From assembly GCA_012522795.1 (NCBI GenBank), contig JAAYJT010000053.1:1-47038 (forward strand): a stretch of 47,038 nucleotides of DNA, in the 5' to 3' direction. This DNA is from Bacteroidales bacterium. GTDB taxonomy: Bacteria > Bacteroidota > Bacteroidia > Bacteroidales > JAAYJT01. This document shows positions 1-47,038 of this stretch, in pieces. Made by a program: the position numbers and the translations under genes. Each line of letters opens with the position of its first letter. Positions within the stretch are counted from its first letter, which is position 1. Below the pieces are notes generated by a model. It saw only the letters and a program-made list of their open reading frames with translations. It ran no database searches and was not told where the DNA came from.

Positions 1-18
1 CATCTCGCTTTTTTTGAG

Positions 19-58
19 AAACCCCGATTTTGAGACTTTATGCTCGTTTTCGGGGTTT
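19..58. other. Inverted repeat near the window edge, possible terminator
   Basis: Arms at 19-27 (AAACCCCGA) and 50-58 (TCGGGGTTT) can form a 9-bp stem with a 22-nt loop that itself contains GAG/CTC. A short T-rich tail follows on the + strand, so it could terminate a + strand gene lying left of the window. It could equally be a folded leader of a minus-strand transcript starting near position 60. The T tract is interrupted by G, which weakens a terminator reading. Confidence 0.35.
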
Positions 59-66
59 TGTTTCCG

Positions 67-74
67 CAAAGATA
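67..74 (-). promoter_or_regulatory. Candidate Bacteroidota -7 element reading out of the window
   Basis: The minus strand reads TATCTTTG, a perfect match to the Bacteroidota -7 consensus TAnnTTTG. It points left, towards a gene or RNA outside the window. No clear -33 TTG is seen. Confidence 0.35.
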
Positions 75-158
75 CAACTTAATTATTTATAAATCAAATA
101 TTTAAGCCTTTTCTGAAAGTGCCTAAATATTCTGATTTCTCTGAAAAATAATCGGCTA

Positions 159-2582
159 TTACAGCTTAATTAAATGAGCAAGTTGATAAAAGCTAAAAGA
201 TGCAAGCCATGCCAGAGTAGATGTATAGAAAATTACAAACAATGGCCATTTCCATGTTCCTGATTCCTTTTTAATAGCTGCAATTACCCCAACACATGGG
301 AAATATATCAGAATAAAAAGCATAAAGCTCATTGCTACAATGCCATTATATATCGGCTGCCCTGCCCGTTCACCATCCTGATATTTCTGAGCCTGAAGCT
401 TACTGCCAAAAGATGACGGATTCTCAACACTATCATCACTTTCCAGATACAGTACGCCAAGAGTTCCAACAACGACTTCTTTTGCAGCAACACCGGTTAA
501 AACAGCAACACTCATTTTCCAGTCAAAACCCAGGGGTCGCATAACAGGTTCAATAGCTTTACCTAACTGACCTATATATGAATTTTCCTGTTGTATAAGG
601 CGCAATTCCAAATTATTTTCTACAGGATGATTTTGTGTTATTAACGAATCCGATAAACGAGGGAAATAGCTAAGTGCCCATATAATAATGGATGCTGCAA
701 GTATTACACCGCCAATTTTACGCAAATACTGCTCAGCCCTGTACCACATATGCTTAACTATTGACTTCAGGGTCGGTAATCTGTATGGTGGTAGTTCCAT
801 TACAAATGGCATATCCTGTTTCTTAAAGAAAACTTTGCTAAAAAGTATTGAAGATAATACTGCGATAAGGATTCCCGTAAAATACAGTGAAAAGAGAATA
901 GCACCCTGATATTTTGTAAAAAACGCACTTATAAACAATATGTACACTGGAAGTCTTGCACTGCACGACATGAATGGATTAATCAGCATCGTTATAATCC
1001 GGTCGCGACGGCTTTCGATTATACGCGTTGATAGAATAGCCGGAACATTACAGCCAAAACCCATTATAAGAGGGATAAACGATTTACCATGCAAACCTAT
1101 ATGATGCATAAATTTATCCATTATAAATACTGCACGTGCCATATAACCGGTATCTTCCATCAGGGAAATGAAGAAATAAAGTAAAAGAATATTGGGCAAA
1201 AATACAATCACCCCTCCTACCCCGCCAATTATTCCCTGTACCAGTAGATCCTTTATCCAGCTTTCAGGTAATGCAACATTAATAATATTAGAAATCTCAC
1301 TTACACCCCATTCGATCCACTCCATTGGATACTGCCCAAGCTTGAAAGTGGTGTAAAATGTAATATACATAAAGAGCAAAAAAATTGGAATACCCCACAG
1401 CCTGTCAGTTACAACCCTGTCAATCCACTCGCTTTTGCGTACTTTCTTTTCAGGACTTGGTGTTAATGTTTCCATTATAGCACCGGAAATGAAGCCATAG
1501 CGCGCATCAGTGATCAATGACTCTGTATCAACCTGCATTTCTTTTTCAATTCGTGCTATATGCTCATTTGTAGTATTAAATATTTCTTCTACATTCACGC
1601 ATTGCTTTACTATATCGTGAGCATGCCGGTCGTTTTCAAGTAGTTTAATCGAAATAAACCGAGGAGAGATATGATTGGTTATGAAGTCATTTTCCTTTAT
1701 CCTTATCTTGTCTTGTATATCAATAATTGCTTTTTCAATAGTAACACCATAATTAATATGTATATGCCTGAGCATTGGTTCCCGATCGTGATATACTTCT
1801 GCTATAGTATCAAATAATTTCTTTATCCCCTTTCCTTTCGATGCCACTGTCGGAACAAAAGGAATACCAAGTAGTCTGCCAAGATTTTCATAATCCAATT
1901 TATCGCCCTGACGTTCAAGGTCGTCATACATATTTAATGCTACAACAACCTTTATATCCATATCAATGAGCTGAGTTGTAAGGTAAAGATTGCGTTCAAG
2001 ATTTGAAGCATCAACAATATTTACAACTACATCAGGTAATTTATCAACAATGAAATCACGAACATAAAGCTCCTCAGGTGAATATGCCGTTAATGAATAG
2101 GTTCCGGGTAAATCGGTAATAATATATTCATGATCACCCATTTTAAACCGGGCTTCCTTTGCGTCTACAGTTACACCGCTATAGTTTCCAACTCTTTCTC
2201 TTGAATTTGATGCAAAATTAAAAATTGTGGTTTTGCCTGAATTCGGATTTCCAACAAGAGCTACATTAATGGTCTTTTGCTTGCTCTTAGCTGATTCTCT
2301 TAACAGCAGATCACCTGGAATACCTGACAAACCATTTGAATTATTAGTTTTTACCTCGCTTTCGCTTGCTATCTCTATAAGTGCGGCTTCTGAATTCCGT
2401 AACGAAACATTATAGCCCATTATATTGTATTCCACCGGATCTTTAAGGGGTGCTCGCTGTATTGTAGTAATCTCTTTTCCTGCTACAAAACCCATTTCGA
2501 TAATGCGCTTACGAAATGCACCACGTCCTTTAACTTTGGTAATGATGGCCTTTTCTCCTACTTCAAGTTGCAGTAAGTTCAC
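159..2582 (-). CDS. feoB: Ferrous iron transporter, FeoA-FeoB fusion
   Basis: This 807-residue protein imports Fe(II) across the inner membrane, a typical anaerobe route. Residues 1 to about 72 are an FeoA-like SH3 domain (starts MNLLQLEVGEKA). The FeoB G domain follows, with G1 GNPNSGKTT at 111-119, G2 GVTV at 136-139, G3 DLPG at 157-160, G4 NMYD at 217-220 and G5 SKG at 248-250. The rest is the multi-spanning FeoB permease with two Gate-type segments. The start is GTG; the next Met (residue 30) would cut away half of FeoA, so the GTG is kept. FeoA fused to the N-terminus of FeoB is common in Bacteroidota. The gene stands alone, with a -7 promoter match about 65 bases upstream. Confidence 0.96.
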   Translation of the reverse strand: MNLLQLEVGEKAIITKVKGRGAFRKRIIEMGFVAGKEITTIQRAPLKDPVEYNIMGYNVSLRNSEAALIEIASESEVKTNNSNGLSGIPGDLLLRESAKSKQKTINVALVGNPNSGKTTIFNFASNSRERVGNYSGVTVDAKEARFKMGDHEYIITDLPGTYSLTAYSPEELYVRDFIVDKLPDVVVNIVDASNLERNLYLTTQLIDMDIKVVVALNMYDDLERQGDKLDYENLGRLLGIPFVPTVASKGKGIKKLFDTIAEVYHDREPMLRHIHINYGVTIEKAIIDIQDKIRIKENDFITNHISPRFISIKLLENDRHAHDIVKQCVNVEEIFNTTNEHIARIEKEMQVDTESLITDARYGFISGAIMETLTPSPEKKVRKSEWIDRVVTDRLWGIPIFLLFMYITFYTTFKLGQYPMEWIEWGVSEISNIINVALPESWIKDLLVQGIIGGVGGVIVFLPNILLLYFFISLMEDTGYMARAVFIMDKFMHHIGLHGKSFIPLIMGFGCNVPAILSTRIIESRRDRIITMLINPFMSCSARLPVYILFISAFFTKYQGAILFSLYFTGILIAVLSSILFSKVFFKKQDMPFVMELPPYRLPTLKSIVKHMWYRAEQYLRKIGGVILAASIIIWALSYFPRLSDSLITQNHPVENNLELRLIQQENSYIGQLGKAIEPVMRPLGFDWKMSVAVLTGVAAKEVVVGTLGVLYLESDDSVENPSSFGSKLQAQKYQDGERAGQPIYNGIVAMSFMLFILIYFPCVGVIAAIKKESGTWKWPLFVIFYTSTLAWLASFSFYQLAHLIKL

Positions 2583-2648
2583 AGTTAGTATATATTTAAG
2601 TGATTAAGTTAAATACACGAATTCATTATTTAGAATTATTTTAAACTG

Positions 2649-2656
2649 CAAAGTTA
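2649..2656 (-). promoter_or_regulatory. Candidate feoAB promoter (-7 element)
   Basis: The minus strand reads TAACTTTG, matching TAnnTTTG. Transcription would start near 2642, giving a leader of about 60 bases before the GTG start. No clear -33 element. Confidence 0.4.
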
Positions 2657-2706
2657 TTGGAATTTTGTAAATAGCAGGTATAATAATATTTGATTAATAT
2701 TTTTTT

Positions 2707-2714
2707 TACTTTTG
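2707..2714 (+). promoter_or_regulatory. Candidate promoter of the lipoprotein gene
   Basis: TACTTTTG matches the Bacteroidota -7 consensus 38 bases before the ATG at 2752. A TTTG at 2689-2692 lies closer than the usual 19-21 bp spacing, so the -33 part is doubtful. Confidence 0.45.
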
Positions 2715-2751
2715 AAAACAGAAATAATTATCAAAAAATACTGGTGGTGCT

Positions 2752-3921
2752 ATGAAAAAGGGTTACCTTATACTCCTTGTTGGCTTAATTGTAAGCGGTT
2801 GCATGAGTTCATCAAAGCTGATGCAATCAGGCAGATATGATGCTGCACTGGATAGAGCAGTTAAAGAACTGCGTAAGAATCCTGATAAAACAGAAGAAAT
2901 CCTTGCTCTTGAACGGGCTTATTCAATTTTGAACGAACGCACGATTGAGCGCATTAACTTCCTGATGCTTGATAATAATCCCCGCAATCTTGAGGAATTA
3001 ATAAACCTTTATTCAGAATTAAAGTACCGGCAATCGCTTGTACGAACTGTATTACCGTTGAATCTTCCTGACAGGGTTATTAATTACCCTTATGTTAACT
3101 ATGATACAGAAATCATAGAAGCTAAAAATTCTGCTGCAGGCTATTTTTATGATAATGCCATGAGGCTGATGCAACAAAAAACAAAAGAAGCCTACAGGCA
3201 GGCTCATTTGGAATTTAAAAAAGCAAAAACCTACAGCCAAAACTATCAGGATATTGACAAAATGATACAGAAATCAAAATATGATGGAATAAGCAGAGTA
3301 CTTATCATGGTTCATAATCACACTCCTATAAGGCTAAGTGATGATTTCTTGAATAACCTTCTAACTGTAAAACCAGAAGAACTGGATAGCGAATGGGTTG
3401 AGTATTATTTCAAAGACCTGGATGAATCTATTATGTTTGATTATTATATTGTAGTGAACCTTAGATCATTCGATATTTCGCCTGATAATACAAAGGATAG
3501 CGACAGACTTGTTAAAAAGCGTGTACAGGATGGTTATGAATATATGCTTGACGACAGAGGCAATGTGGCTAAAGATACAGCCGGAAATGATATTAAGGTT
3601 CCCCGATATGTTAATTTAACCTGTGCCATTATTGAAACTTTGCAACAAAAACATGCCTATATTGAAGGAGATGTTGAATTTGTGTCGCTCAATCCACAAA
3701 GAATACTAAAAAAAGAACCGGTAGGAGCTTCAAATAGTTTTGAACACAGATCAGCCAGAGCTATTGGTGACCTTGGAGCTCTTGACGAAGGAACACTTAA
3801 ATTAATTGATGCAAAGCAGCTTCCTTTTCCGGATGATGGCGAAATGGCAATACTTGCTACTGAAAGTTTAAGAATGGCAGTTGCACAGGTTATTCAAAAA
3901 AACAAAAGGCTTATCAAATAA
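2752..3921 (+). CDS. Predicted lipoprotein of unknown function
   Basis: 389 residues. The N-terminus MKKGYLILLVGLIVSGC is a lipoprotein signal peptide with the lipobox ending at Cys17, so the mature protein should be lipid-anchored on the periplasmic side or outer membrane. Residues 20-180 are rich in helical, TPR-like character (repeated A/L/Y positions, for example around 24-60 and 135-175). The C-terminal half contains a beta-rich segment around 285-320 (PRYVNLTCAIIETL). I do not recognise a characterised family; similar lipoproteins are frequent in Bacteroidota. It is monocistronic, with its own promoter match, and it converges on the T9SS gene through a shared terminator. Confidence 0.85.
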   Translation: MKKGYLILLVGLIVSGCMSSSKLMQSGRYDAALDRAVKELRKNPDKTEEILALERAYSILNERTIERINFLMLDNNPRNLEELINLYSELKYRQSLVRTVLPLNLPDRVINYPYVNYDTEIIEAKNSAAGYFYDNAMRLMQQKTKEAYRQAHLEFKKAKTYSQNYQDIDKMIQKSKYDGISRVLIMVHNHTPIRLSDDFLNNLLTVKPEELDSEWVEYYFKDLDESIMFDYYIVVNLRSFDISPDNTKDSDRLVKKRVQDGYEYMLDDRGNVAKDTAGNDIKVPRYVNLTCAIIETLQQKHAYIEGDVEFVSLNPQRILKKEPVGASNSFEHRSARAIGDLGALDEGTLKLIDAKQLPFPDDGEMAILATESLRMAVAQVIQKNKRLIK

Positions 3922-3993
3922 CCTTGCCTGAGCATCAACTTAAAAAACAATTATTATAATAGAGCAGGCAACAAAAAGGTATCAAAAAAAAAA

Positions 3994-4014
3994 CGCCCGG
4001 AACTATGCCGGGCG
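3994..4014. terminator. Bidirectional intrinsic terminator
   Basis: Arms CGCCCGG (3994-4000) and CCGGGCG (4008-4014) form a 7-bp GC stem with a 7-nt loop. A T-rich tail follows on the + strand, and a run of A precedes it, giving a U tract on the minus strand. It sits between the converging lipoprotein gene and T9SS gene and can serve both. Confidence 0.85.
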
Positions 4015-4037
4015 CTTTTATAATGAGTTAATATTTA

Positions 4038-6947
4038 TTACTTTACAATTAATTTATTGCTGATTATACTTTCGCTATTGTCAAGGCTTATCAGATAAAC
4101 ACCTTTTTTCAGATTACTAATATCGAGCTGCAGAACATTGTTATCGCTATTAATAATTCTGTAATCTTTTTGTAAAACACTACGTCCGCTCAAATCGCTT
4201 ATGTTTACTTTAACCTGACCCGGCTTTGTTGTGTTGTATTCAATAAATACATTCTGAGAAGCAGGATTTGGATATATGTTTAAACGAACAATATCCTTCT
4301 TACTGCTTCCATCTAATTCATTAATACCTACAATAGCAAAGTGGTTCGTTTTATATATTCCACGACCAAATGTAGCAGCATAAATTCTGCCATAGTTATC
4401 AATACCGGGGAAAGTTTCATTATTAACCGAATCAATAGGTACAGTTACTGAAGGTGTATTAATAAGTTGCTGCTTCAACTGAACAACTGTTACATCGCCC
4501 ATGGCTCCGTTTTGTGGTATCCATACAACCTGACTTGCATTAAGGTTTGTTGTAGTAAAAACTCCCATTTCAGTTCCAAGTATAGCTATATTTGAATTCT
4601 TCATTTCAATTAATGATGAATAAATTGGCATTTTGGGTAAATTGCCCTGAACTGATAAAAATTCAGGATCATCGCTGGTAGCATTTGTTGAACGATAGAC
4701 ATATTCATCATTACCATAATTACCCAAAGTGATAATTACATGATCATTATTTTGTGGGTCAACAGCAATAGAAGTAACAACTCTACCAGGGAAATCCAGA
4801 ACCTCAGTGGTAACTATTTTGCACTGATCGCTTGTAATATCTGCTGACAATGAATCCTGTGCCTGATTCATATTACTCAGTCGGTATAATTTACCATCCC
4901 TGGTTCCTACCCAAAAATAATCTCCATCATTAGATAACCCCATGCTCTTGGGAATTCCAGTTGGGGTCAGAATCTTATACCATACTGCAGGTTTGGTAAA
5001 CTGAATACCATAATTGGTCATAAAAACACTATTTTGAACATTTGTGCTTTTAATACCATAAAACAATCTGGTAAATATCTTATCCTTGATTTTTATAGAA
5101 TCACCTGCATTTAAATCTTCAGCTAAAGTATATTGGAATGGATATCTGCCGTTCTCACTCCTCACCCAGATTGTACTGTTTGCTTCTAAGGTATCCCTTG
5201 CAACATATGTAATACTATCAATACTATGTTGATAATCGAAGTTTTCCCAATACAACATAACAGGTAGAAGATTAGTGATAGTTGTATTGATAGGAGAAAA
5301 TGGTGCCAGAGCGGTGGTCTGACCTAAATCGTCAGAACGATACAGTGGAACAGGTTGAGCTGTAGAACTTGTTGGCACGCCTCTTGACCAGATAATGGCT
5401 TGTTGATTAACACTACTCATAAAAACATGACCACCATTCAAGCCATTACCATCAAAACTCTGAGCATATCCGTTTGTATTTCCATGTTCAGGAATATAAA
5501 GCACACCATTGGTTTGTGTTCCTAATATCATTTTCTTACCACTGTTAAACCCAACTGAATAGCATTGCGATGTAATATAGTTGCGATTTAAATTCTGGAA
5601 AGTCTTTAGTTCGTCTGTTGAAATGAAAATACCACGATCAGTTCCTATAATAAGGGTATTTATGTTATCAGGTTTAAAAGCATAGGAATGATGTTTTGAT
5701 CCTATAAAATCTGGCTCAATACTACCTCCTGTTTTATTTAACCATTCATAATATCCATCTTCCTGCACTTTTACTCCTTTCCACATATCCATACCTCCTA
5801 CCAGTATCATATCCGGATTGTCAGGATAAACAAGAATAGTATTTGCATACTGCCCAATATTATCAGGACCAAACAGGTTAAAGAACAAATTACTTGATCC
5901 GGGACCAACCACTCTCCAGGTTTCTCCTCTGTTTACTGACAGATAAATATTCTCCAATTGACCTACCGAGGCTCCACCTTTTGCAGCAACGCAATAAATA
6001 TAATTAGGATTACTTGGAGCTATAGCAGCTTCAATCCGGGTTATATCAGCAAATGGAAGCCCTGCCGGTAATACTCCTGTTGAGTGATTAACAAAATTTT
6101 CAGGATCACCATTATCCGAAATATAAACCCTGCTATTACCTGTGGCTACAGTAATTCCGTCAGATCCAATTTTAACATCAAGCATCGGGAAATTTAAAAT
6201 ATTATTATCTATATCTGTTGCGGTTACCCAGCTATTTCCTCCATCACTTGAATATTTCAGACCTGTATGAGTGGCTGCATAAAGTTTTGACGGACTACTT
6301 GGATGAACTGCAAGCTCATTAACATACGCCCACTCTGACAAGCTATCATTAACAACAGGCTGAGTAGATGTCAGCAATTCAAAATTATCTCCTGTTTCAG
6401 ATGACACAAACACGCCATTTCCCATAAAACCGGGATATGCTGAATACTGGAAAACTCGGAAAGTTTCTCCAGTTCCTACATATATTTTACCGTTACTTGC
6501 CTGTACCATCGAAGTTACATTCATGATATTGCCTGTGCCCGGAACTGATTCCCAGGTTATTCCTCCTGTAACTGACTTCCATATCCCACCGCTGGTAGAA
6601 GCAGCATAAATTGTTTTATATTCCGCATCGCGGATATCATATAAAACTGCACGTGTTCTGCCTCCAAAATTATCAGGTCCGGCATTTTCCCATACAATAT
6701 CCGGTTCGTATCCAGCAGATTTTAGTTTCATTTGTTTCGCTTCAAGTACATCAGCAGGGTCAATTGTACCTGTGATCTGATTGTTTCTGATTGACATAAA
6801 ATATTCATGATAGGAATCATGATCAGTCCAGCCAGTTTTTTGCAGCGTAACATCCTGATTTTTAATAGAATCAGCTGCTGTAAGACTCAAGATAGTAATG
6901 CCTGCAAGTACTGCCAGCACATTGAAAAGTAAATTTTTGTGTTTCAT
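4038..6947 (-). CDS. Secreted beta-propeller-type protein with T9SS type A sorting domain
   Basis: 969 residues. An N-terminal signal peptide (hydrophobic stretch at about 5-24) is followed by a long region with sialidase/sortilin-like repeats: Asp boxes such as SSDGGNSW at 233-240, a related SVTGGITW earlier, and SVNRGETW further on. These indicate a VPS10/BNR-type beta-propeller. From residue 890 (NIYPNPASQN) to the end (NKLIVK) lies a typical type IX secretion C-terminal sorting domain of about 80 residues, ending in the usual KGVYLI-type strand. The protein should be exported across the outer membrane by T9SS and anchored on or released from the surface. No enzymatic residues can be assigned; adhesion or glycan/protein binding is only a guess. 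It has its own -33/-7 promoter match. Confidence 0.9.
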   Translation of the reverse strand: MKHKNLLFNVLAVLAGITILSLTAADSIKNQDVTLQKTGWTDHDSYHEYFMSIRNNQITGTIDPADVLEAKQMKLKSAGYEPDIVWENAGPDNFGGRTRAVLYDIRDAEYKTIYAASTSGGIWKSVTGGITWESVPGTGNIMNVTSMVQASNGKIYVGTGETFRVFQYSAYPGFMGNGVFVSSETGDNFELLTSTQPVVNDSLSEWAYVNELAVHPSSPSKLYAATHTGLKYSSDGGNSWVTATDIDNNILNFPMLDVKIGSDGITVATGNSRVYISDNGDPENFVNHSTGVLPAGLPFADITRIEAAIAPSNPNYIYCVAAKGGASVGQLENIYLSVNRGETWRVVGPGSSNLFFNLFGPDNIGQYANTILVYPDNPDMILVGGMDMWKGVKVQEDGYYEWLNKTGGSIEPDFIGSKHHSYAFKPDNINTLIIGTDRGIFISTDELKTFQNLNRNYITSQCYSVGFNSGKKMILGTQTNGVLYIPEHGNTNGYAQSFDGNGLNGGHVFMSSVNQQAIIWSRGVPTSSTAQPVPLYRSDDLGQTTALAPFSPINTTITNLLPVMLYWENFDYQHSIDSITYVARDTLEANSTIWVRSENGRYPFQYTLAEDLNAGDSIKIKDKIFTRLFYGIKSTNVQNSVFMTNYGIQFTKPAVWYKILTPTGIPKSMGLSNDGDYFWVGTRDGKLYRLSNMNQAQDSLSADITSDQCKIVTTEVLDFPGRVVTSIAVDPQNNDHVIITLGNYGNDEYVYRSTNATSDDPEFLSVQGNLPKMPIYSSLIEMKNSNIAILGTEMGVFTTTNLNASQVVWIPQNGAMGDVTVVQLKQQLINTPSVTVPIDSVNNETFPGIDNYGRIYAATFGRGIYKTNHFAIVGINELDGSSKKDIVRLNIYPNPASQNVFIEYNTTKPGQVKVNISDLSGRSVLQKDYRIINSDNNVLQLDISNLKKGVYLISLDNSESIISNKLIVK

Positions 6948-7059
6948 ACCAGATTGAATTTAGACACTAAGATTTCTAATATTTATTAAGTAAGTTATTG
7001 TTAATCAGTAATTCAAACTCCATTTAAGATTTAAAAGAATTATCTTTTCTTTAAGCGAA

Positions 7060-7089
7060 CAAAGATATATCAATTTTTCAATTAACCAA
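7060..7089 (-). promoter_or_regulatory. Promoter of the T9SS protein gene (-33 and -7)
   Basis: On the minus strand, TTG (7087-7089) is followed after 19 bases by TATCTTTG (7060-7067), matching both parts of the Bacteroidota housekeeping promoter. The start site would be near 7052, about 105 bases before the ATG. The gene-free stretch 6948-7251 holds this promoter and the divergent one at 7118; nothing else is evident there. Confidence 0.6.
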
Positions 7090-7117
7090 TAATATGTTTA
7101 AAAATCGTAGTAATCCA

Positions 7118-7125
7118 TATCTTTG
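7118..7125 (+). promoter_or_regulatory. Candidate promoter of the mutL operon
   Basis: TATCTTTG matches the -7 consensus, on the strand of the five-gene operon starting at 7252. It is divergent from the T9SS gene promoter 30-60 bases away. No good -33 TTG is visible; the leader would be about 120 bases. Confidence 0.45.
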
Positions 7126-7251
7126 CATTTCCGCATTATTAATATTTATAAAAGTAGTTTGTATTAAATTTTTGTTTAACCACAATTACAATTGCTTAAA
7201 TTAATCATTAGTTATCAATGCTTTAACAAAGCAGCAATAAAATAATACAAG

Positions 7252-7533
7252 ATGAAAATTTCATTTTTTAAAACCGGGAAACCAAAAGCTTTTAATTATC
7301 AGCCTCTATATTACGATGAGCGAAAGGAAGAACTGGAAAATATTAAAAAGCAAATACAGGGTAATTCAGAAGATGATGTAGTCGAGCGTATTCGTCTAAA
7401 CATTCATCGTTCGTGGCGTGAACGCTATGACAGACGTCGCGGTAAAGGAGCTGTTTCAGGAGCCCGGTTGATAATTTATCTTATTATACTCGGCTTGCTG
7501 ATATACCTTATCTTTTTTGCTAAATTCTTCTAA
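7252..7533 (+). CDS. Small single-span membrane protein of unknown function
   Basis: 93 residues. The N-terminal two thirds are hydrophilic and highly charged (basic-acidic runs including RRRGKG near residues 62-67). The C-terminus (about 73-90, LIIYLIILGLLIYLIFF) is one transmembrane helix with almost no tail, so this is probably a tail-anchored protein facing the cytoplasm. It is the first gene of the operon, 24 bases before mutL. I do not know its function; its fixed position before mutL suggests conservation rather than a chance ORF. Confidence 0.75.
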   Translation: MKISFFKTGKPKAFNYQPLYYDERKEELENIKKQIQGNSEDDVVERIRLNIHRSWRERYDRRRGKGAVSGARLIIYLIILGLLIYLIFFAKFF

Positions 7534-7557
7534 AAACAACTAACTTAACATTTATAC

Positions 7558-9393
7558 ATGCCAGATATAATCAAATTACTTCCCGAATCAGTGGCTAATC
7601 AGATTGCTGCAGGCGAGGTCATTCAACGGCCTGCTTCAGCAGTTAAAGAGTTGCTTGAGAATTCTGTGGACGCCGGGGCTGCTGATATAAAATTGTTTAT
7701 TAAAGATTCAGGGCGGTCATTAATCCAGGTAAATGACAATGGTTGCGGAATGTCATTAACCGATGCCCGCCTGGCTTTCGAACGTCATGCAACATCGAAA
7801 ATCCGGGAAGCAAATGATCTTTTTGCTATTCGAACCCTTGGTTTCAGAGGCGAAGCTCTTGCCTCAATTGCTGCTATTGCACAAATTCAGATTAAAACAC
7901 GAAGACACGAAGATGAACTTGGAACTCTGATAGAGATTGAAGGATCTGATTTTAAACAGCAGTCGCCCTGCTCCTGCCCTGCCGGAACTTCAATTGCTAT
8001 AAAAAACCTATTTTTCAATGTTCCTGCACGTCGTAATTTCCTGAAATCAAACACAGTGGAATTCAGGCATATAATTGAAGAGTTTCAAAGAGTAGCATTG
8101 GTTTATCCCGAAATTAGCTTTTCATTATACAACGATGATCGCCCGATGTTTGTACTTCAGGCAACAAATCTGAAACAAAGGATTATAAACCTGATGGGAA
8201 ACCATTTTCTGAACCGGCTCATACCAATTGAAGAAAAAAATCCGGAAGCTAATATTATCGGATTTATAGGAAAGCCGGAGTTTGCAAAAAAAACACGTGG
8301 TGAACAATACTTTTTCGTGAACAAACGCTTTATTCGTAATGCCTATATGCACCACGCAGTTGGCAGCGCTTACAAAGAGCTTATTCCTGATGATTCTCAC
8401 CCTGTGTATTTCATATATCTGGATGTAAATCCCGAAAATATAGACGTAAACATTCATCCCACAAAAACTGAAGTTAATTTCAGATATAATCAGGTTATTT
8501 ATTCAATTCTGAAATCCTCGGTTAAAAAGGCTTTGGGAAAGTTCAGCCTCGAACCAACTCTTGATTTTGACAAAGAACAGGGAATTGAAATAACTCCTCT
8601 GCCACCAGGTTATATACCTAAACAGCCTGAAATAAAAGTTGATCCTGAATACAATCCTTTTAGCCAGCAGTCTGGTACAAGCCAGTTTCAGGTTAAAAAA
8701 CCGGTTGACGATTCCTGGAAAAGTCTTTTCTTACAAAAAACTGAAGAACAGGCTTCGTATATTTTGCAGAGAGACACTAAAGAGGTATATACGGATAGCA
8801 CTGAAAGCAATGAATTTACAACACCAGACAGTAATTTCCTTATCCAGTTGAACGCCCGTTACATAGTTGCCCCCGTAAAATCTGGATTAATGCTTATTGA
8901 TCAGTATCAGGCGCACCAGCGAATTTTATACGATAAGCTGCTTGAGAGACTGTCAACAAATAAAACCGGTTCACAAAAAAGCATGTTCCCTCAAACCGTT
9001 CATTTTAGTCCGGCAAATGCTGATATTGTAAAAGAAATACTTCCTCAGCTTAATTCTCTTGGGTTTGAAATTGAATCTCTGGGAATGAACACCTATGTTG
9101 TTAGTGCTATTCCGGGAGATTCAGAAAATGAAGATATAAATGAACTTTTAGAGAAGATAATTGATAATTATAAGAAGAATCTTATTGATCTAAAAAGCGA
9201 CAGAAATACTAATCTTGCAAGGTCAATGGCAAGGCAAATGGCAATAAAGCCGGGCAAAATTCTTGGCAGCGAAGAAATGATGGAAATTATCAACCAGTTA
9301 TTTGCAAGTAAAGCACCGGAAATATCTCCTGATGGCAGTCCTACCATTCGCATTATTACATTGAATGAGATCAATAAAAAATTCAGGGAATAA
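7558..9393 (+). CDS. mutL: DNA mismatch repair protein MutL
   Basis: 611 residues, a usual MutL length. MutL links mismatch recognition by MutS to downstream excision. The N-terminal GHKL ATPase is clear: ELLENSVDAGA with the catalytic Glu near residue 34, DNGCGM near 60 and FRGEAL near 97. The transducer domain follows, then a proline-rich linker (about 345-420) and the C-terminal dimerisation domain. The endonuclease motifs of the C-domain look degenerate: DQYQAHQR from residue 448 in place of DQHAxxER, and SPDGSPT at 590-596 in place of CPHGRPT. This implies a MutL without nicking activity, or one using different ligands. It is second in the operon, 12 bases before the first rhomboid. Confidence 0.97.
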   Translation: MPDIIKLLPESVANQIAAGEVIQRPASAVKELLENSVDAGAADIKLFIKDSGRSLIQVNDNGCGMSLTDARLAFERHATSKIREANDLFAIRTLGFRGEALASIAAIAQIQIKTRRHEDELGTLIEIEGSDFKQQSPCSCPAGTSIAIKNLFFNVPARRNFLKSNTVEFRHIIEEFQRVALVYPEISFSLYNDDRPMFVLQATNLKQRIINLMGNHFLNRLIPIEEKNPEANIIGFIGKPEFAKKTRGEQYFFVNKRFIRNAYMHHAVGSAYKELIPDDSHPVYFIYLDVNPENIDVNIHPTKTEVNFRYNQVIYSILKSSVKKALGKFSLEPTLDFDKEQGIEITPLPPGYIPKQPEIKVDPEYNPFSQQSGTSQFQVKKPVDDSWKSLFLQKTEEQASYILQRDTKEVYTDSTESNEFTTPDSNFLIQLNARYIVAPVKSGLMLIDQYQAHQRILYDKLLERLSTNKTGSQKSMFPQTVHFSPANADIVKEILPQLNSLGFEIESLGMNTYVVSAIPGDSENEDINELLEKIIDNYKKNLIDLKSDRNTNLARSMARQMAIKPGKILGSEEMMEIINQLFASKAPEISPDGSPTIRIITLNEINKKFRE

Positions 9394-9405
9394 AACAGAT
9401 TAAAT

Positions 9406-10266
9406 ATGAGTAATGGGTATTACAGACCAACGGGCTTTCAGGTATTGCCTCCGGTAGTAAAAAACCTGCTGATCATTAATGGTTTGGCTTTTTTAGCTAC
9501 AATGGCACTTCAAAGCTCTATGGGTATTGACCTTATTGATAAATTCGGATTAAGATACATGGGAGCCGAAAAGTTTGCCCCGTATCAGTTCATCACATAC
9601 ATGTTTTTACATGCAAACTTTGCTCATATTTTTTTCAATATGTTCGCTTTGTGGATGTTTGGTAATGCACTGGAAAATATATGGGGTCCCAAAAAATTCC
9701 TGATCTATTATCTGGTTACCGGTATAGGGGCAGCTATTGTACATTATATCACTATTTATCTGACCCTGAAACCGGATCTTACAATTATCAACAGGTTTCT
9801 TGCTGATCCTGGAATTGTGAACCTTAATGACCTTATTGCCAACCATCGTTTTATGATAAATCAGTCGTCAGGCGAGATATGGGAACATTTTAACGGATTT
9901 AAAAGGGATATGGCAATGTTAGATCATAATCCGGGTAATTATGATGCCTTGCAACGCAGTATTGAATTCATGTCAGAATATAAAACATATTTTCTGAACC
10001 TGCCAAATGTAGTCGGGGCTTCAGGTGCAGTTTTCGGGATACTCCTTGCTTTCGGAATGATATTTCCCAACTATATTATTTACATTTATTTTGCAATCCC
10101 TATAAAAGCCAAATGGTTTGTAATTTTATACGGCTTGCTTGAGCTTTATTTAGGATTTTCGCAATCGTCAAGCAATGTTGCTCATTTTGCCCATCTTGGC
10201 GGTATGATCTTTGGCTATTTCCTTATTATTTTATGGCGTTATAAAAATAAGCCCAATCCTTATTAA
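9406..10266 (+). CDS. Rhomboid family intramembrane serine protease (first of two)
   Basis: 286 residues with at least six predicted membrane segments. The catalytic serine lies in GASGAVFG (about residues 203-210), and the histidine in AHFAHLGG near the last helix. HANFAHIFFNMFALW, typical of the rhomboid HxxxN region, is also present. An insertion of about 80 polar residues (about 124-200, including RFLADPGIVNLND) splits the membrane core before the active-site helix. Rhomboids cleave transmembrane substrates within the membrane; the substrate here is unknown. It is 12 bases after mutL and 2 bases before the second rhomboid, so co-transcription and possibly translational coupling are expected. 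Confidence 0.93.
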   Translation: MSNGYYRPTGFQVLPPVVKNLLIINGLAFLATMALQSSMGIDLIDKFGLRYMGAEKFAPYQFITYMFLHANFAHIFFNMFALWMFGNALENIWGPKKFLIYYLVTGIGAAIVHYITIYLTLKPDLTIINRFLADPGIVNLNDLIANHRFMINQSSGEIWEHFNGFKRDMAMLDHNPGNYDALQRSIEFMSEYKTYFLNLPNVVGASGAVFGILLAFGMIFPNYIIYIYFAIPIKAKWFVILYGLLELYLGFSQSSSNVAHFAHLGGMIFGYFLIILWRYKNKPNPY

Positions 10267-10268
10267 AT

Positions 10269-11192
10269 ATGTATCAGCAAACCACTATTCTTGACCGCTT
10301 AAAAACCTTTTTTGGCAGCTTTTCTGCTTTACCAATGCTAATTTTGATAAATATTAGTATATGGTTGCTCATCAGGTTTTTAGGAGTTTTTGTATTCCTT
10401 TTTTCGAGTGGCGAAGGAAACACATTATATGTTTTAAATAACTTTGTTACACAATGGCTTGCTGTACCTGCCAACGTTGAAGTACTTCTTGCAAAACCAT
10501 GGACACTTGTAACTTACATGTTTCTCCACCTCGATTTCTTTCATATTTTGTTCAATATGTTATGGTTGTTCTGGTTCGGGCAGATATTCCTGCAATACCT
10601 TAATAGCCGCCAGTTGACATTTACATATTTTACCGGAGGATTGTCAGGTGCATTAATCTTTATTCTGTTTTATAATATTTTTCCTGTATTTAAGGCAGCT
10701 TTGCCTCAAGCGCTGGCATTAGGTGCGTCAGCATCGGTATTGGCAATTGTTGTTGCAATTTCTTTCTATGTTCCAAATTACACAATCCACCTTCTTTTAT
10801 TAGGTCCTATAAAACTCAAATATATCGCTATTTTCAGTGTTATTGCCGATTTCTTTATGATCCAGTCAGGGAATGCCGGAGGACATATTGCACATCTTGG
10901 AGGGGCATTATGGGGGTTCATTTTCATTTATGCTTTCAAAAAAGGATTTGACATGTCGAAATTCCTGAAATTTAATTTGTCAAAACCTGCTTTTCGGTTC
11001 AAAAGGAAGAAAAAATCGTCATTTAGAAATGTTTATGTAAATGAGCGTCCATTGACTGACGAAGAATATAATCTTAAGAAAATTGAGAATCAGAAGAAAA
11101 TTGACAGGATTCTTGAAAAAATTAAACGCTCAGGGTATGACAGCCTTAGCAAGGAGGAAAAGGATTTCCTTTTTTACAAAAGCCGCAGATGA
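10269..11192 (+). CDS. Rhomboid family intramembrane serine protease (second of two)
   Basis: 307 residues. The catalytic serine motif is GASAS rather than the usual GxSG, with the general-base histidine in GGHIAHLGG, so the dyad appears complete. HLDFFHILFNMLWLFWFG is the typical rhomboid HxxxxHxxxN region. After the last helix (about residue 220) comes a soluble basic tail rich in Lys, ending in a short conserved domain (RPLTDEEYNLKKIE through the C-terminus) resembling DUF6576 found on Bacteroidota rhomboids. Its polar N-terminus and separate tail make it clearly different from the first rhomboid, so this is not a recent duplication. Confidence 0.92.
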   Translation: MYQQTTILDRLKTFFGSFSALPMLILINISIWLLIRFLGVFVFLFSSGEGNTLYVLNNFVTQWLAVPANVEVLLAKPWTLVTYMFLHLDFFHILFNMLWLFWFGQIFLQYLNSRQLTFTYFTGGLSGALIFILFYNIFPVFKAALPQALALGASASVLAIVVAISFYVPNYTIHLLLLGPIKLKYIAIFSVIADFFMIQSGNAGGHIAHLGGALWGFIFIYAFKKGFDMSKFLKFNLSKPAFRFKRKKKSSFRNVYVNERPLTDEEYNLKKIENQKKIDRILEKIKRSGYDSLSKEEKDFLFYKSRR

Positions 11193-11222
11193 TATTTGCA
11201 CATATGATTAATATCGGTTAAA

Positions 11223-12362
11223 ATGTCGTTTAAAAAAATTGGAAAGCAAATACCAAGATTCATTTCAGGCACTGCTTTACTGTTTAACTTATTTTCAGCT
11301 TTTGCCCTGCTTTTATGCTATCTGGCTTCCTTCACCGATCCTGTTAAATTCTGGCCAATGATATTTTTTGCTCTTGCTTATCCTTTTCTGCTAATTATCA
11401 ATATTTTATTTGTTTTATACTGGCTTTTTCTATTCAAGCGATGGGTGTTCTTATCACTCATTACTATTAGTATTGGCTGGTCTTATCATACCGGTTTTGT
11501 GAAAATCTCAGGCATTGAAGAAAATCCGATTAAAAACCAAAGCATCAGAATAATGTCATTCAATGTCAAAAATTTTGATAACAGAAATAGGATTAATAAA
11601 GAAATAGGCCACACGAAAAACAGGATTTTTGATATGGTTAAGACTGAGGCACCTGATATAGTGTGTTTCCAGGATTTCTATTGTGATAATACAGCGGATT
11701 TTAACACCGTAGAGTTGTTAACTACGAAATATGATTTTCAATATTATTATACTGCACCACCAAATATACGTATCAGACAAAACTATCCCGGAACTACGAC
11801 TTTTAGTAAATACCCGATTATAAATGCCGGAACTTATGTTTTTAAAAGTCTGCCCGACTATGTTGGAATCATAACGGATATTGCAGTGCAAACTGATACT
11901 TTTCGGATCCTTAATTTTCATTTTAAATCCAATATGCTCAGTAAATATGAGCGTACAATGTTTCATGAAATTCCTCAGACCAAGAACCAGGAAGAAACTG
12001 CGACAAAGTTTAAAGGTGTATATAGAAAGGTAAAAGAATCTACGAAACTACGTGCCATACAATCAGTAAAAGTAAGGCAGCTAATTGAAAAATCACCCTA
12101 CCCTGTAATTCTTTGCTGCGATCTTAACGATACTCATACCTCATACACGTATAAACAAATTACAAAAAACCTGAATGATTCATTTACAACAAGTGGCAAA
12201 GGCTTTGGCAGTACTCATATAGGTTTGTTTCCTGTTCTACGTATTGATTATATATTTCATGATCCTTCTTTCAAAGCATGGGGCTTTAAGACCATACGTA
12301 AACATTTGAGTGATCATTACCCCATAGTTACGAATCTTTCCTATGAGTCAGATGAGGGATAG
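11223..12362 (+). CDS. Endonuclease/exonuclease/phosphatase-fold membrane protein
   Basis: 379 residues. The first ~95 residues carry three hydrophobic helices. The rest is an EEP-superfamily domain with recognisable motifs: MSFNVKNF (metal-binding Asn region), DIVCFQDFYC (Glu position of the family is replaced by Gln in FQD), CCDLNDTHTS (catalytic Asp/Asn), RIDYIFHD and SDHYPIV (final Asp-His). Family members include DNases, phosphodiesterases and sphingomyelinases; the membrane topology puts the domain on one side of the inner membrane, and the substrate cannot be told. The Glu-to-Gln change at the metal site is worth noting. It is the last gene of the mutL operon, 30 bases after the rhomboid. 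Confidence 0.88.
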   Translation: MSFKKIGKQIPRFISGTALLFNLFSAFALLLCYLASFTDPVKFWPMIFFALAYPFLLIINILFVLYWLFLFKRWVFLSLITISIGWSYHTGFVKISGIEENPIKNQSIRIMSFNVKNFDNRNRINKEIGHTKNRIFDMVKTEAPDIVCFQDFYCDNTADFNTVELLTTKYDFQYYYTAPPNIRIRQNYPGTTTFSKYPIINAGTYVFKSLPDYVGIITDIAVQTDTFRILNFHFKSNMLSKYERTMFHEIPQTKNQEETATKFKGVYRKVKESTKLRAIQSVKVRQLIEKSPYPVILCCDLNDTHTSYTYKQITKNLNDSFTTSGKGFGSTHIGLFPVLRIDYIFHDPSFKAWGFKTIRKHLSDHYPIVTNLSYESDEG

Positions 12363-12417
12363 CAGGAAGAAAAATAAAACTATAATACAATGATTATATG
12401 CACCTTATAGCGGCTTG

Positions 12418-13137
12418 TTAAAAGTTTGGTTTAAGTGCATACTTTTCGTAAAACTCTTCAATTTTTTGAACAGCTTCTTCAGCAGTATTCACCAGAGAGA
12501 ACAAATCCATATCTTCTTTACTGATCTTCCCGGTTTCAAGCAGACGTTCCTTTATCCAATAAATTAGACCTTCCCAAAAAGTTTTGCCAACCAATACGAT
12601 AGGGAAACTTATGAGCTTATGTGTCTGTATCAGGGTTATGGCTTCAAACAATTCATCAAGAGTACCGAAACCACCTGGCAGCACAATATACCCCTGAGCA
12701 TAACGCATAAACATCACCTTGCGGACAAAGAAATAATCAAAATTAATGAGTTTATCGGGATCAATAAATGGATTTGCAACCTGTTCATGTGGCAGCATTA
12801 TATTTAATCCCACTGATTTTCCACCACCAAAATGCGCTCCTTTATTAGCTGCTTCCATTATTCCAGGACCGCCACCGGTAATAATACCGAATCCTTTTTT
12901 GGTTAGCAGATAAGCTATTTCTTCTGCCAATCTGTATGTTGGATCCCCTGGTCTGGTACGTGCCGAGCCAAATATTGAAACACAAGGTCCTATCCTTGAC
13001 AGTGTTTCATAGCCCTCAACAAATTCTGCCATGATCTTAAAAACTGACCATGAATCATGGGTTTTAATTTCGTTCCAATTTTTGGGCTTAAACGCCTCTC
13101 TTATACGGTCTTCAGTATTAAATTCCGGTTTATTCAT
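12418..13137 (-). CDS. LOG family protein (TIGR00730-type)
   Basis: About 239 residues from the start MNKPEF; an in-frame ATG at 13201-13203 would add 22 poorly conserved, Lys-rich residues immediately after the uvrA stop, so the shorter start is preferred. The signature GGGPGIMEAANKGA (nucleotide-binding loop) and PGGFGTLDELFE (PGGxGTxxE) identify the lysine-decarboxylase-like/LOG family, Rossmann-fold enzymes. Characterised members hydrolyse nucleoside 5'-monophosphates (phosphoribohydrolase, releasing the base). It is downstream of uvrA on the same strand, about 67 bases away, and probably co-transcribed. Confidence 0.93.
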   Translation of the reverse strand: MNKPEFNTEDRIREAFKPKNWNEIKTHDSWSVFKIMAEFVEGYETLSRIGPCVSIFGSARTRPGDPTYRLAEEIAYLLTKKGFGIITGGGPGIMEAANKGAHFGGGKSVGLNIMLPHEQVANPFIDPDKLINFDYFFVRKVMFMRYAQGYIVLPGGFGTLDELFEAITLIQTHKLISFPIVLVGKTFWEGLIYWIKERLLETGKISKEDMDLFSLVNTAEEAVQKIEEFYEKYALKPNF

Positions 13138-13204
13138 TTTCTTATATTTCGTTTTTAATATTTTTATGGAAAAATTTTGCTCAATAAACAAAATTCTAAC
13201 CATC

Positions 13205-16072
13205 TCACAAATTTAATTCACTTTTAAGAAATTCAGCAGTATAACCTTTATTTTGTGCTACTATTTCTTCGGGTGTTCCTTCTGCCACAATATATCCACC
13301 TTCTTCCCCACCTTCAGGACCAAGATCAATTATATAATCCGCAGTTTTTATGACCTCCATATTATGCTCGATCATGATTATAGAATTACCCTTATCCACA
13401 AGCCTGCTTAGCACATCCAGTAAAACTTTTACATCTTCGAAATGCAGTCCGGTAGTTGGTTCATCAAGAATATAAAGTGTTTTTCCTGTATCTTTTCTTG
13501 ATAGCTCAGTTGAAAGCTTTACACGCTGAGCTTCTCCTCCCGATAATGTAGTACTTCGCTGCCCCATAGTAATGTATCCTAATCCAACTTCCTTAAGAGT
13601 TCGGATTTTACGAACAATTGAAGGAATGTTTTCAAAAAACTCCAGTGCCTGATCAATGCTCATGTTGAGTACATCACTGATTGATTTAGCTTTATATCTG
13701 ACTTCGAGAGTTTCTCTGTTATAACGTTTCCCGTAGCAGGTATCACATAAAACATGAACATCGGGTAGAAAATTCATTTCAATGACCTTCACACCAGCTC
13801 CTTTACAGGTTTCACACCGTCCGCCTTTCACATTAAACGAAAACCGACCAGGTTTATATCCTCTTATATTTGCTTCGGGCAACTGGGCATATAATTTCCT
13901 TATTTCATCGAAAACACCTGTATATGTAGCAGGATTTGAGCGTGGGGTCTTACCTATGGGTGACTGATCAATTTCTACGATCTTGTCAATATTTGAGATC
14001 CCAAGAATCTTTTGATATGGAAGTGGTTCTTTTTCTGAACGGTAAAACTTCTTGTTTAGAATGGGGAATAAGGTATTATTGATCAAAGATGATTTTCCGC
14101 TTCCCGAAACGCCTGTTACACAAATAAATATACCAAGCGGTATTTTCAAATCAATGTTTTTAAGATTGTTGCCCGAAGCTCCTTTGAGCACAATGGTCTT
14201 GCCATTGGGAACCCGGCGTTTTTCAGGGATTGAAATAGATTTTTTTCCACTAATATAATCGCAGGTTATAGTATCGCAATAATGCATTTCTTTAGGTGTT
14301 CCCTGAGCCACTATTTTCCCACCTAAACGCCCTGCGCCGGGTCCTATATCTATAATATGATCAGCGGAAAGTATCATTTCCTTATCGTGTTCAACCACAA
14401 TAATTGAATTACCAAGGTCTCTGAGATCCTGTAAAGCCTTGATAAGTCTTTGATTATCACGCTGGTGCAACCCTATACTTGGTTCATCAAGAATATACAA
14501 CACTCCTACAAGCTGAGAACCAATCTGTGTTGCCAGACGAATTCGTTGCGACTCGCCACCACTGAGACTGGCGGCAGGCCGGTTCAGAGTAAGATAACCA
14601 AGCCCCACCTGCAAAAGGAAATCAATACGGTTATTTATTTCCCTTAAAATTTCATGAGCCACTACCCTGCGGCGTTCGTCTATTTTATCCTTTGCCTGAT
14701 TTACCCATTCCCACAAATGAATCAGATCCATATTTACCAGATCCGCTATTGAAGTTTCTGCAATTCTGAAATGCAACGACTCAGTTTTAAGCCTTGCACC
14801 TTTACATACCGGACATTCTATTTTATTCATGAAACCCGAAGCCCATTTTCTGATACTTGCTGATCCACTTTCATTATCCTGGTTCAGAATGAAATTTATA
14901 ATACCGTCGAAATTAAGGTTATATGTACCTATTACCCCAAGATATTCATTTTTGACCTTTATAATTTCCTGAGTACCATAAAATATCTTATCCATGGTTT
15001 CGGAATTCAAGTCACCAACGGGTGTATCAATACTAAATCCTTGATTTTTAAGGATCCCTTCTACCTGTTTGAAAATCCAGCTCTCACGATATTCGCCCAA
15101 TGGTGCAAGCCCTCCTTTGCGGATAGACCTTGACGGGTCAGGCATTATCTTATCCATATCAGCTTCTGAGATCATACCCAGTCCATTGCAGCGCGGGCAG
15201 GCTCCATAAGGCGAATTGAAAGAAAAAGTATTTGGTTCGGGCTCATTATAACTAATCCCTGACGAGGGGTCCATTAACAAGCGACTGTAATATTCAACCT
15301 TTTCAGTATCATTATCCATCATCAGTAATGTGCCACGTCCGAATTTCATTGCAGTCTGAACCGATTGTGAGAGGCGCCTCAATGTATTATCAGAAATCTT
15401 CATATGATCCACAACCAGTTCAATATCATGGATCATATAGCGATCTAGCTGCATCCTGACAACTAATTCCTTTATCTCACCATCAACCCTGACTTTCAAA
15501 AAGCCCTGCTTACGCAGATTATCAAGCAGTTCGCGATAATGCCCCTTACGCCCTTTGACCAGTGGAGCCAGTATCAGCACATTCTTTTTATTGTATTTTT
15601 CTGAGATAAGTTGAACAATCTGATCTTCAGTATGCCTTATCATCTTCTCCCCGCTTATGTATGAGTAAGCGTCGGCAACGCGTGCAAAAAGCAATCGGAT
15701 AAAATCATAAATCTCAGTAATTGTACCCACGGTAGACCGGGGATTACGTCCGGAGGATTTTTGTTCAATTGCCACAACAGGACTCAAGCCTTTAATCTGG
15801 TCAACATCAGGGCGTTCAATATGACTAATGAACTGACGGGCATATGCTGAAAAAGTCTCCATATATCGGCGTTGACCCTCGGCATAAATAGTGTCAAAAG
15901 CAAGAGAAGATTTTCCGCTCCCACTCAAACCTGTAATTACAACCAGCTTATTACGGGGAATAACCAGATCAATATTCTGAAGATTATGAACACGGGCTCC
16001 AAGCACTTCTATCTTTTCGTCCTGTTGCTTAATATGCTTATCCTTGCCTGTATTACTATTTTTGTTATGCAT
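13205..16072 (-). CDS. uvrA: UvrABC system protein A
   Basis: 955 residues, full length for UvrA, the damage-sensing ATPase of nucleotide excision repair. It has two ABC-type nucleotide-binding domains: Walker A GLSGSGKSS at 48-56 and GVSGSGKSS in the C-terminal half. ABC signatures LSGGESQRI and LSGGEAQRV are present, as are zinc-finger pairs CPRCNGLG and CETCKGAG/CDTCYGKRY. LDEPSIGLHQRD and LDEPTTGLHFED are the Walker B/D-loop regions. A -7 promoter match lies about 27 bases upstream, so the leader is short. No SOS-type operator is recognisable. Confidence 0.98.
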   Translation of the reverse strand: MHNKNSNTGKDKHIKQQDEKIEVLGARVHNLQNIDLVIPRNKLVVITGLSGSGKSSLAFDTIYAEGQRRYMETFSAYARQFISHIERPDVDQIKGLSPVVAIEQKSSGRNPRSTVGTITEIYDFIRLLFARVADAYSYISGEKMIRHTEDQIVQLISEKYNKKNVLILAPLVKGRKGHYRELLDNLRKQGFLKVRVDGEIKELVVRMQLDRYMIHDIELVVDHMKISDNTLRRLSQSVQTAMKFGRGTLLMMDNDTEKVEYYSRLLMDPSSGISYNEPEPNTFSFNSPYGACPRCNGLGMISEADMDKIMPDPSRSIRKGGLAPLGEYRESWIFKQVEGILKNQGFSIDTPVGDLNSETMDKIFYGTQEIIKVKNEYLGVIGTYNLNFDGIINFILNQDNESGSASIRKWASGFMNKIECPVCKGARLKTESLHFRIAETSIADLVNMDLIHLWEWVNQAKDKIDERRRVVAHEILREINNRIDFLLQVGLGYLTLNRPAASLSGGESQRIRLATQIGSQLVGVLYILDEPSIGLHQRDNQRLIKALQDLRDLGNSIIVVEHDKEMILSADHIIDIGPGAGRLGGKIVAQGTPKEMHYCDTITCDYISGKKSISIPEKRRVPNGKTIVLKGASGNNLKNIDLKIPLGIFICVTGVSGSGKSSLINNTLFPILNKKFYRSEKEPLPYQKILGISNIDKIVEIDQSPIGKTPRSNPATYTGVFDEIRKLYAQLPEANIRGYKPGRFSFNVKGGRCETCKGAGVKVIEMNFLPDVHVLCDTCYGKRYNRETLEVRYKAKSISDVLNMSIDQALEFFENIPSIVRKIRTLKEVGLGYITMGQRSTTLSGGEAQRVKLSTELSRKDTGKTLYILDEPTTGLHFEDVKVLLDVLSRLVDKGNSIIMIEHNMEVIKTADYIIDLGPEGGEEGGYIVAEGTPEEIVAQNKGYTAEFLKSELNL

Positions 16073-16098
16073 GAACCCCCGGTTAAATTAAAAGTTTG

Positions 16099-16106
16099 CA
16101 AAATTA
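16099..16106 (-). promoter_or_regulatory. Candidate uvrA promoter (-7 element)
   Basis: The minus strand reads TAATTTTG, matching TAnnTTTG, about 27 bases before the uvrA ATG. No -33 TTG at the expected distance. Confidence 0.45.
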
Positions 16107-16313
16107 GCGAAAAATCCTGAGGGCTTGATTGAATGTAATAATACAAAAATAAAAGAATAGTGGTTTTATTAAAAACATGAGCCAAATTATTAATCCGTGT
16201 AATGTAAAAACATATTTTGCTCTTTTGCAGCAGATATTTGATGTTATGACGGCTGATAAAATAAATTTTCATTCAAGCTATTTTCAGTTTTTCAATTCAA
16301 TTACAAAAACTCC

Positions 16314-16321
16314 TACTTTTG
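16314..16321 (+). promoter_or_regulatory. Candidate purL-deoD promoter (-7 element)
   Basis: TACTTTTG matches the -7 consensus, 20 bases before the purL ATG, giving a very short leader. No purine riboswitch is visible upstream. Confidence 0.5.
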
Positions 16322-16340
16322 TACATCAAACAATTACATC

Positions 16341-19300
16341 ATGATACTTTATTTTCAAGCTGAACACCCACTATTTTATGTAATTTCTTATTCAGAAAAA
16401 CTTACAGATCAGACAATTGAGAAATTAAGATGGTTATTTGGAAACGCTTCTTTTGTTGACAAAATAAGGCTTGAAGGTTTTTTCATTGGTCCCCGGAGCG
16501 AAATGATAACTCCGTGGAGTACGAATGCTGTGGAAATAACACAAAACATGGGAATAAACGGAATAACACGGATTGAGAAATTCTTTGCAGCTGAAAACGA
16601 CAAAGTCTCCTATGACAAAATGTTACAACAACTATATAAAGGCATTGATCAACAAATTTTCACAATTGATCGCAAAGCTGAGCCCTTAAAGCCATTACAT
16701 GATATTTCGGACTACAATCATGAATTTGGATTAGCATTGAGCAATGATGAAATTGCTTACCTTGAAGAACTTAGTAAAAAAATAAAACGTCCTTTGACTG
16801 ATTGCGAAGTTTTTGGGTTTTCACAGATAAATTCCGATCATTGCCGTCATAAAATTTTCAATGGTAAATTTATAATTGATGGTAATGAAAAGGATGAAAC
16901 ACTTTTTCAATTAATAAAAAAGACATCGAAACTTAATCCGGGCAAGATGATTTCGGCATATAGCGATAATGTGGCTTTCATACAAGGTCCTGAGGCTATT
17001 CAGTTTGCGCCCCTTGTTCAGCATAAATCTGATTTTTTTGTACTTAAAGATATAGAAACAGTGCTTTCACTTAAAGCCGAAACTCATAATTTTCCCACTA
17101 CTGTAGAACCATATAATGGTGCCGCAACGGGCACAGGCGGCGAAATACGTGATCGTATGGCGGGAGGAAAGGGCAGCCTGCCACTTGCAGGAACTGCAGT
17201 GTATATGACATCGTATCCCAGACTTGACCCTTCTTTAAAATGGCAATCCACCCTGAACGAGAGGAAATGGCTATATCAGACTCCGCTGGATATTTTAATA
17301 AAAGCCTCAAATGGTGCCAGCGATTTTGGCAATAAATTCGGGCAGCCCCTCATTTGTGGCAGCTTATTCACTTTTGAACACCATGAATCTGGAAAAACAC
17401 ATGGTTATGATAAAGTAATCATGCTTGCCGGAGGAATTGGTTATGCCAGAAAAGAAGATGCTATAAAAGGTAATCCTGCTCCCGGCGACCAGATCATTGT
17501 CATGGGTGGAGATAATTACAGGATAGGATTGGGAGGTGGTGCTGTTTCGTCAGTAGCAACAGGCGAATATGCCAATCAGATTGAAATGAATGCCGTTCAG
17601 AGATCAAATCCCGAGATGCAAAAACGCGTTTTTAACGTAATAAGGGCAATGACTGAAATTGACGAAAACCCTATAGTTTCAATACATGATCATGGCGCCG
17701 GCGGACATCTTAACACCATCAGCGAGTTAATTGAAAATACAGGAGCTGTTATCAATATGAATAAATTGCCTTTAGGCGATCCTACCCTTTCTCCGAAAGA
17801 ACTAGCAAGTAATGAATCGCAAGAGCGCATGGGACTGGTTGTAAAGAGCAAAGATTTTAATTTGCTGAAACTCATTTCAGAACGTGAACGTGCGCCAATG
17901 TTTAATGTAGGAGTAGTTGGTTCAGACCATCGCCTGGTTTTCGATAATCCTGAAGCAGATAATAAACCAGTTGATCTTTATATAAGTGATTTATTTGGTA
18001 AGGCACCGCAAACTGTACTTAATGACAAACATTTGCAGCATACATACGAAGACATTGAATATCAGGAAAATGAAACAGAGCGGTATATTAAAAATGTTCT
18101 CCGGCTGGAATCTGTTGCCTGTAAAGACTGGCTTACCAATAAAGCTGATCGTTCGGTAACAGGAAAAGTAGGAATGCAGCAATGTACGGGCGAATTGCAG
18201 TTACCTTTGAATAATCTTGGGGTAATGGCTATTGATTATCAAGGCTTTAAAGGTGTTGCAACTGCAATTGGCCATGCTCCTTTGCCAGCCCTTATTGATC
18301 CTGAGGCAGGTTCGCGATTAAGCATCGCTGAGGCATTAACCAATCTGGTTTGGGCACCACTGACATATGGACTGGCAGGAGTTTCATTAAGTGCAAACTG
18401 GATGTGGCCTGCAAAAAATGAAGGAGAAAACAACAGGTTGTACCAGGCAGTTAAAGCAGCCAGCGATTTTGCTATTGCGCTGGGTATCAACATTCCAACA
18501 GGAAAGGATTCACTTTCAATGACTCAAAAATATCCTGACGGAAAAACCGTGTTTGCTCCCGGAACTGTTATCATATCAGCCATTGCCGAAGTTGAGAATA
18601 TTCAGAGAGTAATTACTCCGGTTTTAAAAGCAGACTTATTGACAACGTTAGTTTACATTGATTTCTCAAACGAACATTTTCAATTAGGAGGCAGTGCTTT
18701 TGCACAAACACAGAACAAAATTGGTAGCAAAGCTGTAAATATGCAGGATGCGGAATACTTTTCCAGGGCTTTCAATGCTGTGCAGACGCTCTTAAAAAAG
18801 GAAAAGATCATTGCCGGTCATGATATTTCTTCCGGAGGTTTGATCACCAGCCTTCTAGAAATGTGTTTTGCAGGAAATAATATGGGTTTGGACCTGAATT
18901 TCAACTCGCTGAATATTGAAGACACTGTTAAAATACTGTTTAGCGAGAATCCCGGAGTGATTATCCAGACTAGCGATCTGGATTATGTAAGTGTCTTCCT
19001 TCACGAACACAATATACGTTTTCATATTATTGGAAAACCTGTTTTCGAAAAGAGGCTCAAAATTACAAATCACTTAACCAAATTAGATCTGGATTTTGAA
19101 GAATACAGAGCAATCTGGTTCAAGACTTCATATCTTTTTGATCAGCATCAATGTAAAAAGGGATTTGCAGAGAAACGTTTTGCAAACTTCGATAAGCAAC
19201 CGTTAAACTATAAATTTCCGAAGCAATTTACCGGATTGTTTAAGCAATATGGTATTGATCCTGCAAGGAAAAATCTCGGCGGTATAAAAGCTGCCATTAT

Positions 19301-20042
19301 TCGTGAAAAAGGTATTAACGGAGATCGGGAAATGGCATGGGCACTATATCTTGCCGGTTTTGATGTAAAAGATGTACATATGACAGACCTGATTTCCGGG
19401 CGTGAAACTCTGGAAGACGTACAAATGATAGTTTTTGCCGGTGGTTTTTCAAATTCGGATGTGTTTGGCTCAGCAAAAGGCTGGGCAGGAGCATTCTTAT
19501 ATAACCCTCCTGCAAAAAAGGCTATTGAGAGTTTCTACTCCCGCACTGATACCCTCAGTCTTGGCGTTTGTAATGGTTGCCAGCTTATGATAGAACTAAA
19601 TCTTATCAATTATGATAAGGACATAAAACCGAAGATGCTGCTAAATGAATCAGAAAAATTTGAATCATCATTTCTCACAGTTGAGATAGCTGAAAATCAT
19701 TCTATTATGTTAAAATCATTATCAGGTTCACGGCTTGGTGTCTGGATCGCAAATGGTGAAGGAAGATTTAGCCTGCCAGCAACTGAAAACAACTATCATA
19801 TTCCTGTAAAATATTTTTACAATGATTATCCGGCTAATCCGAATGGTTCAGATTACAAAGCTGCAGCACTATGTTCCACTGATGGGCGTCACCTTGCTAT
19901 GATGCCTCATCTTGAGCGTTCTGTATATCCATGGCAATGGGCTTTTTACTCTGATGAATTAAGGAAAAATGAAATTTCGCCATGGATTGAAGCATTTGTG
20001 AATGCCAAAAACTGGATCAGAAAAATAAACGAAAACAAATAA
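16341..20042 (+). CDS. purL: Phosphoribosylformylglycinamidine synthase (single-chain PurL)
   Basis: 1233 residues, the large single-polypeptide form, fourth step of de novo purine synthesis (FGAR + Gln + ATP to FGAM). The order is an N-terminal PurS-like domain, a linker, two AIR-synthase-like halves (motifs KAETHNFPTTVEPYNGAATG and later PTGKDSLSM), then a class I glutaminase domain from about residue 980. The glutaminase has GGFSNSDVFGSAKGWA, the nucleophile in GVCNGCQLMIEL and the His/Glu region PHLERSVYPWQW, so it looks active. The two small proteins PurS and PurQ are not needed. deoD follows after 24 bases. Confidence 0.97.
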   Translation: MILYFQAEHPLFYVISYSEKLTDQTIEKLRWLFGNASFVDKIRLEGFFIGPRSEMITPWSTNAVEITQNMGINGITRIEKFFAAENDKVSYDKMLQQLYKGIDQQIFTIDRKAEPLKPLHDISDYNHEFGLALSNDEIAYLEELSKKIKRPLTDCEVFGFSQINSDHCRHKIFNGKFIIDGNEKDETLFQLIKKTSKLNPGKMISAYSDNVAFIQGPEAIQFAPLVQHKSDFFVLKDIETVLSLKAETHNFPTTVEPYNGAATGTGGEIRDRMAGGKGSLPLAGTAVYMTSYPRLDPSLKWQSTLNERKWLYQTPLDILIKASNGASDFGNKFGQPLICGSLFTFEHHESGKTHGYDKVIMLAGGIGYARKEDAIKGNPAPGDQIIVMGGDNYRIGLGGGAVSSVATGEYANQIEMNAVQRSNPEMQKRVFNVIRAMTEIDENPIVSIHDHGAGGHLNTISELIENTGAVINMNKLPLGDPTLSPKELASNESQERMGLVVKSKDFNLLKLISERERAPMFNVGVVGSDHRLVFDNPEADNKPVDLYISDLFGKAPQTVLNDKHLQHTYEDIEYQENETERYIKNVLRLESVACKDWLTNKADRSVTGKVGMQQCTGELQLPLNNLGVMAIDYQGFKGVATAIGHAPLPALIDPEAGSRLSIAEALTNLVWAPLTYGLAGVSLSANWMWPAKNEGENNRLYQAVKAASDFAIALGINIPTGKDSLSMTQKYPDGKTVFAPGTVIISAIAEVENIQRVITPVLKADLLTTLVYIDFSNEHFQLGGSAFAQTQNKIGSKAVNMQDAEYFSRAFNAVQTLLKKEKIIAGHDISSGGLITSLLEMCFAGNNMGLDLNFNSLNIEDTVKILFSENPGVIIQTSDLDYVSVFLHEHNIRFHIIGKPVFEKRLKITNHLTKLDLDFEEYRAIWFKTSYLFDQHQCKKGFAEKRFANFDKQPLNYKFPKQFTGLFKQYGIDPARKNLGGIKAAIIREKGINGDREMAWALYLAGFDVKDVHMTDLISGRETLEDVQMIVFAGGFSNSDVFGSAKGWAGAFLYNPPAKKAIESFYSRTDTLSLGVCNGCQLMIELNLINYDKDIKPKMLLNESEKFESSFLTVEIAENHSIMLKSLSGSRLGVWIANGEGRFSLPATENNYHIPVKYFYNDYPANPNGSDYKAAALCSTDGRHLAMMPHLERSVYPWQWAFYSDELRKNEISPWIEAFVNAKNWIRKINENK

Positions 20043-20066
20043 AATCAATCACTTACAAATAATTCC

Positions 20067-20774
20067 TTGAGTATGAGTTTACATATTGCAGCAAAGCCTA
20101 ACGAAATAGCACCTTTTGTGCTGTTACCCGGCGATCCGTTAAGAGCCAGATTCATTGCTGAAAACATCCTTGAAAATGCCCGTTGTTATAGTGAAATAAG
20201 AGGGATGTACGGTTTCACAGGAACCTATAGGAATAAACCTGTCTCGGTGCAGGGTACAGGAATGGGTATTCCGTCAATAAGTATTTATGCACATGAACTG
20301 ATTTGTGATTACAATGTTCAAACTTTGGTCAGGATTGGCACCTGCGGTGGCTTTCCTGATGATATGAAAGTCAGGGATATTGTTATTGCCCAGGGTGCAA
20401 GTACTGATTCAGCCATTAATAAGCTAAAATTCAATGGAATGGATTTTGCTCCGCTTGCCGATGCTGAATTGCTGCTCAAGGCTTATCAAATAGCTAAGAA
20501 TACTGGTATAAGGTTTCACATAGGCAATGTGCTTACATCAGATATCTTTTATTATGATGATGACACTGAGCCTTACAAACTATGGCAGACCTATAATATT
20601 ATTGCCGTAGAAATGGAAGCTGCTGCCCTTTACACTCTGGCAGCTCGGTTCAGACGTAAAGCTCTGGCTATACTTACTGTCAGCAATCATATGATTACCA
20701 ATGAAGAAATTCCGGCTATTGACCGTGAAAAAACCTTTACCGACATGGTAAAATTAGCTCTGGAACTGGCTTAA
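20067..20774 (+). CDS. deoD: Purine nucleoside phosphorylase, DeoD type
   Basis: 235 residues, matching the hexameric DeoD/UdP family (PNP_UDP_1). It splits purine nucleosides with phosphate to the free base and (deoxy)ribose-1-phosphate. The phosphate and base motifs LPGDPLRARF, GTGMGIPS, RIGTCGGF and EMEAAALYTLA are all present, as is TVSNH near the C-terminus (the usual Asp of the SD motif is Asn here, as seen in some members). It follows purL closely, so salvage and de novo synthesis are probably co-transcribed. Confidence 0.95.
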   Translation: MSMSLHIAAKPNEIAPFVLLPGDPLRARFIAENILENARCYSEIRGMYGFTGTYRNKPVSVQGTGMGIPSISIYAHELICDYNVQTLVRIGTCGGFPDDMKVRDIVIAQGASTDSAINKLKFNGMDFAPLADAELLLKAYQIAKNTGIRFHIGNVLTSDIFYYDDDTEPYKLWQTYNIIAVEMEAAALYTLAARFRRKALAILTVSNHMITNEEIPAIDREKTFTDMVKLALELA

Positions 20775-20834
20775 CCAGGAGTTTTAACAAATAGAACTTA
20801 AATAACAAAAGACTACTAATACGCTGTTAAACAA

Positions 20835-22379
20835 CTATTTAGCGTAATTAACAGCTCTTGTTTCTCTGATCACAGTAATTTTCACCTGACCGGGATAGCT
20901 CATTTCATCCTGTATCTTTCTTGAAAGATCAAACGAAAGCTGAGCTGCTTCGGTATCGGTTACTTTATCGGCTCCAACAATTACACGCAACTCTCGCCCT
21001 GCCTGAATAGCATAGGTTTTAACAACACCAGGATAGGTAAGTGCAAGATTTTCAAGGTCTTTCAGGCGCTGAATATATGCTTCCACAACTTCTCTGCGTG
21101 CACCGGGTCTGGCTCCGGAAATGGCATCACATACCTGAACTATGGGTGCAATAAGTGTTTCCATTTCTATTTCGTCGTGGTGTGCACCTATCGCATTACA
21201 AATATCTTCTTTCTCCTTGTATTTTTCAGCTAATTTCATTCCCAGTAAGGCATGAGGCAGATCTGATTCATTGTCAGGCACTTTTCCAATATCATGCAGC
21301 AATCCGGCACGTTTTGCTTTTTTAGGACTTAAACCCAATTCTGCTGCCATAGTTGCAGATAATAAAGCAACTTCCTTACTGTGTTCTAACAGGTTTTGCC
21401 CGTACGATGAACGATATTTCATCTTTCCTATAAGGCGGATCAACTCATGGTGCATATTATGTATGCCAAGGTCAATAGCAGTTCTTTTTCCAATCTCAAT
21501 GATTTCCTGTTCAATCTGTTTTTTGGTTTTTGCAACTACTTCTTCTATTCTAGCCGGGTGAATACGACCATCAGTAACAAGCTTATGAAGCGAAAGACGG
21601 GCAATTTCTCTCCGAACCGGATCAAAGGCTGAAAGCAGGATCACATCAGGTGAATCATCAATAATGAGTTCTACGCCTGTAAGAGCCTCTATTGATCGGA
21701 TATTTCTCCCTTCCCTGCCGATAATCCTACCTTTTATCTCATCATTCTCGATATTGAATACCGTAACTGTGTTTTCAATAGTATGCTCGGCAGCAGTTCG
21801 CTGAATTGTCTCAATAATTATCTTTTTAGCTTCGGTATTTGCTGTAAGCCTGGCTTCATCAATAATTTCCTTTACCTGGATCATGGCTTCAGCTCTGGCT
21901 TCTTCCTTAAGAGTTTCAATAAGCTGCAATTTAGCTTCATTTACTGACATTCCCGAAATAGATTCTAGTATTTGCTTTTGTCTTAAATGTTCTTTATCAA
22001 GTTCAGCTTGCTTTTTGTTTAGAATATTTAATTGCGTTGAAAGATTAGCCTTTATGGTTGTTACTTCGTTTTCTTTACGATGGAAATCTTCAATTTTTTG
22101 CGAAAGAACCGTTTCTTTCTGTTTAATTCTGTTTTCAGTTTTTCCTATTTCATTGTTTCTATCCTGTATAACTTTGTCGTGCTCAGCTTTAAGCTGTAGA
22201 AATTTTTCTTTTGCCTGCAGGATTTTATCTTTTTTAAGCATTTCAGCTTTTTCTTCTGCCTCTTTCAGAATATTCCTGCTCTTGCGGTTAGTAGCTTTGC
22301 GACCAATTGTAAAGGCAATGGCAAGTCCAATTGCAAGTCCCGTAATACCTCCGATTAATACCCATAATAATACATTCAT
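20835..22379 (-). CDS. rny: Ribonuclease Y
   Basis: 514 residues, the usual length. RNase Y is a membrane-anchored endoribonuclease that starts mRNA decay. The N-terminus (about 4-25) is a transmembrane helix, residues 30-190 are a long Lys/Glu/Gln-rich coiled coil, then a KH domain ([20 protein letters not shown]) and an HD domain with HDIGK. The C-terminal conserved segment includes [13 protein letters not shown]. It lies downstream of zapA and the probable 6S RNA, the gene order seen in other Bacteroidota. Confidence 0.97.
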
Positions 22380-22469
22380 ATATTTGTTTAGTTATTTGGT
22401 TAATACTGAAAGGAGATAAGTTGCTGAAGTAATGGCATTTAGGGAGTGATACCCGTAGGTATATCAATA

Positions 22470-22668
22470 AAAAAAGCCCGCAACTAAATCAGCGTTTAGG
22501 AAACCCCAAACGACACGTATAGAGCTGCCAGGTTTTTCGAACGTCCAATGTCTTAACGAATAAGAATTCCGGTTTTAACCGGAATTAAGGCCTGTCCTAC
22601 AAACCTTTGAGCTTACTCTAAATTAATTAATGTTGAGTTTCCAAACTATTGAAATAGAGCGGGCTATA
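22470..22668 (-). ncRNA. ssrS: Probable 6S RNA
   Basis: Between zapA and rny the minus strand encodes a rod-like RNA of about 195 nt. A closing stem pairs GCCCGC (22659-22664) with GCGGGC (22476-22481) and is followed by a run of U (22469-22475), which also makes an intrinsic terminator. Further in, 22637-22646 pairs with 22494-22504 (GUUUGGAAAC with GUUUCC-U-AAAC). A central region of poor pairing follows, then an apical hairpin at 22565-22586 (AAUUCCGG/CCGGAAUU). Long rod, central bubble and location beside zapA are typical of 6S RNA, which sequesters RNA polymerase. No match to a family model could be run. Confidence 0.7.
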
Positions 22669-22704
22669 TTTTTATTTTCAAAGAACGCTGTACTGCGATC
22701 TGTA

Positions 22705-22992
22705 TTAATCAAGAGCTTCAGTGATCAGGCGGTCAATTTCTACAAGACTGTTATATAAATTATGAATTCTGAAATCTGCCTCTTTTTCATAATTTAAAGT
22801 TGATGTTGCAAACTGTAAGGAAGCCATAGCCAATAAATCCTGTTGGTCTTTGTAAGCATAATTGTTTGAATATACATTCATTCTTGTTTCAATTAACTTT
22901 GCAGCATTTCTAACTATCTCTTCATCCTTTTTATTGATTGTCAACCTGTAAGGCCTGCCTGCAATTATTACTGTAATGGCCTGTTTTTCCAT
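22705..22992 (-). CDS. zapA: Cell division protein ZapA
   Basis: 95 residues. ITVIIAGRPYRLTI is the ZapA N-terminal beta hairpin that contacts FtsZ; NAAKLIETRMN and the long C-terminal helix with DQQDLLAMASLQFAT are typical of Bacteroidota ZapA. It promotes FtsZ bundling at the division ring. The stop is followed closely by the 6S RNA, and the coiled-coil gene lies 25 bases upstream, so the two proteins form an operon. Confidence 0.93.
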   Translation of the reverse strand: MEKQAITVIIAGRPYRLTINKKDEEIVRNAAKLIETRMNVYSNNYAYKDQQDLLAMASLQFATSTLNYEKEADFRIHNLYNSLVEIDRLITEALD

Positions 22993-23017
22993 ATATCGAA
23001 GTTCCTGATACTAAATA

Positions 23018-23305
23018 CTATTTATTTAAAAGATCTATACATTTATCAATTTCCCGCATCATATCTCCAATCCTTTTTTTTGCATCATTTATTTCAAAAC
23101 GCGATGCAAGCGTTTTCGTAATGTTAATATTTTGTATTTTTTCCTGTAATTGGTTAATCAGTTGATTTTGATGGTTTATAATTTGTTTCTGCTCTTCTGT
23201 CCTTTCTTCAAGTTCCTTATTTAGAACCTTTAATTGCTTATACTTTGATGTAAGGCTTTTAAGCTTAAATTCGATACCCGAAATCAGAACACTAAGGTCT
23301 TCCAT
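23018..23305 (-). CDS. Small coiled-coil protein upstream of zapA
   Basis: 95 residues, almost entirely heptad-like (LKSLTSKYKQLKVLNKELEE, then many Glu/Gln/Lys), so one long coiled coil without a membrane segment. The C-terminal end (RFEINDAKKRIGDMMREIDKCIDLL) is a second helix. It is unnamed but occurs before zapA in Bacteroidota. By position and shape it could be a ZapB-like division partner; this is inference and there is no sequence proof. Confidence 0.8.
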   Translation of the reverse strand: MEDLSVLISGIEFKLKSLTSKYKQLKVLNKELEERTEEQKQIINHQNQLINQLQEKIQNINITKTLASRFEINDAKKRIGDMMREIDKCIDLLNK

Positions 23306-23340
23306 TTCTTAATAACTTCATTAGCTGTGGAAATGTTGTG

Positions 23341-23348
23341 CAAAAATA
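23341..23348 (-). promoter_or_regulatory. Candidate promoter of the coiled-coil gene-zapA operon
   Basis: The minus strand reads TATTTTTG, matching TAnnTTTG, 36 bases before the start at 23305. No -33 TTG at the usual spacing. Confidence 0.4.
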
Positions 23349-23633
23349 GTAAATATTTAATCATAATGCCATACCCTGAATATTTTCCTTTAAGAAAAAT
23401 GCAAAAAAATTAATCTCAAAGATATGGTGTTAAAAAATACTTCAGATTTAAAATAATCAACTTAATAATTGATAATATAACATTGACTAACAGTACATTA
23501 GTTATAATAAGTTGATTTATTAGATCCTTTTCTTAATAAATCTCTCCGTAACAATATTGACACTCAGTTAAATTTTAGTAATTTTAGACCAAATTTTTTA
23601 TCAGATAAAATAAACGCAATAACAAACCAACCA
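23349..23633. other. AT-rich intergenic stretch, nothing clear
   Basis: The region between the divergent zapA operon and DUF2851 gene (23306-23633 in all) is AT-rich. Apart from the -7 match at 23341 I see no tRNA, hairpin or convincing small ORF. The DUF2851 promoter was not identified. Confidence 0.5.
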
Positions 23634-24902
23634 GTGAAAGAAGATTTTTTGCATTATTTATGGAATTACGGCTTATTTCGGGGTAAGTTAAAAACTACCG
23701 AAGGAGACGACATTGAAGTAATTAAACCCGGGATTCGCAATACCGATTCAGGACCAGATTTTTCAGATGCCCGTGTCAGGATAGGCGATACAATATGGGC
23801 AGGTAATATCGAAATTCATATCCAGTCATCTTCGTGGTACGAACATGGTCACGACAAAGATCCGGCTTATAACAACGTCATACTTCATGTTGTTCTTAAC
23901 AATGATAAGCCTGTCATCCGGTCGGACGGCCAGCAGATTTTCTGCCTTGAATGCAGTGATCTGATCCCAGAGCAGGTATATGAAAAGTACGAAGGACTGA
24001 TGAAATCGCGGCAATGGATACCCTGCGCCCGAATCCTGAAATTTTGTCCGGAAATAATTATCAACTCAACTATTGAATCTCAGATTGTTGAACGCCTTTT
24101 AAGCAAAGCAAAAATGCTTGAAAATATGTACTCAGCAGCAAGTAACGATTGGGAAGAACTTTTTTACCGAATATTGCTCCGATCATTTGGCCTGAAAACA
24201 AACACAACGCCATTTGAGATGCTGGCTTATTCACTTCCTCATAAAATAATTCAACGCCATCGGGATCAACCATTACAAATTGAAGCACTACTTTTCGGTC
24301 AGGCTGGTTTTTTATCCGAAGACCTAAAAGATCCATATCCACAACAATTGAAGAATGAGTACGAATTTTTGAAGAATAAATATTCTTTGAACCCTCTTGA
24401 TAAATCAATCTGGAAATTTTTTCGCCTTCGCCCTGCGTCATTTCCTACAATCCGTTTAGCACAATTGTCGGCACTATTACATAGTTCGCCCACTCTTTTT
24501 TCTGAGGTTCTTGAAATCAATGACATAAACACCTTAAGAAGCCTTTTTAATGCCAGCCCGAACCATTATTGGAGCACGCATTATCGTTTTGATACAATAG
24601 CCGAAGTCACCAGAGCCAAAGCTTTAAGTGAAAGCACAATTGACATACTTATAATTAACGCTATTGTTCCCATATTATACTTTTATGGTTCATACCACAA
24701 ATTCTCTGAATTTAAAGAAAAAGCATTAAATATTTTGGAACAGCTTCCACCGGAAAAAAACTCTATTATTCAAAACTGGAAATCTTCAGGTGTAGTGGTG
24801 AAAAATGCTGTTGGTTCGCAGGCACTACTCAATCTGAAACATGAATACTGTGATAAAAAACGATGTCTTGAATGTAGGATCGGAAATGAATTGCTTAAAT
24901 AA
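23634..24902 (+). CDS. DUF2851 family protein
   Basis: 422 residues. The N-terminus MKEDFLHYLWNYGLFRG and the segment GPDFSDARVRIGDTIWAGNIEIH are characteristic of DUF2851, a family of cytoplasmic proteins typical of Bacteroidota with no established function. The start is GTG: it places the conserved opening at residue 1, and no in-frame ATG precedes it closely. The C-terminus has a small cysteine cluster (CDKKRCLEC), possibly metal-binding. The fold of the family appears partly nuclease-like by the D...E.K-type pattern (DFSDARV, GNIEIH), but I cannot establish activity. Confidence 0.88.
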   Translation: MKEDFLHYLWNYGLFRGKLKTTEGDDIEVIKPGIRNTDSGPDFSDARVRIGDTIWAGNIEIHIQSSSWYEHGHDKDPAYNNVILHVVLNNDKPVIRSDGQQIFCLECSDLIPEQVYEKYEGLMKSRQWIPCARILKFCPEIIINSTIESQIVERLLSKAKMLENMYSAASNDWEELFYRILLRSFGLKTNTTPFEMLAYSLPHKIIQRHRDQPLQIEALLFGQAGFLSEDLKDPYPQQLKNEYEFLKNKYSLNPLDKSIWKFFRLRPASFPTIRLAQLSALLHSSPTLFSEVLEINDINTLRSLFNASPNHYWSTHYRFDTIAEVTRAKALSESTIDILIINAIVPILYFYGSYHKFSEFKEKALNILEQLPPEKNSIIQNWKSSGVVVKNAVGSQALLNLKHEYCDKKRCLECRIGNELLK

Positions 24903-25083
24903 TAAGATTATATAAACACAGATAACACTCTGTATAACAGACTAATACGGATATATTAAATTAATACGTTCCAAAACTTAAAAACTCAATTAATAAACAA
25001 AACGGCTGTAACTGAATGGATTTAAAAGAATGAGCCGAATTAACAAAAACAGGTATTTTGGCAAACTTTAATTTCTTTTAGTA

Positions 25084-26031
25084 ATGTGGAGAGAATTAAG
25101 AAACTATTTTTCATTTTCAAAAAAGGACGTAAGAGGGATTTATGTGCTGCTGTTCATTCTTATTGCCATTTTGTTTGCCAGATTATTGATACCAATGTTT
25201 ACAAGCTCACCTGAACCAGATTTCACTGATTTTGAACGTATGGTACTGGCTCTTGAAAAGTCGAGACATGAAGCACAAAAAGCTAATAAAAAACCTGAGT
25301 CAAAGTTTCTGGAATTCAACAGGCCCGATAAAGAAATTGCAGCCATTAAACTTAATCCTTTTATTTTTGATCCCAATAATATGACTGAAGAACAATGGTT
25401 TGGACTTGGTTTGAACGCAAAACAAGTCAGAAATATACAGAATTTCATAGCACATGGTGGTAAATTCAGAAAGAAGGAAGATTTTAAACGTATTTATACA
25501 ATTAGCGAAACCGAATATGAAATTCTGGAGCCTTATATTCAAATCGCTGTTCATGAGCTAAAACAAGAAAAAGATGATGCTATGAACCGGGTTATCTATG
25601 AAACACCTGTTAGCGAAAAACCCAAAACTGTTAAACAGATAAACATCAACCTTGCTGACTCTGTTCAGCTACTTGCAGTGCCCGGAATTGGACCTGCCTT
25701 TGCACGACGTATTATTAGATACCGTGAATTGTTAGGAGGGTTTCATTCACCTGCACAATTACTTGAAGTATACGGACTTGACCCCGATCGTTATAATCAG
25801 GTAGTGGGATATTTTGCTTTCGATGCGTCATTACTACGTTTTATTGAGGTTAATAATGCTGAGGTAAAGGAATTGACAGCTCATCCATATATTGACTTTT
25901 ATTTGGCTAAATCAATTGTTGATCAGCGTATTAAGAAAGGCAAGCTCCTGTCGGATATTGATCTTTATGATATTTCTATGATGCATGATTCATTATTCCA
26001 AAAAGTAATTCCATATTTTAAGTTCAATTGA
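25084..26031 (+). CDS. Membrane-anchored helix-hairpin-helix protein
   Basis: 315 residues. One transmembrane helix at about 18-38, then a soluble part with several ComEA-like helix-hairpin-helix units. The clearest is ININLADSVQLLAVPGIGPA followed by RRIIRYRELLGGF (about 186-225). A degenerate one comes before it (PNNMTEEQWFGLGLNAKQV) and another near the C-terminus. HhH units bind DNA backbone non-specifically, so this could be a ComEA-type DNA-binding protein, though other roles are possible in this common Bacteroidota family. The TPR gene follows almost immediately. Confidence 0.87.
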   Translation: MWRELRNYFSFSKKDVRGIYVLLFILIAILFARLLIPMFTSSPEPDFTDFERMVLALEKSRHEAQKANKKPESKFLEFNRPDKEIAAIKLNPFIFDPNNMTEEQWFGLGLNAKQVRNIQNFIAHGGKFRKKEDFKRIYTISETEYEILEPYIQIAVHELKQEKDDAMNRVIYETPVSEKPKTVKQININLADSVQLLAVPGIGPAFARRIIRYRELLGGFHSPAQLLEVYGLDPDRYNQVVGYFAFDASLLRFIEVNNAEVKELTAHPYIDFYLAKSIVDQRIKKGKLLSDIDLYDISMMHDSLFQKVIPYFKFN

Positions 26032-26039
26032 TATTTAAT

Positions 26040-27386
26040 ATGGGTTCAAAAAGCACAACATATTATTTTATTGTTTTCATAACGTTTCTCATGATGATAT
26101 TCGTGAGATATACAAAAGCTCAGGATGTATTACTAAGACAAGATATTTGTGAGCAGGCAATGCAACTCAATCAGGAATCTGTTGATGCAAGGCAATCCGA
26201 CAGAAAATTATCATTCAGCAAGGCGGAAGAAGCTCTTGCCCTAGCAGAAAAAGCAGGTTGTGAAGAAGTTATTGCACTTTCAAATAAAAACCTTGGTATT
26301 CTTTATTTCTACATTGGTTCGTTTAACGAGGCAGAAAAACATTATACAATTGCTGCTGACATCTATGACGAGATTGGTGACTTAACCGGCAAGTCGGCTA
26401 TTTTGCATAATATGGCATTGTTGATGCAGGAACAGGGAAAATACGATCTGGCTCTTGAGCTATACAAACAATCAGTTTTAATCGAAACACAGCTTGGTAA
26501 TATTACAGGCGTTGCCTTAACTGAATATAATATTGGATTGATAAGCTATTATAAAGGAAATTTCTCGGAAGCACTTCAGTATTTTATCCGGTCGCATGAT
26601 GTATTGGAAAAAGCCGGACATAAAGAAGGGATGATGGATTGTTTACTTAATATAGCATCTGTTTATGAAACCACCGGTTTAATTGACGAAGCTATGGAAT
26701 ACCTTGAAAAAGCAAATGTAATTGCAACAGAGCTAAACGATCTTTATACCGTGGCTATGATTTATCAGAATCTGGGACATGCCTATTGGGACAAGGGCGA
26801 TCCTCAACTGGCACAGGAATATGTAATACGAGCTTTACTGATCAGAGAGGACCTAGGAGATAAGCAAGGCATTGCAAACAGCCTTTCCGTTTTAGGTTCA
26901 ATAAACGAAGAAAACGGAAATAACGATCAGGCAATTAATTATTTTTTCCAATCCTTGAAATATAATCAGGAGTTAAACAATCCAAGAGGTATTGCTATGT
27001 GTCTTTTTTATATAGGCAACAACCTGCTGATCAAGGACGATCCCCAAAAGGCTATTGAATATTTTGAAAAAAGCATAGAATTAGCACTGGAGTTAAGTTT
27101 CAGACAAATATTACGCGATAATTATCAGCGTATGATAAATGCTAATATTCAGGTTAACAACATGGAAAAGGCTTATGACTATTTATTGAAATATATGGCA
27201 GTTAAAGACAGTTTAGAAGCCGAAATAACTAAAGTAAGCAAAATTCATGCTGACAGAAGTACCACAAAGGGCAGGAAAATAAAAGCTGTTTATAAGCGAT
27301 GGTTTAGTTCTTTATCGTTATGGTTTGAAATAAGTGTATTCCTGAATATTGTATTAATAGTGATCTTGGTCTCCAGAAAAAAATAA
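26040..27386 (+). CDS. TPR-repeat protein with signal sequence and C-terminal membrane helix
   Basis: About 448 residues from the ATG at 26040. A TTG four codons earlier overlaps the previous stop and is an alternative start. A hydrophobic N-terminus (about 8-25) exports the protein. Residues 50-360 are a row of tetratricopeptide repeats (for example ALHNMALLMQEQGKYDLALE, AMIYQNLGHAYWDKGDPQLA). The end (about 415-440) is a transmembrane helix followed by Arg-Lys-Lys. Such TPR proteins often occur as sensor parts of Bacteroidota signalling proteins, but no kinase or LuxR domain follows here, so it may be a truncated or scaffold form. It is co-transcribed with the HhH gene. Confidence 0.87.
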   Translation: MGSKSTTYYFIVFITFLMMIFVRYTKAQDVLLRQDICEQAMQLNQESVDARQSDRKLSFSKAEEALALAEKAGCEEVIALSNKNLGILYFYIGSFNEAEKHYTIAADIYDEIGDLTGKSAILHNMALLMQEQGKYDLALELYKQSVLIETQLGNITGVALTEYNIGLISYYKGNFSEALQYFIRSHDVLEKAGHKEGMMDCLLNIASVYETTGLIDEAMEYLEKANVIATELNDLYTVAMIYQNLGHAYWDKGDPQLAQEYVIRALLIREDLGDKQGIANSLSVLGSINEENGNNDQAINYFFQSLKYNQELNNPRGIAMCLFYIGNNLLIKDDPQKAIEYFEKSIELALELSFRQILRDNYQRMINANIQVNNMEKAYDYLLKYMAVKDSLEAEITKVSKIHADRSTTKGRKIKAVYKRWFSSLSLWFEISVFLNIVLIVILVSRKK

Positions 27387-27419
27387 AACACAATACTCAG
27401 TTTTATTACTATAATTAAC

Positions 27420-29585
27420 TCATTGCTGATTTGCCGGATACACCTCAACTCTTTTGTAATTATCAAGTTTATAAATCGTTAAACCTTTGTTTTCCAAACC
27501 GTTAACAGCAGTTGACTCAAAATCAAACATTAGCTGCAAACCTCTGTACTTATATGATGGCAAGCAGTCCATAAAATCATTGCCAAATTTATAAAGTGCA
27601 CTTAAAAAATACCAGCTTATGTCGAATGCAGCAAATGCAAACCGCTCAGGTATAGGTTCGGCATTAAATTTATTCCTGAAAGAAGTAATAAAATGTTTTA
27701 CCTGTTCAGAATCAAAATTTGTAAAATTATCAGAAATCAAATGTAAGCTCAGATTAACTATATGCTCACTCTCAAGTGAAAATTCTTTCCATTCTTCAAG
27801 TCCAAAGCAGGTAATATTATAGTTTGCCCTGATATCGTTAAGTTTCCTCACCAGATCTATTACAAAAACTTTGTCGTCAGAAAGTCCGATTACGACATTT
27901 TCCTTGTTTTTATCAAGTTTGCGGGTAATTCCTGCAATGCTGTCACGCAGATATATTACTTCCTGAACCGATTTGTTTTTCAATTCTTGTTTCAGGATAT
28001 TTGTAAATTCTAAGTTACTGTATGTAAACTGCCTGACAATAATAATATTATGCTCAGGAAGACTTTCATTAATGTAGCTGGCAACAAGCATTGCCTGAGC
28101 ATCCTTTGACGGCTGAGCCTTGATCGCGTAAGGATTGTTTTTTAGAAAATCATTTCTTAACGAAAGAGGATTTACAATGCTGATTTTATGTTCTCTGGCA
28201 AAACTTGCAACTCTTTCAAAACTTCCGGAATAAAGAGGTCCTATTATCAGGTCCATTTTTTTCAACTCGGGTTTTCTCATCACATCATCAAGACTATTTG
28301 GTGTATTGTTAACGTCATACACATATACCTCTGATCTAAAGCCAAGTTTACTCAAACTATCAATAGCCAGTAACGATCCAAAATAAAACTGCATAAATTC
28401 AAAAGAATTCTTTGATTCCGCTCCCAGAACATAGGATTCAGATTCAGATTCAGAATCATAATAATGATCATCATCGTAGGAATCAAGAAAGAAAGGGATC
28501 ATCAAAGCTATGTTGTAAACCTTTTCATCAGGATAAATAGAACTACAATCCATTGATCTGCTTTGCTCTAAAACCTCAATTTTAGGTTTAATAGGCACAG
28601 TAACTGGTTCTTCCTTTACTACTCTCCTTGTTGTAATAGTATATACAGGGATCTGAAGAACCTGATTTGCCTTAATACCTCCTGCAGCCTGAGGATTATA
28701 TTTGAGTATGTGGTCGTCGGGTACATTATATTTTTTTGAAAGGCTATACATTGTTTCACTACGACGAACACGATGATAAATATAGCTTACCGTGGTATCC
28801 TGAACCTCGGTATATTGTTTATTTACCTTTGGTTCCAGATGTTTGATCTTTAATGTTTGTCCTGCTTTGAGTCCGTTAGCCAATTCCGGATTCAATGCTT
28901 CAAGCTCTGCAATGCTTATTCCAAACCTTTGAGAAATGGAATAAAGTGTTTCTCCCTGCTTAACAGTGTAATATTCAGAATTGTCGTTTGAATATGATTT
29001 TTCAGTGCTCTGTTCATTTACCCTGGAAATTGTAATATTTCCAGTAGTTTCATTCGATCCGGCTGTAGTTTTAGCTATTGTTTCAGTACCAGATGCAGAA
29101 GTTCCCATTAAAGGTATTACCAATACCTGATCAACCTTCACAGTTTCAATGTTTTGATTTGCTTTTATCAAATCACTTACTGAAATATTATAAAGCCTTG
29201 CTATTCCGTACAATGTTTCACCTTTAAGAACTGTATGACTGACTCCGGGACTTTGAGTGCCAGAACTTTCTGACTTTGGCTGATGTACTTTTATGGCTGC
29301 CTGACTGCTGAATGGAATTCTGATAACATCCCCAGGTTTTATATCTCTCTTTAGCTCAGCATTATCCCTTATTATTTTCTCTGTACTAATATTGTAGACT
29401 TCAGAAATCGCCTGGAGGGTTTGCCCCTGCTGTACATAGTGGATGTAATACTTATTATCCCCTATTTTCTCAATTACTTCCGAGCGTTGTACAGATGTTG
29501 AAACCTGAGCAGGCGCGATCCATGGAAAAAAAACTATAAAAAGGAGAAGAAAAAAATTTTTCACTTTATCTGAATTATTTATCAA
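27420..29585 (-). CDS. LysM-repeat protein with periplasmic-binding-like domain
   Basis: 721 residues. A signal peptide (about 9-27) is followed by four LysM domains: about 46-92, 114-158, 203-247 and 265-312 (third: YYTVKQGETLYSISQRFGIS). LysM binds peptidoglycan. Residues about 345-721 resemble a type I periplasmic-binding fold (YNIALMIPFFLDSY, MDLIIGPLYSG, ISIVNPLS, FAAFDISWYFLSAL), as in amino-acid ABC binding proteins and in LpoA, an activator of penicillin-binding proteins. The combination suggests a wall-bound regulatory or sensing protein rather than a transporter; no permease is nearby. A Ser-Glu repeat (SESESES, from the hexanucleotide repeat at 28435) sits in the binding domain's first loop. 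Confidence 0.87.
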   Translation of the reverse strand: MINNSDKVKNFFLLLFIVFFPWIAPAQVSTSVQRSEVIEKIGDNKYYIHYVQQGQTLQAISEVYNISTEKIIRDNAELKRDIKPGDVIRIPFSSQAAIKVHQPKSESSGTQSPGVSHTVLKGETLYGIARLYNISVSDLIKANQNIETVKVDQVLVIPLMGTSASGTETIAKTTAGSNETTGNITISRVNEQSTEKSYSNDNSEYYTVKQGETLYSISQRFGISIAELEALNPELANGLKAGQTLKIKHLEPKVNKQYTEVQDTTVSYIYHRVRRSETMYSLSKKYNVPDDHILKYNPQAAGGIKANQVLQIPVYTITTRRVVKEEPVTVPIKPKIEVLEQSRSMDCSSIYPDEKVYNIALMIPFFLDSYDDDHYYDSESESESYVLGAESKNSFEFMQFYFGSLLAIDSLSKLGFRSEVYVYDVNNTPNSLDDVMRKPELKKMDLIIGPLYSGSFERVASFAREHKISIVNPLSLRNDFLKNNPYAIKAQPSKDAQAMLVASYINESLPEHNIIIVRQFTYSNLEFTNILKQELKNKSVQEVIYLRDSIAGITRKLDKNKENVVIGLSDDKVFVIDLVRKLNDIRANYNITCFGLEEWKEFSLESEHIVNLSLHLISDNFTNFDSEQVKHFITSFRNKFNAEPIPERFAFAAFDISWYFLSALYKFGNDFMDCLPSYKYRGLQLMFDFESTAVNGLENKGLTIYKLDNYKRVEVYPANQQ
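28435..28458. repeat. In-frame hexanucleotide repeat (GATTCA) x4
   Basis: Three perfect copies of GATTCA (28435-28452) and one with a single change (GAATCA, 28453-28458) encode alternating Ser-Glu in the LysM protein. Loss or gain of a unit would keep the reading frame. Confidence 0.8.
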
Positions 29586-29694
29586 GTATTCAATTAACGA
29601 TAGTTTATTGAAAATAATACTGCAAACTTTTAATCACAAAGATTTTATAATCTGAAACCACAACATATTTCCAAAATCTTTTTTTATTTCTCAG

Positions 29695-29702
29695 CAAATA
29701 TA
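29695..29702 (-). promoter_or_regulatory. Candidate promoter of the LysM protein gene
   Basis: The minus strand reads TATATTTG, matching TAnnTTTG. It would give a leader of about 100 bases and would let the gene be expressed apart from guaA upstream. Confidence 0.35.
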
Positions 29703-29707
29703 AAATT

Positions 29708-31237
29708 TTATTCCCATTCAATAGTAGCCGGTGGTTTGGAGCTAATATCATAAACCACACGGTTCAGACCCTTAACCTCCTTTAATATTCTGTTTGATAT
29801 TAATTCAAGCAAATCATAGGGCAGGTGAATCCATTGGGCAGTCATCCCGTCAACAGAGCCAACAGCCCTGAGAGCAACAACATAATCATAGGTACGTTCG
29901 CTTCCGGTACTTCCTACCGATCTTACGGGTAACAAAACAGCTCCTGCCTGCCACACCTTATCATACCAATTTTGCTCTTTAAGGGTCTCAATAAAAATAA
30001 AATCAGCTTCCTGAACAATAGATACTTTTTTTGCCGTTACTTCACCCAGGATTCTGATAGCCAGTCCAGGTCCAGGAAAAGGATGACGATTAATCAATAA
30101 AGGACTGATACCCAATTCATAACCAACCTCTCTTACTTCATCTTTAAAAAGTGATTTCAGGGGTTCTATGATTTTGAGTTTCATAAAATCAGGAAGCCCC
30201 CCAACATTATGGTGTGACTTTACGGATACAGAACCGCCTTTTACAGGCATTGACTCAATAACATCGGGGTATATAGTTCCCTGGGCAAGCCAGTGAGCAT
30301 CAGGGATATTATGAGCTGCATCATCAAAAACCTCAATAAAAGTTTTGCCAACAGCCTTGCGTTTTTGTTCAGGATCGCTGATCCCATGCAAAGCTTTAAG
30401 GAACCTTGCCGAAGCATCAACTCCATTTACATTTAATCCAAGGTCTTTATAAGTATCTAATACAGTTGTAAACTCATTCTTACGTAATAATCCATTGTTT
30501 ACAAAAACACAATTTAATTGTTTTCCTATCGCTTTATGCATTAAAACAGCAGTAACTGACGAATCAACCCCACCTGAAAGACCCAATACAACATTATCTG
30601 ACCCGATCGTATTCTTTATTTCTTTAATTGCCGACTCTATATATGAAGCCGGAGTCCATAACGGTTCACATTTACATATATCAAATACAAAATTCTTCAA
30701 TAAAACTGAACCTTCATCTTTAGCGTAGTCATCAGGATGGAACAAAACACCGTATATCTTGCTGCCTTTGATCTGAAAACCAGCATTTTGCCTATCATTG
30801 GCAGCAGCAATTATATCTATCAACTTGTCAGAGATCATTATATCATCACTAACCGACATTGTAACCTGTTGACCGGATTGTATTCCCTTCATTAGTGGAT
30901 TGTTGTCGGCAATAAACGAAAGTTCAGTACTAACATATTCCTTTCTTCCTGAAGAGCTCAAGTCCATACTCATTTTTTTTGCAATATATTGCGCACCATA
31001 ACCAATGCCAAGCACCGGAATATCATGGTTCAAAAAACCAAACTCCGGATTTGGAGCATCAGAATCAAATACTGAATCCAAGCCTCCTGAAAATATAATG
31101 CCTTTAACTGACTCAAAATCAACAGGGATCTTTGTGTAGGGATAAATTTCACAATACACCTTCAATTTGCGTATGGAGCGGGCAATAAGGCGGGTATACT
31201 CCGAACCAAAATCAATGATGAGAATTTTTTGTTCCAT
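29708..31237 (-). CDS. guaA: GMP synthase homologue with degenerate glutaminase domain
   Basis: 509 residues, colinear with GuaA, which aminates XMP to GMP. The synthetase half looks intact: ATP-pyrophosphatase loop VLGLSGGVDSSV, LAQGTIYPDVIES, KSHHNVGGLP, RHPFPGPGLA and the C-terminal DISSKPPATIEWE. The class I glutaminase half is damaged at every catalytic site. The nucleophile Cys of GICYGAQ is Gly79 (GIGYGAQ, codon GGT at 31001-31003). The Glu of FHPE is Asp169 (His167 is kept). The conserved MSHGD is MSVSD, and SGGP/SGSP is SGGL. It therefore probably uses free ammonia, gets ammonia from elsewhere, or has a changed role. The reading frame is open, so it is not an obvious pseudogene. A second, normal guaA elsewhere is possible. 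Confidence 0.9.
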   Translation of the reverse strand: MEQKILIIDFGSEYTRLIARSIRKLKVYCEIYPYTKIPVDFESVKGIIFSGGLDSVFDSDAPNPEFGFLNHDIPVLGIGYGAQYIAKKMSMDLSSSGRKEYVSTELSFIADNNPLMKGIQSGQQVTMSVSDDIMISDKLIDIIAAANDRQNAGFQIKGSKIYGVLFHPDDYAKDEGSVLLKNFVFDICKCEPLWTPASYIESAIKEIKNTIGSDNVVLGLSGGVDSSVTAVLMHKAIGKQLNCVFVNNGLLRKNEFTTVLDTYKDLGLNVNGVDASARFLKALHGISDPEQKRKAVGKTFIEVFDDAAHNIPDAHWLAQGTIYPDVIESMPVKGGSVSVKSHHNVGGLPDFMKLKIIEPLKSLFKDEVREVGYELGISPLLINRHPFPGPGLAIRILGEVTAKKVSIVQEADFIFIETLKEQNWYDKVWQAGAVLLPVRSVGSTGSERTYDYVVALRAVGSVDGMTAQWIHLPYDLLELISNRILKEVKGLNRVVYDISSKPPATIEWE

Positions 31238-31355
31238 GATTCAATGTTATGGATTTGAAAAACTAACCGGCAAAACAACATGCGAATATAGAGATAAATA
31301 TTAAAGCATCAATAAAATATGTCAGCCAATCAATGCCAATAGATTAGTACACCGA

Positions 31356-31363
31356 CAAAATTA
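31356..31363 (-). promoter_or_regulatory. Candidate guaA promoter (-7 element)
   Basis: The minus strand reads TAATTTTG, matching TAnnTTTG, about 120 bases before the guaA ATG. No -33 TTG at the standard spacing. Confidence 0.3.
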
Positions 31364-31490
31364 TTCATAAATTCAAATCTGTAAAAAAAGTGTAACGCAA
31401 TATCGAAAGTTATACTCAGGAATTAATTTGTATTGTTTCAAAACAAAGCCTTTTAAAATCAGTTTAATAAATAAACGTTATTAAGTTTTC

Positions 31491-31498
31491 TATTTTTG
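31491..31498 (+). promoter_or_regulatory. Candidate rseC promoter (-7 element)
   Basis: TATTTTTG matches TAnnTTTG about 100 bases before the rseC ATG. Confidence 0.35.
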
Positions 31499-31597
31499 CA
31501 TGACGATATTACGTTTGTAAACTTAGTTTTTTAAATATCTTCGACCAATGAAACAGCCCGTAAAACAGTACGATTACACATTTATCACAAACTGAAA

Positions 31598-32014
31598 ATG
31601 AAGTCTGATACTAATATTTGCCATAACGGGATAGTAGTGGAATCAAACAATGAAAAAACTTTGGTTAAGATTCTTTCTTTGTCGGCATGTGCATCATGTT
31701 ATGCCAAAGGTATGTGTAATCTCAGCGAAGTTGAAGAAAAAATAATAGAAGTAAGTAATAAGGGTAACAAGCAATTTAATGCCGGCGAGGAGGTTACTAT
31801 AATCATGAAACAATCTCAAGGCAACAAGGCTTTGCTTTTAAGTTATCTGATCCCTTTTTTGATAGTGTTACTCACTCTGTTTGTTGCAGGCTATCTTTCT
31901 GATAGTGAAGCTGTTATTGGCTTATCCGCATTAATTATACTTGCAGTTTATTACCTTGTTTTATACTCTTTTAGAAACCAAATAAAACATTCTTTCGATT
32001 TTGAAATTGAGTAA
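31598..32014 (+). CDS. rseC: RseC/SoxR-reducing-system family membrane protein
   Basis: 138 residues. The N-terminal beta domain carries the family's four-cysteine type motif, here CASCYAKGMCNL (Cys31, 34, 40 by eye), and two adjacent transmembrane helices follow (about 77-96 and 102-120). RseC proteins accompany Rnf complexes and, in E. coli, the SoxR-reducing system, so a role in Rnf assembly or reduction is likely. In Bacteroidota the gene usually directly precedes rnfB; here it stands alone about 9 kb upstream of the rnf operon, on the same strand. Confidence 0.88.
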   Translation: MKSDTNICHNGIVVESNNEKTLVKILSLSACASCYAKGMCNLSEVEEKIIEVSNKGNKQFNAGEEVTIIMKQSQGNKALLLSYLIPFLIVLLTLFVAGYLSDSEAVIGLSALIILAVYYLVLYSFRNQIKHSFDFEIE

Positions 32015-32180
32015 GTTCTGATTTTGCAGAAGTAATTCTTCAAAAACAATTATAGAAACAATTAAAATTACTCTTACGTGAACTTAATCCGAAGTTAACC
32101 ATTAATATTGATGGAAATTAATAGTTCTTTATCAAAGCCCATCTTAGCAATTAGCTAATATTCAAACACTTATCAAATAT

Positions 32181-33713
32181 TTAACGGTTATAATAATCAG
32201 ATTTCACAAATTCTTTTTCCAGATCTGATATTATTTGCGTTGGGTTTGTAAGCGGCATACCGTTATTGTACAAGCCATAATCCAGAAGATTAGCCTTCTT
32301 CAATCTTGCAAAATTCGGCAGTTTTGTTCTGTTGGTGGTTTCAATATGATTTCCGTTTTTATCAACAATTATGACCTTTGGAAGGAAGACTCCTTTTCTG
32401 CCAATAAACTTATCCATGATTATCTGAGCTTCTTCAAACTCCTCTCTGGTTGATCTTCCCAATGACTCGTATTTATAAATTGTTTTACCATCCCATGTTG
32501 ATACCATTGCATAACTTTCAGAAATTCTTTCATCAATATTGCTTCTATTATTTAAAGTATCATGTCCTGATGGCATTAACAGCACTTTTCCGCCTCCCCC
32601 TTCAATATTTGCTGCATATCGCGGCATTGTTATACCCGAGATCCAGCCCTGCAAATGTTTAATAAATATTTCACCTATCTGAACCGGCACAATGAAATGA
32701 ACAATACCTTTCTCCTTATGGCATTGCAGTAAATAATAAGGATGTATTCCAATCCAGAACATTCTGCGAAATGTTTCAGCTAAAGTCTTATAATTATCAT
32801 TTACATGATTCATTAAAACAGTCTGATTTCTTACGGTAAATCCATATTTAAGGATTTTCTTTACAGCGTTTGCCAGATCCTGGGTTATTTCATGATAATG
32901 GTTTACATGGGTCATGAAATAAACAAATTTATCAAGGCCGGTTGAATATTTATTGGCTGAAATCCGTATTAATTCTAGTAATTCGTCAGTGATACGCATG
33001 GGAAGTACAACCGGAACACGTGTTGCAATTCGTATCACGCGCAAATGTTCTATCTTGCTTAATTCTTCGAGAACATATTTCAATCGTTCCTTACTTATCA
33101 TTAAAGCATCGCCACCCGTAACCAGTACCTCATTAATATTTTTATTGAAACCAATGTAAAACAAACCTTTGTCTATTTCATTACGGTTTACTTCTACTGT
33201 TCCGTCAAGAGATTTTGTTCTTTGACAATGAACACAATATGAAGCACAACTTGTGTTTTGCGCCACAAAAAGCGCCACACGGTTTGGGTAGCGCTGATAT
33301 GCAGCTCCGTAACTTCTTGAGTCTTCACTCATTGAACCTTCAACGCCAGTATCAGGAAATAATAAATTGGCAGGAGTAGGCACACTCTGCCAAAAAATAG
33401 GATCGAGCCGGTTGGCAGCTTTTTCGCCATTCAGCATCTTAGGATGAAACGGATCAAAAGGCATTAAAGAAGCGTAGTAAGGTGTAATCCTGAAAGGCTC
33501 TTTTCCCTCGCTTTTCAAAGTATCAATGGTTCGCTTGATTTCTTTTTTCTGATGATCGTTTAATCTGATCACCTGTTCCAACTGGTCAACACTGCGGATC
33601 GTATTACGTAATTGCCAGTTTGGATCAGCCCACTGATCTTCTGTAACATTTTCCCATGCTTTGATAGTATTGAATTTTCTTGGTTCATATAATACATTAT
33701 TATCTTTAATCAT
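32181..33713 (-). CDS. KamA-family radical SAM 2,3-aminomutase, probably not lysine-specific
   Basis: 510 residues, longer than the ~416 of clostridial lysine 2,3-aminomutase. The radical SAM cluster motif is C156-x3-C160-x2-C163 (CASYCVHC). The PLP lysine is Lys376 in GGGGK. In lysine 2,3-aminomutase, Asp293 and Asp330 hold the substrate's epsilon-amino group; the aligned residues here are His332 and Asn369. As I recall, glutamate 2,3-aminomutase has Lys and Asn at these places, so glutamate (giving beta-glutamate, an osmolyte) is a better guess than lysine. No other lysine-fermentation genes (kamDE, kdd, kce, kal) are nearby. A long leader precedes the gene. Confidence 0.88.
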   Translation of the reverse strand: MIKDNNVLYEPRKFNTIKAWENVTEDQWADPNWQLRNTIRSVDQLEQVIRLNDHQKKEIKRTIDTLKSEGKEPFRITPYYASLMPFDPFHPKMLNGEKAANRLDPIFWQSVPTPANLLFPDTGVEGSMSEDSRSYGAAYQRYPNRVALFVAQNTSCASYCVHCQRTKSLDGTVEVNRNEIDKGLFYIGFNKNINEVLVTGGDALMISKERLKYVLEELSKIEHLRVIRIATRVPVVLPMRITDELLELIRISANKYSTGLDKFVYFMTHVNHYHEITQDLANAVKKILKYGFTVRNQTVLMNHVNDNYKTLAETFRRMFWIGIHPYYLLQCHKEKGIVHFIVPVQIGEIFIKHLQGWISGITMPRYAANIEGGGGKVLLMPSGHDTLNNRSNIDERISESYAMVSTWDGKTIYKYESLGRSTREEFEEAQIIMDKFIGRKGVFLPKVIIVDKNGNHIETTNRTKLPNFARLKKANLLDYGLYNNGMPLTNPTQIISDLEKEFVKSDYYNR

Positions 33714-33908
33714 GACAATTTAAGTTTTTTATTAAAATCAATTATGCCGGCAGCAACCGTAGTGCAAGAAAGGTTTTCAATAAGCTCCACCTGATACTAC
33801 ACAACCGAGCAAAGCAGAAAAGCTTTAAACCAGACAACTCAATTAAAAAGATGGCAATAATTAATTAAAGCGTTGCTGCTTAGAGTTTGGAGAGTATGAT
33901 CGTAGTAA
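33714..33908 (-). promoter_or_regulatory. Long, foldable 5' leader of the kamA-family gene
   Basis: From the -7 match at 33916 the transcript would carry about 195 untranslated bases. The part at about 33745-33805 can fold: GUAGU pairs with ACUAC around an inner AGGU/ACCU stem, and a CGG-UUGCUG-CCG hairpin follows. No AUG occurs in the leader, so a leader peptide with an AUG start is excluded. It contains SAM-I-like words (AUCA, GGUGGAG, GAAAACC) but lacks the rest of that fold. A cis-regulatory RNA is possible and unproven. Confidence 0.35.
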
Positions 33909-34131
33909 ATCAATGCAAAGATACGAATTTTAATTAAAAATTCTTTTTTAAAAGTAGGGATAATCGTTGCAATCCAACAGAAGCCCTGATAATCAGACAA
34001 AAAACATGCCTTGACAAACACCTATACCTTCATTACATTGGATGGCTCTAAAAACAACCTCTTTCTGGTAATCAGGATACAGAACAGGATAAGCAAACGA
34101 ATAATAGCGACAGTATTAGGCGACCCTCAGA
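33909..34131. other. Rest of the intergenic gap, nothing clear
   Basis: Between the kamA-family promoter and the decarboxylase stop (the gene-free stretch is 33714-34131). It is AT-rich with no recognisable tRNA, terminator or convincing ORF; a 60-codon frame here has no coding character. Confidence 0.45.
33916..33923 (-). promoter_or_regulatory. Candidate promoter of the kamA-family gene
   Basis: The minus strand reads TATCTTTG, a strong match to TAnnTTTG. A -33 TTG is not seen at 19-21 bases. Confidence 0.5.
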
Positions 34132-35559
34132 TCATTTAACTTTTGCCAGGCATCTGCTTATCATAGAAACTGCCTTGTCAACAGTTTCTTTTTTGGTTCT
34201 GAAAACCAAAATCGCAATTCTGATAACAAATTGCCCGTTTATAATTGAAGAACTTAGATAAACATCCCCATCCGCATGAATCTCTTTCATAAGCTGCTTG
34301 TTTTTCTCATTTGAATCTGTTTCAAAAGGATACCAGAAATAGCTTACTGAAAGATCAGGCTCAGGACCTAGCTTGAATCCAAGTTCGCTAAGCTTGTTCC
34401 TAAAATATTTTACCAGCAGGAGTTTTTCTTCAAGGCAGGCTACAAAAGGTTCAACACCATGGATCTGCAAAGGCAGCCATACGCGAAGGCCTCTGAAATG
34501 CTTGGTTAGTTCAGGAGATACATTTGAAGGGCTTTGTATCATTTCCTCCATATTGGCATCTTGCATATAATTTGCAAAGTAATGATTTGAATGGAGTACA
34601 GAGGCTTTGTCTTTTACAAGCACTGCCCCTACACCATATGGCAGGAACATTCCTTTATGAGGATCTACGATTATTGAATCAGCCCTTTCAATACCTTTGA
34701 ACAAATCTTTTTTTGAGGTCAGAATAAAAAACCCTCCATAAGCAGCATCAACATGGAACCAGAGTTTGTTGGCTTCAGCTATATCAGCGATCCTGTCCAG
34801 AGGATCAACAGCGCCGGTATCAGTAGTGCCTGCGGTTCCAACTACGAGAAAAGGATTTAATTCGTCAACAATATCCTTTTCAATATACTCTAAAAGCTTA
34901 TCTGCCCGCATTCGGTGGTGTTCATCCATTGGAACATAACGAATAATAATATCCTCCAGACCAATTATGCGTAACGCCTTAAGTGCCGAATGATGGATCT
35001 GTTCAGTAAGATATACAACGCTTTTGGAGATGAGTTCGTTTTTTATTCTGTGCTTGTCTCTGGCTGCTGTAAAAGCAATCAGCATTGAAATAGAACCGCC
35101 CGAGGTGAGATTGCCAACTGAAGTTTCAGGAAAAGAAAATACCGATTTCAGCCAGTTGATAACCTGATTTTCAATTTCAGCTGCTCCCGGAGAAGCATAA
35201 TATACACTTGCATAAGGATTTGTAGTGGCTGCAATAAAATCAGCGAGTGCTGAAACAAACAAACCCCCTGCGGGAATATAACCCATATGTTTTCCTGAAG
35301 CAGCATTGATGCCGGTTTCTACAACTTCCCGCCTGTACAGATCCAATAGTTCGGGTAATATTCTTTTTTTATTGTTTATTTCAAGATAATGCGCTTTTCT
35401 TTCATGAAAAACCTTCTTTTCATCCAGTCCTGAAATAAAACTATTGATAAATTCAGTGGTATTTTCTATTAATTCCACTCTTTCTGTTTCGGGAACTTCT
35501 AATTTACTGCTTATCTGATTTAATTGTATGAGTTTTGAAATAAGCTCTTCCTGATTCAT
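34132..35559 (-). CDS. Group II PLP-dependent amino acid decarboxylase
   Basis: 475 residues of the aromatic-L-amino-acid/glutamate/tyrosine decarboxylase family. The PLP-binding lysine is Lys302 in DPHKGMF, Asp271 (HVDAAYGG) contacts the pyridine nitrogen and His190 (TEQIHHS) stacks on the ring. TSGGSISMLIAF near 152-163 and GTAGTTDTGAVD near 241-252 are family signatures. Substrates of the family range over DOPA, tyrosine, tryptophan, glutamate and diaminobutyrate; the sequence alone does not decide. A neighbouring DODA-type enzyme makes an aromatic or catechol substrate attractive. It is the last gene of the minus-strand cluster, 64 bases after the AhpD-like gene. Confidence 0.92.
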   Translation of the reverse strand: MNQEELISKLIQLNQISSKLEVPETERVELIENTTEFINSFISGLDEKKVFHERKAHYLEINNKKRILPELLDLYRREVVETGINAASGKHMGYIPAGGLFVSALADFIAATTNPYASVYYASPGAAEIENQVINWLKSVFSFPETSVGNLTSGGSISMLIAFTAARDKHRIKNELISKSVVYLTEQIHHSALKALRIIGLEDIIIRYVPMDEHHRMRADKLLEYIEKDIVDELNPFLVVGTAGTTDTGAVDPLDRIADIAEANKLWFHVDAAYGGFFILTSKKDLFKGIERADSIIVDPHKGMFLPYGVGAVLVKDKASVLHSNHYFANYMQDANMEEMIQSPSNVSPELTKHFRGLRVWLPLQIHGVEPFVACLEEKLLLVKYFRNKLSELGFKLGPEPDLSVSYFWYPFETDSNEKNKQLMKEIHADGDVYLSSSIINGQFVIRIAILVFRTKKETVDKAVSMISRCLAKVK

Positions 35560-35623
35560 AAAAGTTTTTTTTAAGTCAAATATGGTTCAGTAGTTTATCT
35601 TCCTAATGAAAAATGATTGATTT

Positions 35624-36061
35624 TTAATCCAGTGGCGATCTTGTGGTAATTGATATTCTATTCCAGCCATTAATAGTAACCACGGTCATAATAACAGCGG
35701 CCAGTTCTTTTTCAGTAAGATGAGCTGCGGCTTCATCATAAACTTCATCGGGTACATGCCCATTGGTGATCATTGTCATAGCCTCGGTGAGAGCCAGAAC
35801 CGCTCTTTCTTTTTCAGTATAAAGGTTGGTTTCGCGCCAGGCATCCAATAGGAATAAACGCTGGGCTGTTTCGCCAAGTTTCATGGCATCCCTTACGTGC
35901 ATATTGATACAATAAGCACAACCGTTGATCTGAGATGCCCGTGTTTTTATCAATCCATAAAGTTTCTTGTCTAAACCACTTTGAGCAAGATATTTTTCAA
36001 GCCCTATCATAGCTTCCATAGCTTCAGGAGCTACTTCCGATAAATTCATTCTGTTTTTCAT
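35624..36061 (-). CDS. AhpD-like/carboxymuconolactone decarboxylase family protein
   Basis: 145 residues. The motif INGCAYCINMHVRDA contains the redox CxxC and the downstream histidine typical of AhpD-like alkylhydroperoxidases (ExxxxxxCxxCxxxH pattern). Such proteins act as peroxidase or disulfide reductants; the small size and the absence of carboxymuconolactone-pathway genes favour a redox role over lactone decarboxylation. It stands between the DODA gene and the decarboxylase on the same strand. Confidence 0.92.
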   Translation of the reverse strand: MKNRMNLSEVAPEAMEAMIGLEKYLAQSGLDKKLYGLIKTRASQINGCAYCINMHVRDAMKLGETAQRLFLLDAWRETNLYTEKERAVLALTEAMTMITNGHVPDEVYDEAAAHLTEKELAAVIMTVVTINGWNRISITTRSPLD

Positions 36062-36174
36062 TGTATTGATTTTTATTTTTATTAATAAGAAGAAAAAAAC
36101 TTAAATTTTATTATTTTCTTCTGTGGTTCAATACAATTAAACAAACTAAATTCTAATATGTTTGAGCATAATTA

Positions 36175-37020
36175 TTATGATTGATCTATGCTTAATGCAT
36201 CTGTTCCTATGATGATCGAAGTCATGCTAACAGAACCCAAAATGATCCTTGTATTGAAAAAACTAAGATTTTCATTTTCTCTCCGTAAAGCAAGAATATA
36301 TAATAATGGTAAAAAATGCTCAGAACTTGGAACGGACATTTTAAATGCTTTACCGCCATGTTCGTAGTTGATCAACGGCTTGTGATTTCCTTCCGATATC
36401 AATTTACGGATTTCTATGTCAGCTTCAACAGCCCAATCAAAGCCGGTTTCAGGCATCTTCCAGTCAAGGGTTCGAAGATTATGAACAATATTACCACTAC
36501 CAATTATCAACCCACCCCTTTTACGAAGCGTGGCAAGCTGTTTTGCAAGCTCATAATGATAGCCTGGCGACTTTGTGTAATCAAGGCTTAACTGAACCAC
36601 TGGAATGTTTGCTTCAGGGTATAAATGTTTCAATATACTCCATGCACCATGGTCAAAACCCCATGAAGCATCCATTTCAATTTTTGTTTTTGTCACCATT
36701 TGAGTGATCAAAGAAGCAAGCTCAGGATTTCCCGGAGCGGGATATTCAACTTTATATAACTCCGGAGGGAAGCCACCAAAATCATGAATAGTACGGGGCT
36801 TTTCAGTAGAAGTGACAAAGGTTCCACGCGTTTCCCAATGAGCTGATATGCAGATGATAGCTTCAGGCACAGGCAGGATTCTTCCAATCCTGCGCCATTC
36901 ATTAGAAAACTCATTAAGCTCAATAGCATTCATAGGGCTGCCATGTCCAACAAACATAGCGGGCATGATATTTTGCTTATCATGCCCTGAAAACAAACTA
37001 TTAAATTCCCCCTTTATCAT
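36175..37020 (-). CDS. ygiD: 4,5-DOPA extradiol dioxygenase-like protein (YgiD/DODA type)
   Basis: 281 residues of the LigB-type class III extradiol dioxygenases. Metal and substrate residues are in FVGHGSPMNA (His26 region), ICISAHWETRG, DHGAWSILKHLYP and GSGNIVHNLRTLDW. Enzymes of this type open catechol rings; E. coli YgiD and plant DODA cleave L-DOPA to betalamic-acid precursors or related seco-DOPA. The true substrate here is unknown. It is 60 bases upstream of nothing but its own cluster mates: pirin precedes it and the AhpD-like gene follows. Confidence 0.92.
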   Translation of the reverse strand: MIKGEFNSLFSGHDKQNIMPAMFVGHGSPMNAIELNEFSNEWRRIGRILPVPEAIICISAHWETRGTFVTSTEKPRTIHDFGGFPPELYKVEYPAPGNPELASLITQMVTKTKIEMDASWGFDHGAWSILKHLYPEANIPVVQLSLDYTKSPGYHYELAKQLATLRKRGGLIIGSGNIVHNLRTLDWKMPETGFDWAVEADIEIRKLISEGNHKPLINYEHGGKAFKMSVPSSEHFLPLLYILALRRENENLSFFNTRIILGSVSMTSIIIGTDALSIDQS

Positions 37021-37080
37021 TAAGTAATCACTGAAAAGTCACGGTTCTGCCAAAACTTTTTTTTTTAAACACCGTTTTGT

Positions 37081-37800
37081 TTAACTTGTCATGGGCACTT
37101 CCATTAATAGTAATCTTGCTCCTTCCGAAGCAGATTTTATACTTACCGTACCAGTATTCCACAACCCCATTCCATCACGAGTATTAAGTTCAGTATCTTC
37201 AATTACGAATTTACCTTCCAGCACGAAAGCATATACTCCGTTGCCCTGTTTTTTAAGTGAATAATCCACAGAAATATTATCATCGAATTTTCCCATGTGA
37301 AACCAGGCATCCTGATATATCCACACTCCATCATCGTCAGGGCTGGGAGAAAGGATCTGCTGCAATCTGTTGTGCATTTTGTTTTCATCCAATCTGATCT
37401 GGTCATAACGTGGAGTTACATTCCGGCGGTTAGGGAAAATCCATATCTGAAGAAATTTTACAGGTCTGTCGTTATTCTTATTGTATTCGCTATGTGTAAT
37501 TCCGCTACCGGCACTCATTACCTGGATCTCTCCACTGCTGATCACTGAAACATTACCCATGCTGTCCTTATGCTCCAGATCGCCCTCAAGAGGTATAGAG
37601 ATTATTTCCATGTTATCATGAGGATGAGTGTCAAAACCTTCACCGGCTTCAACATGATCATCGTTCAAAACCCTTAACAGCCCAAATCTTATTCTTTCGG
37701 GGTCGTAATAACCAGCAAAGCTAAAGGTATGGCGGCTTATCAGCCATCCATGATCAGCAAAGCCACGACTGTCGGATTTATGCAGCACCTTGTGAACCAT
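37081..37800 (-). CDS. Pirin family protein (YhhW type)
   Basis: 239 residues, a bicupin of the YhhW class. The metal-binding motif is FDTHPHDNMEIISIPLEGDLEHKDSMG (written here only as key parts: HPHDNMEI and LEHKDS), giving two His, one Glu/His set in the N-terminal cupin. The second cupin is without ligands, as usual. E. coli YhhW opens flavonoids such as quercetin; other pirins act as redox sensors. The short gap (47 bases) to yceI suggests co-transcription. Confidence 0.93.
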   Translation of the reverse strand: MVHKVLHKSDSRGFADHGWLISRHTFSFAGYYDPERIRFGLLRVLNDDHVEAGEGFDTHPHDNMEIISIPLEGDLEHKDSMGNVSVISSGEIQVMSAGSGITHSEYNKNNDRPVKFLQIWIFPNRRNVTPRYDQIRLDENKMHNRLQQILSPSPDDDGVWIYQDAWFHMGKFDDNISVDYSLKKQGNGVYAFVLEGKFVIEDTELNTRDGMGLWNTGTVSIKSASEGARLLLMEVPMTS

Positions 37801-37847
37801 TTCATTAATTTTGGAAATCTCAGTTTAGCAAAAAAGCAAACTAAGAT

Positions 37848-38381
37848 TTAGCCTTGTTTTTGAAGTTCAACCTCAGCATAAACCCTTACATCTTCTCCTA
37901 CCAGTACACCACCTGCTTCAAGAGCTGCATTCCAATTTAAATCCCATTCTTTTCGGTTTATTTTTCCTTCAAGGGTAAAACCGGCTTTTAAAACACCCCA
38001 GGGGTCAGTTATTAAGCCACCAAATTCAACATTCAGCTTTACTTTCTGTGTTATTCCCCTAATAGTAAGGTCCCCGGAAAGTTTGAACTCATCATCGGAG
38101 ATTTTCTCCATTTTCTCTGATTTAAAAGTAATGGTTTTGAAGTTTTCCACATCAAAGAAATCCGCGCTTCTCAAATGAGCATCACGGTCTTTGCTGCCGG
38201 TGTTTATTGTAGAAGGATCAATACTAACACTAATTTCAGCATTACTAAAATCCTCACCATTACTGAGTACTTCGATATTAAAGCTTTCAAAGACTCCTTT
38301 TACACTTGATATCATAAGGTGTTTCACCTTGAAACTGATCTCGGAATGAGCGGGGTCAAATACCCATTTTGTTCTTGACAT
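37848..38381 (-). CDS. YceI family lipid-binding protein (cytoplasmic form)
   Basis: 177 residues. WVFDPAHSEISFKVKHLMIS is the YceI opening, and GDLTIRGITQKVKL and AGFTLEGKINRKEWDLNWN are family segments of the lipocalin-like barrel, which binds polyisoprenoid chains. There is no signal peptide, so it should remain in the cytoplasm, unlike E. coli YceI. A -7 promoter match lies 33 bases upstream; with the four genes after it, it could form one operon. Confidence 0.93.
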   Translation of the reverse strand: MSRTKWVFDPAHSEISFKVKHLMISSVKGVFESFNIEVLSNGEDFSNAEISVSIDPSTINTGSKDRDAHLRSADFFDVENFKTITFKSEKMEKISDDEFKLSGDLTIRGITQKVKLNVEFGGLITDPWGVLKAGFTLEGKINRKEWDLNWNAALEAGGVLVGEDVRVYAEVELQKQG

Positions 38382-38413
38382 ATTTCAAAATATTTTAGTT
38401 AATAAAGCTATTG

Positions 38414-38421
38414 CAAAATTA
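38414..38421 (-). promoter_or_regulatory. Candidate promoter of the yceI-to-decarboxylase operon
   Basis: The minus strand reads TAATTTTG, matching TAnnTTTG, about 33 bases before the yceI ATG and downstream of the AraC regulator gene. It would serve yceI, pirin, DODA, AhpD-like and decarboxylase genes, which are spaced 47-113 bases apart. Confidence 0.45.
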
Positions 38422-38472
38422 GCAAAACTCATCCTGACAGAGGTTACACTTTCAGGAAGAGGTGTGGTACTT

Positions 38473-39294
38473 TCAGGAAATCAATATAAAAGACTGCTCC
38501 CGGAATTCGGTCGGTGTAACACCGGTTCTTTTTTTAAAAACCCTTGAAAAGTACGATTTTTCGTTATAGCCCAGTTCAAAGCCTATTTCTGAAACCGATT
38601 TTTCAGTACTTAGCAACAAGCGCCTTGCTTCTATAAGTTTACGTGTTTCAATAAGTTCTGTTGCTGTTTTTCCGAACGAAGCCTGGGTAATTAAATTAAG
38701 ATTGCGTGCTGACATATTTAGTTTCTCAGCATAAAAGTCAGCTCCTTCAGGGCGATGGAAATTGTTTTCAAGGATTTTTAAAAAATTATTGAAAGTGATA
38801 AGCCGTGGATTTGCAACAATGCTTTCATCCATATATTCCTTTCGTACATCTTTCTCGAGTTTTGCCAGAATAGCACTAAGAAGATGGCGTAAAACCTGAT
38901 AATCAGGATCATCTTCAAGGCTTTCTCTTAGAATGATCTCACAAAGCGATTCAAGGGTAGTACTGCAATAGTTATGGCTGAGCTGAAATAATATTTTCTC
39001 ACTAAAACCGGAATAAAAATTGAATTTACTTTGAGGAATAAAATCGCTCCTGTAGCGTATAAGCCACCCTTGTGTTTGATCATCCGGCAGAAATGAATGC
39101 ACCTTCCCATGTGAAATATAAACGACAATTGGAGAGTCAAGCACCTCAGACTTAAAATCAACCGAATGAGTTGGATTGCCATGAGTTATTATCCATAATT
39201 CTTCATGATCATGACGATGAGACTCGCCTGGGTTTAAACCCATAGGATCCGGAAGATCGTTATTCAATGGCGTTATACACAAAGGTTGGATCAT
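38473..39294 (-). CDS. AraC family transcriptional regulator
   Basis: 273 residues. The N-terminal part is a cupin-type sensing domain (HRHDHEELWIITHG holds metal-like His residues). The C-terminal ~100 residues are a double helix-turn-helix: first LNMSARNLNLITQASFGKTA, second SEIGFELGYNEKSYFSRVFK followed by RTGVTPTEFRE. It probably controls the flanking pirin, yceI and dioxygenase genes, in response to an unknown small molecule. It lies between the larger pirin gene and yceI, on the same strand. Confidence 0.94.
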   Translation of the reverse strand: MIQPLCITPLNNDLPDPMGLNPGESHRHDHEELWIITHGNPTHSVDFKSEVLDSPIVVYISHGKVHSFLPDDQTQGWLIRYRSDFIPQSKFNFYSGFSEKILFQLSHNYCSTTLESLCEIILRESLEDDPDYQVLRHLLSAILAKLEKDVRKEYMDESIVANPRLITFNNFLKILENNFHRPEGADFYAEKLNMSARNLNLITQASFGKTATELIETRKLIEARRLLLSTEKSVSEIGFELGYNEKSYFSRVFKKRTGVTPTEFREQSFILIS

Positions 39295-39375
39295 TTGTTT
39301 ATTGCGATGCGATTTAAAGGTTTGATATCATAATCAGGAAGTAAAATAATGACGGTTCAGAAAAGACAACTCAAA

Positions 39376-40248
39376 TCAATCTTCAAGATATCCAAACTTA
39401 CCATTATTAAAATCCTCAAAAGCTTCAATTAATTCTTGTCTGGTGTTCATTACAAAAGGTCCGTGGGCAGCAATTGGTTCATTTATGGGTTCACCACTTA
39501 AAATCAATACAACAGAATCTTCCAGAGCCTTAACATTGAACTGCTCACCGTTGTTCGCCATTAGAACGAAATTATCAGCCGGGGCAGTTTCAGTATCGTT
39601 AATCATTATTTTTCCTTCAATAACCAATAATGCAGTATTGTAATTTGCAGGAAAGTCAAACTCAGTTCCTGAATTTTTTTTAAGTCTGGCATTAAATAAG
39701 TGTACTGGCGAAAAAGTACGGGCATTTCCTTTCATTCCTTTATATTCTCCGGCAATAATCTCAATTTCACTATCGTCAAATTTATAACGGCTCATTGCTA
39801 AGTTCTCAATAGGCTGGTACGTGGGCTCACTCATTTTATATTTTGTAGGCAGGTTAACCCAAAGCTGCACCATTTGAAAATCACCACCTTTTTTACTCCA
39901 TTCTTTTTCATGAAATTCCTTGTGCAGAATTCCGCTGGCAGCAGTCATCCACTGAACATCACCTTCGCCTATTATACCACCGCCCCCACTGCTATCGTGA
40001 TGCTCAACTTTTCCTTTATAGGCTATCGTAACGGTTTCGAACCCACGGTGAGGGTGAACACCCACTCCTTTTGGTATATCGCTGGCAGGAAAATTATAAG
40101 TAGGGTTATAATCCATTAGAATAAAAGGATTCATTCGTTCCATATTAATTCTGAGAGAATCCGGTATAAATGTATGAACCCTGAATCCATCACCTACCCA
40201 ATGGAAACTTCCCGGCGCAACAACTAATTCTACTGTTCTGGTTTTCAT
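39376..40248 (-). CDS. Pirin family protein (larger form)
   Basis: 290 residues. The metal-binding cupin motif is present as GVHPHRGFETVTI and KVEHHDSSG, giving the usual His/His/His/Glu set. A Pirin_C-type domain follows (about 180-275), with ISILSGEPINEPIAAHGPFVMNT-like features (ends ALEDSVVLILSGEPI...HGPFVM). It differs from the second pirin at 37081 in length and sequence, so the cluster holds two distinct pirin types. It is the first gene of the cluster; no -7 match was found upstream. Confidence 0.93.
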   Translation of the reverse strand: MKTRTVELVVAPGSFHWVGDGFRVHTFIPDSLRINMERMNPFILMDYNPTYNFPASDIPKGVGVHPHRGFETVTIAYKGKVEHHDSSGGGGIIGEGDVQWMTAASGILHKEFHEKEWSKKGGDFQMVQLWVNLPTKYKMSEPTYQPIENLAMSRYKFDDSEIEIIAGEYKGMKGNARTFSPVHLFNARLKKNSGTEFDFPANYNTALLVIEGKIMINDTETAPADNFVLMANNGEQFNVKALEDSVVLILSGEPINEPIAAHGPFVMNTRQELIEAFEDFNNGKFGYLED

Positions 40249-40689
40249 AATAACATATTTACTATTATAACAGAATATATAACAGAATAATGAAATAAAG
40301 GTTTTGTGTTCGGAATTTGAAAAGTTGTTAGTAATCTGCTATTAGCACGCTATTGTTAGAATAAACTAAACTTTAGTGATGTTTATAACATCCGCATAAT
40401 AAAGCTTTTACAAACCCAAATATTGATTAAAGAAACACCTATCTCTTGGTAACAACTGATTTATTCCCTCGGTCTGATTTTCAAATCAGGCTGTTAATTA
40501 CCGGTTAAAATCTAATAGTATAATTTAGATTGTTTCTAAACTAATTTTGAAACCCACTGTTAATCAACAACTTCACATCATATAAGTTAGTTGCATTTTT
40601 ATTTACGACCTCCCATACACCTGTCTATCAACCACTTACGCAATCATTTAGACTATGTATAAATAAACAAATAATATATTTATTGTTTC

Positions 40690-40697
40690 TACTTTTG
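40690..40697 (+). promoter_or_regulatory. Candidate rnf operon promoter (-7 element)
   Basis: TACTTTTG matches TAnnTTTG about 90 bases before the rnfB start. A -33 TTG is not visible at the expected position. Confidence 0.45.
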
Positions 40698-40773
40698 TAG
40701 CATGTTTTCATAAAGTTACTTGACAAATTATTGAAATTAAATCACTTATTATTTTGAATCACTATTCATACAG

Positions 40774-40780
40774 AAAGGAG
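40774..40780 (+). promoter_or_regulatory. Shine-Dalgarno site deciding the rnfB GTG start
   Basis: AAAGGAG lies 5 bases before GTG at 40786. This is one of the few strong Shine-Dalgarno sites in the window and supports the GTG rather than the ATG at 40801. Confidence 0.6.
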
Positions 40781-40785
40781 CACCC

Positions 40786-41655
40786 GTGGTTGCTAATGTT
40801 ATGTTGGTGTCAATTATTTCGCTGAGTAGTATTGGGGCTGCCTCGGCGATCATACTTTATTTTATTGCACAGAAATTCAAAGTCATTGAAGATCCCCGTA
40901 TTGATGAGGTTAACGAAATGCTGCCCGGAGCTAACTGTGGTGGCTGTGGTTTTGCCGGATGCCGCAATTTTGCTGAGGCTATTGTTAAAGCTACTGACTT
41001 GTCGGATCTAAATTGTCCGGTAGGCGGAAATGCTGTTATGACTGATATAGCCAATATGCTTGGCAAGGCTGCAGGAACAAAAGAGCCCCAGGTGGCAGTG
41101 GTAAGGTGTAATGGTTCTTGTGAAAATGCACCAAAAAAAGTACAATATGAAGGTGCTGCTTCATGTGCTTTTGCCCATGCACTTTCATCGGGCGACAGTG
41201 GTTGTCCTGATGGCTGTCTTGGACTGGGTGATTGTGTTGCATCATGTAAATTCGATGCAATGTATATGGATCCGGTAACCTGCCTGCCCGTTATCATAGA
41301 GGAAAACTGTGTGGCATGCGGAGCCTGTGTTAAAGCCTGCCCTCGTAATATCATTGAACTAAGAAATGTGGGAAAGAAAAGCCGGAGGATATATGTAAGC
41401 TGCATGAACACCGAAAAAGGTGGAGTAGCAAGAAAAAATTGTTCAGTGGCTTGTATTGGTTGCTTTAAATGTGAGAAAGAATGTGCTTTCGATGCTATCA
41501 CAATTAAAAACAACCTTGCCTATATTGATTACGAAAAGTGTAAGTTATGCCGCAAATGCGCTCCGGTATGCCCTACCAACGCCATTCATGAAATAAATTT
41601 CCCTCCTCGAAAGGAAAAAACTGAAAAAACTGCTAAAATCACTGAAACTGTATAA
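40786..41655 (+). CDS. rnfB: Rnf electron transport complex subunit B
   Basis: 289 residues. An N-terminal transmembrane helix (about 6-28) anchors the protein. The Fe-S domain opens with GANCGGCGFAGC (Cys51, 54, 59), and three ferredoxin-type cluster motifs follow: CVACGACVKACPRN, CIGCFKCEKECAFD and CKLCRKCAPVCPTN. RnfB accepts electrons from ferredoxin and passes them to the other Rnf subunits. GTG start, supported by a Shine-Dalgarno site. It is the first gene of rnfBCDGEA; rseC, which usually precedes it, is elsewhere. Confidence 0.97.
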   Translation: MVANVMLVSIISLSSIGAASAIILYFIAQKFKVIEDPRIDEVNEMLPGANCGGCGFAGCRNFAEAIVKATDLSDLNCPVGGNAVMTDIANMLGKAAGTKEPQVAVVRCNGSCENAPKKVQYEGAASCAFAHALSSGDSGCPDGCLGLGDCVASCKFDAMYMDPVTCLPVIIEENCVACGACVKACPRNIIELRNVGKKSRRIYVSCMNTEKGGVARKNCSVACIGCFKCEKECAFDAITIKNNLAYIDYEKCKLCRKCAPVCPTNAIHEINFPPRKEKTEKTAKITETV

Positions 41656-41675
41656 AGCAAACTACATAAAACAGA

Positions 41676-43010
41676 ATGAAGACATTCCAAATGGGTGGGG
41701 TTCATCCCCCTGAAAATAAAATTTCCGAAAAAGCTGCCATAGAAGTCTTACCTCTGCCACAAAAAGCTTTTATCCCTCTTGGTCAGAACCTGGGCGCACC
41801 GGCAAAAGCTGTTGTTGATAAAGGAGCTTTAGTAAAGGTAGGACAATTGATTGCAAGTGGCGAAGCTTTTATATCAGCCAATGTGCATAGTTCCGTTTCT
41901 GGAAAAGTTGCACGTATTGACAATGTATTGGATCATAGCGGATACAGGAACAAAGCAATCGTAATTGATGTTGAAGGCGATGAATGGGAAGAAAGTATTG
42001 ATCGTTCTCCTGCTGTAATCCGAGAATGTAATCTTAGTTCTGAAGAGATCATTCAGAAAATTAAGGAAATGGGTATTGTAGGTCTTGGAGGAGCTACTTT
42101 CCCTACTCATGTCAAACTTATGGTTCCCACGGACAAAAAGGCTGAATTTTTGATAATTAATGGTGTGGAGTGTGAACCTTATCTTACTTCTGATCATAGA
42201 CTGATGCTTGAGAAAGGAGAAGAATTGATAATTGGCGTTACTATTCTTATGAAAGCCCTAAAGGTTGAAAAAGCATTTATCGGTATCGAAAACAACAAAT
42301 CTGATGCGCTAGAGAATCTTAAACGCATAGCTGCCGATTATAAAGGAATTGAAGTACAACCTCTTAAGGTAAAATATCCGCAAGGTGGCGAAAAACAACT
42401 TATCAAAGCGCTTATAGGACGCGAGGTTCCATCGGGCAAATTACCACTTGAGGTTGGATGTGTGGTACAGAATATCGGAACTGCGTTTGCAGTTTATGAA
42501 GCGGTTCAGAAAAACAAACCACTCATTGAGCGCGTAGTAACTCTTACAGGAAAATCAGTAAAAAAACCTGCAAACTATCTTGTAAGAATAGGCACACCGG
42601 TTAATAACCTTATTGAAACTTCAGGAGGGTTACCCGAAAAAACCGGCAAGATTATCAGTGGGGGTCCTATGATGGGTAAAGCGCTTGTTTCAACTGAAGT
42701 GCCAGTAGTTAAAGGAACCAGTGGTATCCTTATTATGAATGAAAAAGAATCGCACCGTCCTTTAATGTCAAACTGCATACGCTGCGCACGATGTATTGGT
42801 GTATGCCCTATGGGACTTGAACCGGTATTACTGGCACAGCTCAGTGCTAACGAAAGATGGGAAGATGCTGAAAGAGAAAGGATCCTCGATTGCATTGAGT
42901 GTGGTTCATGCCATTTTACCTGTCCATCAGGGCGTCCGTTACTGGATTACCTTAGGGTTGGGAAGAACAAAGTTGGTCAGTTAATCAGAACAAGAGCAAA
43001 AAAAATATAG
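41676..43010 (+). CDS. rnfC: Rnf electron transport complex subunit C
   Basis: 444 residues. GLGGATFPTHVKL is the nucleotide (NADH/FMN) binding Gly-rich loop of the RnfC/NuoF family, and NGVECEPYLTSDHRLM is conserved. Two 4Fe-4S motifs follow near the C-terminus, CIRCARCIGVCPMG and CIECGSCHFTCPSG. RnfC is the peripheral NAD-binding subunit. The gene starts 20 bases after rnfB. Confidence 0.97.
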   Translation: MKTFQMGGVHPPENKISEKAAIEVLPLPQKAFIPLGQNLGAPAKAVVDKGALVKVGQLIASGEAFISANVHSSVSGKVARIDNVLDHSGYRNKAIVIDVEGDEWEESIDRSPAVIRECNLSSEEIIQKIKEMGIVGLGGATFPTHVKLMVPTDKKAEFLIINGVECEPYLTSDHRLMLEKGEELIIGVTILMKALKVEKAFIGIENNKSDALENLKRIAADYKGIEVQPLKVKYPQGGEKQLIKALIGREVPSGKLPLEVGCVVQNIGTAFAVYEAVQKNKPLIERVVTLTGKSVKKPANYLVRIGTPVNNLIETSGGLPEKTGKIISGGPMMGKALVSTEVPVVKGTSGILIMNEKESHRPLMSNCIRCARCIGVCPMGLEPVLLAQLSANERWEDAERERILDCIECGSCHFTCPSGRPLLDYLRVGKNKVGQLIRTRAKKI

Positions 43011-43011
43011 A

Positions 43012-44019
43012 ATGGATACATTGACTATTTCAGGCTCTCCGCATGTTTTCGGAGGGCAGTCGGTAAAAAAGATAATGTATGGGGTAGTCATTGCAATGAT
43101 ACCTGCCATGCTTGTATCTTTGTATTTTTTCGGATTCGGTGCTTTGCGGGTAATACTTGTATCAGTAGTGAGCTGCCTCATTTTTGAATACCTGATACAA
43201 AAACACCTAATGAAACTCGAACCTACTATTAACGATGGTTCAGCAGTGGTAACGGGAATATTACTTGCTTTTAACCTGCCTTCAAATCTCCCGGTGTGGA
43301 TCATTCTTGTCGGAGCCCTGGTTGCGATTGGTATTGGAAAAATGTCGTTTGGCGGACTTGGTAAAAACCCGTTTAATCCTGCACTTGTAGGGCGCGTGTT
43401 TCTTTTGATATCGTTTCCGGTTCAAATGACCTCATGGCCGGTTCCAAAACCGGTTTTCAGCTCTGCATTAACTGATGCCGTCACAGGTCCTACGCCTCTC
43501 GGACTTATAAAAGATGGACTGAAACTAGGTAAAACCGTTCCAGAAATAATGAGTGATCCGACTTTCCCTGATTATATTCAAACACTTATAGGCAATCACG
43601 GTGGGTCGCTTGGCGAAATGTCAGCAATAGCTTTGATACTTGGAGGTATTTACATGCTTATCCGTAAAATTATCACCTGGGAGATACCTGTGGCATATAT
43701 TGGCTCAGTGGTAATATTTACAGGTATATTCTGGCTTATTGATCCTACTTATTATGCTGATCCTTTGTTCCATCTTCTTACCGGTGGTATGATGCTTGGA
43801 GTGTTTTTCATGGCTACTGATATGGTAAGCTCACCAATGAGCAGAACCGGGCAGTTGATATATGGTGTGGGATGCGGAGTTCTGACTATTTTAATCAGAA
43901 TATGGGGAGCTTATCCTGAAGGTGTGTCGTTTGCCATTCTTATTATGAACGCCTTTGTGCCTTTGCTTAATAAATATATCAAACCTAAAAGATTCGGGGA
44001 GGTTGTGAAACATGGCTAA
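43012..44019 (+). CDS. rnfD: Rnf electron transport complex subunit D
   Basis: 335 residues with about nine transmembrane segments. The covalent-FMN motif appears as TGPTPL (residues 158-163; candidate Thr161), where SGATPL is more usual. The conserved segment NDGSAVVTGILLAF and GKNPFNPALVGRVF are typical. RnfD is a core membrane subunit of the ion-translocating path. One base separates it from rnfC, and it overlaps rnfG by 8 bases. Confidence 0.96.
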   Translation: MDTLTISGSPHVFGGQSVKKIMYGVVIAMIPAMLVSLYFFGFGALRVILVSVVSCLIFEYLIQKHLMKLEPTINDGSAVVTGILLAFNLPSNLPVWIILVGALVAIGIGKMSFGGLGKNPFNPALVGRVFLLISFPVQMTSWPVPKPVFSSALTDAVTGPTPLGLIKDGLKLGKTVPEIMSDPTFPDYIQTLIGNHGGSLGEMSAIALILGGIYMLIRKIITWEIPVAYIGSVVIFTGIFWLIDPTYYADPLFHLLTGGMMLGVFFMATDMVSSPMSRTGQLIYGVGCGVLTILIRIWGAYPEGVSFAILIMNAFVPLLNKYIKPKRFGEVVKHG

Positions 44020-44596
44020 AATGGAATCAACATTCAAAAACATGCTGCTTGTGTTGTTTATCATCACATTTGTTGCAGGTTTTGCTTTATCGGGGGTTTA
44101 TAATATTACCAAAGAACCTATAGCAAAATCAAAAATGGCAAAGAAAATAGCTGCCCTTAATACAGTATTACCTGAATTCGATACTGTTATAAGTCTGGAA
44201 GCGGCATTACCTGAAGAAAAACCTATAGAGCTTAGTATAGCTATAAAAAATGACGATACAGTCGGGTATGCAGTAGAAACATACACTTCTCTTGGTTTTA
44301 GCGGAAATATTCGTGCCATGGTTGGGTTCGAACCGGATGGGACCATCATTGATGTTGTGCATCTGGAACATTCAGAAACTCCTGGACTTGGTGATAAAAT
44401 TGAAAAATCCAAATCATCATGGAGCGATCAGTTCAAAGGTAAGAATCCGGAAACATTTAAATTAATTGTAAAAAAGGACGGTGGTGATGTGGATGCAATC
44501 ACAGCTGCAACCATAACCTCACGGGCGTACAGCGATGCAATAACGCGTGCTTACAAAATTATGAAAGCACAGAAAGGAGAAAACAACGATGAGTAA
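44012..44596 (+). CDS. rnfG: Rnf electron transport complex subunit G
   Basis: 194 residues. One N-terminal transmembrane helix (about 9-28) is followed by a periplasmic FMN-binding domain. The flavinylation motif is TAATIT at 164-169, with Thr169 the likely FMN ester site. A separate ApbE flavin transferase is required to load it and is not in the window. It overlaps rnfD upstream and rnfE downstream, each by 8 bases. Confidence 0.96.
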   Translation: MAKMESTFKNMLLVLFIITFVAGFALSGVYNITKEPIAKSKMAKKIAALNTVLPEFDTVISLEAALPEEKPIELSIAIKNDDTVGYAVETYTSLGFSGNIRAMVGFEPDGTIIDVVHLEHSETPGLGDKIEKSKSSWSDQFKGKNPETFKLIVKKDGGDVDAITAATITSRAYSDAITRAYKIMKAQKGENNDE

Positions 44597-45212
44597 TCTG
44601 AATAACTTTTCAAAGGGACTTGTAAAAGAAAACCCTGTTTTGGTCATGTTACTTGGTTTATGCCCGACTCTTGGAGTCAGTTCATCGGCTGTTAACGGTG
44701 TGGGTATGGGATTGGCAACAACTTTTGTGCTTGTAATGTCGAACCTGGTGATCAGCATTATTAAAAACCTTATCCCTGACAAGGTTCGCATCCCTGCATT
44801 TATTGTAGTGATTGCTTCTTTTGTAACCATTGTAGAGTTTATCCTCGAAGGGTTTGTACCTGCACTTTACGAAAGTCTTGGTATTTTTATTCCGCTGATT
44901 GTAGTGAACTGTATTGTATTGGGTCGCGCTGAAGCATTCGCATCAAAAAATACAGTTTTCTCTTCTGCAATTGACGGGCTGGGTATGGGGCTGGGGTTCA
45001 CACTTGCATTGACAGTTTTGGGCAGTATTCGGGAAATACTTGGTGCAGGGAAGATCTTCGGACTTAATCTTGGGTTTTATCCTCTTGATGCTGAAGGCAA
45101 TCCTATTGTTATTCTGGTTTTTGTGCTTGCACCGGGTGCATTCATCGCGTTAGGCTATCTTGTAGCGCTTAATATGAAGTTAAAAGACAGATTATCGAAA
45201 AAAATAAAATAA
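44589..45212 (+). CDS. rnfE: Rnf electron transport complex subunit E
   Basis: 207 residues, six transmembrane segments. KGLVKENPVLVMLLGLCPTLGVS is the family opening, with the Cys of LCPTLGVS that, with the matching Cys in RnfA, holds the intramembrane iron centre. A Shine-Dalgarno-like AAAGGAG occurs before the start inside rnfG. It overlaps rnfG by 8 bases. Confidence 0.96.
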   Translation: MSNLNNFSKGLVKENPVLVMLLGLCPTLGVSSSAVNGVGMGLATTFVLVMSNLVISIIKNLIPDKVRIPAFIVVIASFVTIVEFILEGFVPALYESLGIFIPLIVVNCIVLGRAEAFASKNTVFSSAIDGLGMGLGFTLALTVLGSIREILGAGKIFGLNLGFYPLDAEGNPIVILVFVLAPGAFIALGYLVALNMKLKDRLSKKIK

Positions 45213-45218
45213 GGCATT

Positions 45219-45797
45219 ATGGAATATATTTTAATAATCATAGCGGCTGTATTTGTTAACAATATTGTTCTTGCTCAGTTTCTGGGTATCTGTCCTACTC
45301 TTGGGGTTTCGGGCAAAATATCAACAGCCGGAGGCATGGGCGGTGCCGTGCTTTTTGTAATGACCCTCGCCACAATAGTTACCTATCTGATATTCAACTA
45401 CATATTAGTTCCGTTTGGAATTGATTATCTACAAACCATAACATATATCCTAGTAATTTCGGCATTGGTTCAAATGGTTGAGCTGATACTCAAAAAGGTT
45501 AGTCCACCACTTTATCAGGCTTTGGGTATTTTTCTACCTCTTATCACCACTAATTGTGCTATTTTGGGTGTAGCTATTTTAACTGTTCAAAAAGAATATG
45601 ATCTTATTCACGGGGTAGTTTTTGCTATAGCAAATGCTTTGGGGTTTGCCCTGGCTCTGATCATTTTTGCCGGCATCCGCGAACATCTCGACCTGATGGG
45701 AGTACCCAAATCTTTACACGGCGCACCTATTGCATTGCTTGTTGCAGGAATTCTGGCTCTGGCATTTATGGGTTTTGCCGGAATGGTAAAAGTGTAA
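45219..45797 (+). CDS. rnfA: Rnf electron transport complex subunit A
   Basis: 192 residues, six transmembrane segments. [18 protein letters not shown] and [14 protein letters not shown] carry the two conserved cysteine-bearing half-repeats that pair with RnfE in the inverted membrane core. It is the last subunit, 7 bases after rnfE, and completes the order B-C-D-G-E-A. Confidence 0.96.
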
Positions 45798-45893
45798 AGA
45801 AGAATTTTTAGCTGCCTCAGAAACGGATTTTAGCAGGTCTGATAAACGTAAAATGTTAGTTCAACGCTTTAATAAAATTTTAAAATCAGTGTT

Positions 45894-46586
45894 ATGAACC
45901 AGAAACCATCCAACATAAAAAAGCTAGAAGTAGCTTGTTTCAACTTTCAATCGGCATTGAATGCAATAGCTGCAGGAGCCAGTCGTATTGAATTATGCTC
46001 TGATTATAAATCCGGCGGCATATCACCTGATCTAGAGGAACTCACAATTCTTAAAGAAATATCATCTGTTCCTGTTTATGTTATGATAAGACCCAGGAGA
46101 GGCGATTTCATTTATTCTTCTGCTGAAATTAAAAAGATGCAGGAATTGATAAAAATATTTACTGATTGTCGCTCTGATGGTTTTGTGTTCGGGATACTGA
46201 CACCGGATGGTAAGGTTGACATTGAAGCCAATTCAAAGCTTATTATTGAGGCAGGCAAACTACCCTGTACTTTTCACCGTGCTTTTGATCATACTGCTGA
46301 ACCTTTTGATGCACTTGAAGATATTATTCAAATGGGTTTCAAGAATATACTTTCTTCCGGAAGACAAAAAACAGCCTTGCTGGGTGCTGACTTTCTGAGT
46401 GAATTGAAGAAAAGGGCAAAAAACAAAATCTCATTTATCGCTGGCGGAGGAGTACGTTCAAAAAATATAGACATACTGGTTCAAAAGTTTGAAACTGAAT
46501 TTTATCATACATCGGCAATAACCGGAAATAAAATAATTGCCAATATGGAGGAAATTAAAAAGATACTTGCAATTATAAATCCATAA
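45894..46586 (+). CDS. cutC: CutC family protein
   Basis: 230 residues forming a TIM-barrel family protein. LEVACFNFQSALNAIAAGAS, RIELCSDYKSGGISP, VMIRPRRGDFIYS, FHRAFD and SGRQKTALLG are CutC signatures. CutC was first linked to copper tolerance in E. coli, but copper binding or transport by the family is poorly established and the enzyme activity is unknown. It lies about 97 bases after rnfA, with no recognised promoter, and the CRISPR array starts 35 bases after its stop. Confidence 0.93.
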   Translation: MNQKPSNIKKLEVACFNFQSALNAIAAGASRIELCSDYKSGGISPDLEELTILKEISSVPVYVMIRPRRGDFIYSSAEIKKMQELIKIFTDCRSDGFVFGILTPDGKVDIEANSKLIIEAGKLPCTFHRAFDHTAEPFDALEDIIQMGFKNILSSGRQKTALLGADFLSELKKRAKNKISFIAGGGVRSKNIDILVQKFETEFYHTSAITGNKIIANMEEIKKILAIINP

Positions 46587-46620
46587 ATTTCTTTAAAAGA
46601 ATAGTTAATTTTTTGTCATG

Positions 46621-46848
46621 ATTTCAATTCCATTATGGTACGATTAAAAGCATATTTAATGAAGTAGTATCAATATCATCTACTCCGTTTCAATTCCATT
46701 ATGGTACGATTAAAAGTAATATTGATGAGGATGGAGGAGCAGATAATTGAATAGTTTCAATTCCATTATGGTACGATTAAAAGAGAATAACGGCGCTCAT
46801 AAAACGTAACAAAGAGATATTTCAATTCCATTATGGTACGATTAAAAG
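46621..46848. CRISPR. CRISPR array, four repeats and three complete spacers
   Basis: Repeats at 46621-46650, 46687-46716, 46754-46783 and 46819-46848 (30 bp) begin G/ATTTCAATTCC and end GATTAAAAG. They are identical except for base 1 (A in copies 1 and 4, G in 2 and 3). Spacers are 36, 37 and 35 bp (46651-46686, 46717-46753, 46784-46818). The reverse complement ends ATTGAAAC or ATTGAAAT, the usual crRNA 5' handle of type I-B and III arrays, so transcription is probably on the minus strand, from right to left. The leader should then lie to the right, but the array is followed by phage-like sequence. No cas genes are in the window. Confidence 0.95.
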
Positions 46849-47038
46849 CCGCTGCCGAACCACGCAACGATCATCAGAGATTGTACGGAGTTGTGAAGCC
46901 GGTGGATGACCCCTTCTGGGACACCTGGCTGCCGCCAAGTGACTGGGGCTGCCGCTGCAGCGTAAAGCAGGTAAGAGATGATGACAATGCCAAAGAAGTA
47001 CCCAAAGACATTAAACTGCCACCAGCATACATGAGGCA
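46849..47038 (+). CDS. Partial phage head morphogenesis (Mu gpF-like) protein
   Basis: Right after the fourth repeat an open frame (codons from 46851) runs to the window edge. It reads AEPRNDHQRLYGVVKPVDD, then PFWDTWLPPSDWGCRCSVKQ and further. The pattern R..HxxLxGxVxPxDDPFWDTxxPPxxWxCRC is the typical C-terminal part of phage minor head proteins of the Mu gpF/SPP1 gp7 type, which assist prohead assembly. The stretch is richer in G and C than its surroundings. No start or stop is visible, and the true 5' part of the gene is missing, being replaced by the CRISPR repeat. It may be a chimeric join rather than a real neighbour. Confidence 0.75.

Follow-up and report, generated by a model that had tools for sequence, protein, structure and literature searches.

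A CRISPR array that continues into a phage minor head protein gene at a contig end: most likely an assembly chimera formed through a spacer

At the right end of a contig from a Bacteroidales bacterium, the last visible repeat of a CRISPR array is followed directly by coding sequence of phage type. The question is whether this join exists in the cell or arose during assembly. The window, i.e. the whole stretch of DNA that was analysed, is the entire contig C24 (47,038 nucleotides), and its edge is the contig end. The genome amounts to 2.88 Mb in 100 contigs, with a completeness of 97.01. The features of the region are the following.

45894..46586, + strand: cutC-family gene (Pfam CutC, 7e-58, 195.9 bits, cut-off 23.3)
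46622..46848, - strand (inferred transcription direction): trailer-side part of a CRISPR array, four repeats and three spacers
46849..46884, no strand given: putative spacer 4 (expected length 35-37 bases), directly after repeat 4, right boundary not visible
46885..47038, + strand: phage DNA, middle of a Mu gpF-like minor head protein gene (Pfam, PHROG and a profile of relatives)

The array consists of four identical 29-base repeats (46622-46650, 46688-46716, 46755-46783 and 46820-46848), separated by three complete spacers of 36, 37 and 35 bases. Direct repeats with unique spacers of similar length are likewise found on a second contig of the genome, C35, with two repeats and a 36-base spacer. 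Repeat 4 ends at 46848 and, as an earlier note on this DNA had stated, no fifth repeat follows; the remaining 190 bases to the contig end are free of repeats. The base preceding the repeat is A at 46621 (repeat 1) and 46819 (repeat 4); the two middle repeats and the two on C35 have G there. The cutC-family gene is the final gene ahead of the array, at its trailer end; its match to NCBIfam PRK11572.1 (6.7e-50) stays under the model cut-off.

The 190 bases past repeat 4 encode 63 residues of a minor head protein of Mu gpF type. The fragment matches Pfam Phage_Mu_F (PF04233) at 2.5e-8 over profile positions 77-111 of 112, as well as PHROG 220 (minor head protein) at 3e-16, and putative spacer 4 together with the tail aligns to residues 159-222 of a 359-residue relative encoded on viral contig L014. 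The same note had read this stretch, from its letters, as an uninterrupted frame of higher G+C with a Mu gpF-like motif, already open where a spacer is expected, and each element of that description holds. The open frame extends over 46833-47036, the motif is real (35.1 bits over a Pfam cut-off of 29.6), and homology covers the first ∼36 bases. The G+C content is 0.547 versus 0.372 for window positions 1-46600, a value reached by none of the 4666 stretches of 190 bases (step 10) that precede 46848. A chance reading frame is rejected on the agreement of Pfam, PHROG and the purpose-built profile.

The position at which phage homology starts was read from DNA comparisons with relatives. For 13 of the 30 viral loci encoding a relative, ungapped identity to the window was determined before the boundary, in the spacer part and in the rest. 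In L011-L014, identity is 28% over the 61 bases ahead of the boundary, 69-72% over the 36 bases that follow and 66-71% over the remainder; the left flanks of these four loci differ from that of the fragment. L015-L018 show 21-34% before, 53-75% in the spacer part and 53-62% in the rest. In the five most distant loci (L019, L022, L026, L028 and L031), the values are 16-28, 36-47 and 48-52%, the spacer part being less identical than the rest, and the boundary therefore rests on the nearer relatives. Across eight relatives (L057, a contig of a Bacteroidales genome, plus seven viral loci; L012 was dropped as its segment repeats that of L011), the mean DNA identity of 10-base bins lies at 0.14-0.38 as far as 46847 and at 0.57-0.86 from 46848 onwards. 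The step itself goes from 0.14 (46838-46847) to 0.57 and 0.81 in successive bins. A profile of nine relatives aligns from codon 46848-46850, which straddles the repeat end. By these alignments, homology begins at the edge between repeat and spacer and is unbroken through the length of a spacer and beyond. In the nine relatives, whose frames have 333-577 codons, the match begins between residues 176 and 240, and in the L014 protein it begins at residue 159 of 359. The match thus starts within the relatives' frames, and the phage DNA begins mid-gene, where a phage end is not expected.

Of 42 candidate stretches in viral contigs, 30 code for a relative of the fragment, with 44-77% identity over the best segment. 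In a genome collection, 6 of 62 candidates do so (44-62% identity); these records belong to Bacteroidales, Chitinophagales, another Bacteroidetes, a Spirochaetes and, in two cases, Sphingomonas. All 180 matching records of named phages stay below 60% identity, the best among the matches listed reaching 51-53%. With 77% protein identity as the overall best, on a viral contig, and every named phage below 60%, no close phage was therefore found. On L014, a terminase gene and a portal gene of Mu type (PF06074, 255.7 bits) precede the gpF gene; the relatives therefore represent real phage head-gene clusters. On L057, two neighbouring genes (1422-2549 and 2630-3934) both exceed the Phage_Mu_F cut-off. 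An exact 22-mer of putative spacer 4 and an exact 21-mer farther along the tail each gave 0 matches in the viral contigs, and a DNA search of the 190 bases against named phages gave none. The expectation that the junction would directly identify the phage against which the host is immunised is consequently not borne out: the nearest relative has 77% protein identity and an exact copy is absent from the viral contigs searched. As for the other spacers, spacer 1 has only weak matches in named phages (four records, best E 0.4), spacer 2, spacer 3 and that of C35 have none at E 0.1, and the five spacers and the repeat-4 junction have no match at E 0.1 in 36 phage-related loci. The array yielded no second protospacer. 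Compared with known Mu F-like minor head proteins (PF04233; PHROG 220), the fragment passes the Pfam cut-off and has up to 77% identity to viral-contig proteins; it differs in that only 63 residues are present, probably fused to a CRISPR repeat by assembly, and in that no named phage reaches 60%.

The other side of the array lies on C35. With up to three mismatches allowed, the repeat was found six times in the genome, four times at the end of C24 and twice on C35 (2-30 and 68-96), always on the + strand and in the order expected for one array. C35 opens with a repeat, a 36-base spacer and a repeat, with no phage sequence ahead. Next comes a leader-like stretch (L003:97-180) that starts with CCGT and has TCGTC at offset 77. 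In the arrays of three related genomes (G028, G033 and G049), CCGT likewise opens the stretch past the last repeat and TCGTC lies at offsets 77, 77 and 75, and the C35 stretch is therefore marked as leader. CCGT with TCGTC at offset 75-77 is common to the leaders of four genomes (L003, L065, L067 and L068) and is a possible conserved leader signal. Putative spacer 4 starts with CCG, like the leader; this is taken as chance because the spacer is phage-homologous coding sequence.

Past the leader, the minus strand of C35 encodes cas2, cas1, cas4, cas7b, cas8b, cas3b, cas5b and two cas6b genes, for which the best PADLOC models all belong to subtype I-B. Leader and cas genes thus lie together at one end of an array, as in type I-B, and all genes of that system (Cas8b, Cas7b, Cas5b, Cas3b, Cas6b and Cas4-Cas1-Cas2) are present beside the leader end. 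The locus departs from the known type in the split of its array across two contigs and in its two cas6 genes with an HTH/WYL regulator between them. These two genes are different (L003:8300-8959 and 10043-10834), and the regulator gene between them lies at 9075-9998. A 221-residue frame between cas4 and cas7 has no match to a Pfam family. C24 and C35 share the repeat and have matching orientation, no other such array was found in the genome and nothing bridges the gap; from these features, they look like two ends of one array. Two genomes of the same genus were compared; the repeat is absent from both, as is the phage gene, and without the repeat they could not bridge C24 and C35.

The genome was also examined for other parts of the phage. 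Searches of it with the gpF family and with a full gpF relative returned this fragment alone, and the portal protein of L014 gave 0 matches. As a control, the same portal query found its counterpart in three of three control records, down to 30% identity. The Mu portal family PF06074, to which the L014 protein belongs by match, gave nothing in the genome and likewise no match in any of 14 control genomes. As far as portal and gpF genes go, these searches indicate that the binned genome shows no such prophage.

How contigs end in arrays of this repeat type was compared across eight cases: C24, C35 and six ends in G028, G033 and G056. Only the C24 end runs on into non-array sequence. The other seven (the C35 start, the G028 C152 end and C89 start, both ends of G033 C64, the G033 C70 start and the G056 C62 end) stop 1-63 bases from the nearest full repeat; they are an incidental, unplanned sample and may derive from other assemblers. 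The opening 127 bases of C24 match the final 127 of C48 exactly in reverse complement, an overlap that suggests a final k of 127. An identity of 36 bases cannot join two paths at that k, and a crossing there would therefore stem from a smaller-k round or from end extension. Common assemblers carry contigs from smaller k forward. At the left end of the window, 121-130 bases of positions 1-130 recur at 98-100% identity at no fewer than 14 further places on 13 other contigs (40 of 68 candidates scored), at least nine of these copies lying within 5 bases of a contig end; this left end probably marks the border of a high-copy element at which the assembly breaks. CRISPR arrays can yield chimeric contigs in short-read assembly (PMC6617893). 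That paper attributes such chimeras to the repeat; in the present case, the paths would cross at the identity between spacer and protospacer. A jump of this latter kind was not found described in a narrow literature search, which does not imply that it is unpublished.

The best explanation, to which we assign a probability of about 0.85, is that the C24 end is an assembly chimera in which the array was left through a spacer identical to phage DNA. A single type I-B array would be split, with its trailer side at the C24 end and its leader side at the C35 start near cas2. Spacer 4, as a true spacer with an exact protospacer, would derive from a tailed phage that has a Mu gpF-type gene, namely from its minor head protein gene, and the sample probably contained this phage or one very close to it. 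With such a phage present, array and phage would share ∼36 bases; on the alignments, spacer 4 is taken to be identical to the phage DNA and to be the point where the two paths meet. The assembler, stuck in the array, would exit via the shared stretch, proceed ∼154 bases into the phage gene and stop. The phage tail would then be a side path at the gap between C24 and C35, and the join would be absent from real molecules. An assembly jump of this sort was the reading favoured in the earlier note, and it gains support from the leader side on C35 and from homology that starts mid-gene at the repeat edge.

A junction that is real in some cells would mean that a phage or mobile element entered or recombined via the spacer and separated or replaced the leader side. 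In its favour, the contig runs on without a break, and the deduced final k of 127 would normally call for real reads across the join; even so, this reading is very unlikely in view of a leader side that sits on C35 with the same repeat, opening with a repeat and free of phage sequence ahead of it, of searches of the genome that returned no portal gene and no further part of gpF, and of a breakpoint that falls mid-gene rather than at a phage end. Replacement of the leader side had been the second proposal of the note. The leader side was most likely not replaced, because the only other repeats found open C35 and are followed by the leader-like stretch and the type I-B cas operon. The signs of a prophage or mobile element within the array were not found: the junction is mid-gene, searches returned no portal gene and no other gpF, and C35 opens with a repeat. 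Both prophage insertion and replacement of the leader are rejected, as the C35 side is present and the junction lies within a gene.

That phage DNA of 190 bases or more was truly integrated between repeats, as an overlong spacer, would agree with a start at the repeat edge and with a contig that stops before any next repeat is visible. Spacers much longer than usual are very unusual, the adjacent complete spacers have 35-37 bases and that of C35 has 36; this possibility is highly improbable and, given its neighbours, an overlong spacer is rejected. Contig ends often host chance chimeric joins, and a library ligation or scaffolding error unrelated to the spacer could on that general ground be placed here. 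Such an accident would need to strike the edge of repeat and spacer within ∼1 base (a rough estimate of 1 in 30 to 1 in 66, for a 66-base unit) and would also have to pick the phage gene by accident, which makes it very unlikely. It is quite unlikely that some of the population truly carries the junction, whether through phage recombination at the shared spacer or through an overlong phage insert taken up as a spacer; if true, it would show a CRISPR array broken by recombination between spacer and protospacer, which is rarely seen. Most likely, the junction is not a real feature.

The preferred reading, a chimera formed through spacer 4, leaves the join itself most likely empty as biology, but useful as a clue. 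Tails of this kind should be trimmed before prophage genes are called. Array contigs that exit a spacer into phage DNA could also be sought deliberately as a source of host-phage links. For this Bacteroidales bacterium, the join suggests that the host has been immunised against a phage carrying a Mu gpF-type head gene and that the sample probably contained this phage; the immunisation hinted at is ordinary CRISPR biology.
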